DNA from: an uncultured Flavonifractor sp.
GTDB lineage: Bacteria > Bacillota > Clostridia > Oscillospirales > Oscillospiraceae
Assembly (NCBI RefSeq): GCF_944385615.1
Contig: NZ_CALWXV010000022.1
Span: 1 to 39,692, forward strand
DNA: 39,692 nt
Direction of reading: 5' to 3'
Positions 1 to 39,692 of the stretch are shown one piece after another. Both the position numbers and the translations under genes were made by a program. Each line of letters begins with the position of its first letter. Within the stretch, counting starts at the first letter, position 1. The notes beneath the pieces were generated by a model, which was given only the letters and a program-made list of their open reading frames with translations, made no database searches and was not told the origin of the DNA.

Positions 1-88
1 TCAAAACTGCCTGACCGTCTTTCAGCATGATCCCGTTTTATCCGGGGCGCTGGCAAAGAATCTGCTGACCGAGCGTACCCCCTTGTAG
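1..88 (+). CDS. Possible C-terminal end of an unidentified protein (partial)
   Basis: An open frame enters from the left edge (first full codon at base 2) and stops at TAG 86-88, giving 28 residues that end in the tail LLTERTPL. The composition looks protein-like, and no other frame reads through here. It is too short to assign: a LacI- or sugar-binding-type C-terminus is one guess only. Base composition is clearly lower in GC than the genes that follow. It may be non-coding. Confidence 0.3.
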   Translation, partial: QNCLTVFQHDPVLSGALAKNLLTERTPL

Positions 89-345
89 CAAGACAACATA
101 CCACAAGCGAATAGAAAAAGCCACAACAATATTTGCATCACTTCAATCTAACTGCATTCAAATTTTTGGAAGTCGTTTTTGTGAAGCATAGGTGAAAATG
201 AGGGCATGTGGAACACCACATGCCCTCATTTTCACCATACACGCTGGGGCTTAACCCATATCGAGAGATCGTTTTTCGCAGCACTTCTCAAATAGCGGGG
301 GTGAGGACAGTCAACCGGCTTTTTGCACCCTTTTCTGATGTGCGC
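89..345. other. AT-richer gene-free stretch at the left edge
   Basis: No convincing gene is seen on either strand. The stretch is much lower in GC than the rest of the window and contains the long perfect hairpin at 191-236. The htpG terminator closes it on the right. Confidence 0.5.
191..236. repeat. Perfect 21-bp inverted repeat
   Basis: Arms 191-211 and 216-236 are perfectly complementary, with the 4-base loop AACA. No T-run follows on either strand, so it is not a textbook Rho-independent terminator. It could end the gene entering from the left, be a small palindromic element, or be a protein-binding dyad. Confidence 0.7.
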
Positions 346-380
346 AAAAAGAAGGGCCTGCGGATTTCTGCAGACCCTTC
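346..380 (-). terminator. Rho-independent terminator of htpG
   Basis: On the minus strand the arms GAAGGGTCTGC and GCAGGCCCTTC pair across the loop AGAAATCC and are followed by TTTTT. It lies about 85 bases beyond the htpG stop codon. Confidence 0.8.
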
Positions 381-464
381 ATCACGGATGCGCAAAATCG
401 GTTTTATTGTTGTCCTTTTGCGGGGGTGCCTTTGGCAGCGGGGATTTTTATCTTGATACGAACT

Positions 465-2387
465 TTACTGCATCAGGGAGCACACCAGCTCGGAGTATCC
501 GGCGGGGTCGGCCAGGGGCAGACCGGCAATGAGCTGGGCCTGGGCGTACAGCAGCTGGGCGTACTTGGCGGCCAGCTCCTTGTCCTCGGCCACCGCCCGC
601 TTGAGGGCGGCAAAGGCGGGGGCCTCCGGGTTGAGCTCCAGCACCCGCTGGGCTTTCATCTCCCCGCCCCGGTCCGGGTCTACCTTCTGGAAATACTTCT
701 CCATCTCCAGGGTGATGGGGCCATCGGCGGTGAGGCACACCGCGCCGCTCTTCAGCAGCTTGGACAGCCGGGCCTCCTTGATCTGATCCCCCAGGGTCTC
801 CTTCAAAAAGTCCAGGACGGGCTTGCTCTCCTCCGCCTTCTGCTCCAGGGCAGCCTTCTCCTCGTCGCTCTCGGGCAGGGCGTCGTCGTCGTCCACCGAC
901 TTGAAGGCCTTGCCGTCCACCTCGCCCAGGGCATTGACCACAAACTGGTCCACATCGGCGGTGAGATAGAGGATTTCATAGCCCTTGTCCCGGATGCGCT
1001 CGGCCTGGGGCAGCTTGTCCAGCTTGGCGGCGTCCTCGCCGCAGGCATAGTAGATATACTGCTGATCCTCGCTCATCCGCTCCTTGTACTCAGCCAGGGT
1101 GACCAGCTTGCCCTCCTTGGAGGACCAGAACAGAAGCAGGTCCTTTAGCAGCTCCTTGTGGGTGCCGTAGTCGGACACAATGCCCATCTTGATCTGGGGC
1201 CCGAAGGCCTTCCAGAAGGTCTCATACTTCTCCCGGTCCTCCTTCTGGAGCCGCAGCAGCTCACCCTTGATCTTCTTCTCCAGGTTGTTGGCGATGACCT
1301 TCAGCTGCCGGGTGTGCTGGAGCATCTCGCGGGAAATATTCAGGGAGAAGTCCTGGGAGTCCACCACGCCCTTGACAAAGCGGAAGTGCTCGGGCAGCAG
1401 GTCGGCGCACTTGTCCATGATGAGCACGCCGGAGGAGTAAAGCTGAAGGCCCTTTTCATACTCCCGGGTGTAGAAGTCATAGGGGGCATGGGAGGGGAGA
1501 TAGAGCATGGCCTTGTACTCCACAGTGCCCTCGGCAGACACATGGATCACACTCAGCGGGTCCTCCCAGTCGCCGTACTTCTCCTTATAGAACTGGTTAT
1601 ACTCCTCAGCCTTCACCTCGCTCTTGGGCCGCTGCCACAGGGGCACCATGGAGTTGAGGGTCTCCCACTCGTCGTAGTCCTCCCACTCAGGTTTGTAGTC
1701 GTCACCGGCGTCCTCGGGGCGGGGCTTCTGGCGGGACTTGTGCATCAGCATGACGATGGGATAGTGGATATAGTCGGAGTACTTCTTCACCAGATCGGCG
1801 ATGCGGTACTGCTCCAGATACTCGTCATAGTGGTCGTCGTCGGTGTTGGCCTTAATATGGAGTACGATGTCAGTGCCCACGCTCTCCTTGTCGCAGGGCT
1901 CCAGGGTATAGCCGTCGGTGCCGTCGGAGGCCCACTGCCAGGCCTGGTCGGAGCCGTAGGCCTTGGATGTGACGGTGACATGGTCGGCCACCATGAACGC
2001 GGAGTAGAAGCCCACGCCAAACTGGCCGATGATATCGGTGGTATCCCCCTCGGCTTTCTCCTGCTTGGCCAGCTCCTCCTTGAACTGGAGGGAGCCGCTG
2101 CGGGCGATGGTGCCCAGGTTGCTCTCCAGCTCCTCCCGGGTCATACCAATACCAGTATCGCTGATGGTGAGGGTACGGGCGATCTGGTCGGGGGTCAGGG
2201 TGATCTTCAGCTGGGAGCGGTCCAGGCCCACCTTGTCGTCGGTGAGGGCCTTATAGGCCAGCTTGTCCATAGCGTCGCTGGCGTTGGAAATAATCTCCCG
2301 CAGGAAGATCTCCTTGTGGGTATAGATGGAGTTGATCATCAGGTCCAGCAGACGCTGGGACTCCGCTTGGAATTGCTTTTTCTCCAT
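465..2387 (-). CDS. htpG: Molecular chaperone HtpG (Hsp90 family)
   Basis: This is a 640-residue cytosolic Hsp90-type ATPase that helps fold or protect client proteins under stress. The N-terminal GHKL ATPase domain is complete: LREIISNASDAMDKL holds the catalytic Glu and Mg-binding Asn, followed by DTGIGM and GQFGVGFYSAF. The middle and C-terminal dimerisation domains follow, and the length matches bacterial HtpG. The ATG follows AGGAGG with 8 bases between. Upstream are a TTGCAA/TATGAT promoter and a CIRCE operator, so heat-shock control by HrcA is likely. In Bacillus subtilis htpG is not under HrcA, so the wiring differs here. The gene is monocistronic, with its own terminator at 346-380. 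Confidence 0.97.
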   Translation of the reverse strand: MEKKQFQAESQRLLDLMINSIYTHKEIFLREIISNASDAMDKLAYKALTDDKVGLDRSQLKITLTPDQIARTLTISDTGIGMTREELESNLGTIARSGSLQFKEELAKQEKAEGDTTDIIGQFGVGFYSAFMVADHVTVTSKAYGSDQAWQWASDGTDGYTLEPCDKESVGTDIVLHIKANTDDDHYDEYLEQYRIADLVKKYSDYIHYPIVMLMHKSRQKPRPEDAGDDYKPEWEDYDEWETLNSMVPLWQRPKSEVKAEEYNQFYKEKYGDWEDPLSVIHVSAEGTVEYKAMLYLPSHAPYDFYTREYEKGLQLYSSGVLIMDKCADLLPEHFRFVKGVVDSQDFSLNISREMLQHTRQLKVIANNLEKKIKGELLRLQKEDREKYETFWKAFGPQIKMGIVSDYGTHKELLKDLLLFWSSKEGKLVTLAEYKERMSEDQQYIYYACGEDAAKLDKLPQAERIRDKGYEILYLTADVDQFVVNALGEVDGKAFKSVDDDDALPESDEEKAALEQKAEESKPVLDFLKETLGDQIKEARLSKLLKSGAVCLTADGPITLEMEKYFQKVDPDRGGEMKAQRVLELNPEAPAFAALKRAVAEDKELAAKYAQLLYAQAQLIAGLPLADPAGYSELVCSLMQ

Positions 2388-2425
2388 GATGGATGCCTCC
2401 TGTATGTGAAGTGTTTTTTAAAAAC

Positions 2426-2464
2426 ATAGCGTTAGCACTCATTCCATTTGAGTGCTAACGCTAT
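2426..2464. promoter_or_regulatory. CIRCE operator (HrcA binding site)
   Basis: TTAGCACTC (2432-2440), nine bases, then GAGTGCTAA (2450-2458) is an exact CIRCE element. The complementarity extends outward to 15-bp arms (2426-2440 and 2450-2464). It lies directly downstream of the htpG -10 box, where HrcA would block transcription. hrcA itself is not in the window. Confidence 0.95.
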
Positions 2465-2491
2465 CATAATCCTTCGCACGAAAAATTGCAA
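2463..2491 (-). promoter_or_regulatory. Sigma-A promoter of htpG
   Basis: Minus strand: -35 TTGCAA (2486-2491), 17-bp spacer, -10 TATGAT (2463-2468). The -10 abuts and slightly overlaps the extended CIRCE palindrome, which explains repression by HrcA. Confidence 0.8.
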
Positions 2492-2526
2492 GGGGGTTCA
2501 AGGATTGTTTACAATTCACGCTGTCC

Positions 2527-3897
2527 TTACTTGCCCACGCAGAACCGCTCAAAGATGCGGGCGGTGATATCCTCCCGGATGTTGGCCCCCGTCAGCTCAC
2601 CCAGGGCGGACAGGGCCTCCTCCACATCGGTGAGCAGGGCATCAGGGGTGACCCCCGCCGCCAGATTTTCCACCGCTCGCTTCACCCCCGCCAGAGCCCG
2701 CTTGGCGGCGTCGGCCTGCCGGGCGTTGGTAAGCAGCTCTCCCGCCGCGTCCCCGCTCCCGGCGGGGAACAGCTGGGCAATGACCTCCCCCAGCCGGTCC
2801 AGCCCCATCCCGGTTTTGGCGCTCACCGCCACCACCGGCGGCATGGGGTCCAGACCCAGCACCGGCATGGGCTTGGAGGGCAGATCGGCCTTGGTCCGCA
2901 TCAGGATCACCGGGCCGTGGGCCATGGCGCGCTCCAGCAGAGCCACATCCTCCTCCCCCATGGGGACCGAGCCGTCCCACAGCACCAGGGCCAGAGCGGC
3001 CTCCTCCAGGGCGGCCTTGCTGCGCTCCACCCCCATCCGCTCCACCGCGTCGTCGGTATCCCGGATACCGGCGGTGTCGATAAGCCGGAGGGCCACACCC
3101 CCCAGCACACAGCGGGCTTCCACCGTGTCCCGGGTGGTGCCGGGGATATCGGTGACGATGGCCCGGTCATAGCCCACCAGGGCATTGAGCAGAGAGGACT
3201 TGCCCGCGTTGGGCCGCCCCACCAGCACGCAGGGCACCCCGCCGGCGATGTACTTTCCCCGCTGATAGGTGGCAAGCAGCGTCCGCAATTCCTCCACCGC
3301 CCGGTCCAGGCTCTCCTGAATGGTGTCCGCCCGGAAGGGGTCAATGTCCTCGTCGGGGTAGTCCAGCACCGCGTGGAAGTGGGCCAGCAGATCGGTGAGT
3401 CCGTCATAAATGGCCCGCACCCGGCGGCTCAGAGCCCCGGAGAGCTGTCCGGCCGCCTGCCGGACGGCGGCGGGGGTTTCGGCGTCGATGAGGTCGGCCA
3501 CCGCCTCGGCCTGGGTCAGGTCCAGCCGCCCGTTGAGGAAGGCCCGGCGGGTAAACTCCCCCGGCCCGGCCTGCCGGACCCCCTGGGCAAAAAGGGCCTC
3601 CAGTCCCAGGGCCAGCACCGCCGGGGAGCCGTGACAGTGCAGCTCCGCCGTGTCCTCCCCGGTGTAGCTGTGGGGCCCGTGGGAGAAGGTGGCCAGGGCC
3701 TGGTCGATGACCTCCCCCGACGGCCCCAGCAGCGTCCCCAGCACCAGATTCCGGTCCTCATACGCCGTCAAAGGCTTGTTCCCCAGGGGGCGGAACACGG
3801 CGGAGAGGGCGGAAATGGCCTCCGGCCCGCTGAGGCGCAGGATGCCGATGGCGCTGGGCGCGGCGGGGGTGGCGATGGCTACAATGGTATCGGACAT
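2527..3897 (-). CDS. mnmE: tRNA uridine-5-carboxymethylaminomethyl synthesis GTPase MnmE
   Basis: With MnmG, MnmE modifies the wobble uridine U34 of certain tRNAs. The 456 residues start with the family's N-terminal tetrahydrofolate-binding domain (MSDTIVAIATP...ILRLSGPEAI). The central G domain carries GRPNAGKSS (G1), IPGTTRD (G2), DTAG (G3) and TKAD (G4). The C-terminus is FCVGK, the family's catalytic Cys motif, with Val for the usual Ile. The open frame runs 41 codons further upstream, but the family start and the AGGAAGG site support ATG at 3897. mnmG, jag and yidC, frequent neighbours, are absent: htpG lies downstream and the thyA operon upstream. The leader holds a DnaA-box-like array. 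Confidence 0.96.
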   Translation of the reverse strand: MSDTIVAIATPAAPSAIGILRLSGPEAISALSAVFRPLGNKPLTAYEDRNLVLGTLLGPSGEVIDQALATFSHGPHSYTGEDTAELHCHGSPAVLALGLEALFAQGVRQAGPGEFTRRAFLNGRLDLTQAEAVADLIDAETPAAVRQAAGQLSGALSRRVRAIYDGLTDLLAHFHAVLDYPDEDIDPFRADTIQESLDRAVEELRTLLATYQRGKYIAGGVPCVLVGRPNAGKSSLLNALVGYDRAIVTDIPGTTRDTVEARCVLGGVALRLIDTAGIRDTDDAVERMGVERSKAALEEAALALVLWDGSVPMGEEDVALLERAMAHGPVILMRTKADLPSKPMPVLGLDPMPPVVAVSAKTGMGLDRLGEVIAQLFPAGSGDAAGELLTNARQADAAKRALAGVKRAVENLAAGVTPDALLTDVEEALSALGELTGANIREDITARIFERFCVGK

Positions 3898-4000
3898 GAC
3901 ATTTCCTTCCTGTTTCCATCCAAAACGGAAACTTTGGCGATTCTGCCGTGGATTTTCCTCTTGACTGCCGCTGGCTGGGCCAAAAGATGCATAATGGCTG

Positions 4001-4052
4001 TTTTCCACCGGTGTGGACAAGTGTGGAAAACTATGTGGATAATGTGGAAAAC
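4001..4052. other. Cluster of DnaA-box-like 9-mers
   Basis: On the minus strand TTTTCCACA (4044-4052), TTATCCACA (4034-4042, a perfect consensus DnaA box), TTTTCCACA (4022-4030) and TTGTCCACA (4012-4020) follow each other in the same orientation with starts 10, 12 and 10 bases apart. A fifth, inverted TTTTCCACC is at 4001-4009 on the plus strand. An AT-rich stretch flanks the cluster. This resembles a DnaA-loading array of a replication origin, or a DnaA titration/regulatory site. Gene orientation does not switch here, so oriC identity is unproven. Confidence 0.6.
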
Positions 4053-4097
4053 CCTGTGCGTGGAAGGGCTTCCCGTTTTCCTGCCGTTTTTTAACAT

Positions 4098-4126
4098 TGG
4101 ATATTTTTTTGTATATGCTTTGTCAA
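4098..4126 (-). promoter_or_regulatory. Candidate mnmE promoter
   Basis: Minus strand: -35 TTGACA (4121-4126), 17-bp spacer, -10 TATCCA (4098-4103). The -35 is perfect but the -10 is imperfect. Transcription from here would give a leader of about 190 bases that contains the DnaA-box-like array. Confidence 0.45.
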
Positions 4127-4281
4127 ATGATAAACGGCAGAACAAACATTTTGTTAGCTTGTCAAAAAATTTGGCTGATTTTTGGGCAAGTCGGCTCTTG
4201 CTCCCAATGGGCGGGCATGATACCATTACCCTGTGGTAAGTTACCATGCGCAGGGGGTGAAACCCTTGGGGCACAGTGGTT

Positions 4282-4854
4282 CTACCTGTTTTGGGCCAGC
4301 AAGGCCCGGGCCCGCTCCAGCAGCTTGGTGTACACCCCGTCCATCTGCCATTCATTGGTCAGTTCCAGCAGCCGGTCCACCGGCAGCCAGGCCACCTTGG
4401 TATTCTCCCCCTCCCGATAGTGGAGGGGGTCCCTTTCGTCTGCAGTCAACAGGTAGGTGGCGTTGAGATGCTGGTGAGAGGGCACCCACACCCCCCGCTT
4501 CACATGGCCCCACACCGGCAGGATATCCAGGGAGACCATGGCGGTGCTCAGCGGGCGCAGGTGCTCCACCCCGGTCTCTTCCCAGGCCTCCCGCAGGGCC
4601 ACCGCCAGCAGATCCGGGTCCCCATCAGCGTGGCCGCCGGTCCAGGCCCATACCCGGTACAGGTTGTGGTGGGCCATGAGCACCTTGGTGCCGTCCCCAT
4701 TCACCACAAAGCCGGAGCTGGTGAAGTGGGCGATCCTGTTGTCCCGGGTGAGGATATCGTGGGGAAAGCGGCGCAGGTACTCCAGCACCATAGCCTTGTC
4801 CCCCGCCTCCTGCTCATTTTGGGGCACATAGGCCTCGATCTCTTCCCGGTACAT
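4282..4854 (-). CDS. NUDIX hydrolase domain protein
   Basis: This 190-residue NUDIX-superfamily protein probably hydrolyses a nucleoside-diphosphate-linked substrate, which cannot be named. The Nudix box is visible at about residues 72-96 (GGHADGD then REAWEETGVE), with the metal-binding REAxEE core intact. The first conserved Glu of the box (GX5E) is replaced by Pro. The preferred ATG at 4854 overlaps the folA stop as TGATG and follows GAGAGGG with suitable spacing; a GTG at 4857 is an alternative. It is the last gene of thyA-folA-NUDIX, so a house-cleaning or folate/nucleotide role would fit, by inference from context. Confidence 0.85.
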   Translation of the reverse strand: MYREEIEAYVPQNEQEAGDKAMVLEYLRRFPHDILTRDNRIAHFTSSGFVVNGDGTKVLMAHHNLYRVWAWTGGHADGDPDLLAVALREAWEETGVEHLRPLSTAMVSLDILPVWGHVKRGVWVPSHQHLNATYLLTADERDPLHYREGENTKVAWLPVDRLLELTNEWQMDGVYTKLLERARALLAQNR

Positions 4855-5333
4855 CACTTCACCCTCTCGTAGGTCACATAGCGGAAGGTCAGCCCATCCT
4901 GCTCCAGCGCCTCTCCCTCCTGGGTCACGGCCCAGGCAGGGTCGGCGTCCAGGTCGGGGAAATGGGCGTCGGCGGGCCAGGCCCGATGGATCTTGGTGAT
5001 ATAGGCCCTGTCACAGTGGGCCAGCAGGGCCCGGTATACGCTCTCCCCCCCGATGACAAAGGCGTCCGCCGGGGCGGCGGCCAGCAGGCTGTCCAAATCC
5101 CGGAACACCTCCGCCCCCTCGGGGGCAAAGGCCGGGTCCCGGGACAAAATCAGGTTGCGCCGGTTCTTCAACGGCCGTCCCCCGGGAAAGGTGGCCAAGG
5201 TCTTGCGGCCCAGGATGACGGCGTGGCCGGTGGTGAGGGCCTGAAACCGCTTTAAATCGGCGGGGATGTAACAAAGCTGATCCCCGTTTTTGCCAATGGC
5301 CCAGTTTTGGTCTACCGCGGCAATGAGATTCAT
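4854..5333 (-). CDS. folA: Dihydrofolate reductase
   Basis: The enzyme reduces dihydrofolate to tetrahydrofolate with NADPH, regenerating the cofactor oxidised by thymidylate synthase. At 159 residues it has the normal size. It begins MNLIAAVDQNWAIGKNG, has the substrate-binding segment IPADLKRFQ with the catalytic acidic residue, and the NADPH motif GRKTLATFPGGRPLK. The Trp common before the catalytic loop is Tyr here (CYIPADL). GGAGGG precedes ATG 5333. It sits 12 bases downstream of thyA, so the two are co-transcribed, and its stop overlaps the NUDIX gene. This is the classical thyA-folA coupling. Confidence 0.95.
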   Translation of the reverse strand: MNLIAAVDQNWAIGKNGDQLCYIPADLKRFQALTTGHAVILGRKTLATFPGGRPLKNRRNLILSRDPAFAPEGAEVFRDLDSLLAAAPADAFVIGGESVYRALLAHCDRAYITKIHRAWPADAHFPDLDADPAWAVTQEGEALEQDGLTFRYVTYERVK

Positions 5334-5345
5334 CCCAATCCCTCC

Positions 5346-6176
5346 TTATACCGCCACCGGAATGGGCTGGTCCAGGGTGTGGAACCGGTAGCCCTCCAGC
5401 TGGAAGCTGTCCTTGGTAAAGGCGTAGAAATCGGTGACGGACGGGTCCATCCACAGCGTTGGCGCCTCGTAGGGGGTGCGGCTGATGAGCTCCTCCACCA
5501 CCGGCACATGGCGGTCGTAGATGTGAGCGTCGGCGATGACGTGGACCAGCTCTCCCGCCTCCAGGCCGGACACCTGGGCCATCATGCGGACCAGGGCGGC
5601 GTACTGCATCACGTTCCAGCCGTTGGCGGTGAGCATGTCCTGGGACCGCTGGTTGAGAATGGCGTTGAGGGTCTTTCCGCTGACATTGAAGGTCATGGAG
5701 TAGGCACAGGGATAGAGGGCCATCTCGTGGAGGTCGTGGTGGTTATACAGATTGGTGAGGATGCGCCGGGAGGCGGGGTTGTGCTTGAGGTCGTACAGCA
5801 CCCGGTCCACCTGGTCAAACTCCCCTTCGGGGTAGATGTGCTTCACTCCCAGCTGGTAACCGTAGGCCTTGCCGATGGAGCCGTTCTCGTCGGCCCAGGC
5901 GTCCCAGATGTGAGAGCCCAAGTCGTGGATGTTGTTGGACTTCTTCTGCCAGATCCACAATAGCTCGTCCACCGCGCTTTTGAAGGCCATTCTGCGGATG
6001 GTCTGAACGGGAAACTCCGCCCGCAGGTCGTAGCGGTTCACCACCCCGAATAATTTGATGGTGTGGGCGGGAGCGCCGTCCTCCCACCGGGGGCGCACCG
6101 GCTGGTCGGTGTCCCACACCCCGTGGGCCAGAATGTCCTTGCAGTTCTGAATAAATTGGATATCGGCAAAGCTCAT
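5346..6176 (-). CDS. thyA: Thymidylate synthase (ThyA, phi3T/B. subtilis ThyA-type)
   Basis: It converts dUMP to dTMP using methylene-tetrahydrofolate. The 276 residues carry the catalytic Cys in ALYPCAYS, QRSQDM for dUMP phosphate binding, WNVMQYA and DAHIYDRHV. The Cys is followed by Ala rather than the His of E. coli-type enzymes. That variation, the length and the C-terminus ending VAV match the subgroup of B. subtilis ThyA and phage phi3T rather than ThyB. AGGAGG precedes ATG 6176. It is the first gene of thyA-folA-NUDIX and is divergent from the FUSC gene, with only 57 bases between. Confidence 0.95.
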   Translation of the reverse strand: MSFADIQFIQNCKDILAHGVWDTDQPVRPRWEDGAPAHTIKLFGVVNRYDLRAEFPVQTIRRMAFKSAVDELLWIWQKKSNNIHDLGSHIWDAWADENGSIGKAYGYQLGVKHIYPEGEFDQVDRVLYDLKHNPASRRILTNLYNHHDLHEMALYPCAYSMTFNVSGKTLNAILNQRSQDMLTANGWNVMQYAALVRMMAQVSGLEAGELVHVIADAHIYDRHVPVVEELISRTPYEAPTLWMDPSVTDFYAFTKDSFQLEGYRFHTLDQPIPVAV

Positions 6177-6233
6177 GGTTTTCCTCCTATGGGCGATGTT
6201 TCTTTTTATTTGAAAAAGGGAGTGGATACGATC

Positions 6234-6773
6234 ATGAACGAAGCACCCAGCCGCAAACTGCCGGGCATCGGCCTGCGCAACCTGAAAACCGCCCTGTCCG
6301 CGTCACTGTGTGCCTTGCTCTACTACTTTATGGACAACCGCAATCCCACCTTCGCCTGTATCGGGGCCATCTTCGGCATGGGGGCCAACATGGACCACTC
6401 CAAGCTCCACGGCGGCAACCGGCTGTTCGGCACCATCATCGGCGGCTTTCTGGGGATGGGGTTGTTCCGCATCTACCTGATCTTCTACCCCGACGGGGAG
6501 AGCCGTCTGCTGCTGGTGCCCCTGCTTTTTGTGGGGGTGGTCATTCTTATCGTGCTGGCCCAGATCTTCTGGGTGGGGGCGGTACAACCGGGGGGCGTGG
6601 TGCTGTGCATCGTGCTGTTCAACACCCCGGTGGACACCTATGTGTCCTACGCCCTCAACCGGATGCTGGACACCGGCTGCGGGGTGGCCATGTCCCTGCT
6701 CATCAACTGGCTCTTGCCCCGGGAACGGCTGGAGCCCTGGGTGGAGAAGGTAAAGGCAAAATTTCAGCGGTAA
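6234..6773 (+). CDS. FUSC / aromatic acid exporter-like membrane protein
   Basis: A 179-residue integral membrane protein of the FUSC/ArAE_1 type. About four to five hydrophobic segments are visible: around LKTALSASLCALLYYF, TIIGGFLGMGLFRIYLIF, LLLVPLLFVGVVILIVLAQIF, and VVLCIVLFN to MSLLINWLL. The NRNPTFACIGAIFGMGANM segment is typical of the family. It lacks a long cytoplasmic C-terminal half, so it is a short version. ATG 6234 follows AGGGAGTGG; an in-frame ATG at 6189 has no ribosome site. Substrate unknown. A strong terminator follows 10 bases after the stop. Confidence 0.8.
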   Translation: MNEAPSRKLPGIGLRNLKTALSASLCALLYYFMDNRNPTFACIGAIFGMGANMDHSKLHGGNRLFGTIIGGFLGMGLFRIYLIFYPDGESRLLLVPLLFVGVVILIVLAQIFWVGAVQPGGVVLCIVLFNTPVDTYVSYALNRMLDTGCGVAMSLLINWLLPRERLEPWVEKVKAKFQR

Positions 6774-6783
6774 GATTGTTCCG

Positions 6784-6812
6784 CCGGGCGGCCTCTGGCC
6801 GCCCGGTTTTTT
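6784..6812 (+). terminator. Rho-independent terminator of the FUSC gene
   Basis: CCGGGCGGCC (6784-6793), loop TCT, GGCCGCCCGG (6797-6806), then TTTTTT. There is no T-run on the minus side. Confidence 0.92.
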
Positions 6813-6817
6813 GTCCA

Positions 6818-8227
6818 TTACTTCAGGCCGTAGTAGTCGCACAGGCGGGCCGCCGCGTCCAGAGCGTCCGGCGGGTTAACCCACAGGTCGGGCAGGTAGC
6901 CTGTACCGTCCCAATTGTCCATGGTTTCATGAAAGGCCAGCCCCGTTCCAAAATACACATACAGGCCGGTGTGGGGAAGGTAAAACCCGCTGTTATTGGG
7001 CACCAGAGCGCAGCCGCTGGTTGGCCCACCGATGGCCAGCACATTTTCCATGGAGCGGAAGAACTCCACCACCGTCTCTCCGGAGGAGGCGGTGCCCTTA
7101 TCTGCCAGCAGGAGCGTCACGGTTTCGCTGGGTGTCCATGTCCCCTGGTCCTCTGATACCATCCAAGTCCCCAACCCGTTCTCAGGGTTAAAATCAAAGG
7201 CCCGGCAGAACATCTGGCTGTACCGGGCGCTAAATACCCGCTTAGGCTGGGCTGGCTGGCCGGTAAATCCCTCAAACCAGTCCATAATCCAGATATCACT
7301 GCCACCGGGGTTGGCCCGCACATCAAAGATCAGCACCGGCTCGTCGGCATACTCCCCGCCGCAGGCGGCAAAGCGCTCCAGCTGGGTCTCATGCTCCGGC
7401 GTGTTGGCGTACATCTGAGTGGATTGCAGCACAGGGACGTCCTGATAAGAATATTCCGTAAATACCTCACTTCCACGAGTTGATCTCTCAGCCTGGGTCC
7501 AGTCCAGGTCATAGTCCCCTAGGGTGTCGGGCAGATCGGTCCCATCGTGGCTCAGGGCATAGAAACCATAACAGATCTGCCCCTCCGGGCCAATGGTAGG
7601 CTTCACATAGTTCGGGTCCAGCCCCTCCGCTTTGGAGAGATACAGGCCGGGTACATAGTACATATAGACCCGATGCGGTTCAATGAGAGGCTGTCCACCG
7701 ATGGCAAAATGCCCGTCCTGGACAATAGGGGAGAGGGCATCCGCCAGGATGTCCTGAACGGTCCTGCTCAACAGGATTTTCCCATCCCCCGCTTCCTGCT
7801 TGACCTGCGCCAGCGCCTGTTCCTTCAGTGGGCCAAATACCTCATCGCCGCCGAAATACTCGTAGGCCCCGTAGGTGGTGCGCAACAGGGTAAAGAAAGT
7901 TTCGATATCCTCCTGGGCAGTCTCTACCGTCAGCGGCTCCGTCAGGTCGTGGGGCGTCAGGAGAAGTTCCATTTCCTCCTCCGTATAGGTGTCATTCTGG
8001 CCGGTGAAGTCGGGCGTCCATTGGCTGATATCCAGAGCAGCCTCCGTCTCAATGACCGCCTCGCGGCGGGTATTGACCTCCTCCAGAAAGGCGTCAAAGT
8101 CCATCCCGGCCACGGGGGTGGGAGCGGACTCCAGTGTGGGAGTGGGAGAAGGCGATGGCTCCGGCGGCGGCGTACAGCCGGCCATCAGAACCAGAGACAG
8201 GGCCAGGGGGAGCAGGCGTTTTTTCAT
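6818..8227 (-). CDS. S41-type peptidase lipoprotein
   Basis: A 469-residue secreted lipoprotein. MKKRLLPLALSLVLMAGC is a signal peptide with lipobox LMAGC, followed by a Pro/Thr/Ser-rich linker to about residue 40. The C-terminal half has the S41 (tail-specific protease) fold signatures: LIFDVRANPGGSD, then ADKGTASSGETVVEFF, where the first Ser of SGE is the probable nucleophile, and AIGGPTSG. No PDZ domain is obvious. It probably degrades peptides at the outer membrane face; the substrate is unknown. The start follows AAGGAAGGG and lies one base after the mtaB stop (TGAGATG), so translation is coupled. Confidence 0.85.
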   Translation of the reverse strand: MKKRLLPLALSLVLMAGCTPPPEPSPSPTPTLESAPTPVAGMDFDAFLEEVNTRREAVIETEAALDISQWTPDFTGQNDTYTEEEMELLLTPHDLTEPLTVETAQEDIETFFTLLRTTYGAYEYFGGDEVFGPLKEQALAQVKQEAGDGKILLSRTVQDILADALSPIVQDGHFAIGGQPLIEPHRVYMYYVPGLYLSKAEGLDPNYVKPTIGPEGQICYGFYALSHDGTDLPDTLGDYDLDWTQAERSTRGSEVFTEYSYQDVPVLQSTQMYANTPEHETQLERFAACGGEYADEPVLIFDVRANPGGSDIWIMDWFEGFTGQPAQPKRVFSARYSQMFCRAFDFNPENGLGTWMVSEDQGTWTPSETVTLLLADKGTASSGETVVEFFRSMENVLAIGGPTSGCALVPNNSGFYLPHTGLYVYFGTGLAFHETMDNWDGTGYLPDLWVNPPDALDAAARLCDYYGLK

Positions 8228-8228
8228 C

Positions 8229-9512
8229 TCATACCCTTCCTTTCAAGCCGTCCTGAAAAACCTCCACAATTTCCACATCTTTCACCACATTATGGTATCC
8301 CTCGCCGGGGGCAAAGACCTCGGTATAGTTGGGCGTGTGGCCCCGCCACAGGCCGTCCTTCTCTTCCTCAAAGAGGACAGGGAGGGTCTGTCCCACCCAG
8401 CTTTCCAGCCAAGTCCGGTGCAGCTGGCGGGCCACCTCCCCCGCCCGGTGGGCCCGCTCCTCCTTCACGGCGTTGGGCACCTGGTCAGGCATAGCGGCCG
8501 CCGGGGTGCCGGTGCGGCGGGAGTAGGGGAAAATGTGCATGGCGGAAAAGGCACATTTTTTCACAAAGTCCAGGGTCTGGGCAAACTCTTCCTCGGTCTC
8601 CCCAGGGAAGCCTACGATGAGATCGGTGGTGATACCGGGGCGGTCAAAGTGTTCCCGCAGTAACTTGACGCTCTCATAATACCGCTCGGTATCATATTTC
8701 CGGTTCATCCGGCGCAGGGTGGCGTCACAGCCCGACTGCATGGACAGATGGAAATGGGGGCACAGATTGGGCAGGGCCGCCCCCCGGCGGCAAAAGTCCT
8801 CCGTAATGGTGCGTGGCTCCAGAGACCCCAGCCGCACCCGGCAGCCGGGGGCGGCGGCACACACCGCCTCAATGAGGTCCATCAGCTCCGGCTTATCCGG
8901 CAGGTCCCGGCCCCAGGAGGAAATCTCGATGCCGGTGAGCACCAGCTCCTTGTAGCCCTCCTCTGCCAGCTTGGCGGCCTGGGCGGCGGCCTCAGCCGCG
9001 GGCAGGGAGCGGATGGGCCCTCTGGCGTAGGGGATGATGCAGTAGGAGCAGAAATTGACACAGCCGTCCTCCACCTTGAGCATGGCGCGGGTGCGGCCCT
9101 CCAGCCCCCCGGCGGGGAGCCGCTCGAAGGTACGGCGGCGGAGGGCGTCGTCCACCTCCACCACCTGGCCCCCGTCGGGGCTCAACGCCTCCAGCCGGTC
9201 CAGAAACCCCATGCGGTCGTTGGTGCCCATCACCAGATCCACCTCCAGGGCCTCCACCGCCTCTGGGTCGGTCTGGGCGTAGCAGCCGCACACCGCCACG
9301 ATGGCGTGGGGGGAGCGTTTGCGGGCCTGCCGGATCATCTGGCGGGATTTTTTGTCGCTCACCGCCGTGACGGTACAGGTGTTGATGATGTAGGCGTCGG
9401 CCTCCCCGTCAAAGGGCACCAGGGTGTGGCCCCGGCGGGTCAGCTCGGCCTCCATGGCCTGGGTCTCGTACTGGTTGACCTTGCAGCCCAGAGTATAGAT
9501 CGCTGTGCGCAT
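8229..9512 (-). CDS. mtaB: tRNA t6A37 methylthiotransferase MtaB
   Basis: A radical SAM enzyme that adds a methylthio group to t6A at position 37 of tRNAs reading ANN codons. The N-terminal MTTase domain has the three Cys ligands in LGCKVNQ, INTCTV and VCGCYAQ. The radical SAM motif is GCVNFCSYC (CxxxCxxC). A C-terminal TRAM-like part follows. It has 427 residues. The family start MRTAIYTLGCKVNQ at 9512 is preceded by GGGAGAGG; the 14 extra upstream codons are not used. It is the first gene of a two-gene unit with the S41 lipoprotein and is divergent from the HPr-like gene. Confidence 0.93.
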   Translation of the reverse strand: MRTAIYTLGCKVNQYETQAMEAELTRRGHTLVPFDGEADAYIINTCTVTAVSDKKSRQMIRQARKRSPHAIVAVCGCYAQTDPEAVEALEVDLVMGTNDRMGFLDRLEALSPDGGQVVEVDDALRRRTFERLPAGGLEGRTRAMLKVEDGCVNFCSYCIIPYARGPIRSLPAAEAAAQAAKLAEEGYKELVLTGIEISSWGRDLPDKPELMDLIEAVCAAAPGCRVRLGSLEPRTITEDFCRRGAALPNLCPHFHLSMQSGCDATLRRMNRKYDTERYYESVKLLREHFDRPGITTDLIVGFPGETEEEFAQTLDFVKKCAFSAMHIFPYSRRTGTPAAAMPDQVPNAVKEERAHRAGEVARQLHRTWLESWVGQTLPVLFEEEKDGLWRGHTPNYTEVFAPGEGYHNVVKDVEIVEVFQDGLKGRV

Positions 9513-9541
9513 ACGGGTTCCTCTCCCGCCGGGGATTTTGG

Positions 9542-9570
9542 TTGAAAACTCCACGGCGTCTGTCTATAAT
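9542..9570 (+). promoter_or_regulatory. Sigma-A promoter of the HPr-like gene
   Basis: -35 TTGAAA (9542-9547), 17-bp spacer, -10 TATAAT (9565-9570), about 75 bases before the start codon. Confidence 0.8.
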
Positions 9571-9647
9571 AGAATGGAAAATGACAGGTCACATTATAAA
9601 CCAAACCAGCCGTTTTGAAAACAGTTCATTTCTCCAGGAGGTGCCCC

Positions 9648-9887
9648 ATGTCCGAATTTCAGGTCTCTTTGGCCTCCATTGAGGAGGTCCGCCAGTTTGT
9701 CAACGCCGCCACCCGCTCCCCCTGTGAGGTGGACGTGCTCTCCGGCCGCTATGTGGTGGACGGGAAATCCATCATGGGGCTGTTCTCTCTGGATTTGTCC
9801 CGCCCGGTCACCGTCCGCCTCCACGGCAGTGACGGGGACCAGGCGGCCTTCCACCAGGCGGTAGCCGCCTTCCGTCCCGCAGACTAA
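9648..9887 (+). CDS. HPr-family protein lacking the active-site histidine
   Basis: A 79-residue cytosolic protein. The segment GKSIMGLFSLDLSRPV matches the region around regulatory Ser46 of HPr. The usual GIHARPA segment with phospho-accepting His15 is missing: the corresponding N-terminal stretch reads IEEVRQFVNAATRSP. It therefore cannot carry phosphate in the PTS relay as HPr does. Like Crh it could be a signalling paralogue phosphorylated on Ser. AGGAGG lies 8 bases before ATG 9648. It has its own promoter and terminator and no PTS genes nearby. Confidence 0.8.
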   Translation: MSEFQVSLASIEEVRQFVNAATRSPCEVDVLSGRYVVDGKSIMGLFSLDLSRPVTVRLHGSDGDQAAFHQAVAAFRPAD

Positions 9888-9888
9888 C

Positions 9889-9928
9889 AACTGGGGCGCT
9901 GCATCAGCAGCGCCCCAGTTATTTTTTT
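9889..9928 (+). terminator. Rho-independent terminator after the HPr-like gene
   Basis: AACTGGGGCGCTGC (9889-9902), loop ATCA, GCAGCGCCCCAGTT (9907-9920), then ATTTTTTT. Confidence 0.93.
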
Positions 9929-10544
9929 AATCCTCGATGTAGGCCCGGATGCGGAGGGTGACCCCCAGCTCCTGGGTAATCTTCCGGCAGCGCTCGATCT
10001 CCTCCGGCGTCTTGTCCTTATCTACAATGGTCATGACCACATGGGGCACATAGTCCCTTGCCTTCTTGGCAAAGTCCAGCATAGCCTCCCAAGCCTTCAC
10101 CCCGTCCTTTGGCTTGGTGACGGCGCAGTACTCCTCTGCCGTGGAGCCGTTGAGGGAGATGGAAATGGTGTCAATGCGTCCCTTCAACTCAGGGGTCACG
10201 TCCCGGCCCAGAATCAGGTTGGCGTGGCCGTTGGTGTTGATGCGGACAGGGGGCAGATTGGGCACCTGCTCCTTCAGCCGGTCCACCAGCCACAGCAGAT
10301 CGTCGGTGCGGTACATGGGCTCCCCAAAGCCGCAGAACACCAGCTCCCGGTACTGGCTGTAATCCCGGGCCAGCAGGTCGTCCAGGGCCTCCTGACGGCT
10401 GGGCTCGTGGTCCAGCCACAAGTCGTCGGCGTAAATGGAGCCCTTGTGTCCGTTGTGCCGCAGGCAGAACACACACCGGCAGTCGCACCGGTTGGTCAGG
10501 TTGACGTAGAGGGCGCCTTCATATTCGTAAGAAATGGTTTCCAT
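9927..10544 (-). CDS. TatD-associated radical SAM protein
   Basis: A 205-residue radical SAM protein with the motif CDCRCVFC (CxxxCxxC with extra Cys), followed by ELVFCGFGEPMYR, the glycine-rich SAM-binding GGE-like motif, and RINTNGHANL. There is no extended C-terminal auxiliary cluster domain, so it is a minimal version. Sequence and position directly downstream of tatD fit the family known as TatD-linked radical SAM proteins, whose reaction is unknown. AAGGAGG precedes ATG 10544; the frame extends 11 codons further without support. Confidence 0.88.
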   Translation of the reverse strand: METISYEYEGALYVNLTNRCDCRCVFCLRHNGHKGSIYADDLWLDHEPSRQEALDDLLARDYSQYRELVFCGFGEPMYRTDDLLWLVDRLKEQVPNLPPVRINTNGHANLILGRDVTPELKGRIDTISISLNGSTAEEYCAVTKPKDGVKAWEAMLDFAKKARDYVPHVVMTIVDKDKTPEEIERCRKITQELGVTLRIRAYIED

Positions 10545-10566
10545 CGCAATGCCTCCTTGTATCCCG

Positions 10567-10593
10567 GCGGCCGCCATATATGGCGGCCCTACA
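10567..10593. repeat. Palindromic repeat ending in CCCTACA (copy C)
   Basis: GCGGCCGCCA, then TATA, then TGGCGGCCCTACA. It shares the GCGG... start and the ...CCCTACA end with the two copies at 17874-17943 but has a different stem. It lies in the gap between tatD and the radical SAM gene. Confidence 0.55.
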
Positions 10594-10598
10594 GCATT

Positions 10599-11369
10599 TT
10601 ACACGGTCAGATTGAAAAACTGCTTGCCGTTTTCCAGCGTGATTTGCAGGACCTCCTCCGTGGTCAGCCCCTTCAGCTGGGCCACCGTCTGGGCCATCAG
10701 GGGGATGAGAGAGGAGTCACACCGGCGGCCCCGGTAGGGCTCGGGGGCCATATAGGGGGCGTCGGTCTCCAGCATGAGCCGGTCCATGGGCAGCCACCGG
10801 ATGACCTCCGGGGCCCGGCGGGCGTTTTTGAAGGTGATGTTCCCGGTAAAGGACAGCATCCACCCCTTGTCCACCAGCACCTTGGCGTCCTCCACGCTGC
10901 CGGCGTAGCAGTGGAACACCCCCCGGGCGTTGGGATGGGCCCGCACGATATCCAGACAGTCCTTGTGGGCGTCCCGGTCGTGGACGATGGCGGGCAAATC
11001 CAGCTCCTCCGCCAGGGAGAGCTGGGCGTCGAAGAAGTCCCGGGAGTTGGCCCGGTCCTCTGAGGTCTTGACCCAGTAGTAGTCCAGGCCAATCTCCCCC
11101 ACCGCCACGCACTTTTCATGGGCGCACAGGGCGCGGATCTCGTTCAGCTGCTCCAGCGTGACCCCCTCCAGATTTTCCGGGTGAAAGCCGGCGGCAAAGT
11201 AGAGGTAATCATACCGCTCCGCCAGGGCCTGGGACTGCCGGGAGGAGTCCAGATCACAGCCGGGGCACACCACCAGGTCCACCCCCTTCTGGGGCAGCTC
11301 GGCCAGCAGGGCCTCCCGGTCGGCGTCAAAGGCGTCGTCATAATAGTGAGCGTGGGTGTCAAAGATCAT
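10599..11369 (-). CDS. tatD: TatD family metal-dependent hydrolase/DNase
   Basis: A 256-residue TIM-barrel amidohydrolase-superfamily enzyme. Metal ligands are visible: DTHAHYY near the start, GEIGLDYYW, the HDRDAH segment, VFHCYAG, and ETDAPYMAPEP. Family members have 3'-5' exonuclease activity and may act in DNA repair or tRNA quality control. The family start MIFDTHAH at 11369 is preceded by GGGAGG; 57 upstream codons in frame are ignored. Its promoter overlaps the divergent antiporter promoter. Transcribed with the radical SAM gene downstream. Confidence 0.95.
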   Translation of the reverse strand: MIFDTHAHYYDDAFDADREALLAELPQKGVDLVVCPGCDLDSSRQSQALAERYDYLYFAAGFHPENLEGVTLEQLNEIRALCAHEKCVAVGEIGLDYYWVKTSEDRANSRDFFDAQLSLAEELDLPAIVHDRDAHKDCLDIVRAHPNARGVFHCYAGSVEDAKVLVDKGWMLSFTGNITFKNARRAPEVIRWLPMDRLMLETDAPYMAPEPYRGRRCDSSLIPLMAQTVAQLKGLTTEEVLQITLENGKQFFNLTV

Positions 11370-11399
11370 AATTGCCTCCCTATGGTCATTCTCTGCTTC

Positions 11400-11428
11400 A
11401 TCATACTCCCTTTTCCCCCGGTTGACAA
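11400..11428 (-). promoter_or_regulatory. Promoter of tatD
   Basis: Minus strand: -35 TTGTCA (11423-11428), 17-bp spacer, -10 TATGAT (11400-11405). The -35 physically overlaps the -35 of the divergent fluoride-riboswitch promoter. Confidence 0.7.
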
Positions 11429-11450
11429 GGGGCGGGGCCTGTGGTATACT
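11422..11450 (+). promoter_or_regulatory. Sigma-A promoter of the antiporter transcript
   Basis: -35 TTGACA (11422-11427), 17-bp spacer, -10 TATACT (11445-11450). Transcription would begin near 11457, just before the fluoride riboswitch. Confidence 0.88.
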
Positions 11451-11456
11451 TCCCCC

Positions 11457-11551
11457 GGTATACGGGGATGAGGTCCTCCCGGGGCGTTTGCCCGAACCGC
11501 CGTTTGGCTGATGACTTCTGCAAACATTTGCAGGGGGCATTGGCTTTTTTT
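11457..11551 (+). ncRNA. Fluoride (crcB-motif) riboswitch with expression platform
   Basis: The conserved fluoride aptamer is readable: GGGGATGAGG then CCTCCC (11464-11480), AACCGCC (about 11495-11501) and GGCTGATGAC then TTCTGC (11506-11521). A small hairpin (CTGCAAA/TTTGCAG, 11518-11533) and a T-run at 11545-11551 form the likely expression platform. Fluoride binding is expected to raise expression of the antiporter. The identification rests on consensus recall, not on a covariance search. Confidence 0.9.
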
Positions 11552-11579
11552 ATGCCCGCCCCCGGAGAGGAATGGTTTT

Positions 11580-12755
11580 ATGTTAACAAGCTTAGGTTTC
11601 GTGCTGCTGCTGGGCCTGGTGCTGGGCACCCTGGCCACCAGATTGCGGCTTCCCTCCCTGGTGGGGATGCTGCTGGCGGGCATCCTGCTGGGGCCCTGCG
11701 TGCTCAACCTGCTGTCCCCCAATCTGCTGGGCATCTCCGCCGACCTGCGGCAGCTGGCCCTGGTCATCATCCTCACCCGGGCGGGGCTGAGCCTGGATCT
11801 GGACGACCTGCGCCGGGCGGGACGGCCCGCCATTCTCATGTGCTTTTTGCCCGCCACCTTTGAAGTGCTGGGCATGGTGGTACTGGCCCCCCGGCTGCTG
11901 GGGGTGAGCACCCTGGACGCCGCCATCATGGGGGCGGTGGTGGGGGCGGTGTCCCCCGCCGTCATTGTGCCCCGGATGCTCAAGCTGATGGAGGAGGGCT
12001 ACGGAGTCAAGAAGGGCATCCCCCAGATGGTGCTGGCTGGAGCCTCGGTGGATGACGTGTTTGTCATCGTTCTCTTTACCTCCTTTACCGGCATGGCCCA
12101 GGGGGGCTCCTTCTCCCCTGCCGCCCTGGCGGGGGTGCCGGTATCCATCGTGCTGGGGGCCGCTTTGGGTCTGCTCATTGGCTTTGTCTTGGCTAAATTT
12201 TTCGCCCGGTTCCACATGCGGGACTCGGTGAAGGTGGTCATTCTCCTGTCCCTGGCCTTCCTGCTGGTGGCCCTGGAGGATGTGATCCCCGTGCCCTTCT
12301 CCGGTCTGCTGGCGGTGCTGGGCGCGGGCCTGGGCCTGCGCCGGTGGCGGCTGATGGTGGCCCAGCGGCTCACCGCCAAGTTCGGCAAACTGTGGGTATG
12401 CGCCGAGATCATGCTCTTTGTGCTGGTGGGAGCCGAGGTGGACCTGAACTATGCCGCCGCCGCCGGACTGGCCGCCGTGGCTACTGTGCTGGGGGTGCTG
12501 TGCTTCCGGGCGTTGGGAGTGCTGCTGTGCGTGGCCGGGAGCAAGCTGGACAAGAAAGAGCGGCTCTTCACCATACTGGCCTACCTGCCCAAGGCCACGG
12601 TACAGGCGGCTATCGGCGGGGTGCCCCTGGCCATGGGCCTGGGGTGCGGACAAATCGTGCTCACCGTGGCGGTCATCGCCATTTTGGTTACCGCTCCCCT
12701 GGGGGCCTTTGCCATCGACTTCTCCTACCGCAAATTGCTCCACAAAGAAAAGTAA
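11580..12755 (+). CDS. Cation:proton antiporter (fluoride-riboswitch controlled)
   Basis: A 391-residue polytopic CPA-superfamily (Na+/H+ exchanger) protein with about 11-12 hydrophobic segments and the acidic transport motif GASVDDVFVIVL in mid-protein. No regulatory C-terminal domain is present; it ends FSYRKLLHKEK. Members of this family are among the genes found behind fluoride riboswitches, where they are thought to relieve stress from HF entry, either by restoring ion or pH balance or by acting on fluoride itself. Start ATG 11580 follows GGAGAGG. It is monocistronic, with a strong terminator at 12769-12806. Confidence 0.88.
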   Translation: MLTSLGFVLLLGLVLGTLATRLRLPSLVGMLLAGILLGPCVLNLLSPNLLGISADLRQLALVIILTRAGLSLDLDDLRRAGRPAILMCFLPATFEVLGMVVLAPRLLGVSTLDAAIMGAVVGAVSPAVIVPRMLKLMEEGYGVKKGIPQMVLAGASVDDVFVIVLFTSFTGMAQGGSFSPAALAGVPVSIVLGAALGLLIGFVLAKFFARFHMRDSVKVVILLSLAFLLVALEDVIPVPFSGLLAVLGAGLGLRRWRLMVAQRLTAKFGKLWVCAEIMLFVLVGAEVDLNYAAAAGLAAVATVLGVLCFRALGVLLCVAGSKLDKKERLFTILAYLPKATVQAAIGGVPLAMGLGCGQIVLTVAVIAILVTAPLGAFAIDFSYRKLLHKEK

Positions 12756-12768
12756 GGGTTTTGCCTTC

Positions 12769-12806
12769 AAAAAACGCCTGCCGTGTGTGTCCGGCAGGCG
12801 TTTTTC
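12769..12806. terminator. Bidirectional terminator between the antiporter and DUF896 genes
   Basis: CGCCTGCCG (12775-12783) pairs with CGGCAGGCG (12792-12800). It is preceded by AAAAAA and followed by TTTTT, so it serves both convergent genes. Confidence 0.92.
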
Positions 12807-13016
12807 TTATTGCTTCTTCCCCAGCTTGTGCTTGGTGCCGTCGGGCTCCACGATATAAGTGTTCTCCAACTGGGCCACCAGGCTCTCCCGGTAGGCAGCC
12901 ACATACTCCTGCCGCAGCAAGTCCCGCTCCACCATCTCCTCGGGGGTCAGCCCCACCTCGCTTTTGGCCTTTTTAGCCAGCTCGTTGATACGGGCAATCT
13001 TTTTTTCATCCATCAT
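12807..13016 (-). CDS. DUF896 (YnzC-like) small protein
   Basis: A 69-residue soluble, charged, helical protein of the DUF896/YnzC family: KIARINELAKKAKSEVGLT then RQEYVAAYRESL. The molecular role is unknown; B. subtilis YneA-linked YnzC is the best known member. The start overlaps the ylmH stop (GTATGATG); ATG 13016 or 13013 are both possible, with GGAG 8-11 bases upstream. It ends at the shared terminator. Confidence 0.88.
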   Translation of the reverse strand: MMDEKKIARINELAKKAKSEVGLTPEEMVERDLLRQEYVAAYRESLVAQLENTYIVEPDGTKHKLGKKQ

Positions 13017-13804
13017 ACATATCGCTCCAGTAAAATCATGATTCGCCCCTTTTTGGACGGGCCGCCCACCTCTTTCAGGACACATTTTCCCAGCCCCCGG
13101 CAGCTCATCACGTCCCCCGCCGCCACAGGGCGGTCGGGCTTGAGACATTCCCGGTGATTGAGCTGGAATTTTCCCGAGGCGATCAGGTCGGCGGCCTTGC
13201 CCCGGGACAGGGAAAACCCGGCGGCGGCCACCGCGTCCAGCCGCAGGGAGCTGACGGTATCCCGGATGGGCTTTATCTTCACCTCCGGGGGCTTCAGATC
13301 GGACAGGGCCACGGGGGCGGTTTTGAGGCGCACCCGCCCAGCCTGGTCCAGGTTCAGCACCAGAAAATCGGCCACGTCGTCCAGGGCCAGGATGTGGCAC
13401 TCCCCCTCTCCCACCAGCAGGTCCCCGATCTTCTCCCGGTCCAGCCCCAGGCCCAGAATGGAACCCAGAAAGTCCCGGTGGCTCAGGGTACCGCCCGACC
13501 AGGTGCAGCGCACCGCCCGGATAGGACAGTCGCTCTCCAGCCACAGCTCGTCCTCCTGCCAGTCGGGGAGAAAGGCGCACACCGTCCGCTCCGCCCCTTC
13601 AAACCCGCCGTAAAACAGGTGCCGGGGATGGCCGCAGGCGTTGAGCAGGGTTTCCACGCTCACCCGCTCCTGGGGGGATAAAAAGCCGGTGTGGCCGGGC
13701 ACCGACCGGTTGCGGGCCAGCTCCAGCTTGTCCATGGCCCGGGCCAGCAGCAGCCGCTCCTCCCCGTCCCGGGCCAGCTTGTTCAGCAGTTCGGTCTTGG
13801 TCAT
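13013..13804 (-). CDS. ylmH: YlmH-type S4 RNA-binding protein
   Basis: 263 residues. The C-terminal S4 RNA-binding domain is clear (SSLRLDAVAAAGFSLSRGKAADLIASG then VAAGDVMS). The N-terminal half is the YlmH domain (FYGGFEGAERTVCAFLP, SHRDFLGSILGLGLDREKIGDLLV). YlmH homologues act in ribosome-associated quality control by binding stalled 50S-tRNA complexes; elsewhere the gene is near divIVA/sepF, but here it stands apart. ATG 13804 follows AGGAGG; the longer frame from 13861 lacks support. Co-transcribed with DUF896. Confidence 0.92.
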   Translation of the reverse strand: MTKTELLNKLARDGEERLLLARAMDKLELARNRSVPGHTGFLSPQERVSVETLLNACGHPRHLFYGGFEGAERTVCAFLPDWQEDELWLESDCPIRAVRCTWSGGTLSHRDFLGSILGLGLDREKIGDLLVGEGECHILALDDVADFLVLNLDQAGRVRLKTAPVALSDLKPPEVKIKPIRDTVSSLRLDAVAAAGFSLSRGKAADLIASGKFQLNHRECLKPDRPVAAGDVMSCRGLGKCVLKEVGGPSKKGRIMILLERYV

Positions 13805-13832
13805 ATCGTTCCTCCTGTGGCGCTCTTTGCAC

Positions 13833-13861
13833 AGAATAGCACAGATTTTCCCCGCTGGCAA
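13833..13861 (-). promoter_or_regulatory. Promoter of ylmH
   Basis: Minus strand: -35 TTGCCA (13856-13861), 17-bp spacer, -10 TATTCT (13833-13838). Confidence 0.6.
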
Positions 13862-13873
13862 CCGGCATCCGCC

Positions 13874-13902
13874 TTGACAGGAATGCTATACTATACTGGT
13901 AT
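13874..13902 (+). promoter_or_regulatory. Weak candidate promoter of the C39-like gene
   Basis: TTGACA at 13874-13879 is followed by two overlapping TATACT hexamers (13887-13892 and 13892-13897) that are too close to serve as its -10. The hexamer at 17-bp spacing is only TGGTAT (13897-13902). An extended -10 (TGCTATACT, 13884-13892) is an alternative. Confidence 0.4.
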
Positions 13903-13930
13903 TACATCAAACAGGAAAGGGGTGGAGCCC

Positions 13931-14575
13931 ATGGGCGCTCTCTCCATCACCCATCCCCAGTGGATGGACCTGACCGGTTCCGACGGCACGGTAACCCACG
14001 GGGCGGACCAGGACTGGTTCCCCGACGTCTGGCAGCAGCGGGCTGGGTGTGGCCCCACCACCGCCGCCCTTATTTTTCACTATCTGGCCCAGCAGTCCCC
14101 GGCCCTCTCCCCCCTGCGCTCTCCGATGGACCACGACCAAGTGGGATTTATTGAGCACATGTGCAAGGTGTGGCAGTACGTCACCCCCCGGAGCCACGGC
14201 CTCAACCGGCCGGAGTACATGGTGGAGGGCATGGCGGCCTATGGAGCGGCCTGCGGAGTCCCGCTGGCCCCCACTCTCTTTGCCTTCCCATCCGCCCGCA
14301 CCAAACGCCCGCCCTATGACCAGCTGCGCTCCTTCGTGGCCGCCAGTCTGGCCGCCGACTGCCCGGTGGCCTTTCTCAACCTGGACAACGGCAAGGTGAA
14401 GGAGCTGGACCGGTGGCACTGGGTCACCATCATTGGGCTGGATGGGGACGCCGCCGCCCTTCTGGACAGCGGCAATGCCCTTTCCATTGATCTGGCCCTG
14501 TGGTACGCCACCACCAGGACCCGGGGTGGCTTTGTATCGGCCCTGGGTGCGGGAAAGGAGTTTGCCACATGCTGA
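13931..14575 (+). CDS. C39-like (papain-fold) cysteine peptidase-like protein
   Basis: 214 residues without signal peptide or membrane span. The N-terminal QRAGCGPTTAALIFHYL has the catalytic Cys environment of C39-like peptidases. RWHWVTIIGLD supplies the His, and LLDSGN a candidate third residue. It probably cleaves a peptide or has become a binding protein; substrate unknown. GGTGGAG precedes ATG 13931. The last codons overlap the start of the DUF1294 membrane gene, so the two are translationally coupled, which suggests action at the membrane. Confidence 0.7.
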   Translation: MGALSITHPQWMDLTGSDGTVTHGADQDWFPDVWQQRAGCGPTTAALIFHYLAQQSPALSPLRSPMDHDQVGFIEHMCKVWQYVTPRSHGLNRPEYMVEGMAAYGAACGVPLAPTLFAFPSARTKRPPYDQLRSFVAASLAADCPVAFLNLDNGKVKELDRWHWVTIIGLDGDAAALLDSGNALSIDLALWYATTRTRGGFVSALGAGKEFATC

Positions 14576-14847
14576 AATGGATCGCCCTGTGGCTCCTTTT
14601 CTGGAGTATCCTGGACTATGTGCTCATGGGTGTGGACAAGTGGAAGGCCAAGCGCAACCGCTGGCGGGTGCCGGAAAAGACCTTTTTTCTGGTGGCTCTC
14701 CTGGGGGGCACGCCGGGGGCCATCCTGGGCATGTACGCCTTTCACCACAAAACCCGCCACTGGTATTTCAAGTGGGGCCTGCCGGTCATGCTCATCGCCC
14801 AGCTGGCCCTGGGCGGGTGGCTGTACTGGCGCTTTTTCCTGTCCTGA
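14569..14847 (+). CDS. DUF1294 membrane protein
   Basis: 92 residues. It matches DUF1294: DYVLMGVDKWKAKRNRWRV, then ALLGGTPGAILGMYAFHHKT. Three hydrophobic segments are visible: MLKWIALWLLFWSILDYVLMG, FFLVALLGGTPGAILGMY, and GLPVMLIAQLALGGWLYW. Function unknown. ATG 14569 lies inside the end of the preceding gene, with AAAGGAG upstream. A terminator follows the stop at once. Confidence 0.9.
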   Translation: MLKWIALWLLFWSILDYVLMGVDKWKAKRNRWRVPEKTFFLVALLGGTPGAILGMYAFHHKTRHWYFKWGLPVMLIAQLALGGWLYWRFFLS

Positions 14848-14850
14848 ACA

Positions 14851-14880
14851 TGCGGAAGCCTCTGGCTTCCGTATTTTTTT
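14851..14880 (+). terminator. Rho-independent terminator of the C39-like/DUF1294 pair
   Basis: CGGAAGCC (14853-14860), TCT, GGCTTCCG (14864-14871), then TATTTTTTT. Confidence 0.9.
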
Positions 14881-14962
14881 GCAAAAATGAAGAATCTAGC
14901 CGCCGCCAATCGTATTCTCAGTGAAAGCGCTTTTCAGTCCTGATAGAAAGGATGTGACCCGT

Positions 14963-15451
14963 ATGCCCCTTACACCGGACCGGGTGGAGGCGGAACGGCT
15001 GGTAAATACCTATTCCGACCTGATTCTGCGGCTGAGCTACACCTATCTGAACAGCACCTGCGACGCCCAGGACATTTGCCAGACCGTCTTTCTTAAGCTG
15101 CTCCAGGCCCCCCGCTCGTTTGACAACACGGAACACGAGCGGGCCTGGATCATCCGCACCACCGTCAATCTCTGTAAGGACCTGCTGAAAAAACATTGGC
15201 GGCGCACCACCGTGACTTTGGACGCGGTGGAACATGTCCCCGCCCCGGAGCCCGAGGAGGGCAGCCTGACGGCCGCCCTGGAGTTGCTGCCCCCCAAATA
15301 CCGCACCGTCCTCTATCTCTATTACTACGAGGGCTATTCCGCCAAAGAGATCGCCGCCCTGCTGGGGGAAAAGCCCGCCACCATCTTTACCCGGCTGGAT
15401 CGGGGGCGGCAGAAGCTGCGGACCTATCTGGAACAGGAGGCTTTGACATGA
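14963..15451 (+). CDS. ECF-type RNA polymerase sigma factor
   Basis: 162 residues. Region 2: VEAERLVNTYSDLILRLSYTYLN, DAQDICQTVFLKLLQ and ERAWIIRTTVNLCKDLLKK. Region 4: ALELLPPKYRTVLYLYYYEGYSAKEIAALLG, then IFTRLDRGRQKLRTYL with the DNA-recognition helix. It directs RNA polymerase to a stress regulon that is not visible here. ATG 14963 follows AAAGGA; the frame runs 14 codons further upstream without a ribosome site. Its stop overlaps the partner gene start (ATGA), typical for a sigma/anti-sigma pair. Confidence 0.93.
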   Translation: MPLTPDRVEAERLVNTYSDLILRLSYTYLNSTCDAQDICQTVFLKLLQAPRSFDNTEHERAWIIRTTVNLCKDLLKKHWRRTTVTLDAVEHVPAPEPEEGSLTAALELLPPKYRTVLYLYYYEGYSAKEIAALLGEKPATIFTRLDRGRQKLRTYLEQEALT

Positions 15452-16530
15452 AACGTTATCAAGATACCATGGATTCGCTCCACTTTACCCCGGAACAGAA
15501 AGCCCGCATGGTGGATCAGCTGATGGAGGCCTCCGCGTCCCCCGTGCGGCGTCCCCACACCTTCCGCCGGGTGGCGGTGGCGGGGGTGGCCGCCGCACTG
15601 GCCCTCAGCGTGGGGGTGGCGGGGGCCACCGGCGTACTGAGTGATGTGGGGGAGAGTTTTTCCGCCCTCTTCGGTGTCTCTGCCGCCCAGACTGAGATCA
15701 TCGACCAGATCGGCTACCCCGTGGGGGCCTCGGCCACTGCTGACGGTATCACCATCACCGCCGACGCCATCGTGGGGGATACCTATTCCTATGCCATCGT
15801 CTATTCCATCGCCCGGGAGGACGGTCAGCCCCTGGTGAGCGGCCAGGTCCTGTCGGGCAGTGAGGAATATGAGGGCCGCCTGCCCCTCTCCTTTGAGGAC
15901 TACGACCTGCGGCCCAGCGGTCCGCTGGCCTCCCTCTCCGCAGGGAGCGGAGGCGGCGGCTTCTCCCACTTCTACGACGCCGACCCCACCGACAATACCA
16001 TCCAGTTTGTGACCTTCTGGACCTCCGATACCCCCATCCGCTCCGGCAAGGTCACCGCCACCTTCCGGGGCCTCTACAACACCACCGACGGCTATGAGAA
16101 CAAGACCCTGCTGACAGAGGGCCCCTGGACTCTGGAATTCACCATGGCCTTTGAGGATGCTTCCCTCTCCCTCCCCTCCGGGCAGGCGCTCCGGGTGGGG
16201 GGCATGGACGCCACCCTGGATTCCGTCACCCTCTCCCCCCTGTCCATCATGGTGGAGTACACCGTCCATCAAGAGGTACCGGAGACGGAGCGGGAAACCG
16301 GCCGGGCGGACAAGGCAACCGACCCCTACGCCCCCTTCCGGGATCTGCCCGTGGTGATCTCCTACACCGACGGCTCCACCTTGGAGATCAAGAGCGCCAA
16401 TAGCAGCATCCACTCAGGCAGCGGTCGGACTGAATGCACCAAAGGTGTGATCTTCGACACCATCCGTCCTCTGGAAGAGGTGGCCTCGGTCACCGTGGGG
16501 GATGTGGTCATCCCCGTCCCTCACCAGTGA
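15448..16530 (+). CDS. DUF4179 membrane protein, probable anti-sigma partner
   Basis: 360 residues. The short cytoplasmic N-terminus (DSLHFTPEQKARMVDQLMEA) is followed by one membrane segment (VAVAGVAAALALSVGVAGAT, about residues 42-62) and a large extracellular beta-rich DUF4179-type domain. Family members sit downstream of ECF sigma factors and are thought to hold them inactive at the membrane. The ATGA overlap with the sigma gene and the AGGAGG 7 bases before ATG 15448 support coupled synthesis. The extracytoplasmic signal is unknown. Confidence 0.82.
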   Translation: MKRYQDTMDSLHFTPEQKARMVDQLMEASASPVRRPHTFRRVAVAGVAAALALSVGVAGATGVLSDVGESFSALFGVSAAQTEIIDQIGYPVGASATADGITITADAIVGDTYSYAIVYSIAREDGQPLVSGQVLSGSEEYEGRLPLSFEDYDLRPSGPLASLSAGSGGGGFSHFYDADPTDNTIQFVTFWTSDTPIRSGKVTATFRGLYNTTDGYENKTLLTEGPWTLEFTMAFEDASLSLPSGQALRVGGMDATLDSVTLSPLSIMVEYTVHQEVPETERETGRADKATDPYAPFRDLPVVISYTDGSTLEIKSANSSIHSGSGRTECTKGVIFDTIRPLEEVASVTVGDVVIPVPHQ

Positions 16531-16535
16531 ACACA

Positions 16536-16570
16536 AGGGCCCGCCGCAGACGCGGCGGGCCCTGTTTTTC
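16536..16570 (+). terminator. Terminator of the sigma/DUF4179 operon
   Basis: AGGGCCCGCCGC (16536-16547), loop AGAC, GCGGCGGGCCCT (16552-16563), then GTTTTTC. Confidence 0.92.
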
Positions 16571-17851
16571 TTATCGCTGATACTCAAACTCCAGGTTGTA
16601 CAGGGACACGATATCCCCGTCGTGGATGCCCATCTCCTCCAACCGGTCAAAGAGGCCGGACTGACGGAGCATCTTGTCAAACCAGTTGCGGGACTCATAG
16701 TCCCCAAAGTTGACGTTGGCCATAAGCCGCTGGAGCCAGGGGCCCTCCACGATCCAGGTATCGTCTTCGTGGATGATGTTGAGGGGCTCGGACATATCCA
16801 CCTCCGGGGGCCGCTCCACATAGGTGGGCTCGTACACCGTGATGGGGGGCAGATGCTCCAGCTCCCGGGCGGCGGCAAACATCAGCTCCCGGGTACCCAG
16901 CTGGGCGGCGGCGGAGATCTCATAGAAGGGCATCCCCAGGGCCTCCACATGGGCCTTCAGGGCCTCCAATCCGGTGCGGTCGGCGGCGATGTCCACCTTG
17001 TTGCCCGCCACCAGCATAGGCCGGGAGGCCAGATCGGGGCCGTACTGCTTCAGCTCCTCCTGGATGGCCTCAAAGTCGGCCACCGGGTCCCGGCCCTCGC
17101 AGCCCGACACGTCCACCACATGGATGAGCAAGCGGCAGCGGTCGATGTGCCGCAGGAAATCGTGGCCCAGACCGGCCCCTTCTGCGGCACCCTCAATGAT
17201 GCCGGGGATATCGGCCAGCACGAAGGACACCCCCTCGTCCACATACACCACACCCAGGTTGGGGAAGAGCGTGGTAAAGTGGTAGTTGGCAATCTTGGGC
17301 CGGGCCTTGGACACCACGGAGAGCAGGGTGGACTTGCCCACGTTGGGGAAGCCCACCAGTCCCACGTCGGCCAGCAGCTTCAGCTCCAGGATGACCTGCC
17401 GCTCCTGGCCGGGCAGGCCCGCCTTGGCAAACCGGGGCACCTGCCGGGTGGGGGTGGCAAAGTGCTTATTGCCCCAGCCGCCGTTGCCCCCCTTGGCCAG
17501 CACAAAGCGGTCGGTCTCCGACATGTCGCAGATGATCTCCTGGGTCTCGGCGTCCCGCACCACGGTGCCGCGGGGCACCTTGATGACCAGGTCCTCCCCG
17601 TCCTTGCCGGAGCAGCGCTTGCCCTGGCCGTCCATGCCGTTGCCCGCCACATACTTGCGCTTGTAGCGGAAATCCATCAGGGTGGACATGTGGGGATTGA
17701 TCTCCAGGATCACATTGCCCCCCCGGCCGCCATCCCCTCCGTCGGGGCCGCCGGCGGCCACATACTTCTCCCGGTGGAAGGCCACCGCGCCGTTGCCGCC
17801 GTTGCCCGCCTTGACGGTGATGCGGGCGGTATCTACAAAGGGTGCTGCCAT
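16571..17851 (-). CDS. obgE: GTPase ObgE/CgtA
   Basis: A 426-residue Obg-family GTPase in 50S assembly, stress response and, in spore formers, sporulation initiation. The glycine-rich Obg domain opens the protein (FVDTARITVKAGNGGNG, GGDGGRGGNV). The G domain has GFPNVGKST (G1), DIPGIIEGA (G3), NKVD (G4) and the SAAAQ segment (G5). The C-terminal OCT domain ends IVSLYNLEFEYQR. AAGGAGG precedes ATG 17851. It follows rplU-prp-rpmA, the usual neighbourhood, but a terminator and a repeat pair separate them. Confidence 0.97.
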   Translation of the reverse strand: MAAPFVDTARITVKAGNGGNGAVAFHREKYVAAGGPDGGDGGRGGNVILEINPHMSTLMDFRYKRKYVAGNGMDGQGKRCSGKDGEDLVIKVPRGTVVRDAETQEIICDMSETDRFVLAKGGNGGWGNKHFATPTRQVPRFAKAGLPGQERQVILELKLLADVGLVGFPNVGKSTLLSVVSKARPKIANYHFTTLFPNLGVVYVDEGVSFVLADIPGIIEGAAEGAGLGHDFLRHIDRCRLLIHVVDVSGCEGRDPVADFEAIQEELKQYGPDLASRPMLVAGNKVDIAADRTGLEALKAHVEALGMPFYEISAAAQLGTRELMFAAARELEHLPPITVYEPTYVERPPEVDMSEPLNIIHEDDTWIVEGPWLQRLMANVNFGDYESRNWFDKMLRQSGLFDRLEEMGIHDGDIVSLYNLEFEYQR

Positions 17852-17873
17852 AAAAACCTCCTTCGTGTTTCAG

Positions 17874-17899
17874 GCGGGCGGCTGATAGCCGCCCCTACA
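17874..17899 (+). repeat. Palindromic repeat ending in CCCCTACA (copy A)
   Basis: GCGGGCGGC, TGATA, GCCGCC, CCTACA. The stem GGCGGC-type arms flank the loop TGATA. Copy B (17918-17943), read on the other strand, has the same frame with ATT/AAT in place of GCT/AGC. Confidence 0.75.
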
Positions 17900-17917
17900 T
17901 CGTCGCCGGGGCCTGTC

Positions 17918-17943
17918 TGTAGGGGCGATTATCAATCGCCCGC
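17918..17943 (-). repeat. Palindromic repeat ending in CCCCTACA (copy B)
   Basis: Read on the minus strand: GCGGGCGAT, TGATA, ATCGCC, CCTACA. It has the same length, loop and flanks as copy A with compensating stem changes. It faces copy A 18 bases away. Confidence 0.75.
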
Positions 17944-17957
17944 CGCCAATCTATCCA

Positions 17958-17993
17958 CAAAAAAGCCCCGAACGGGATTCCGTCCGGGGCTTA
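17958..17993 (-). terminator. Terminator of the rplU-prp-rpmA operon
   Basis: Minus strand: AAGCCCCGGACGG, loop AAT, CCCGTTCGGGGCTT, then TTTTG. It lies about 20 bases beyond the rpmA stop. Confidence 0.88.
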
Positions 17994-18014
17994 GTGTACC
18001 CATATTTGGGGCAA

Positions 18015-18299
18015 TTACTGGGAGATCTCCACGATAGAGACCTGCTTGCGGTCCTTGCCCAGGCGCTCAAACTTCACGCGGCCGCTCTTGAGGGCGAACA
18101 GGGTATCGTCGCTGCCCTTGCCCACGTTGACGCCGGGATGGATATGGGTGCCCCGCTGGCGGACCAGGATGTTGCCGGCCAGAACGAACTGACCGTCGCC
18201 CCGCTTCACGCCCAGACGCTTGGCCTCGGAATCGCGGCCGTTACGGGTGGAGCCCACGCCCTTTTTATGGGCGAAGAACTGAAGACCGATGTTCAGCAT
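18015..18299 (-). CDS. rpmA: 50S ribosomal protein L27
   Basis: 94 residues. The N-terminus [14 protein letters not shown] carries the Firmicutes extension that the protease Prp cuts after LQFFA, exposing the mature AHKKG end that reaches the peptidyl-transferase centre. The core ([22 protein letters not shown]) is typical. GAGGTG precedes ATG 18299. Third gene of rplU-prp-rpmA. Confidence 0.97.
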
Positions 18300-18348
18300 G
18301 GTGTCACACCTCCAAACTTGTGTGTTAAAAGCTTACCGTGGGGAGAGG

Positions 18349-18681
18349 TCAATCCTCCTCCACCACGAGAATGTGTTCGGGATATTCCTCGTGCAGACTG
18401 GCAAAGTGGACCATGAGGGCGGTCAGAAGGGTCTGACAGGTGCTCTCGCTGGTCTGGCTCAGCCCGCCGGGGATGCGCAGGGAGACGGAGGCGTCCCGCT
18501 CCTTCACCTTCACGGTCGCCCCCAGGCCCAGCACGTCGTTGACGGCGCACTCGGTCAGGCGGACGGCGCTGGTGACGGCGGCACAGACGATGTCGCTCCC
18601 CGCCTCGGCGTAACCGCTGTGGCCCTTCACAGTGAAGCCCACGATGCGGTCCCCCTCCATGTGAAAAGAGACGGTGGTCAT
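18349..18681 (-). CDS. prp: Ribosomal-processing cysteine protease Prp
   Basis: 110 residues. The active-site block GHSGYAEAGSDIVCAAVTSA has the His and Cys in the spacing of the Prp family. It removes the N-terminal extension of L27, whose gene follows. It starts two bases after the rplU stop with no strong ribosome site of its own, so coupling to rplU translation is likely. Confidence 0.93.
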   Translation of the reverse strand: MTTVSFHMEGDRIVGFTVKGHSGYAEAGSDIVCAAVTSAVRLTECAVNDVLGLGATVKVKERDASVSLRIPGGLSQTSESTCQTLLTALMVHFASLHEEYPEHILVVEED

Positions 18682-18683
18682 TC

Positions 18684-18995
18684 TTACAGGGAGATGGCGC
18701 CGATGGTCACCTTGGTGTAGGGCTGACGATGGCCCTGACGCTTCCGGTAGCCCTTCTTGGGCTTATACTTGAAGACCAGGATCTTCTTGCCCTTGCCGTT
18801 CTTCACCACGGAGGCGTCCACCTTGGCGCCCTCCACCACGGGAGTGCCCACGGTGATCTTGTCCCCGTCGATGACAGCCAGGACCTTGTCGAAGGTCACG
18901 TTGTCTCCGGCCTCGTTGGGCAGCTTCTCGATGAAGAGGGTATCGCCCTCGGTCACCTTGTACTGCTTGCCGCCGGTCTCGATGATCGCATGCAT
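18684..18995 (-). CDS. rplU: 50S ribosomal protein L21
   Basis: 103 residues: [18 protein letters not shown] at the start and [17 protein letters not shown] at the RNA-binding C-terminus. First gene of rplU-prp-rpmA. AAGGAG lies 11 bases before ATG 18995. A leader of about 210 bases with an attenuator-like hairpin precedes it. Confidence 0.97.
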
Positions 18996-19207
18996 GTAGT
19001 TTTCAACTCCTTCATTACGGGCTCGCTGTCGGGGGAGGAAGCGCGCAGGCCGTGAGCAGGGGAGCTAAGGAAGTGCGCAGGCGAAAAAACAGGCTGGCCG
19101 CAGGCCAGCGGCATTTTTCGCGGAGCACGTACTTAGCGACCCGGCCGCGAACGTGCCGGAGCGTGACATCACGCAGGGCTTCACTTTCAATCCCATTCAA
19201 AGCGGCT
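18996..19207 (-). ncRNA. 5' leader of the rplU operon (L21-leader type)
   Basis: About 210 transcribed bases lie between the promoter (-10 at 19213-19218) and the rplU start, with no supported gene. They contain several GC-rich dyads and one terminator-like hairpin (19084-19109). In Firmicutes rplU is preceded by a conserved L21 leader thought to mediate autoregulation. Placement and terminator fit, but a match to the known motif was not computed. Confidence 0.55.
19084..19109 (-). terminator. Attenuator-like terminator in the rplU leader
   Basis: Minus strand: GCTGGCC (19103-19109), loop TGC, GGCCAGC (19093-19099), then CTGTTTTTT. It stands some 90 bases before the rplU start codon. Confidence 0.75.
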
Positions 19208-19212
19208 GTGAT

Positions 19213-19241
19213 ATTATATCAGCGCAACCTCTAAAAGTCAA
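19213..19241 (-). promoter_or_regulatory. Promoter of the rplU-prp-rpmA operon
   Basis: Minus strand: -35 TTGACT (19236-19241), 17-bp spacer, -10 TATAAT (19213-19218). Confidence 0.88.
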
Positions 19242-19271
19242 GCAATTTCCCGCTTTTTTGCATAATTTCCG

Positions 19272-20318
19272 TCAGCGCAGCACCGCCCAGCTGCCCTCGC
19301 CGGTACCCTGGGCCACAATGGGCACGATCTCCAGCCCCTCGATGGTGGGAAGGGTCTGTCCGTCGGGCACCGCCACAAAGACCCGGTCGGCATACTGCTT
19401 CAGCAGGTCCAGGGTCAGGCCGCTGCCGTCGGAGGTGCCGTTGAGCACGCTGAGGCTGGTCACCACCGACACCTTCAGCTCCGGGTAGCCGGCCAGGGCG
19501 GTCTCCAGCTGCTGGAAAAACGTGGTCATATCCGCCGTCAGGTTGGCGGAATTATAATTGCTGTCCCCCTTGATGCTGTCCAGATTGCCCCGGGTGGGGA
19601 ACCCGCAGTTGTCCAGCAGCAGCTCGTCAAAGCCCAGGGCGGCCGCCTCCTGGCACAGCCCGGTGACATACTGCCGCACCTCCGCCGAGGCGGGGCTGGT
19701 CCACCGGACGCCCTCGTCGTCCCAGTAGTTGCCCCCCGAGCTGTGGACCGACAGGCTCCGGTTCCACTGGGGCAGAATGTCGTCCCGGAAACAGGAGAGA
19801 TAGGCCACCGTGTAAAGCTCTCCGCCGTTGGCCTGCTGGATGGCCTGATTCACCGCCCCGTCGGCGGCGTTCAGGTCATATTCCAGAGCAAAACTTTGCT
19901 GAGATTGGTAGGCCAGCTCCCCGTCGGTGTCCTTCAGGGCAAAGATGGCGGCGGCAGCCCCGGCGCTCTCCGCCTGGGTCTGGGCGGTGCCGCCGGTCAG
20001 ATCGGACAGGGACAGTTCCACGCCCCGGAAGGTGGTCTGTGTCTCCGCCTCAGGCGTGGCGGTGGCAGACGGGTCGGGGGTGGGGGTGGTAAATTGCAGG
20101 GGGGCGGTGCTGTCGGGCGGATTGTCGTCCTCCGTTTTCTGGAATAAGGGGGGCAAATCAATCCGCACACCGTCGCTGGAATAGTGGATGTAGGGTTCCA
20201 GGAAAAACAGGGCCGCCAGGGACAGCATCAGTATAATCAGCAACGCAGTGATTAAAATCAGCAGCACGGTACGCCCTCTCCGGCGCCCATGATAGGAATC
20301 GTAACCATTCCTCCTCAT
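19272..20318 (-). CDS. Membrane-anchored DUF4015-like putative glycoside hydrolase
   Basis: 348 residues. The basic N-terminus (HGRRRGR) and one membrane segment (TVLLILITALLIILMLSLAA, about residues 17-36) anchor it with the body outside. A Pro/Thr-rich linker follows. The C-terminal part resembles a TIM-barrel glycoside hydrolase of the DUF4015 kind: WTSPASAEVRQYVTGLCQEA, then LGFDELLLDNCGFP, the family's conserved GFDE...D..FP pattern. Substrate unknown; a cell-wall glycan is possible. The assigned ATG follows AGAGGT. It ends just before the rplU promoter. Confidence 0.7.
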   Translation of the reverse strand: MRRNGYDSYHGRRRGRTVLLILITALLIILMLSLAALFFLEPYIHYSSDGVRIDLPPLFQKTEDDNPPDSTAPLQFTTPTPDPSATATPEAETQTTFRGVELSLSDLTGGTAQTQAESAGAAAAIFALKDTDGELAYQSQQSFALEYDLNAADGAVNQAIQQANGGELYTVAYLSCFRDDILPQWNRSLSVHSSGGNYWDDEGVRWTSPASAEVRQYVTGLCQEAAALGFDELLLDNCGFPTRGNLDSIKGDSNYNSANLTADMTTFFQQLETALAGYPELKVSVVTSLSVLNGTSDGSGLTLDLLKQYADRVFVAVPDGQTLPTIEGLEIVPIVAQGTGEGSWAVLR

Positions 20319-20430
20319 AACAGGATACCTCTCTTCTCTTCCTCACTCTGATCCAGGCGCCCGAACAGGGCTGGGCGCCTGTCCGTACAACAGGCAGCCG
20401 CCACCGTAGGTACGGGAGCGGCACTGTGGG

Positions 20431-20868
20431 TCACTTGTTCTTCTCCTCCACCTGGTTCAGGGCCTCCTCCAGTTTCTGGAGGGCGGAGGCCACCAGAGCC
20501 CGGTCCTCCTCCGACATGTGCTCCATCAGGGTGGAAAAATAGCTGCGCACGTCGGTGGCGGCCTTATCCCGCAGGGCGGCGTACTTTTCCGTGGCGCTGA
20601 CATAGATCACCCGGCGGTCGGTCTCGCTGCGCTGCCGTTTGGCCAGGCCCAGCTTTTCCAGCCGGTCCACAATGCCGGAAACTGTGCTGTTGGCGCTGCC
20701 GGTGCGCTCGGCCAGGGTGCTGATGGGCACCGGTCCGTCCTCCCCCAGCACCGTGAGCACCATGGCCTGGGGAAAGGTCAGGTCCATGCGCCCAAAGTGG
20801 CTGCGAAACTGCTGGGACATGTGCTGGGTGACCCGGAGGTAGGATATAAAGAGGTTGCCTTTTTCCAT
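20431..20868 (-). CDS. MarR family transcriptional regulator
   Basis: 145 residues with the MarR winged helix: LTFPQAMVLTVLGEDGPVPISTLAERTGSANSTVSGIVDRLEKLGLAKRQ (recognition helix) and the wing SETDRRVIYVSATEK. It is a dimeric DNA-binding regulator with unknown ligand and targets. AAAGGAG precedes ATG 20868. It lies 41 bases after the SLH gene and about 110 before the DUF4015-like gene, so these could form one transcript. A 9-bp GC-rich dyad (20354-20381) follows its stop, without a T-run. Confidence 0.93.
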   Translation of the reverse strand: MEKGNLFISYLRVTQHMSQQFRSHFGRMDLTFPQAMVLTVLGEDGPVPISTLAERTGSANSTVSGIVDRLEKLGLAKRQRSETDRRVIYVSATEKYAALRDKAATDVRSYFSTLMEHMSEEDRALVASALQKLEEALNQVEEKNK

Positions 20869-20909
20869 GGGAGGTTCTCCTTTCTATATTGGGCGGAGAC
20901 AATAGGCCG

Positions 20910-21524
20910 TCAACCCATCGCCTCGGTATTCATCCGCTGTAAAATGACTGCCAGCTGCGCCCGGGTGGTGGAGCCTTTGGGGGAGATCTTACCGTTGCTC
21001 CCCTCCAGCCAGCCCATACCGATGGCGTGGGCCACCCCGTCTTTTGCCCAAGCGGCCACCTGATTGGCGTCGCTGTACAGGTTCAGCGCGCCCTCCGCCA
21101 GGGTACGCCCCTTGTACTCATCGTAGCGGGTGAGGATCACCGCCAGCTCCTGCCGGGTCACCACCCCGTCGCTGAAGGCGCCCTTGTCGGTCCCCTGGAT
21201 GATCTTTGCCTCACAGGCCCAGTTGGCGGCGGCGGCATACCAGCTGTCCGGCGCCACGTCGGGGAAGTGATTTTGTTGGGCGGGGGTGGGCTGTCCCTCC
21301 ATCCGCCACAGAGCCACGGCCACCGTGGCCTTGGTCACCGCGCCGTTGGGGGCAAACAGGGTGTCGCTCACGCCGGTCATCCATCCCTGCTCCACCGCTT
21401 CCTGTACCGCCGACTCATACCAGGACCCGGCGCTCACATCGGTAAAACCCGCCGCCGCGGCAGGCAGGACCAGGCCGGTACATAGGGTCAAGGCGCACAT
21501 CAGCGCCGCAAATTTTCGTTTCAA
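20910..21524 (-). CDS. Secreted protein of three SLH domains
   Basis: 204 residues: a signal peptide (LKRKFAALMCALTLCTGLVLPAAAAG) followed by three S-layer homology domains (FTDVSAGSWYESAVQEAVEQGWMTG; FPDVAPDSWYAAAANWACEAKIIQG; YSDANQVAAWAKDGVAHAIGMGWLEG), each with the TRxExxxxL-like repeat end. SLH domains bind secondary cell-wall polymers. There is no other domain, so it may be an adaptor or structural surface protein. No ATG is available: TTG 21524 with GGAAGGAG upstream is chosen over TTG 21548. The leader is about 170 bases. Confidence 0.9.
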   Translation of the reverse strand: MKRKFAALMCALTLCTGLVLPAAAAGFTDVSAGSWYESAVQEAVEQGWMTGVSDTLFAPNGAVTKATVAVALWRMEGQPTPAQQNHFPDVAPDSWYAAAANWACEAKIIQGTDKGAFSDGVVTRQELAVILTRYDEYKGRTLAEGALNLYSDANQVAAWAKDGVAHAIGMGWLEGSNGKISPKGSTTRAQLAVILQRMNTEAMG

Positions 21525-21695
21525 CTGGGTCCACTCCTTCCGTTCCAATACCGTTATCGATCAAAATACGGACAGACAAGCCGTATGCGCCCCATCCGCC
21601 AACGGTTTTTCGTCCGTTTTCTATTCCATCATGGTGATGAATATTCTTCATTTTACGATACGTATTTTAAAAAACTGTGAACACAAAAGGACCCA

Positions 21696-21724
21696 ATTAT
21701 AAATTATTCCATAAGAAGCGATAA
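21696..21724 (-). promoter_or_regulatory. Candidate promoter of the SLH gene
   Basis: Minus strand: -35 TTATCG (21719-21724), 17-bp spacer, -10 TATAAT (21696-21701). The -10 is perfect, the -35 weak. The AT-rich leader between it and the TTG start has no gene. Confidence 0.5.
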
Positions 21725-21747
21725 GCCGGCACTAGAGCGGCGCCCAC

Positions 21748-21803
21748 AAAAAGAAAAAACTTCCAGCCGAAGGTGAGCGCCCGCTCGCCTCCGCCGGAAG
21801 TTT
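21748..21803 (-). terminator. Terminator of the DUF2508-bofA operon
   Basis: Minus strand: AAACTTCCGGC... pairs with ...GCTGGAAGTTT around an inner GGCGAGCGGGCGCTC dyad, followed by TTTCTTTTT. Confidence 0.85.
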
Positions 21804-21815
21804 GATTGTGGGTTT

Positions 21816-22088
21816 TTATGGGGCCAGCACCCAGTCCAGGGCCACCAGCAGGCCCAGACCGGGCGCGCCCAGCACCCCCAGCACCAGGGCGTTGGTCAGG
21901 TTGACCCCCAGACACAGGCCCACCGGGCCGCCGGCCCAGCTCAGGATGTAGAGCACCCCCAGCCCCACCCCGGTCCGGGCGGCCAGCCGCATGAGCCAGC
22001 CCAGGGGCCGGCGCAGCACCGCCAGCAGCAGCACCAGCAAAAGCCCGCCCACGATCCAGGGCAGGGCCTGGAGCAGAGGATCTACCAC
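21816..22088 (-). CDS. bofA: BofA family sigma-K processing inhibitor
   Basis: 90 residues with several membrane segments (ALPWIVGGLLLVLLLAVL, GVGLGVLYILSWAGG, NALVLGVLGAPGLGLLVALDWVL). The GVNLTNALVLGVLGAPG motif is the BofA signature. In spore formers BofA holds the intramembrane protease SpoIVFB inactive until forespore signalling; some Clostridia keep it without that full pathway. The start is GTG 22088: AGGAGG lies 8 bases upstream, whereas the ATG at 22142 has no such site. It follows DUF2508, the usual order. Confidence 0.87.
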   Translation of the reverse strand: MVDPLLQALPWIVGGLLLVLLLAVLRRPLGWLMRLAARTGVGLGVLYILSWAGGPVGLCLGVNLTNALVLGVLGAPGLGLLVALDWVLAP

Positions 22089-22141
22089 CGCCCCCACCTC
22101 CTTTTCCTTTGCCAGGACCTTGGCGGCGGGGCAGGACCCCA

Positions 22142-22396
22142 TTATCCGGTGCGGGCCGCTGCCGCTCCATCCAGCTCCTTGAGCTGCCGCAGCAGATAGG
22201 AGTGGCGGGATTGCAGGGCGTTGATCTCAAAGACATAGGACTCGATCAGGTCTGGGTCCCGGGCGTCGTTAAAGCCCTGGTAGGCCTGGGTGATGAGGGC
22301 GCGTGTCTGGGTCACGCCCTCCAGCAGGAGACGGCGGATCTCTTCTTCCTGGCTCTCCCGCCGGCGCAGGGCAAAGCGCTTGATGGCGTCCGGCAT
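22142..22396 (-). CDS. DUF2508 (YaaL-like) protein
   Basis: 84 residues, helical and highly charged at the N-terminus (FALRRRESQEEEIRRLLLEG), with DLIESYVFEINALQSRHSYLLRQLKELD typical of DUF2508. In B. subtilis the order is recR-yaaL-bofA; here yaaL-bofA is kept without recR. Function unknown. AAGGAGG precedes ATG 22396. Confidence 0.87.
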   Translation of the reverse strand: MPDAIKRFALRRRESQEEEIRRLLLEGVTQTRALITQAYQGFNDARDPDLIESYVFEINALQSRHSYLLRQLKELDGAAAARTG

Positions 22397-22494
22397 ACGG
22401 TCTCCTCCTTGCTTCGGGCTGTTACCCGTTTTATCCTATGTCCAGTTTGGGCAATTATGCCCCGTTCTATACCGTTTTTTTCCTGATAATTTCG

Positions 22495-22662
22495 TGGAAC
22501 AGGGGGCATACTAGCAGTGGACCGGATGACCCACTGGTTCCGCATCTCCTTTTAAGCCGGTGCCGGGTGAGCTCACCCTCTGGCGAAAGGCGAAAGGAGC
22601 AGGAACAAAGGGACAACCGATCCTGTAAGGGGCGCGGTGGAAACACCGCGCCCCGGTTTTTT
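22495..22662 (+). ncRNA. Candidate structured RNA of unknown family
   Basis: Complementary segments nest: ACAGG (near 22500) with CCTGT (22622-22626); CAGTGG with CCACTG (22515-22536); GTTCC (22537-22541) with GGAAC (22602-22606); CTCCTTT (22546-22552) with AAAGGAG (22593-22599); and an inner hairpin GGGTGA-GC-TCACCC (22565-22578). It ends in a strong terminator. I do not recognise it as SRP RNA, 6S RNA, tmRNA, T-box or a known riboswitch, and no clear promoter is seen. It could also act on the minus strand, ahead of DUF2508-bofA. Confidence 0.4.
22629..22662 (+). terminator. Strong plus-strand terminator with no gene upstream
   Basis: GGGGCGCGGTG (22629-22639), loop GAAA, CACCGCGCCCC (22644-22654), GG, then TTTTTT. 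The nearest genes on both sides are on the minus strand. Confidence 0.88.
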
Positions 22663-22664
22663 AT

Positions 22665-22832
22665 GCTCCAAAGTGGCCAGCCACTTTGGAGCGGGGGATG
22701 CAGCCCGCCGCGCGCGTCCTTTTGGCCCATGGCCAAAGGCCACACTTGCGGGCTGAGCAGTGTTTTTTCCGAGGCTCATGTCCTCGAAAAAAACAGATTT
22801 CCACTCTATTCCGCCGCCTGCGGGCGGCGGAA
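22665..22832. repeat. Tandem run of four different palindromes
   Basis: (1) 13-bp arms 22665-22677/22680-22692 with loop CA. (2) CAGCCCGC (22701-22708) with GCGGGCTG (22748-22755), enclosing a CCTTTTGGCC-CAT-GGCCAAAGG hairpin (22718-22739). (3) GTTTTTTCCGAGG (22762-22774) with CCTCGAAAAAAAC (22782-22794). (4) TTCCGCCGCC (22809-22818) with GGCGGCGGAA (22823-22832). Such packing suggests a REP/BIME-like or mobile palindrome element. Confidence 0.7.
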
Positions 22833-22865
22833 CTCTGCGAGGCTCCTTAATTGGAAGGGGCTTGC

Positions 22866-22907
22866 ATAAGCAAAAGGCGCGCCCAGCCGGGCGCGCCTTT
22901 TGCTTAT
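22866..22907. terminator. 19-bp perfect hairpin after the P-type ATPase gene
   Basis: ATAAGCAAAAGGCGCGCCC pairs perfectly with 22889-22907 across the loop AGCC. The 3' arm on either strand contains TTTTGCTTAT, so it may end transcription in both directions, although no separate T-run follows. It starts six bases beyond the ATPase stop. Confidence 0.6.
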
Positions 22908-22912
22908 ATAGA

Positions 22913-25543
22913 TCAATTCTTGCCCTTGCCCATGCCGGCAAAGATCTTGACGATCTGGATCACCAGGGTGGGCAGGAAGGCCAGGCCCACCATCTCTCCC
23001 AGGTTGGTGAGGGTGAAGTGCTGGGATACCATGAACAGATCCTTCAGGCCGGGGGTGAAGAGCACCAGCATCAGCAGCACCACACCGGCAAAAAAGGCGG
23101 CAATGGAGGCTTTGTTAGTGGTCAGCTTCAGCCGGAAGATGGACTCGGCGCCCCGGCAGTTGAAGCCGTGGAACAGCCGGGCCAGGGTGAGGGTGGAGAA
23201 GGCCATGGTGGAAGCCAGCACGGCGTCCCCGCCCTGATAGCCCAGATAAAAGGCGATCATGGTGACGATGGCAATAAGCAGACCCTGGCCGCCGATGCGG
23301 GAGAGCAGGGGCTTGTTCAGGATAGGCTCCTTGGGGTCCCGGGGCTTCTGGTCCAGCAGGCCCTTCCGGGCGGGCTCCATGCCGATGGCGATGGCGGGCA
23401 GGGAGTCGGTGAGCAGGTTGATAAACAGCAGATGGACCGGCTGGAAGGGCACCGGCAGGCCCATGAGGGAGGCATACAGCACGCAGAAAATACCGGCGGT
23501 GTTGCCGCTGAGCAGGAACTGGATGGCATTTTTGATGTTAGCGTATACGCTGCGGCCGTTGACCACCGCCCGAACGATGGTGGCAAAGTTGTCGTCGGCC
23601 AGAATCATGGAGGCGGCGTCCTTAGACACCTCGGTGCCGGTGATGCCCATGGCCACGCCGATATCTGCCTTTTTCAGGGCGGGAGCGTCGTTGACGCCGT
23701 CGCCGGTCATGGAGACGATCTTGCCCTTGCGCTGCCAGGCGTTGACGATGCGGATCTTATGCTCGGGGGACACCCGGGCATAGACGGAAATCTTGTCCAG
23801 CCGCTGATCCAGGTCGGCGTCGGTCATCTGGTCCAGCTCCAGACCGGATACCGCCTCATCCCCGTCCCGGAAAATGCCCAGCTGACGGGCGATGGCGGAG
23901 GCGGTGACCTTGTGGTCGCCGGTAATCATAATGGTGCGGATGCCGCCCCGCTTGGCGTCGGCCACCGCCTGGATGGCCTCTGGACGGGGCGGGTCGATCA
24001 TGGAAATGAGACCGATAAAGGTAAAGTCGTTCTCGTCTTCCAGGGTGGGGGGACGGACCCCGTCCAGCTCCCGATAGGCGAAGGCCAGCACCCGCAGGCC
24101 CTCCATGGACAACTGCATATTCACCCGGGCGATCTCTTCCTTCCGCTCGGGGGTCAGCTCCACCTTGCCCTGCCGGGTGAGCAGCCACTTGGACCGGTCC
24201 AGCAGCACGTCGATGGCCCCCTTGGTAAAGAGGGTGGGGGTGCCGTCGATGTCGTGGAGGGTGCTCATCAGCTTGCGGTCGGAGTCAAAGGCCAGCTCTC
24301 CCAGCCGGGGATGCTGGGCCCGGTAGGCCTCCTCGTCCACGCCGAACTTCTCGCCCAGCATCACCAGGGCCACCTCGGTGGGGTCGCCGATGGAGGCGCC
24401 GGTCTCCTGGTTGTTGGTGGCATCGCTGGCCAGCAGAGCCGCCTTCAGCAGCAGCCGCTGCACATCGTTGACCAGCTCCAGGTCGTCCCCCTCCAGCAGA
24501 GAGCCGTCGGCGTACACCTTCTGGGGGGTCATCTTGTTCTGGGTCAGGGTGCCCGTCTTGTCCGAGCAGATGACAGACACGCTCCCCAGGCTCTCCACCG
24601 CCTTCAGGTCCTTGATGATGGCGTTTTGCTTGGCCATCTTCTGGGTGCCCATGGCCAGCACGATGGTGACAATGGAGCTGAGGGCCTCGGGGATAGCGGC
24701 CACCGCCAGGGCCACTGCGAACATGAGGGAGTCCAGCACGCCCATACCGGTGCGGAAGACGGAGAGCAGGAACACCACCGCGCAGATGGCCATGATGACG
24801 ATGGCCAGCTTGGCGGAGAAGCTGTCCAGGCTCTGCTGCAGCGGGGTCTTGCGCTGCTGGGTCTGGTTCATCAAAGCGGCGATCTTGCCCAGCTCGGTGT
24901 TCATGCCGGTGCCGGTAACCAGCACGGTGGCCCGGCCATAGGTCACCAGAGAACCGGAGAACACCATGTTCTTCTGATCGCCCAGGGCCACCTGGTCGGC
25001 GTCGATGACGTCGGCAGTCTTGTCCACACCCTCGCTTTCGCCGGTAAGGGAGCTCTCATTTACTTTCAGGGAGAAGTTTTCCAGCACCCGGCCGTCGGCC
25101 ACCACCATGTCGCCGGCTTCCAGCAGCACGATGTCGCCAGGCACCACGTCGGCGGATGGGATCTCCACCCGGACGCCGCCCCGCAGCACTTTGGCAGTGG
25201 GGGAGGACATGGCCTTCAGGCTTTCCAATGATTTTTCCGCCTTCAGGTACTGGACGGTACCCAGAATGGCGTTGAGGATGAGCACGGCAAAGATGACAAT
25301 GGTGCTCTCCACGTTCTCCGACAGAGCGGAGATGACGGCGGCAATGATGAGGATGATGACCAGCAGGTCCTTAAACTGCTCGGCAAAGATCTGAATGGCA
25401 CTCTTTTTCTTGCCCTCAGACAGCTTGTTGGGGCCGTACTGCTCCCGCCGCTTGGCGGCCTCCTGATCGGTCAGCCCCCCTGGTCCGGCCTGTTGGGCGT
25501 CCAGGGCCTGTTGGGCGGTTTTTCGGTAATACGCCTCTGTCAT
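22913..25543 (-). CDS. Cation-translocating P-type ATPase (Ca2+/Mn2+, P2A-like)
   Basis: 876 residues. The N-terminal cation ATPase domain is followed by the actuator motif LTGES (near residue 185), the transport motif IPEAL in M4 (AAIPEALSSIVTIVLAMG), the phosphorylation site CSDKTGTLTQNK, then MITGDHK and MTGDGVNDAPALKKADIGVAMG, with six C-terminal membrane segments. The sequence is SERCA/PMCA-like, and such pumps move Ca2+ or Mn2+ out of the cytoplasm. A yybP-ykoY manganese riboswitch in the leader argues for Mn2+ export, as with Lactococcus YoaB. ATG 25543 follows GGAAGGGAAG. Confidence 0.93.
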   Translation of the reverse strand: MTEAYYRKTAQQALDAQQAGPGGLTDQEAAKRREQYGPNKLSEGKKKSAIQIFAEQFKDLLVIILIIAAVISALSENVESTIVIFAVLILNAILGTVQYLKAEKSLESLKAMSSPTAKVLRGGVRVEIPSADVVPGDIVLLEAGDMVVADGRVLENFSLKVNESSLTGESEGVDKTADVIDADQVALGDQKNMVFSGSLVTYGRATVLVTGTGMNTELGKIAALMNQTQQRKTPLQQSLDSFSAKLAIVIMAICAVVFLLSVFRTGMGVLDSLMFAVALAVAAIPEALSSIVTIVLAMGTQKMAKQNAIIKDLKAVESLGSVSVICSDKTGTLTQNKMTPQKVYADGSLLEGDDLELVNDVQRLLLKAALLASDATNNQETGASIGDPTEVALVMLGEKFGVDEEAYRAQHPRLGELAFDSDRKLMSTLHDIDGTPTLFTKGAIDVLLDRSKWLLTRQGKVELTPERKEEIARVNMQLSMEGLRVLAFAYRELDGVRPPTLEDENDFTFIGLISMIDPPRPEAIQAVADAKRGGIRTIMITGDHKVTASAIARQLGIFRDGDEAVSGLELDQMTDADLDQRLDKISVYARVSPEHKIRIVNAWQRKGKIVSMTGDGVNDAPALKKADIGVAMGITGTEVSKDAASMILADDNFATIVRAVVNGRSVYANIKNAIQFLLSGNTAGIFCVLYASLMGLPVPFQPVHLLFINLLTDSLPAIAIGMEPARKGLLDQKPRDPKEPILNKPLLSRIGGQGLLIAIVTMIAFYLGYQGGDAVLASTMAFSTLTLARLFHGFNCRGAESIFRLKLTTNKASIAAFFAGVVLLMLVLFTPGLKDLFMVSQHFTLTNLGEMVGLAFLPTLVIQIVKIFAGMGKGKN

Positions 25544-25571
25544 ATGCTTTCTTCCCTTCCAATCGTTTTCC

Positions 25572-25722
25572 GGCGAAGGGCAAAAGAAAAAAGACCCTTC
25601 GCCAACCGCCGGGCATACCTCGGCAGTTGTCGAAAAGTCTTGTTACCCATAGGGTGCATACCGCCAGGCCAAGCTGGCCGTGGTGTTGACGGTATGGCTT
25701 TAAACTACTCCCTTTTCAACTG
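25572..25722 (-). ncRNA. yybP-ykoY manganese riboswitch
   Basis: On the minus strand the leader starts with helix P1 (CAGTTG plus AAAAG, 25722-25712, with CTTTTCGACAACTG ending at 25624) and shows the conserved loops GGGAGTAG and GTAACAAGACT of the family. The 3' side of P1 can instead pair as CAACTGCCG (25629-25621) with CGGCGGTTG (25611-25603). A further GGCGAAGGG/CCCTTCGCC stem encloses a TCTTTTTTC run near the ATPase ribosome site. Mn2+ binding would favour P1 and thus expression. Confidence 0.85.
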
Positions 25723-25727
25723 CGGCC

Positions 25728-25756
25728 ATCATAGCATAGTTTGACCGGCAAGTCAA
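25728..25756 (-). promoter_or_regulatory. Promoter of the riboswitch-ATPase transcript
   Basis: Minus strand: -35 TTGACT (25751-25756), 17-bp spacer, -10 TATGAT (25728-25733). Transcription would start near 25722, the first base of P1. Confidence 0.88.
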
Positions 25757-25805
25757 TCTCATTTTGCCAGTTTACCCGAATTTTGTCCATTTTATCCTCC
25801 CAGCG

Positions 25806-25834
25806 TTGACGAAAAGGGCCCTTTCCGGTATAAT
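25806..25834 (+). promoter_or_regulatory. Promoter of the PsiE-like/ferredoxin operon
   Basis: -35 TTGACG (25806-25811), 17-bp spacer, -10 TATAAT (25829-25834). The spacer contains the palindrome AAAGGGCCCTTT (25813-25824), a possible operator. Confidence 0.82.
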
Positions 25835-25869
25835 CTGGGCAGAATATTGGCCGGAAAGGAGGGCCCGCC

Positions 25870-26313
25870 ATGAACGCCGCCACCGTAAAATTCCTGCTCA
25901 AGGCCGCCTGGGTCCTGGAGCTGCTCATCGCCCTGTTTATTTTACTGGTCACAGTCTTGCAGGTGGTCCTGACAGGAAAGGACTCCGTCCACTATCTGCT
26001 GTTGGGACAGTTCAGCCTCTATGAGTTTTTCGGCAGCGTCATGAATGTTGTCGTAGGCTTGGAGTTTATCAAGATGCTGGTGCTCCACACCCCCAAGGCG
26101 GTCACCGACGTGCTGCTCTTCGCCATTGCCCGACAGCTGGTGGTGAGCCACTCCAGCTCTGTGGACACCCTGCTGGGGGTGGCCGCGGTGGTCCTCATCT
26201 TCGTCATCAAGAAATTTTTGCTGACCCGAGAGGACTCGGTTCCCCCCACCCACATTTTAAACAAGTTCATCGGGAAACATCCGGCCGAAAAGGAGGCCTC
26301 CGACCATGAATAA
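25870..26313 (+). CDS. PsiE-like small membrane protein
   Basis: 147 residues with four hydrophobic segments: AAWVLELLIALFILLVTVLQVVL, YEFFGSVMNVVVGLEFIKMLVL, VTDVLLFAIARQLVV, and LLGVAAVVLIFVIKKFLL. The pattern LEFIKMLVLHTP and IARQLVV resembles the PsiE (phosphate-starvation-inducible E) family, of unknown molecular role. AAAGGAGG precedes ATG 25870. The end overlaps the ferredoxin-flavodoxin gene by 8 bases. Confidence 0.6.
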   Translation: MNAATVKFLLKAAWVLELLIALFILLVTVLQVVLTGKDSVHYLLLGQFSLYEFFGSVMNVVVGLEFIKMLVLHTPKAVTDVLLFAIARQLVVSHSSSVDTLLGVAAVVLIFVIKKFLLTREDSVPPTHILNKFIGKHPAEKEASDHE

Positions 26314-27058
26314 CCCTCATTGGATCTCCGCCGTCTTCAGTCCTACCGGCGGCTGCGCCGCCATCGCCAAGGCCATTACCGGCGGCCAGGGGCAGGTGGT
26401 GGACCTGTCTCTGCCCGTGCCCCATACTCCGGTGGCGGACAGCGCCCTGATGCTGGCTGTGGTCCCGGTCTTTGGCGGACGGGTCCCCGCCGTGGCGCTG
26501 GAGCGGCTGGCCGCTTTACAGGGATCAGGCCCGGCGGCGGCTGTGGTGGTGTACGGCAACCGGGCCTATGAGGACGCCCTGCTGGAGCTGACCGATTCCT
26601 TAACCGCGGGCGGGTTCCAGGTGGCGGGGGCGGCCGCCTTCATCGCCCAGCACTCCATCGCCCCCACCATCGCCCAAGGCCGGCCGGACGGGTCCGACCT
26701 GGACAACGCCGCCCGCTTTGGTCAGGCCCTGCTGGACAAGCTGGCCGGGCAGGCCCCTGCCGCTCCGGTGACAGTGCCGGGAAATACCCCTTACAAGGAG
26801 TGGAAGGGGGTCCCCTTCCACCCCAGCGCCGGAGAAGCCTGCATTTCCTGCGCCCTGTGCGCCGCCCGCTGCCCCGTGGGGGCCATTCCCACAGGTCAGC
26901 CCAACGAGACCGACCCGGAGCGGTGCATTACTTGTATGCGCTGCGTGTCGCTCTGTCCCAGAAAGGCCCGGACCATTCCCGCCCCCGCCCTTCAGGCCAC
27001 CACCGCCATGCTGGAGGAAAAGGCGGGCACGCCTCGGACGCCTGAATGGTTTTTATGA
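26306..27058 (+). CDS. EFR1-type flavodoxin/ferredoxin fusion protein
   Basis: 250 residues. The N-terminal flavodoxin-like part begins ISAVFSPTGGCAAIAKAI, where SPTGG replaces the usual S-T-G-N-T FMN loop. The C-terminal part carries two 4Fe-4S motifs, CISCALCAARCP and CITCMRCVSLCP. It is probably a cytosolic electron-transfer protein of the EFR1 family; partner unknown. AAAGGAGG precedes ATG 26306 and the 8-base overlap couples it to the PsiE-like gene. Confidence 0.88.
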   Translation: MNNPHWISAVFSPTGGCAAIAKAITGGQGQVVDLSLPVPHTPVADSALMLAVVPVFGGRVPAVALERLAALQGSGPAAAVVVYGNRAYEDALLELTDSLTAGGFQVAGAAAFIAQHSIAPTIAQGRPDGSDLDNAARFGQALLDKLAGQAPAAPVTVPGNTPYKEWKGVPFHPSAGEACISCALCAARCPVGAIPTGQPNETDPERCITCMRCVSLCPRKARTIPAPALQATTAMLEEKAGTPRTPEWFL

Positions 27059-27065
27059 GAAACAG

Positions 27066-27107
27066 AAAACATCCCGTATTTTCCGGTCGGAAACTACGGG
27101 ATGTTTT
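27066..27107. terminator. Bidirectional terminator between the ferredoxin gene and exoA
   Basis: AAAACATCCCGTA (27066-27078) pairs with TACGGGATGTTTT (27095-27107), giving a T-run on both strands for the convergent operons. Confidence 0.88.
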
Positions 27108-27119
27108 GCTTTGCAGGTT

Positions 27120-27872
27120 TTATTCCAGGTCCAGCTCCACCGGGCAGTGGTCGCTGCCGGTGACGTCGGCGTGAATGATCTGGTCCTTTACCCGGGGCAG
27201 CAGCCGCTCGGACACGATGAAGTAGTCAATGCGCCACCCGGCGTTGTTCTTCCGGGCGTTGAACCGGTAGCTCCACCAGGTATAGGCTCCGGTTTTGTCC
27301 GGGTAGAGGGCCCGGAAGGTGTCGGCAAAGCCGCTGGACAACAGGGCGGTCATTTTCTCCCGCTCCTGGTCGGAGAACCCCGCGTTGCCCCGGTTGGTCT
27401 TGGGGTTTTTCAAATCGATCTCCTGGTGGGCCACGTTCAGGTCCCCGCACAGCACCACCGGCTTTTGTTGATCCAGCGCCATGAGATAGCTCCGGAAGGC
27501 GTCCTCCCAGTCCATCCGGTAGTCGATGCGGGCCAGCTCGTTCTGAGCGTTGGGGGTATAGCAGCACACCAGATAGAAGTCCTCATACTCCGCCGTGATG
27601 ACCCGCCCCTCGGTGTCGTGCTCCGGGATGCCGATGCCATAGGTCACGCTGAGGGGCTCTGTTCTGGTAATGAGGGCGGTACCGGAGTAACCCTTTTTCT
27701 CCGCGCTGTTCCAGTAAATATGATAGCCCGGCAGGTCCAGCTCGATCTGGTGGGGCTGGAGCTTGGTCTCCTGAAGGCAGAAGGCGTCGGCCTCCATCCG
27801 CTGGAAAAACTCCAGAAAGCCCTTGCCCAAACAGGCCCGCAGGCCGTTGACGTTCCAGGTAATCAGCTTCAT
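27120..27872 (-). CDS. exoA: Exodeoxyribonuclease III (AP endonuclease, ExoA/Xth)
   Basis: 250 residues of the EEP nuclease fold: MKLITWNVNGLRA with the metal-binding Asn, LQETKLQ with the catalytic Glu, YTPNAQ, GDLNVAHQEIDL, and GSDHCPVELDL with the catalytic Asp-His. It cuts at abasic sites and acts as a 3'-5' exonuclease in base-excision repair. ATG 27872 follows GAGGAG and overlaps the upstream stop (ATGA). Last gene of lexA-ogt-small membrane protein-exoA, so it would be induced with lexA during DNA damage. Confidence 0.96.
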   Translation of the reverse strand: MKLITWNVNGLRACLGKGFLEFFQRMEADAFCLQETKLQPHQIELDLPGYHIYWNSAEKKGYSGTALITRTEPLSVTYGIGIPEHDTEGRVITAEYEDFYLVCCYTPNAQNELARIDYRMDWEDAFRSYLMALDQQKPVVLCGDLNVAHQEIDLKNPKTNRGNAGFSDQEREKMTALLSSGFADTFRALYPDKTGAYTWWSYRFNARKNNAGWRIDYFIVSERLLPRVKDQIIHADVTGSDHCPVELDLE

Positions 27873-28108
27873 CCGTCGTACTCCTCTTTCCCCCAGTTTA
27901 TGAGATGGGGGAGGAATTTCAGCATCAGGGGCAGATAGGTGGCCACAAAGACAATCACCGCCCCCAGGGCCGCCCACTTCCGCAGCTTTTTGGGGGCGGC
28001 CAGCCCCAACATGACCCCGGCGGCGCACAGGCACAGCTTGACCAGGGCCAGCTCCTTCCAGTTCATCTTGGCAATGTAGGCGTCGGCGGCAGACAGCAGC
28101 TTTTTCAT
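27869..28108 (-). CDS. Small two-segment membrane protein in the lexA operon
   Basis: 79 residues: an amphipathic N-terminus (MKKLLSAADAYIAKMNWKELALVK), then two membrane segments (LCLCAAGVMLGLAA and ALGAVIVFVATYLPLMLKFL). Similar clostridial proteins carry the misleading label permease of phosphate ABC transporter, though no transporter motif is visible. Function unknown. It overlaps both neighbours by ATGA (28105-28108 and 27869-27872), so it is fully embedded in the repair operon. AGGG precedes the start. Confidence 0.8.
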   Translation of the reverse strand: MKKLLSAADAYIAKMNWKELALVKLCLCAAGVMLGLAAPKKLRKWAALGAVIVFVATYLPLMLKFLPHLINWGKEEYDG

Positions 28109-28560
28109 AAACAGCCCTCCAGTCGTAACAGCCATTGTTTCAGTTCCAGCCCTCCCCCGTAGCCGGTGAGGGCGCCGTTTGCCCCCACCACCCGGTGACA
28201 GGGGAGAAAAATGGGCAGGGGATTGCGGTGGTTGGCCTGTCCCACCGCCCGGCAGCCCTTGGGGCTGCCCACCCGGCGGGCCAGCTCCCCGTAGGTGAGG
28301 ACCGTTCCATAGGGGATGTCCGCCAGGGCACGCCACACCCGCAGTTGGAAGGGGGTGCCTCTGGGGCAGAGGGGCAGGTCAAAGGCCTGCCGGTCCCCCG
28401 CCAGATAGTCCAGCAGTTCTGCCCTGCCCCGGGCCAGCAGGGGAGTCTCCTCTCCCGCCGGTGCCATGTGGGTGTTGGGCAGATAAAGGGCGGTGAGGGC
28501 GTTCCCCTCCCCCTCCAGGGCCATAGGCCCTACCGGGGTGTCAAAAACGATGCGGTCCAC
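28105..28560 (-). CDS. ogt: Methylated-DNA--protein-cysteine methyltransferase (Ogt/MGMT)
   Basis: 151 residues. The active-site motif PCHRVVGANGALTGYGGGL has the alkyl-accepting Cys. The helix-turn-helix FQLRVWRALADIPYGTVLTYGELARRVGSP and the Asn hinge (QANHRNPLP) are typical. It removes alkyl groups from O6 of guanine in a one-use reaction. The most likely start is GTG 28560, one base after the lexA stop, as no in-frame ATG fits. Translation is probably coupled to lexA. Confidence 0.92.
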   Translation of the reverse strand: MDRIVFDTPVGPMALEGEGNALTALYLPNTHMAPAGEETPLLARGRAELLDYLAGDRQAFDLPLCPRGTPFQLRVWRALADIPYGTVLTYGELARRVGSPKGCRAVGQANHRNPLPIFLPCHRVVGANGALTGYGGGLELKQWLLRLEGCL

Positions 28561-28561
28561 G

Positions 28562-29161
28562 TCAATACCGCCGCACCACAGCGGTAACCTTGCCCAAAAT
28601 GGTGCAGCCCTCCCCGTCAATGGGCTCATAGTCCGGGTTTTCCGGCATGAGCCACACCTGGCCGTCCTTCCGGCGGAGGGTCTTGACGGTGGCCTCGTCC
28701 TCAAAAAGAGCCACCACGATCTCCCCGTTGTGGGCGTCGGTCTGCTGATGGACCACCACCAGATCCCCGGGCAGGATTCCGGCGTACTTCATAGATTCTC
28801 CCCGGACCCGCAGGGCAAAATACTCCCCCGGCCGTCCGCCGGTGTCAAAGGTCAGATAATCCTCAATGCACTCCTGGGCCAGAATGGGAGTCCCGGCGGC
28901 CACGCTGCCCACCACCGGCACCTTGTCCCCCGGCGCCGTCTGCTCCTCGGGCTGGACCACGGTGATGGAGCGGGTCTTGCCCTCCGCCTTGGTGATGAGT
29001 CCCGCCGTCTCCAGCCCCTTCAGATGGAAATGGACGGTGGAGGGGGATTTCAGCCCCACAAAGGCCCCGATTTCCCGGACAGAGGGGGGATAGCCGTGCT
29101 CGGCGGAAAAGGCGATGATATAGTCGTAAATCTGCTGCTGCTTGGGCGAGAGCGTTTTCAT
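28562..29161 (-). CDS. lexA: SOS repressor LexA
   Basis: 199 residues. N-terminal winged helix: QQIYDYIIAFSAEHGYPPSVREIGAFVGLKSPSTVHFHLKGLE. Self-cleavage site Ala-Gly in VAAGTP; catalytic Ser in RGESM and Lys in ATVKTL. It represses SOS genes until RecA filaments trigger its cleavage. AAGGAGG precedes ATG 29161. A LexA box overlaps its own promoter, so it autoregulates and also controls ogt and exoA downstream. Confidence 0.97.
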   Translation of the reverse strand: MKTLSPKQQQIYDYIIAFSAEHGYPPSVREIGAFVGLKSPSTVHFHLKGLETAGLITKAEGKTRSITVVQPEEQTAPGDKVPVVGSVAAGTPILAQECIEDYLTFDTGGRPGEYFALRVRGESMKYAGILPGDLVVVHQQTDAHNGEIVVALFEDEATVKTLRRKDGQVWLMPENPDYEPIDGEGCTILGKVTAVVRRY

Positions 29162-29194
29162 GGCAGACCCTCCTTGTCAGTATCATCCGACTTT

Positions 29195-29223
29195 AGTATA
29201 CCATACGCCCTCCCCAATTGCAA
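29195..29223 (-). promoter_or_regulatory. Promoter of the lexA-ogt-exoA operon
   Basis: Minus strand: -35 TTGCAA (29218-29223), 17-bp spacer, -10 TATACT (29195-29200). Confidence 0.85.
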
Positions 29224-29234
29224 ACATTTGTTCT
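29221..29234. promoter_or_regulatory. LexA (SOS) box
   Basis: Minus strand AGAACAAATGTTTG against the Gram-positive consensus CGAACnnnnGTTCG: two mismatches at the edges. It overlaps the -35 of lexA, the expected place for autorepression. Confidence 0.8.
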
Positions 29235-29238
29235 AAGT

Positions 29239-30072
29239 TTAAGGGCAATTTTCCTCGAAAATGGGGACAGACAGGCGCAGCAGGTACTGGTCGTAGCCCT
29301 TGCCGGTAAGCTCGTCCAGCAGCACATCCTCCCAAAACCGCGCCCCCAGCCTGAGCCGGTGGTACTCCGCCCAGTTCAGCAGGCGGCGGTATCCCTCCTG
29401 AACGGTATCAAAGCTGCCGGCGTGGCAATAGGTCAGGTAGGGCCCGGCGGGGGCAGAAAAGGACCGCACCCCCCGGGGCGGCTTGTCCACCTGGGTATAG
29501 CAGTAGGTGTACCCGCCCCAATCCCCCCGGCGGGCGGCCTCCACCGGCAGAATGGCCCCCAGGGCGTAGGGACTCTCCACCCCGTGGGCCTGGCAGTACT
29601 CCAGGTGGCGGGCCAGGATGTGGGCGTACTTTCCCGCGTCGGTGAGGCCGGGGGCGTCGGTGGCCACATACCACCGCTGGGGCCATTCCTCCACCGTCAC
29701 CTGACCGGGGCAAACCGCCATGGCCTGCCGGGTCAGCTCCGCCTTCCGGCGGATGAGGCTCCGCTGCCGCCGCAGCCGGGCCAGCTTTTCATCGAGCGCC
29801 GCTTCCTCCTCCTCCAGCAGAGCCAGCAGCTGAGCGGGACTGCGCCGGTCCAGATAGGCTTTGATCTCCGACAGCGGCATCCCCAGTTCCTTCAGCAGGG
29901 CGATGACCTGAAAGACCTCGATCTGCACTGGGGCGTAATAGCGGTAGCCGTTCTCTCCCCGGATGGCGGGGGAGAAAATGCCGATGGCGTCATAGTGGAA
30001 CAGGGTGTGCCTGGTGACGCCGCACAGGGCGGCAAACTCTCCGGTGGTAAAGCGGGCGTCGCTCTGGGCCAT
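29239..30072 (-). CDS. MerR family regulator with C-terminal effector domain
   Basis: 277 residues. The MerR helix-turn-helix (FTTGEFAALCGVTRHTLFHYDAIGIFSPA, then NGYRYY) is followed by a dimerisation coiled coil (about residues 85-125) and a GyrI/BmrR-like effector-binding half (WYVATDAPGL, GAILPVEAA). It probably senses a hydrophobic or toxic compound and activates the divergent MATE pump by twisting its promoter. AGGGAGG precedes ATG 30072; 26 upstream in-frame codons lie in the promoter region and are not used. Confidence 0.9.
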   Translation of the reverse strand: MAQSDARFTTGEFAALCGVTRHTLFHYDAIGIFSPAIRGENGYRYYAPVQIEVFQVIALLKELGMPLSEIKAYLDRRSPAQLLALLEEEEAALDEKLARLRRQRSLIRRKAELTRQAMAVCPGQVTVEEWPQRWYVATDAPGLTDAGKYAHILARHLEYCQAHGVESPYALGAILPVEAARRGDWGGYTYCYTQVDKPPRGVRSFSAPAGPYLTYCHAGSFDTVQEGYRRLLNWAEYHRLRLGARFWEDVLLDELTGKGYDQYLLRLSVPIFEENCP

Positions 30073-30088
30073 GGCGGAAACCTCCCTC

Positions 30089-30119
30089 TTGACTTTCGGG
30101 TTACCCGATAGTCTATCAT
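30089..30119 (+). promoter_or_regulatory. MerR-type promoter/operator of the MATE gene
   Basis: -35 TTGACT (30089-30094) and -10 TATCAT (30114-30119) are separated by 19 bp, the over-long spacer of MerR-activated promoters. A dyad spans 30091-30113: GACTTTCGGG, three bases, CCCGATAGTC, with one mismatch. Confidence 0.85.
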
Positions 30120-30164
30120 ATGCCTTACTGTTTGTAAACACACAGGACACAGGAGGAAACGGCC

Positions 30165-31511
30165 ATGAAAAACCGGCTGGATCAGGACTTTACGCTGGGC
30201 GGGCTGCTCCGCTTCGCCCTGCCCACCACTATTATGATGCTGGTGACCTCGCTGTACACCATCGTGGACGGGGTGCTCGCCTCTCGTCTGGTGGGAGAAA
30301 ACGCGCTGGCCGCTATCAATATCGCCTACCCCGCCGTCAGCACGGTGCTGGCGGTGGGCATTATGCTGGGCACCGGCGGCAGCGCCGTGGTATCCCATCG
30401 CATGGGAACAGGAGACATGAAAGGGGCCCGCCAGACCTTCAGCTTTCTGGCCTGCACAGCCGTATGTGCCGGAGTGGTTTTCGCCTTGCTGGCCATCTTT
30501 GGCGCGGAATCACTGGCCCGGCTGCTGGGGGCCAGCGATCTGCTGATGGCGGATACGGTATGCTATCTGCGCATCCTGCTGATGTTCGCCCCCTTTGCCA
30601 TGCTCCAGCTGCTGTTTGAGAGCTTTTTTGTGGCGGCAGGCCGGCCCGGCCTGGGTCTGGGCCTCACCATCGCCGCCGGGCTCACCAACGGCGTGCTGGA
30701 CTGGCTGTACATGGGTCCCCTGGCCCTGGGCATTTCGGGGGCGGCCATGGCCACCGTCACCGGTTACTGTATCCCGGCGGTGTGCGGCGTGCTCTTTTTC
30801 CTGAGCCGGAAGGAAGGGCTGCGCTTTGCCCGCCCCCAGGTGAGCTGGCGGCTGCTGGGGCGGGCCTGCTTTAACGGCTCCTCCGAGATGGTGACCAACC
30901 TGTCCACCGCCGTCACCACCTTTTTCTTCAACGTCATCATGCTGGAGCTGCTGGGCGAGCCGGGGGTGGCTGCCATCACCATCGTGCTCTACGCCCAGTT
31001 TTTGCTGGTGGCCCTCTTCCTGGGCTTTTCCATGGGGGTGGCCCCGGTGTTCAGCTTCAACCAGGGGGCGGAGCGGTACGACCGGCTGCGGAGTACCTTC
31101 CGGCACTGCGCCCGGTTTATTTTGTGCGCCGCCGTGGGCATTCTGGCCGTCTCCCTGCTGCTGGCCCCCGTCATCGTGGGGGTATTCTCCCCGGCGGGCA
31201 CCCAGGTCAACGCCCTGGCCCTGGACGGGTTTTACCGCTTCGCCCCCACCTTCCTCTTTGCCGGGATCAATATCTTTGCCTCCGCTCTCTTTACCGCCCT
31301 GTCCGACGGGCGCACCTCCGCTCTCATCTCCTTTGCCCGTACCTTTGGGTTCCTGATGGCCGGGCTGCTCCTGCTGCCCCGGGTACTGGGGGTGGCTGGC
31401 GTGTGGATGGCGGTCCCGGCGGCGGAGGGGCTGTCCTGCCTGCTGTCCCTGGGCTTTTTGTGGCGGTATCGGACCAAATTCGGCTATGGCGTCGCTCCCT
31501 CCCAAACCTGA
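30165..31511 (+). CDS. MATE family efflux transporter
   Basis: 448 residues, about 12 membrane segments in two similar halves. The start (FTLGGLLRFALPTTIMMLVTSLYTIVDGVLASRLVGENALAAINIAYP) is typical of MATE pumps, which export cationic drugs or metabolites using Na+ or H+. Substrate unknown. AGGAGG precedes ATG 30165. Controlled by the divergent MerR regulator. Confidence 0.95.
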   Translation: MKNRLDQDFTLGGLLRFALPTTIMMLVTSLYTIVDGVLASRLVGENALAAINIAYPAVSTVLAVGIMLGTGGSAVVSHRMGTGDMKGARQTFSFLACTAVCAGVVFALLAIFGAESLARLLGASDLLMADTVCYLRILLMFAPFAMLQLLFESFFVAAGRPGLGLGLTIAAGLTNGVLDWLYMGPLALGISGAAMATVTGYCIPAVCGVLFFLSRKEGLRFARPQVSWRLLGRACFNGSSEMVTNLSTAVTTFFFNVIMLELLGEPGVAAITIVLYAQFLLVALFLGFSMGVAPVFSFNQGAERYDRLRSTFRHCARFILCAAVGILAVSLLLAPVIVGVFSPAGTQVNALALDGFYRFAPTFLFAGINIFASALFTALSDGRTSALISFARTFGFLMAGLLLLPRVLGVAGVWMAVPAAEGLSCLLSLGFLWRYRTKFGYGVAPSQT

Positions 31512-31513
31512 AC

Positions 31514-31554
31514 AAGGGGCTGTTGCATGATATTGCAACAGCCCCTTGCTTTTT
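31514..31554 (+). terminator. Terminator of the MATE gene
   Basis: AAGGGGCTGTTGCA (31514-31527), loop TGATAT, TGCAACAGCCCCTT (31534-31547), GC, TTTTT. Confidence 0.93.
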
Positions 31555-31563
31555 CCTGTCTAC

Positions 31564-32268
31564 TCAAAATATCCAAAACAATAGCTCCTGGGACAAGGTC
31601 ATGCCCACCTTTTCCTGAAGGGCCAAGGAGGGTCCGTTGTCGGTAAATACCTGGCCATAGGGGTACTTTCCCTGCTCCATCGCCAGGGCCACCGCCCCTC
31701 GCAGCAGGGCCTCCCCCATACCCCGGCGGCGATACTGGGGCAGCACCTCCAACATTCCGATGGAGCCCTCCACATGGAAGCTCACAAACCCGGCGGCCTG
31801 GCCGTCCACAAAGGCCCCCAGCATCCCCCGCTCGATGGACTCCTCCATGTAGGACACCCCGCCGAAGGAATGGCTGTAGTGGGCCTCCGCCCACACCGCC
31901 CAGCTCCGATCCAGCCGCCGCAGTTCCCCGCCAAAGGCCAGAGGGGCCGGGGGCTCACCCCCCAGCCAGGCCGACTGGCGGCAGATCTGCTCCGTGTGAA
32001 AGCCAAAATGGGCGGCCAGGGTATCCTTATACCACATCTGATGGCCGGTGAGGATGGTACACCCCTCCATCAGGGGGAGCATTTCCTCCAGAACGGCGGG
32101 GGTATCTGCGTCCACAAACCACACCTCACTGGGGGGATCGTACAGCAGCACCCCGTCCTCCCCCGCCCGGCGCACCTGGGCCGTTCCCCGGCGGAGTACC
32201 TCCAACATATCCAGATATAACAGTCTGTTCCGCTCCAGCCGGGCCAGAGCGGTCTCTCTCTGATTCAT
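31564..32268 (-). CDS. GNAT family N-acetyltransferase
   Basis: 234 residues. The C-terminal GNAT core shows VSFHVEGSIGMLEVLPQYRRRGMGEALLRGAV, with the acetyl-CoA-binding RRRGMG loop, and a last strand ending LLFWIF. The N-terminal 100 residues are a less conserved extension. Acceptor unknown. The start overlaps the kinase stop (ATGA), so it belongs to the kinase operon as its last gene. Confidence 0.85.
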   Translation of the reverse strand: MNQRETALARLERNRLLYLDMLEVLRRGTAQVRRAGEDGVLLYDPPSEVWFVDADTPAVLEEMLPLMEGCTILTGHQMWYKDTLAAHFGFHTEQICRQSAWLGGEPPAPLAFGGELRRLDRSWAVWAEAHYSHSFGGVSYMEESIERGMLGAFVDGQAAGFVSFHVEGSIGMLEVLPQYRRRGMGEALLRGAVALAMEQGKYPYGQVFTDNGPSLALQEKVGMTLSQELLFWIF

Positions 32269-33404
32269 ACGCTGCCTCCCCGGTACAGCGGCAGGGTAAT
32301 CACAAAGCTGGTCAGCCTGCCGTTGCTCTCACAGCGGATGGACCCGCCGTGGAGCTCCACGATTTCCTTGGCGATGGCCAGACCCAGACCGGCTCCCCCG
32401 GTACGGGTGGAGCGGGCGGCGTCCAGCCGGTAGAATTTTTCAAAGATGTTGGCCAGCTCCCCCTCGGGGATCTCCAGCCCCTCGTCCCGGATGGTGATTT
32501 CGGCCCCGTTGCCCACCGCCTGGGCCAGCACCTCCACCGTCCCGCCGGGAATGCTGTAACTCACCGCATTGCGCAGCACGTTGTCAAATACCCGTGCCAG
32601 CTTGTCCGGGTCCCCCCGCACCACCAGATGGGGCTGGATGTCGGGGGCACAGGTCAGCTTCTTCTCGGCAAAGAGGGGATAAAACTCATCGGCCAGCTGC
32701 TCCAGCAGCATGGACAGCTGGATGGGTACCTTCTCCCCGGCGCCGCTGTCCAGGTCCATTTTGGTGATATCGAAGAACTCCCCCAGCAGCTCCTCCAGCC
32801 GCAGGGCCTTGTCCAGGGCAATGCCGGTAAACTTGGCCCGCTGCTCCGGGTCCAGCCCCGGGTCGTCGTGGAGCAGGGTGAGATAACCCACCACTGAGGT
32901 CAGTGGGGTCTTTAAATCGTGGGCCAGAAAGGCCACCAGATCCCCCTTACGCTGCTCGGTCTCCCGGGCGGCCCGGGCCTGGGCCGCCAGCTGGATGCGG
33001 ATGGCGTTCAGATCGTCCTGGATGGGAGACAGCTCCCGGGGCAGGGCCACCGGCTCCTCCCGCTCCTCCACCACCCGGCGGGTGGCGGTGCGGATATCCT
33101 CCAGCCAGTGGGTGAACCGGCCCATGGCCAGATAGAAGGCCACCAGCATCAGCACCATGATGCACAGGGTCAGGATCTCCGACTTGTTGTTGCGGATGTA
33201 AAGCTGATAACAGTTGGCGGCGTCCTCCTGGCTCTGACCGAAGAGGGCCTGGGCCACCCACAGAAAAAAGCGGGCAAAGGGGTCCTGGAGCACCCCGTCA
33301 ATGACCACCTCCAGCAGGAAAATGCCCGCCGCTCCGGCGGCCAGGGTGCCCAGCACCACCAGCAGCAGCATTTTCAGCTTCAGGCGGGTGTATTTCCCCT
33401 TCAC
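32265..33404 (-). CDS. VanS-like sensor histidine kinase
   Basis: 379 residues. Two membrane segments (about 12-32 and 83-105) flank an extracytoplasmic loop of about 50 residues. Then come the phosphoacceptor helix FLAHDLKTPLTSVVGYL and ATP-binding boxes VFDNVLRNAVSYS (N), IFEKFYRL (F) and GGAGLGLAI (G). The sequence closely resembles VanS of vancomycin-resistance systems. The start is GTG 33404, overlapping the flippase stop (GTGA) with GAGGAGGGG upstream. Its likely partner, the VanR-like regulator, lies 1.9 kb away on the other strand. Confidence 0.92.
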   Translation of the reverse strand: MKGKYTRLKLKMLLLVVLGTLAAGAAGIFLLEVVIDGVLQDPFARFFLWVAQALFGQSQEDAANCYQLYIRNNKSEILTLCIMVLMLVAFYLAMGRFTHWLEDIRTATRRVVEEREEPVALPRELSPIQDDLNAIRIQLAAQARAARETEQRKGDLVAFLAHDLKTPLTSVVGYLTLLHDDPGLDPEQRAKFTGIALDKALRLEELLGEFFDITKMDLDSGAGEKVPIQLSMLLEQLADEFYPLFAEKKLTCAPDIQPHLVVRGDPDKLARVFDNVLRNAVSYSIPGGTVEVLAQAVGNGAEITIRDEGLEIPEGELANIFEKFYRLDAARSTRTGGAGLGLAIAKEIVELHGGSIRCESNGRLTSFVITLPLYRGGSV

Positions 33405-34465
33405 GCCGTCCCCTCCTCTCCACAGGTATGGTGGCGGGCGGCGGAGCGCTTGGCAAACCGGCCCACCGACCAGACGCCGCCCAGCAGCAGCACCTCCAAA
33501 AAGGACGCAAACCGCCACAGCACTAGCCCCACCGCCAGATGCTCCCCGAAGATGGGGCCCATGAACAGGAAGAAGCTGCCCTCCGCCCCACCGGCGTTGC
33601 CCGGCAGCATGATGATACGGGAGAGCACCATCACCAGGCACTGGACCATCACCAGCTCCCAGAAGGACACGCCGGTGAGCCCCAGGCCCCGGTAGAGGAA
33701 ATAAGGGATGGCAAACAGGGCGGTGAGTTCCAGGAACATCCCGGCATACAGCCAGACAAGCAGCCGCTTGTTGCCCTGGAAGGCCCGGAGCTGCTGACAG
33801 AACTCCTCCACCTTGCCCATACCCTTGTCCACCATACCCTCTCTGGCCATCACCTTCCAGTGGCGGGAGAGAAAGGTGAGGATACGCCGGATGAGCCGCT
33901 GAATGGGGGCAGGCCGCACGGCGGTAAAGACCGCCAGGCCGCACAAAAAGAGATAGAGGGCAATGAGCACCCCCGCCCCGGCCACGGCGGCCCCCAGGCC
34001 CTCCCGCCGCCAGAACACCTCATAGAGCAGGGCGGCCACGGCGTAGACGGTGTACACCATGGTGTTGGCCACCGCCTTCCAGGTATAGATGGAGGCGGTA
34101 TAGGTGGCGCTCATACCCGCGTCGTACATCAGCTTCAGCTGAACAGGGGCCCCGGCGGGACCCAGTTTGTAATAAAATTCCCCAATGTAGGCCGCGTCAA
34201 AGCAGCCCGCCAGCTTCATGGGGCAGCCTGCGGAGCGGCCCATGCCGTAAAACAGCAGGGCGTCCACGCTCTCGCTGAAGGGGATGCACAGGGCGGCCAG
34301 CAGCAGCCAGCCGGGCCGCACCTGGGCCACCAGCGCCCGCAGGTCCATGGTGCGCTTTACATAGACCAGCAGATAGATCAGAATGGCCCCGCCGATGCTC
34401 AGTCCCGCAATGGAAAAGATCCGGTTGAACAGCGCTGTTTTTCTGTTTTGTTTCGTGACGCTCAC
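33401..34465 (-). CDS. Flippase-like / LPG-synthase TM-region membrane protein
   Basis: 354 residues, about 8 membrane segments, matching the lysylphosphatidylglycerol-synthase transmembrane region (YbhN/AglD-like): YIGEFYYKLGPAGAPVQLKLMY and IIMLPGNAGGAEGSFFLF are characteristic. The aminoacyl-transferase domain is absent, so a lipid-flipping or lipid-linked role rather than lysyl transfer is inferred. The start appears to be GTG 34465, with a weak site (CGGAA). It overlaps the kinase gene by 4 bases. Confidence 0.85.
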   Translation of the reverse strand: MSVTKQNRKTALFNRIFSIAGLSIGGAILIYLLVYVKRTMDLRALVAQVRPGWLLLAALCIPFSESVDALLFYGMGRSAGCPMKLAGCFDAAYIGEFYYKLGPAGAPVQLKLMYDAGMSATYTASIYTWKAVANTMVYTVYAVAALLYEVFWRREGLGAAVAGAGVLIALYLFLCGLAVFTAVRPAPIQRLIRRILTFLSRHWKVMAREGMVDKGMGKVEEFCQQLRAFQGNKRLLVWLYAGMFLELTALFAIPYFLYRGLGLTGVSFWELVMVQCLVMVLSRIIMLPGNAGGAEGSFFLFMGPIFGEHLAVGLVLWRFASFLEVLLLGGVWSVGRFAKRSAARHHTCGEEGTA

Positions 34466-34497
34466 TTCCGTTCTTCTTCACAGGGTCGGCTGTTTTT

Positions 34498-34983
34498 TCA
34501 ATAGTCCCGCCGCAGCAGGCCGCCGCACTTGCAGCGGTACCGCTCCGGGTGGGCCACCAGGGGGGAGAGCTTGGCCCGTGGGAACTGCCGCCCGCACTGG
34601 GTACACACCACCAGATGGCGGATCTTCCGTGCGTCCTCCACCCCCAGCTGCTGGCAGGTGCCGGTGCGGGCGATCTGATAGCCATAGGCCTGGTTCATCT
34701 GTCCGGCGTAGGTCTTCCACTTGGAGCCGTGGTTGCGGCAGCCGGGGCAGGTGTGGAGGACCTCGTGGGCCAGGGTCTGGAGACAGGATGCCTCCGGGGC
34801 CTCCAGCATCCGGGCGGACAGCTCGATGAGGTAGCTGCCGTCGGTCCGCCGGAAGCAGCAGCCGAACCGGGTCACCGCCCGGGCGTTGAGCCGGACCTGG
34901 GGATGGATATGGTGGGATACCGGGATCTTCAGGGCTTTGGCCTGAGCGATGACCCGGGCCAGCATGGTATTGGGATCGTGCAT
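34498..34983 (-). CDS. SprT-like zinc metallopeptidase domain protein
   Basis: 161 residues. The zinc-binding HEVLHTCPGCRNHG motif (HExxH with a later His) is followed by a C-terminal zinc ribbon: CTQCGRQF, then YRCKCGGLL. SprT-like proteins are related to the DNA-protein crosslink protease Spartan; the bacterial role is not settled. AGGAGG precedes ATG 34983. The frame extends 55 codons upstream into promoter DNA, which is not used. First gene of the operon ending in the GNAT gene. Confidence 0.87.
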   Translation of the reverse strand: MHDPNTMLARVIAQAKALKIPVSHHIHPQVRLNARAVTRFGCCFRRTDGSYLIELSARMLEAPEASCLQTLAHEVLHTCPGCRNHGSKWKTYAGQMNQAYGYQIARTGTCQQLGVEDARKIRHLVVCTQCGRQFPRAKLSPLVAHPERYRCKCGGLLRRDY

Positions 34984-35017
34984 AACGCCGCCCTCCTGGA
35001 GCCGAATGATAAGCAGT

Positions 35018-35046
35018 ATTGTACCACCAACCGGCGGAAAAGTCAC
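35018..35046 (-). promoter_or_regulatory. Candidate promoter of the SprT-flippase-VanS-GNAT operon
   Basis: Minus strand: -35 GTGACT (35041-35046), 17-bp spacer, -10 TACAAT (35018-35023). The -35 is weak. Confidence 0.5.
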
Positions 35047-35165
35047 CACTGACCCATCGTACAAATATTCTATCTGTTTGTCAAACATTTTACAGCGTTC
35101 GCGCCCACAGGCGCAAATCAAATAAAATTCTGCTTTTTCCGACAACATGCGCGGCGGGCTGTATT

Positions 35166-35201
35166 CCCCTGAAAAAGCGGTTATGCTACTTTTTTCAGGG
35201 G
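35166..35201. repeat. 11-bp inverted repeat
   Basis: CCCCTGAAAAA (35166-35176) and TTTTTCAGGGG (35191-35201), with a 14-base loop. It may be a terminator without a gene or a regulatory dyad upstream of the vanR-like promoter. Confidence 0.55.
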
Positions 35202-35238
35202 TGTTCTCTTATGTTTTTATTACATTTTTTCCGTCCGC

Positions 35239-35268
35239 TTGACGGAAATACAGCGGGGCCGGTATAAT
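35239..35268 (+). promoter_or_regulatory. Promoter of the VanR-like gene
   Basis: -35 TTGACG (35239-35244), 18-bp spacer, -10 TATAAT (35263-35268), only 24 bases before the start codon. Confidence 0.82.
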
Positions 35269-35291
35269 CGTGACCAAAGGAGGGGATGGCT

Positions 35292-35984
35292 ATGGAGGCC
35301 AACATTCTGGTGGTGGACGACGAGCCCGAAATCGCCGATCTGGTGGAGGTCTATCTGCAAAGCGAGGGCTGCACCGTCTACAAGTGCAACACCGGCACCC
35401 AGGCGCTGGCGGTGGTGAACAGCCGCTCGGTGGACCTGGCCATCCTGGATGTGATGCTCCCCGATATCAGCGGCTTTACCCTGTGCGGGGAGATCCGCAA
35501 GGACCACCACTTCCCGGTGCTTATGCTCACCGCCAAGGCCGATGACCTGGACAAGATCACCGGGCTCACCATCGGGGCGGACGACTATATCACCAAGCCC
35601 TTCAATCCACTGGAGCTGATGGCCCGGGTCAAGGCCCAGCTGCGCCGGTATACCCGCTACAACGAGGCGGACAAGGGGGACAGCCGGGATATTCTGGACT
35701 TCAACGGGCTGGTTATCAACCGGTCCACCCACGAGTGTACCTTATATGACCGGGAACTGAACCTCACCCCCATCGAGTTTGATATCCTTTGGATGCTGGC
35801 GGAAAACCGGGGGCAGGTCATTTCCGCCGAGCGGCTTTTTGAAAGCGTGTGGGGGGAAAAATACCTGGACCGGAACAACACCGTCATGGTCCACATCCGC
35901 CGCCTGCGGGAGAAGATGGGCGAACCCTCCCGCAACCCCCGCTTTATCAAAACTGTGTGGGGCGTGGGCTATAAAATCGACTGA
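35292..35984 (+). CDS. VanR-like OmpR-family response regulator
   Basis: 230 residues. Receiver domain: NILVVDDEPEIADLVEVYL with the acidic pocket, DLAILDVMLP with the phospho-accepting Asp, LTAK, and DDYITKPFNPLELMARVKAQLRRY. Winged-helix output domain: NLTPIEFDILWMLAENRGQVISAERLFESVWG to KTVWGVGYKID. Very similar to VanR. ATG 35292 lies 8 bases after AGGAGG; the ATG two codons earlier is too close to it. Monocistronic, with the kinase in a divergent operon. Confidence 0.94.
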   Translation: MEANILVVDDEPEIADLVEVYLQSEGCTVYKCNTGTQALAVVNSRSVDLAILDVMLPDISGFTLCGEIRKDHHFPVLMLTAKADDLDKITGLTIGADDYITKPFNPLELMARVKAQLRRYTRYNEADKGDSRDILDFNGLVINRSTHECTLYDRELNLTPIEFDILWMLAENRGQVISAERLFESVWGEKYLDRNNTVMVHIRRLREKMGEPSRNPRFIKTVWGVGYKID

Positions 35985-36016
35985 CAAAATTTTTTGAAAA
36001 ACTTGCGAAAAAAGCG

Positions 36017-36045
36017 TTGACAAATGGGGACACTTCGGATATACT
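36017..36045 (+). promoter_or_regulatory. Promoter of the tRNA cluster
   Basis: -35 TTGACA (36017-36022), 17-bp spacer, -10 TATACT (36040-36045). Confidence 0.9.
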
Positions 36046-36076
36046 ATCTCTTGCCCTGTTCGTCCGGGCAACAGAA

Positions 36077-36153
36077 GGCGGCATAGCTCAGTTGGCTAGA
36101 GCATACGGTTCATACCCGTAGTGTCCCCGGTTCAAATCCAGGTGCCGCTACCA
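36077..36153 (+). tRNA. tRNA-Met (CAT), elongator type
   Basis: Full cloverleaf with encoded CCA. The anticodon loop is TTCATAC on stem TACGG/CCGTA, so it lacks the three G-C pairs of initiator tRNA. The acceptor starts with G1 opposite U72, as in other elongator Met tRNAs. The T stem CCCGG/CCAGG has a C-A mismatch in the middle. Confidence 0.93.
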
Positions 36154-36156
36154 GAC

Positions 36157-36187
36157 CCAAAAGACGGCACGCGCCGTCTTTTGGGGT
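36157..36187. repeat. Inverted repeat between tRNA-Met and tRNA-Glu
   Basis: CCCAAAAGACGGC and GCCGTCTTTTGGG can pair around a CACG-type loop. Only four Ts lie within the arm, so it may be a weak terminator or an RNase processing hairpin of the tRNA precursor. Confidence 0.6.
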
Positions 36188-36222
36188 CACCTTTCCGAGC
36201 GTTCGGCCCGCTTGGGCAACAT

Positions 36223-36297
36223 GGCCCGTTGGTCAAGTGGTTAAGACACCGCCCTTTCACGGCGGTAACACGAGTTCGAGTCTCGTACGGGTCACCA
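36223..36297 (+). tRNA. tRNA-Glu (TTC)
   Basis: Cloverleaf with encoded CCA. Anticodon loop CTTTCAC (TTC) on stem CCGCC/GGCGG; acceptor GGCCCGT/ACGGGTC; T loop TTCGAGT. Confidence 0.95.
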
Positions 36298-36301
36298 ATA
36301 T

Positions 36302-36377
36302 GGAGGCGTAGCTCAGCCGGTAGAGCACTTGCTTCACACGCAAGGGGTCACAGATTCGAGTTCTGTCGTCTCCACCA
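36302..36377 (+). tRNA. tRNA-Val (CAC)
   Basis: Cloverleaf with encoded CCA. Anticodon loop TTCACAC (CAC) on stem TTGC/GCAA; acceptor GGAGGCG/CGTCTCC; T loop TTCGAGT. Prophage genes begin after its terminator, so its 3' end is a possible attachment site. Confidence 0.95.
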
Positions 36378-36378
36378 G

Positions 36379-36415
36379 AAAAAATCCTGTAGCCTCAATG
36401 GTTACAGGATTTTTT
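36379..36415 (+). terminator. Terminator of the tRNA cluster
   Basis: AAAAAATCCTGTA (36379-36391) pairs with TACAGGATTTTTT (36403-36415), followed by ATAC. Confidence 0.85.
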
Positions 36416-36613
36416 ATACTATATTTCTTTTGTCTCCAGTCTCTTTTTTTAACTGTCTTTTGGGGCAAACTATTGGCACTTCGGGGCACTCTTGGGGGCA
36501 CCGATTTTTCTCCGAATTTATGGAATGAAAAACATTGTTTAAGCGACTTAATTAAAAGCGCCTTCAAATCTTACGGCTTTGTGAGGCGTTTAAATTTTTA
36601 ATCGCTTGGCAAT
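36416..36613. other. AT-rich junction between the tRNA cluster and prophage genes
   Basis: No supported gene. GC is well below the surroundings. Four near-repeats of the form GGGGCA/GGCACT/GGGGCACT/GGGGGCACC lie at about 36460-36500, possibly recombinase arm or accessory sites, which is an inference. Confidence 0.45.
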
Positions 36614-37093
36614 TTACTTCTTGTCGCTCTGGTCCTTAGCAACACTCTCCCCTACCTGATCCACCCTGTTCTCCAGTGCGGCGATCATCTTACTGAGCCA
36701 CACCGGAATAGGGGCTCCCAGCGCCCCGGCGTTCTCAATGATGCTCCCGGCCTCGGTGAGGATGTACCAGATCACCACCAGTGGGCACAGCAACACCGTG
36801 TAGGCAAAGGGCAGTTCTACCCCCGGCAGGTTGGCCAGCAGGTGCCCGATGACCACATCCAGAATAGCCGCCACGATGACGGCTACCACGCTGCCCAGCT
36901 TGTGCCAGATGCCGTCCCGGGCGGACTTGCTGGACCACTCCCCCGCCCGCAGAGCGGCGGCGGAGCCGGTGGCGTAGTCGATGAGCATACAGCCGATCCA
37001 CGCCACCACCACCCAGCCGAACCACCCCCACAGGGCGGTCAGGGCGGCGCACAGAGCGGCCAGAGCCGCCTTGAATGCGTTGACATGCTCCAT
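36614..37093 (-). CDS. Phage holin
   Basis: 159 residues with three or four hydrophobic segments (AALCAALTALWGWFGWVVVAWIGCMLIDY, LGSVVAVIVAAILDVVIGHLLANL, AYTVLLCPLVVIWYILTEAGSIIENA). The MLIDYATGSAAALRAGEWSSKSARDGIWHKLG block is characteristic of the toxin-secretion/phage-lysis holin family (BlyA/TcdE-like). It forms membrane lesions that time lysis. AGGGAGG precedes ATG 37093. It directly follows the endolysin gene. Confidence 0.93.
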   Translation of the reverse strand: MEHVNAFKAALAALCAALTALWGWFGWVVVAWIGCMLIDYATGSAAALRAGEWSSKSARDGIWHKLGSVVAVIVAAILDVVIGHLLANLPGVELPFAYTVLLCPLVVIWYILTEAGSIIENAGALGAPIPVWLSKMIAALENRVDQVGESVAKDQSDKK

Positions 37094-37094
37094 A

Positions 37095-37838
37095 TCAGCT
37101 ACCTCCCTTCTGGGACAGCAGCCCCAGCCGGTCCAGGATCACCGCGGCCTGCTCCCGGGTCAGCGGCCCCTGTGGGTTGGTGCCGTCAAAGATACCCAGC
37201 GCCACTGCCTTCTCCCAGGCCTCCTTGGCCCAGGAGGACGGCTGACCCGGTTCGCCGCTCTCCGGCTGCTCCACGGCGTCCATGCCCAGATAGGCCAGGA
37301 TACCGTTGGCGATGCCGGCGGCCAGCGTGTCCCGGTAAGTAGCATCAGACAGCAGAGCCACGTCCTCTTTATTGGTATGGAAGCCGCACTCCAGCAGCAC
37401 GGCGGGGGCTGTGGTGGCGGTAAGTACAGTGAACAACTTATGATAGGGTTTTCCGCTGCCGAACAGCACCACCCCCTGAGCCTTCACTGCGTTGATGATA
37501 TCCACCGCCGCCTGGTTGCGCTCGGCACTCTCTGGGCCGCTGGAGGTATAGGCCACAAAGCCCCGGGCGCTGCTCCAGCCCCCGCCGCCGGTGGCGTTGG
37601 AGTGGAGGGAGACAAACAGGTCGGCCCCGGCCCGGTTGCTGACGTTGGCCCGGGCGGTGAGGCCGGGGACCTCATTCTGGGTCCGGGTGCAGACAACCGT
37701 AACGCCCTGCTGCTCCAGCAGCGGCTTCAGGCGGGTGTACAGGTCCCAGGTGAACTCATGCTCCTTATATGCCCCATCCGGGGAGCCGTTGACGTTGCCC
37801 GGCCCGTGGCCGGGGTCCAGGCACACGATCTTGCTCAT
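37095..37838 (-). CDS. Probable second product: amidase plus SLH part from an internal start
   Basis: Within the endolysin frame ATG 37838 (MSKIVCLDPGHG) is preceded by AGGAGG (37847-37852) with an 8-base gap, as good as any gene start in the window, and falls at the domain boundary. It would give a 247-residue amidase with wall-binding repeat. Internally started short forms are known for some phage endolysins and combine with the full-length protein. It could also be the relic of two fused genes. Confidence 0.6.
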   Translation of the reverse strand: MSKIVCLDPGHGPGNVNGSPDGAYKEHEFTWDLYTRLKPLLEQQGVTVVCTRTQNEVPGLTARANVSNRAGADLFVSLHSNATGGGGWSSARGFVAYTSSGPESAERNQAAVDIINAVKAQGVVLFGSGKPYHKLFTVLTATTAPAVLLECGFHTNKEDVALLSDATYRDTLAAGIANGILAYLGMDAVEQPESGEPGQPSSWAKEAWEKAVALGIFDGTNPQGPLTREQAAVILDRLGLLSQKGGS

Positions 37839-38456
37839 AGTGGTTTCCTCCTTTTCATCCGGTTCTTTGGCCGCTCCCTTGGTCCACACGCAGATCCAGT
37901 TGTGGACCTTGCGGGCGGCGGTAATCTGCTGGCCATCAAAATCACACTGGGAGGACCCGCCGCCGTCCAGCATCATGGCGGAGTCCCAGCCCAGGCCCAG
38001 CAGTTTCTTCTGCAAGTCCTCCGGCGTGGAAGCGTCCCCCGAGCCGTCCGAGGAGCAGTACAGGCCCAGACAGCCATTGACCAGCCCCATAGCGGACCGG
38101 CCCCGCTTCCCGCCCTGAGCGGCGGCATAAGGGATGTCCAGGGCCTTGCCGTCCCGGATCATGGGGGACACGGCGATAAAGTTGGCGCTGCTCTGCCAGT
38201 CGGTGGTCAGATGAAGCCCGCCAGGGGCGTCCCAGGCATAGCCCGGGACGTTGCCCCACGGAGTATTGGACAGCAGCTTGCCGGAAACTTTCAGCCCCCG
38301 GCAGGGGGAGCCGTCCGGGTTCCACATGCCGCCGTTGAGGATGTAGTCGGCCCCCGTCTCCCCCTTTACCTGGGCCAGCGACTTGCGGCAGTTGGTTACC
38401 ACGATCTCCAGCCGGTCAATGGACTGGAGAGGGATCAGGGCGATGCGCTTACTCAT
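37095..38456 (-). CDS. Two-enzyme endolysin: phosphodiester glycosidase-like domain plus N-acetylmuramoyl-L-alanine amidase
   Basis: 453 residues from ATG 38456 (GTG 38462 is an alternative). Residues about 1-195 resemble the phosphodiester glycosidase (NAGPA/DUF2233) family: ADYILNGGMWNPDGSPCRGLKVSGK, SAMGLVNG, then SAMMLDGGGSSQ. Residues about 208-385 are an Amidase_3 domain with zinc ligands in DPGHGPGN, KEHEFTWDL and LHSNATG and catalytic Glu in LLECGFHTN. The last 45 residues (WAKEAWEKAVALGIFDGTN to TREQAAVIL) look like one SLH cell-wall-binding repeat. An internal AGGAGG and ATG at 37838 could yield the amidase part alone. Confidence 0.85.
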   Translation of the reverse strand: MSKRIALIPLQSIDRLEIVVTNCRKSLAQVKGETGADYILNGGMWNPDGSPCRGLKVSGKLLSNTPWGNVPGYAWDAPGGLHLTTDWQSSANFIAVSPMIRDGKALDIPYAAAQGGKRGRSAMGLVNGCLGLYCSSDGSGDASTPEDLQKKLLGLGWDSAMMLDGGGSSQCDFDGQQITAARKVHNWICVWTKGAAKEPDEKEETTMSKIVCLDPGHGPGNVNGSPDGAYKEHEFTWDLYTRLKPLLEQQGVTVVCTRTQNEVPGLTARANVSNRAGADLFVSLHSNATGGGGWSSARGFVAYTSSGPESAERNQAAVDIINAVKAQGVVLFGSGKPYHKLFTVLTATTAPAVLLECGFHTNKEDVALLSDATYRDTLAAGIANGILAYLGMDAVEQPESGEPGQPSSWAKEAWEKAVALGIFDGTNPQGPLTREQAAVILDRLGLLSQKGGS

Positions 38457-38844
38457 GGTCACCAGCGGCCTCTTCCTGCTTCTTCTCCCACTCCTCCCGG
38501 GCGTGGGCGGATACGGGGCCGGGGTCGGCGGTGGCCTCCATCAGGTCGATCATACCCTGGTAGTCCCCCTCGTTCCACAGGGGCTTGAGCTGCTTCATCA
38601 GGTACTGACGCTTGCGGATGTAGGCGTTGTAGTCGTCATTGACAGCAGCCAGGTCAGGGTTGGCCTCATGCAGCGCGGCCCAGTCGGGGCGGAAGGCACG
38701 GGGCAGCACCATAGCGCCCTTGTGCTCGTCCCGGCCCAGCCGGATGTTATTCTGGAGCATGGAGTCGCCCACGCCCAGGTCCACATCGTTGGCGTTGGCA
38801 ATGGCGTAGCAGGCGGGGGTCAGCTGGTTGTAGTTGATAGACAT
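38449..38844 (-). CDS. Phage protein of unknown function
   Basis: 131 residues, soluble, acidic C-terminus, no recognised domain. The sequence SINYNQLTPACYAIANANDVDLG with a later YNAYIRKRQYLMKQLKPLWNEGDYQGMIDLMEA reads as a small helical phage protein. ATG 38844 lies 8 bases after AGGAG; the ATG at 38850 is too close. Its stop overlaps the endolysin start. It could be an adaptor or lysis-accessory protein, by position only. Confidence 0.75.
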   Translation of the reverse strand: MSINYNQLTPACYAIANANDVDLGVGDSMLQNNIRLGRDEHKGAMVLPRAFRPDWAALHEANPDLAAVNDDYNAYIRKRQYLMKQLKPLWNEGDYQGMIDLMEATADPGPVSAHAREEWEKKQEEAAGDHE

Positions 38845-38889
38845 TTTCATTACTCCTTTGCAAATCGTAGGTTTGTACTTCCTTGCGGG

Positions 38890-39045
38890 TTACTGGGCGC
38901 TGCCGCCGAACTCACCGGGCACCAGCTCGGGCATACCGAAGTCCTTGACCAGGATATCGGCCACATCCTGCTTCAGCAGCCGGGGCACCTGGTCAAACTT
39001 GGTACGCTCCTCCACAATCCGAACCGCGAACAACATAGCCATCAT
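38890..39045 (-). CDS. CD1375-like small phage protein
   Basis: 51 residues: MMAMLFAVRIVEERTKFDQV and PRLLKQDVADILVKDFGMPELVPGEF. This resembles short clostridial phage proteins found between tail and lysis genes. Function unknown. ATG 39045 is 8 bases after AGGAG; a longer frame to 39120 runs into the next gene and is not used. Confidence 0.75.
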   Translation of the reverse strand: MMAMLFAVRIVEERTKFDQVPRLLKQDVADILVKDFGMPELVPGEFGGSAQ

Positions 39046-39103
39046 GTTTCTGTCTCCTTTCATAAGTAAAAAATATATCCCCAGGGCCAACCGGCCCAAA
39101 AGG

Positions 39104-39490
39104 TCACGCATAAATGACACCCGCCATCTCCACCAGGCAGTCCTCCAGCATCTGATTGGAGGTGGTCAGGGCGGCGATTTTTGCCTGCAACTCCTCCACT
39201 GTGGGGGCTGGCTCAGGCTTTTTCGGGGCGGGGTGCTCCGCCTCCCAAGCAGTGATCTCCTCCTCGGTGGCGGCCTCGACCCAGGCAGATGTGCCTGCAT
39301 CCCATCGGGGGCTGATAAACCCCGCCATCCCTGCATAGGGCCGCATGACAGGGGGAATGGTGTCCACCAGCGACTCACCTTCCAGCATTTCATAGTTCTG
39401 GATTTGCTCACCTTTTTCTGTTAGAAGCATACGAACCAAAGTTTTATAGCGGTTTTGTGCATCTATGACACATTTGTGTTTATAACCCAT
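39104..39490 (-). CDS. Phage tail-region protein, unknown function
   Basis: 128 residues. The N-terminus MGYKHKCVIDAQNRYKTLV is followed by a Pro-rich middle (HPAPKKPEPAPTVEEL) and a short C-terminal coiled coil (VEELQAKIAALTTSNQMLEDCLVEM). Proteins of this form lie after tail-fibre genes in clostridial phages and may be tail-fibre assembly or connector proteins, by inference. GGGGTGGG precedes ATG 39490. Confidence 0.75.
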   Translation of the reverse strand: MGYKHKCVIDAQNRYKTLVRMLLTEKGEQIQNYEMLEGESLVDTIPPVMRPYAGMAGFISPRWDAGTSAWVEAATEEEITAWEAEHPAPKKPEPAPTVEELQAKIAALTTSNQMLEDCLVEMAGVIYA

Positions 39491-39503
39491 AGCCCACCCC
39501 TTT

Positions 39504-39692
39504 TTATTGTGAACCTATGAACAAAACTTGCGCAAAAACGATGTTAGTGCTTCGCTCACCTACCCCAAAAAATACATTTCCACTGGCATCTACTTTGATA
39601 TATCCAGTTTCCGAACCTAACCCGCCTATCCCGCAAAGTGCTGGGATAGTTTCTTTCGGACGATAGCCTTCTGGTAATGTGGCAACATGGTT
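39504..39692 (-). CDS. C-terminus of a phage tail/baseplate protein (partial)
   Basis: 62 residues, open to the right edge. LPEGYRPKETIPALCGIGG, then GYIKVDASGNVFFGVG, is the beta-rich end typical of tail-fibre or baseplate proteins. The stop TAA is at 39504-39506, 14 bases before the next gene start. Confidence 0.8.
   Translation of the reverse strand, partial: NHVATLPEGYRPKETIPALCGIGGLGSETGYIKVDASGNVFFGVGERSTNIVFAQVLFIGSQ

Follow-up and report, generated by a model that had tools for sequence, protein, structure and literature searches.

Introduction

What is the role of a tight array of DnaA boxes placed directly in front of a tRNA-modification gene? The question is raised by a 39,692-nt stretch of DNA (contig C22, here called the window) from an uncultured Flavonifractor species of the family Oscillospiraceae, where such an array lies upstream of mnmE (trmE). 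The 2.69-Mb genome is assembled in 87 contigs, and comparison of its MnmE protein identifies Flavonifractor and Pseudoflavonifractor species and MAGs as the closest named relatives. An earlier note, made from the sequence alone, had offered four readings of the locus: the chromosome origin, an origin remnant that moved with mnmE, a DnaA titration site, or control of mnmE by DnaA. To our knowledge, Firmicutes DnaA as a transcription factor is known mainly from Bacillus subtilis.

The DnaA-box array in front of mnmE

The upstream neighbors of mnmE are a NUDIX gene followed by genes for DHFR and thymidylate synthase, while htpG lies downstream, all on the minus strand. The genes on either side of the array are thus co-directional, as noted earlier from their open reading frames (ORFs), and the earlier remark that jag and yidC do not adjoin mnmE holds as well, since contig C25 carries, next to dnaA and in order, ORFs recognized by eye as rnpA, yidC and jag. 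At 78 mnmE loci with flanks of up to about 5 kb, a search for an mnmG motif found none. In the window, the next gene after mnmE is htpG, unlike in the B. subtilis trmE operon, which continues to rsmG and noc. Elsewhere in the window (36077–36377 and 36614–38462), three tRNA genes (Met, Glu, and Val) adjoin ORFs which by eye resemble phage holin and amidase genes, an arrangement as at the edge of a prophage.

Box calling with at most one mismatch from TTATCCACA reveals four minus-strand boxes (Table 1) whose starts at 4012, 4022, 4034, and 4043 are spaced by 10, 12, and 9 bp. The earlier description of four 9-mers in one orientation, one of them perfect, is therefore accurate except for the last spacing, which had been given as 10. 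The fifth, inverted copy mentioned there was also found, as a weak match with two mismatches, and inverted GTGGA(A/T)AA-like partners are seen in several relatives. Equivalents of the fourth box are present in four loci (L010, L012, L014, and L019) and absent from most other relatives. The adjacent AT-rich DNA is equally real: the region upstream of mnmE reaches 78% AT in 50 bp, compared with 55–65% GC in 2-kb slices of the window. The chance of four such 9-mers within 61 bp is about 2e-9 (Poisson, local base composition), and the whole window contains nine of them, the four of the array and five others, vs. 4.2 expected. The existence of the array and its excess over chance are thereby confirmed, with evolutionary conservation providing stronger evidence than the Poisson estimate.

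Table 1. Features of the mnmE control region, in window coordinates.
Feature	Position	Strand	Description
mnmE (trmE)	2527..3897	-	456 aa; Pfam MnmE_helical 6e-52, TrmE_N 9e-38, MMR_HSR1; gene downstream of array
GTCAAG	3960..3965	-	Conserved; mostly 86–87 bp from array start, downstream of array
Weak inverted box	4001..4009	+	TTTTCCACC; 2 mismatches vs. TTATCCACA
Fourth box	4012..4020	-	TTGTCCACA; spacing 10
DnaA box 3	4022..4030	-	TTTTCCACA; 3-bp gap from box 2, start spacing 12
DnaA box 2	4034..4042	-	TTATCCACA, perfect consensus; abuts box 1, start spacing 9
DnaA box 1	4043..4051	-	TTTTCCACA; first of conserved triple
AT-rich stretch	4085..4190		Upstream of array
Promoter-like element	4098..4126	-	TTGACA (4126–4121), 17 bp, TATCCA (4103–4098); TATACA (4115–4110) inside

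The array is not the replication origin

Directly repeated DnaA boxes beside AT-rich DNA are a feature shared with the basal unwinding system of Firmicutes origins, and it is this combination that would speak for the array as a functional chromosome origin or a second origin. In this genome, dnaA is located on C25, a contig separate from that of mnmE, where one flank of dnaA carries ORFs identified by eye as rpmH, rnpA, yidC, and jag and the opposite flank carries dnaN. Within the 347-bp gap between dnaA and dnaN there are ten matches to the box, each with no more than one mismatch (two overlap and four are exact), together with the DnaA-trio TTACTATTA. All four exact TTNTNCACA boxes of this gap are TTTTCCACA, the variant of array boxes 1 and 3. 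In contrast, a search of the mnmE region for a trio, defined as three or more CTA/TTA following work on the Clostridioides difficile origin (PMC7561715, partial text), found none.

Because the genome is fragmented, GC skew was measured in relatives. In G010, a member of the same genus, the cumulative skew reaches its minimum at about 110 kb of contig C13, next to dnaA at 115.7 kb, whereas contig C16 shows no minimum at mnmE (95.8 kb), its sole minimum, near 140 kb, being shallow. For G145, a relative assembled as a single contig, the minimum falls within the first 20 kb, the place of dnaA, and from there to about 165 kb the curve hardly changes; mnmE is found on the opposite side of dnaA at a distance of about 174 kb, and the skew from mnmE to dnaA is mostly negative. 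Skew and the position of dnaA, which the earlier note had named as the check on its origin reading, hence both point to dnaA, by the minimum in two relatives and by the richer box cluster in the genome itself. The array differs from a Firmicutes origin in lacking the trio, in showing no skew switch in the relatives and in its distance from dnaA, and the co-directional genes flanking it also argue against such a role. The origin reading was therefore rejected as close to untenable.

A fixed triple is kept with mnmE in the family

The core of the array is a triple of the form TTNTCCACA-TTNTCCACA-NNN-TTNTCCACA in the orientation of mnmE (the 9/12 triple). This fixed-geometry set of directly repeated DnaA boxes accompanies mnmE in most of the family members that were examined, and it is not an origin. 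Scored as present at 20 or more of 24, it was found before mnmE at 65 of 81 loci, an uneven sample comprising the best 80 tblastn matches and the window, compared with 2 of 1649 similarly long windows taken from these loci; these controls are mostly coding, which flatters the contrast, so that re-spaced patterns searched genome-wide are the better control. In a second, partly overlapping whole-genome sample, the triple was found in 15 of 24 scorable family mnmE loci (four incomplete loci omitted). Conversely, it is missing from 16 of the 81 loci, of which one (L032) is incomplete, and from nine of the 24.

The geometry within the array is narrowly defined. Same-strand neighboring boxes before mnmE are 12 bp apart in 68 pairs and 9 bp apart in 65, the next spacing accounting for eight. 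The triple is oriented like mnmE at all 65 positive loci, and scores for the reverse orientation stay at or below 17 of 24 throughout the 81 loci. Between array and start codon the distance ranges between 88 and 264 bp, the array of Flavonifractor plautii (L021) being at -213 from mnmE, and the constraint therefore resides within the array. Genome-wide searches with re-spaced patterns corroborate these findings: when two mismatches are allowed, one or more 9/12 triples occur in 93 of 150 family genomes, while the backward-read pattern is not present among the matches listed for these genomes. A swapped 12/9 spacing was found in seven of the 150, six of the seven matches overlapping 9/12 matches by coordinate, and a 10/11 spacing in one. 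The order and spacing of the boxes are specific.

Furthermore, the array stays with mnmE through changing upstream neighborhoods. The nudix/dhfr/thyA arrangement of the window is common to just seven of 80 relatives, another recurrent group of ORFs lies upstream at 40 of 78 mnmE loci, and smaller groups also exist. An operon-like ORF on the same strand close upstream of mnmE was found at six of 62 loci with the array vs. nine of 15 without (Fisher p = 9e-5, with loci treated as independent despite their relatedness). The presence of the array thus accompanies an mnmE with an upstream region of its own; the counter-cases are the six loci which carry the triple behind an operon-like ORF.

One locus, L028, retains yidC and jag about 3–4 kb upstream of mnmE with the array in between, as would be expected if the array were an oriC remnant displaced with mnmE from the rpmH-rnpA-yidC-jag cluster. 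The old neighborhood itself can be inspected in other Clostridia, where a jag match lies 72 to 1193 bp upstream of mnmE in 25 of 28 loci (those with the highest scores outside the family, drawn from the 153 class genomes that gave a match). While this linkage favors a remnant, the loci which keep jag in front of mnmE lack the array: it was found in none of the 28, no triple scoring above 14 of 24, and in 27 of them no exact TTDTNCACA box occurs within 400 bp before mnmE. For other Oscillospirales, the jag-mnmE gaps examined are those of two loci (L221 and L238). The constrained spacing is likewise unlike that of a decaying remnant, and a remnant, as suggested in the earlier note, appears highly improbable. 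With no box array at mnmE in the 28 other Clostridia, the array looks gained rather than carried along, and the simplest reading is that it was gained as mnmE left the jag cluster and acquired its own control region.

Other elements of the control region

The region around the array carries further conserved motifs, which were counted after redundancy reduction (49–50 of 65 rows kept; all other counts are unreduced). GTCAAG occurs in 44 of 49 non-redundant relatives vs. a shuffled expectation of 0.67, and its near-fixed distance downstream of the array implies that DnaA boxes are not the sole elements of the control region. CATAA precedes GTCAAG by 4–8 bp in 36 of 49 relatives and is absent from the window. 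The combination TATN..CATAA, also absent from the window, is present in 24 of 49 relatives vs. 0.23 expected; it may be sigma-E-like, a reading that serves as a lead.

A promoter-like element (Table 1) lies upstream of the boxes. With a relaxed first hexamer it recurs in 16 of 49 non-redundant relatives, and its TATNC-N6-TATNCA core in 22 of 49, the mononucleotide-shuffle expectation being 0.00 in both cases. A sigma-70 consensus scan returned two plus-strand matches and none on the minus strand of mnmE, missing the TTGACA-N17-TATCCA element, which is therefore a putative promoter. Transcripts from it would begin about 40 bp before box 1, and the array would then lie at about +40 to +80. A search for RNA elements against Rfam at E up to 0.1 yielded a single match below threshold, to a CRISPR repeat (22.4 bits, gathering 37, E 0.086), which was taken as chance.

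These flanking elements (GTCAAG, CATAA, TATNCA), together with the free third base of the boxes, could indicate that the array is bound by a regulator other than DnaA with a TTNTCCACA-like half-site. Such a regulator is very unlikely. The 9-mer matches the box of the genome's own dnaA-dnaN gap, the triple is also found between dnaA and dnaN in two family loci (L184 and L187), and the corresponding places in B. subtilis bind DnaA (PMC4447404, partial text). Near the dnaA-dnaN triple of L184 and L187, a search for a DnaA-trio found none.

The triple at other genes

Apart from mnmE, the triple recurs at other genes. For 40 hand-picked family sites among the matches listed, the nearest gene is tsaD in 11, mnmE in seven, spoVB, an M16 peptidase gene and dnaA-dnaN in two each, and the rpmH-yidC-jag side in one, a placement which rests on matches to yidC and jag; no gene was assigned to the remaining 15. 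In four loci (L188, L191, L123, and L137), the triple lies about 160–260 bp upstream of a gene for a spoVB-like flippase, which is followed by mazG in L188 and L191.

The present genome (G000) contains two further triples. One (C9:40917; L008:6918-6947) reads TTTTGCACA-TTATCCACA-TGG-TTTTCCACA and is located between mazG and the 3′ end of an M16 peptidase gene; a matching triple in G001 and G010 likewise lies beside an M16 gene, 19 kb from dnaA in G010. The other (C28:14665; L153:3001-3030) is found near the gene for a collagen-like (GPTGPTGP) repeat protein, by eye resembling an exosporium protein.

Across the class, at least one triple was found in 49 of 156 genomes, this genome counted, and the backward control gave one match in the 156. 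The sites examined comprise 50 of the 53 among the matches listed outside this genome. In 27 of them the triple lies 3′ of tsaD, within 900 bp, and on the opposite strand to tsaD in 26 of the 27; 22 sites have no assigned gene and one is inside mnmE. The tsaD sites come from several Clostridia families (L316-L322, L325, L328, L329, L331, L334, L336-L340, L351-L357, L360, L361, and L365). In a distant Clostridia genome, a perfect triple lies antisense within the mnmE coding region (L342; G286:C10:38802). No exact box was detected within 600 bp 3′ of tsaD in G000, G001, and G010; G002, of the same genus as G000, carries a triple there with a score of 22 of 24. The 3′ side of tsaD is a place where simple promoter repression is unlikely, and the module may therefore have a further role.

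This recurrence away from promoters is what would be expected of a DnaA titration or DnaA-state locus, comparable to the B. subtilis clusters or E. coli datA, which holds DnaA away from oriC or alters its nucleotide state, with control of mnmE being secondary. Removal of six DnaA-box clusters in B. subtilis (Okumura, 2012, as covered in the review PMC5295017, partial text) leads to early initiation, the effect being strong only with all six gone. A prominent example of these clusters outside the origin is gcp/ydiF, located between 3′ ends and resembling the Clostridia triples 3′ of tsaD (= gcp); the array of the window differs in its position at a 5′ end and in the lack of exact tsaD boxes in the three genomes named above. 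By sequence, candidate titration boxes outside oriC are present at mnmE. Against titration as the main function stand the uniform orientation of the triple with mnmE and the fact that the triple follows mnmE instead of keeping a fixed chromosomal place, lying about 174 kb from dnaA in G145 and about 273 kb in G096. Titration is therefore regarded as unlikely, though less so than the readings weighed above.

Predicted control of mnmE by DnaA

The array is most probably a DnaA-binding regulatory array in the mnmE promoter or leader through which DnaA would control mnmE. Among the four readings of the earlier note, this one is best supported: the array tracks mnmE across neighborhoods, it is more often missing where mnmE lies close behind another gene, and a counterpart in front of B. 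subtilis trmE has been found bound in experiments (PMC4447404, partial text). The preference rests on this last point, as DnaA binds upstream of trmE (mnmE) in B. subtilis and appears to repress it. In that organism, the region contains four sites which DnaA binds with a Kd of 0.33 uM with ATP, and the trmE-noc operon is apparently repressed directly (PMC4447404, partial text); trmEF-rsmG-noc is also listed among the directly DnaA-regulated genes (PMC8203912, partial text).

The two loci share a box array directly upstream of mnmE/trmE as well as the number of four boxes (region 5, downstream of jag; Smith and Grossman, 2015). They differ in context, since B. subtilis mnmE follows jag near oriC and heads a trmE-...-noc operon, whereas here jag is found with dnaA on another contig and htpG follows mnmE, and in the fixed 9/12 triple of the window's family. 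As the array is absent at mnmE in the 28 other Clostridia, no simple inheritance of the B. subtilis site can be assumed; that site may have arisen in parallel, or the trait may have been lost in other lineages. In E. coli, DnaA favors two boxes separated by 2–3 bp, and binding drops strongly when one base is added (PMC11317965, partial text). Array boxes 2 and 3 resemble this double box, being direct repeats with a 3-bp gap, but the conserved unit of the window includes a third, abutting box.

In the proposed mechanism, DnaA, probably as ATP-DnaA, would bind the three boxes cooperatively, head to tail and roughly on one helix face, since the 21 bp between box 1 and box 3 correspond to two turns and would place both on the same face. 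In this species, a fourth protomer may be added at the fourth box. Bound DnaA would hinder transcription of mnmE, either as a roadblock to polymerase that has started at the promoter-like element, about 40 bp further upstream, or through occlusion of a promoter closer to the gene. The output of mnmE would then fall at high levels of free DnaA and rise once DnaA has been consumed or inactivated, so that the tRNA wobble-modification GTPase would be tied to replication initiation. The same binding could also have a small titrating effect on DnaA.

Wider implications

In the open-licence literature, to which the search was confined (subscription papers being outside its scope), no report was found of such an array at mnmE in organisms other than B. 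subtilis, nor of one at tsaD in Clostridia. The recurrence of the triple at tsaD in Clostridia is the more surprising of these two leads. As a tentative proposal, which is possible rather than probable, the 9/12 triple may be a dedicated, ancient DnaA assembly unit of the Firmicutes, distinct from the unwinding boxes of oriC, whose commonest home in Clostridia is the 3′ side of tsaD and which was recruited to mnmE in the Oscillospiraceae, linking initiation to tRNA modification. Its natural variants offer a ready test set for the assembly of DnaA on double-stranded DNA away from the origin.

If true, the t6A modification (TsaD) and the xm5U modification (MnmE) would be coupled via DnaA, and translation quality would be coupled to chromosome initiation. 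B. subtilis ywlC, which we take to be tsaC, would be a third tRNA-modification member of this link. A triple placed at mnmE within a single gut family, and at the tsaD 3′ end across many Clostridia, would mean that both are parts of an old DnaA regulon which follows its genes, and would suggest that the replication state is read by the cell when setting its capacity for tRNA modification.
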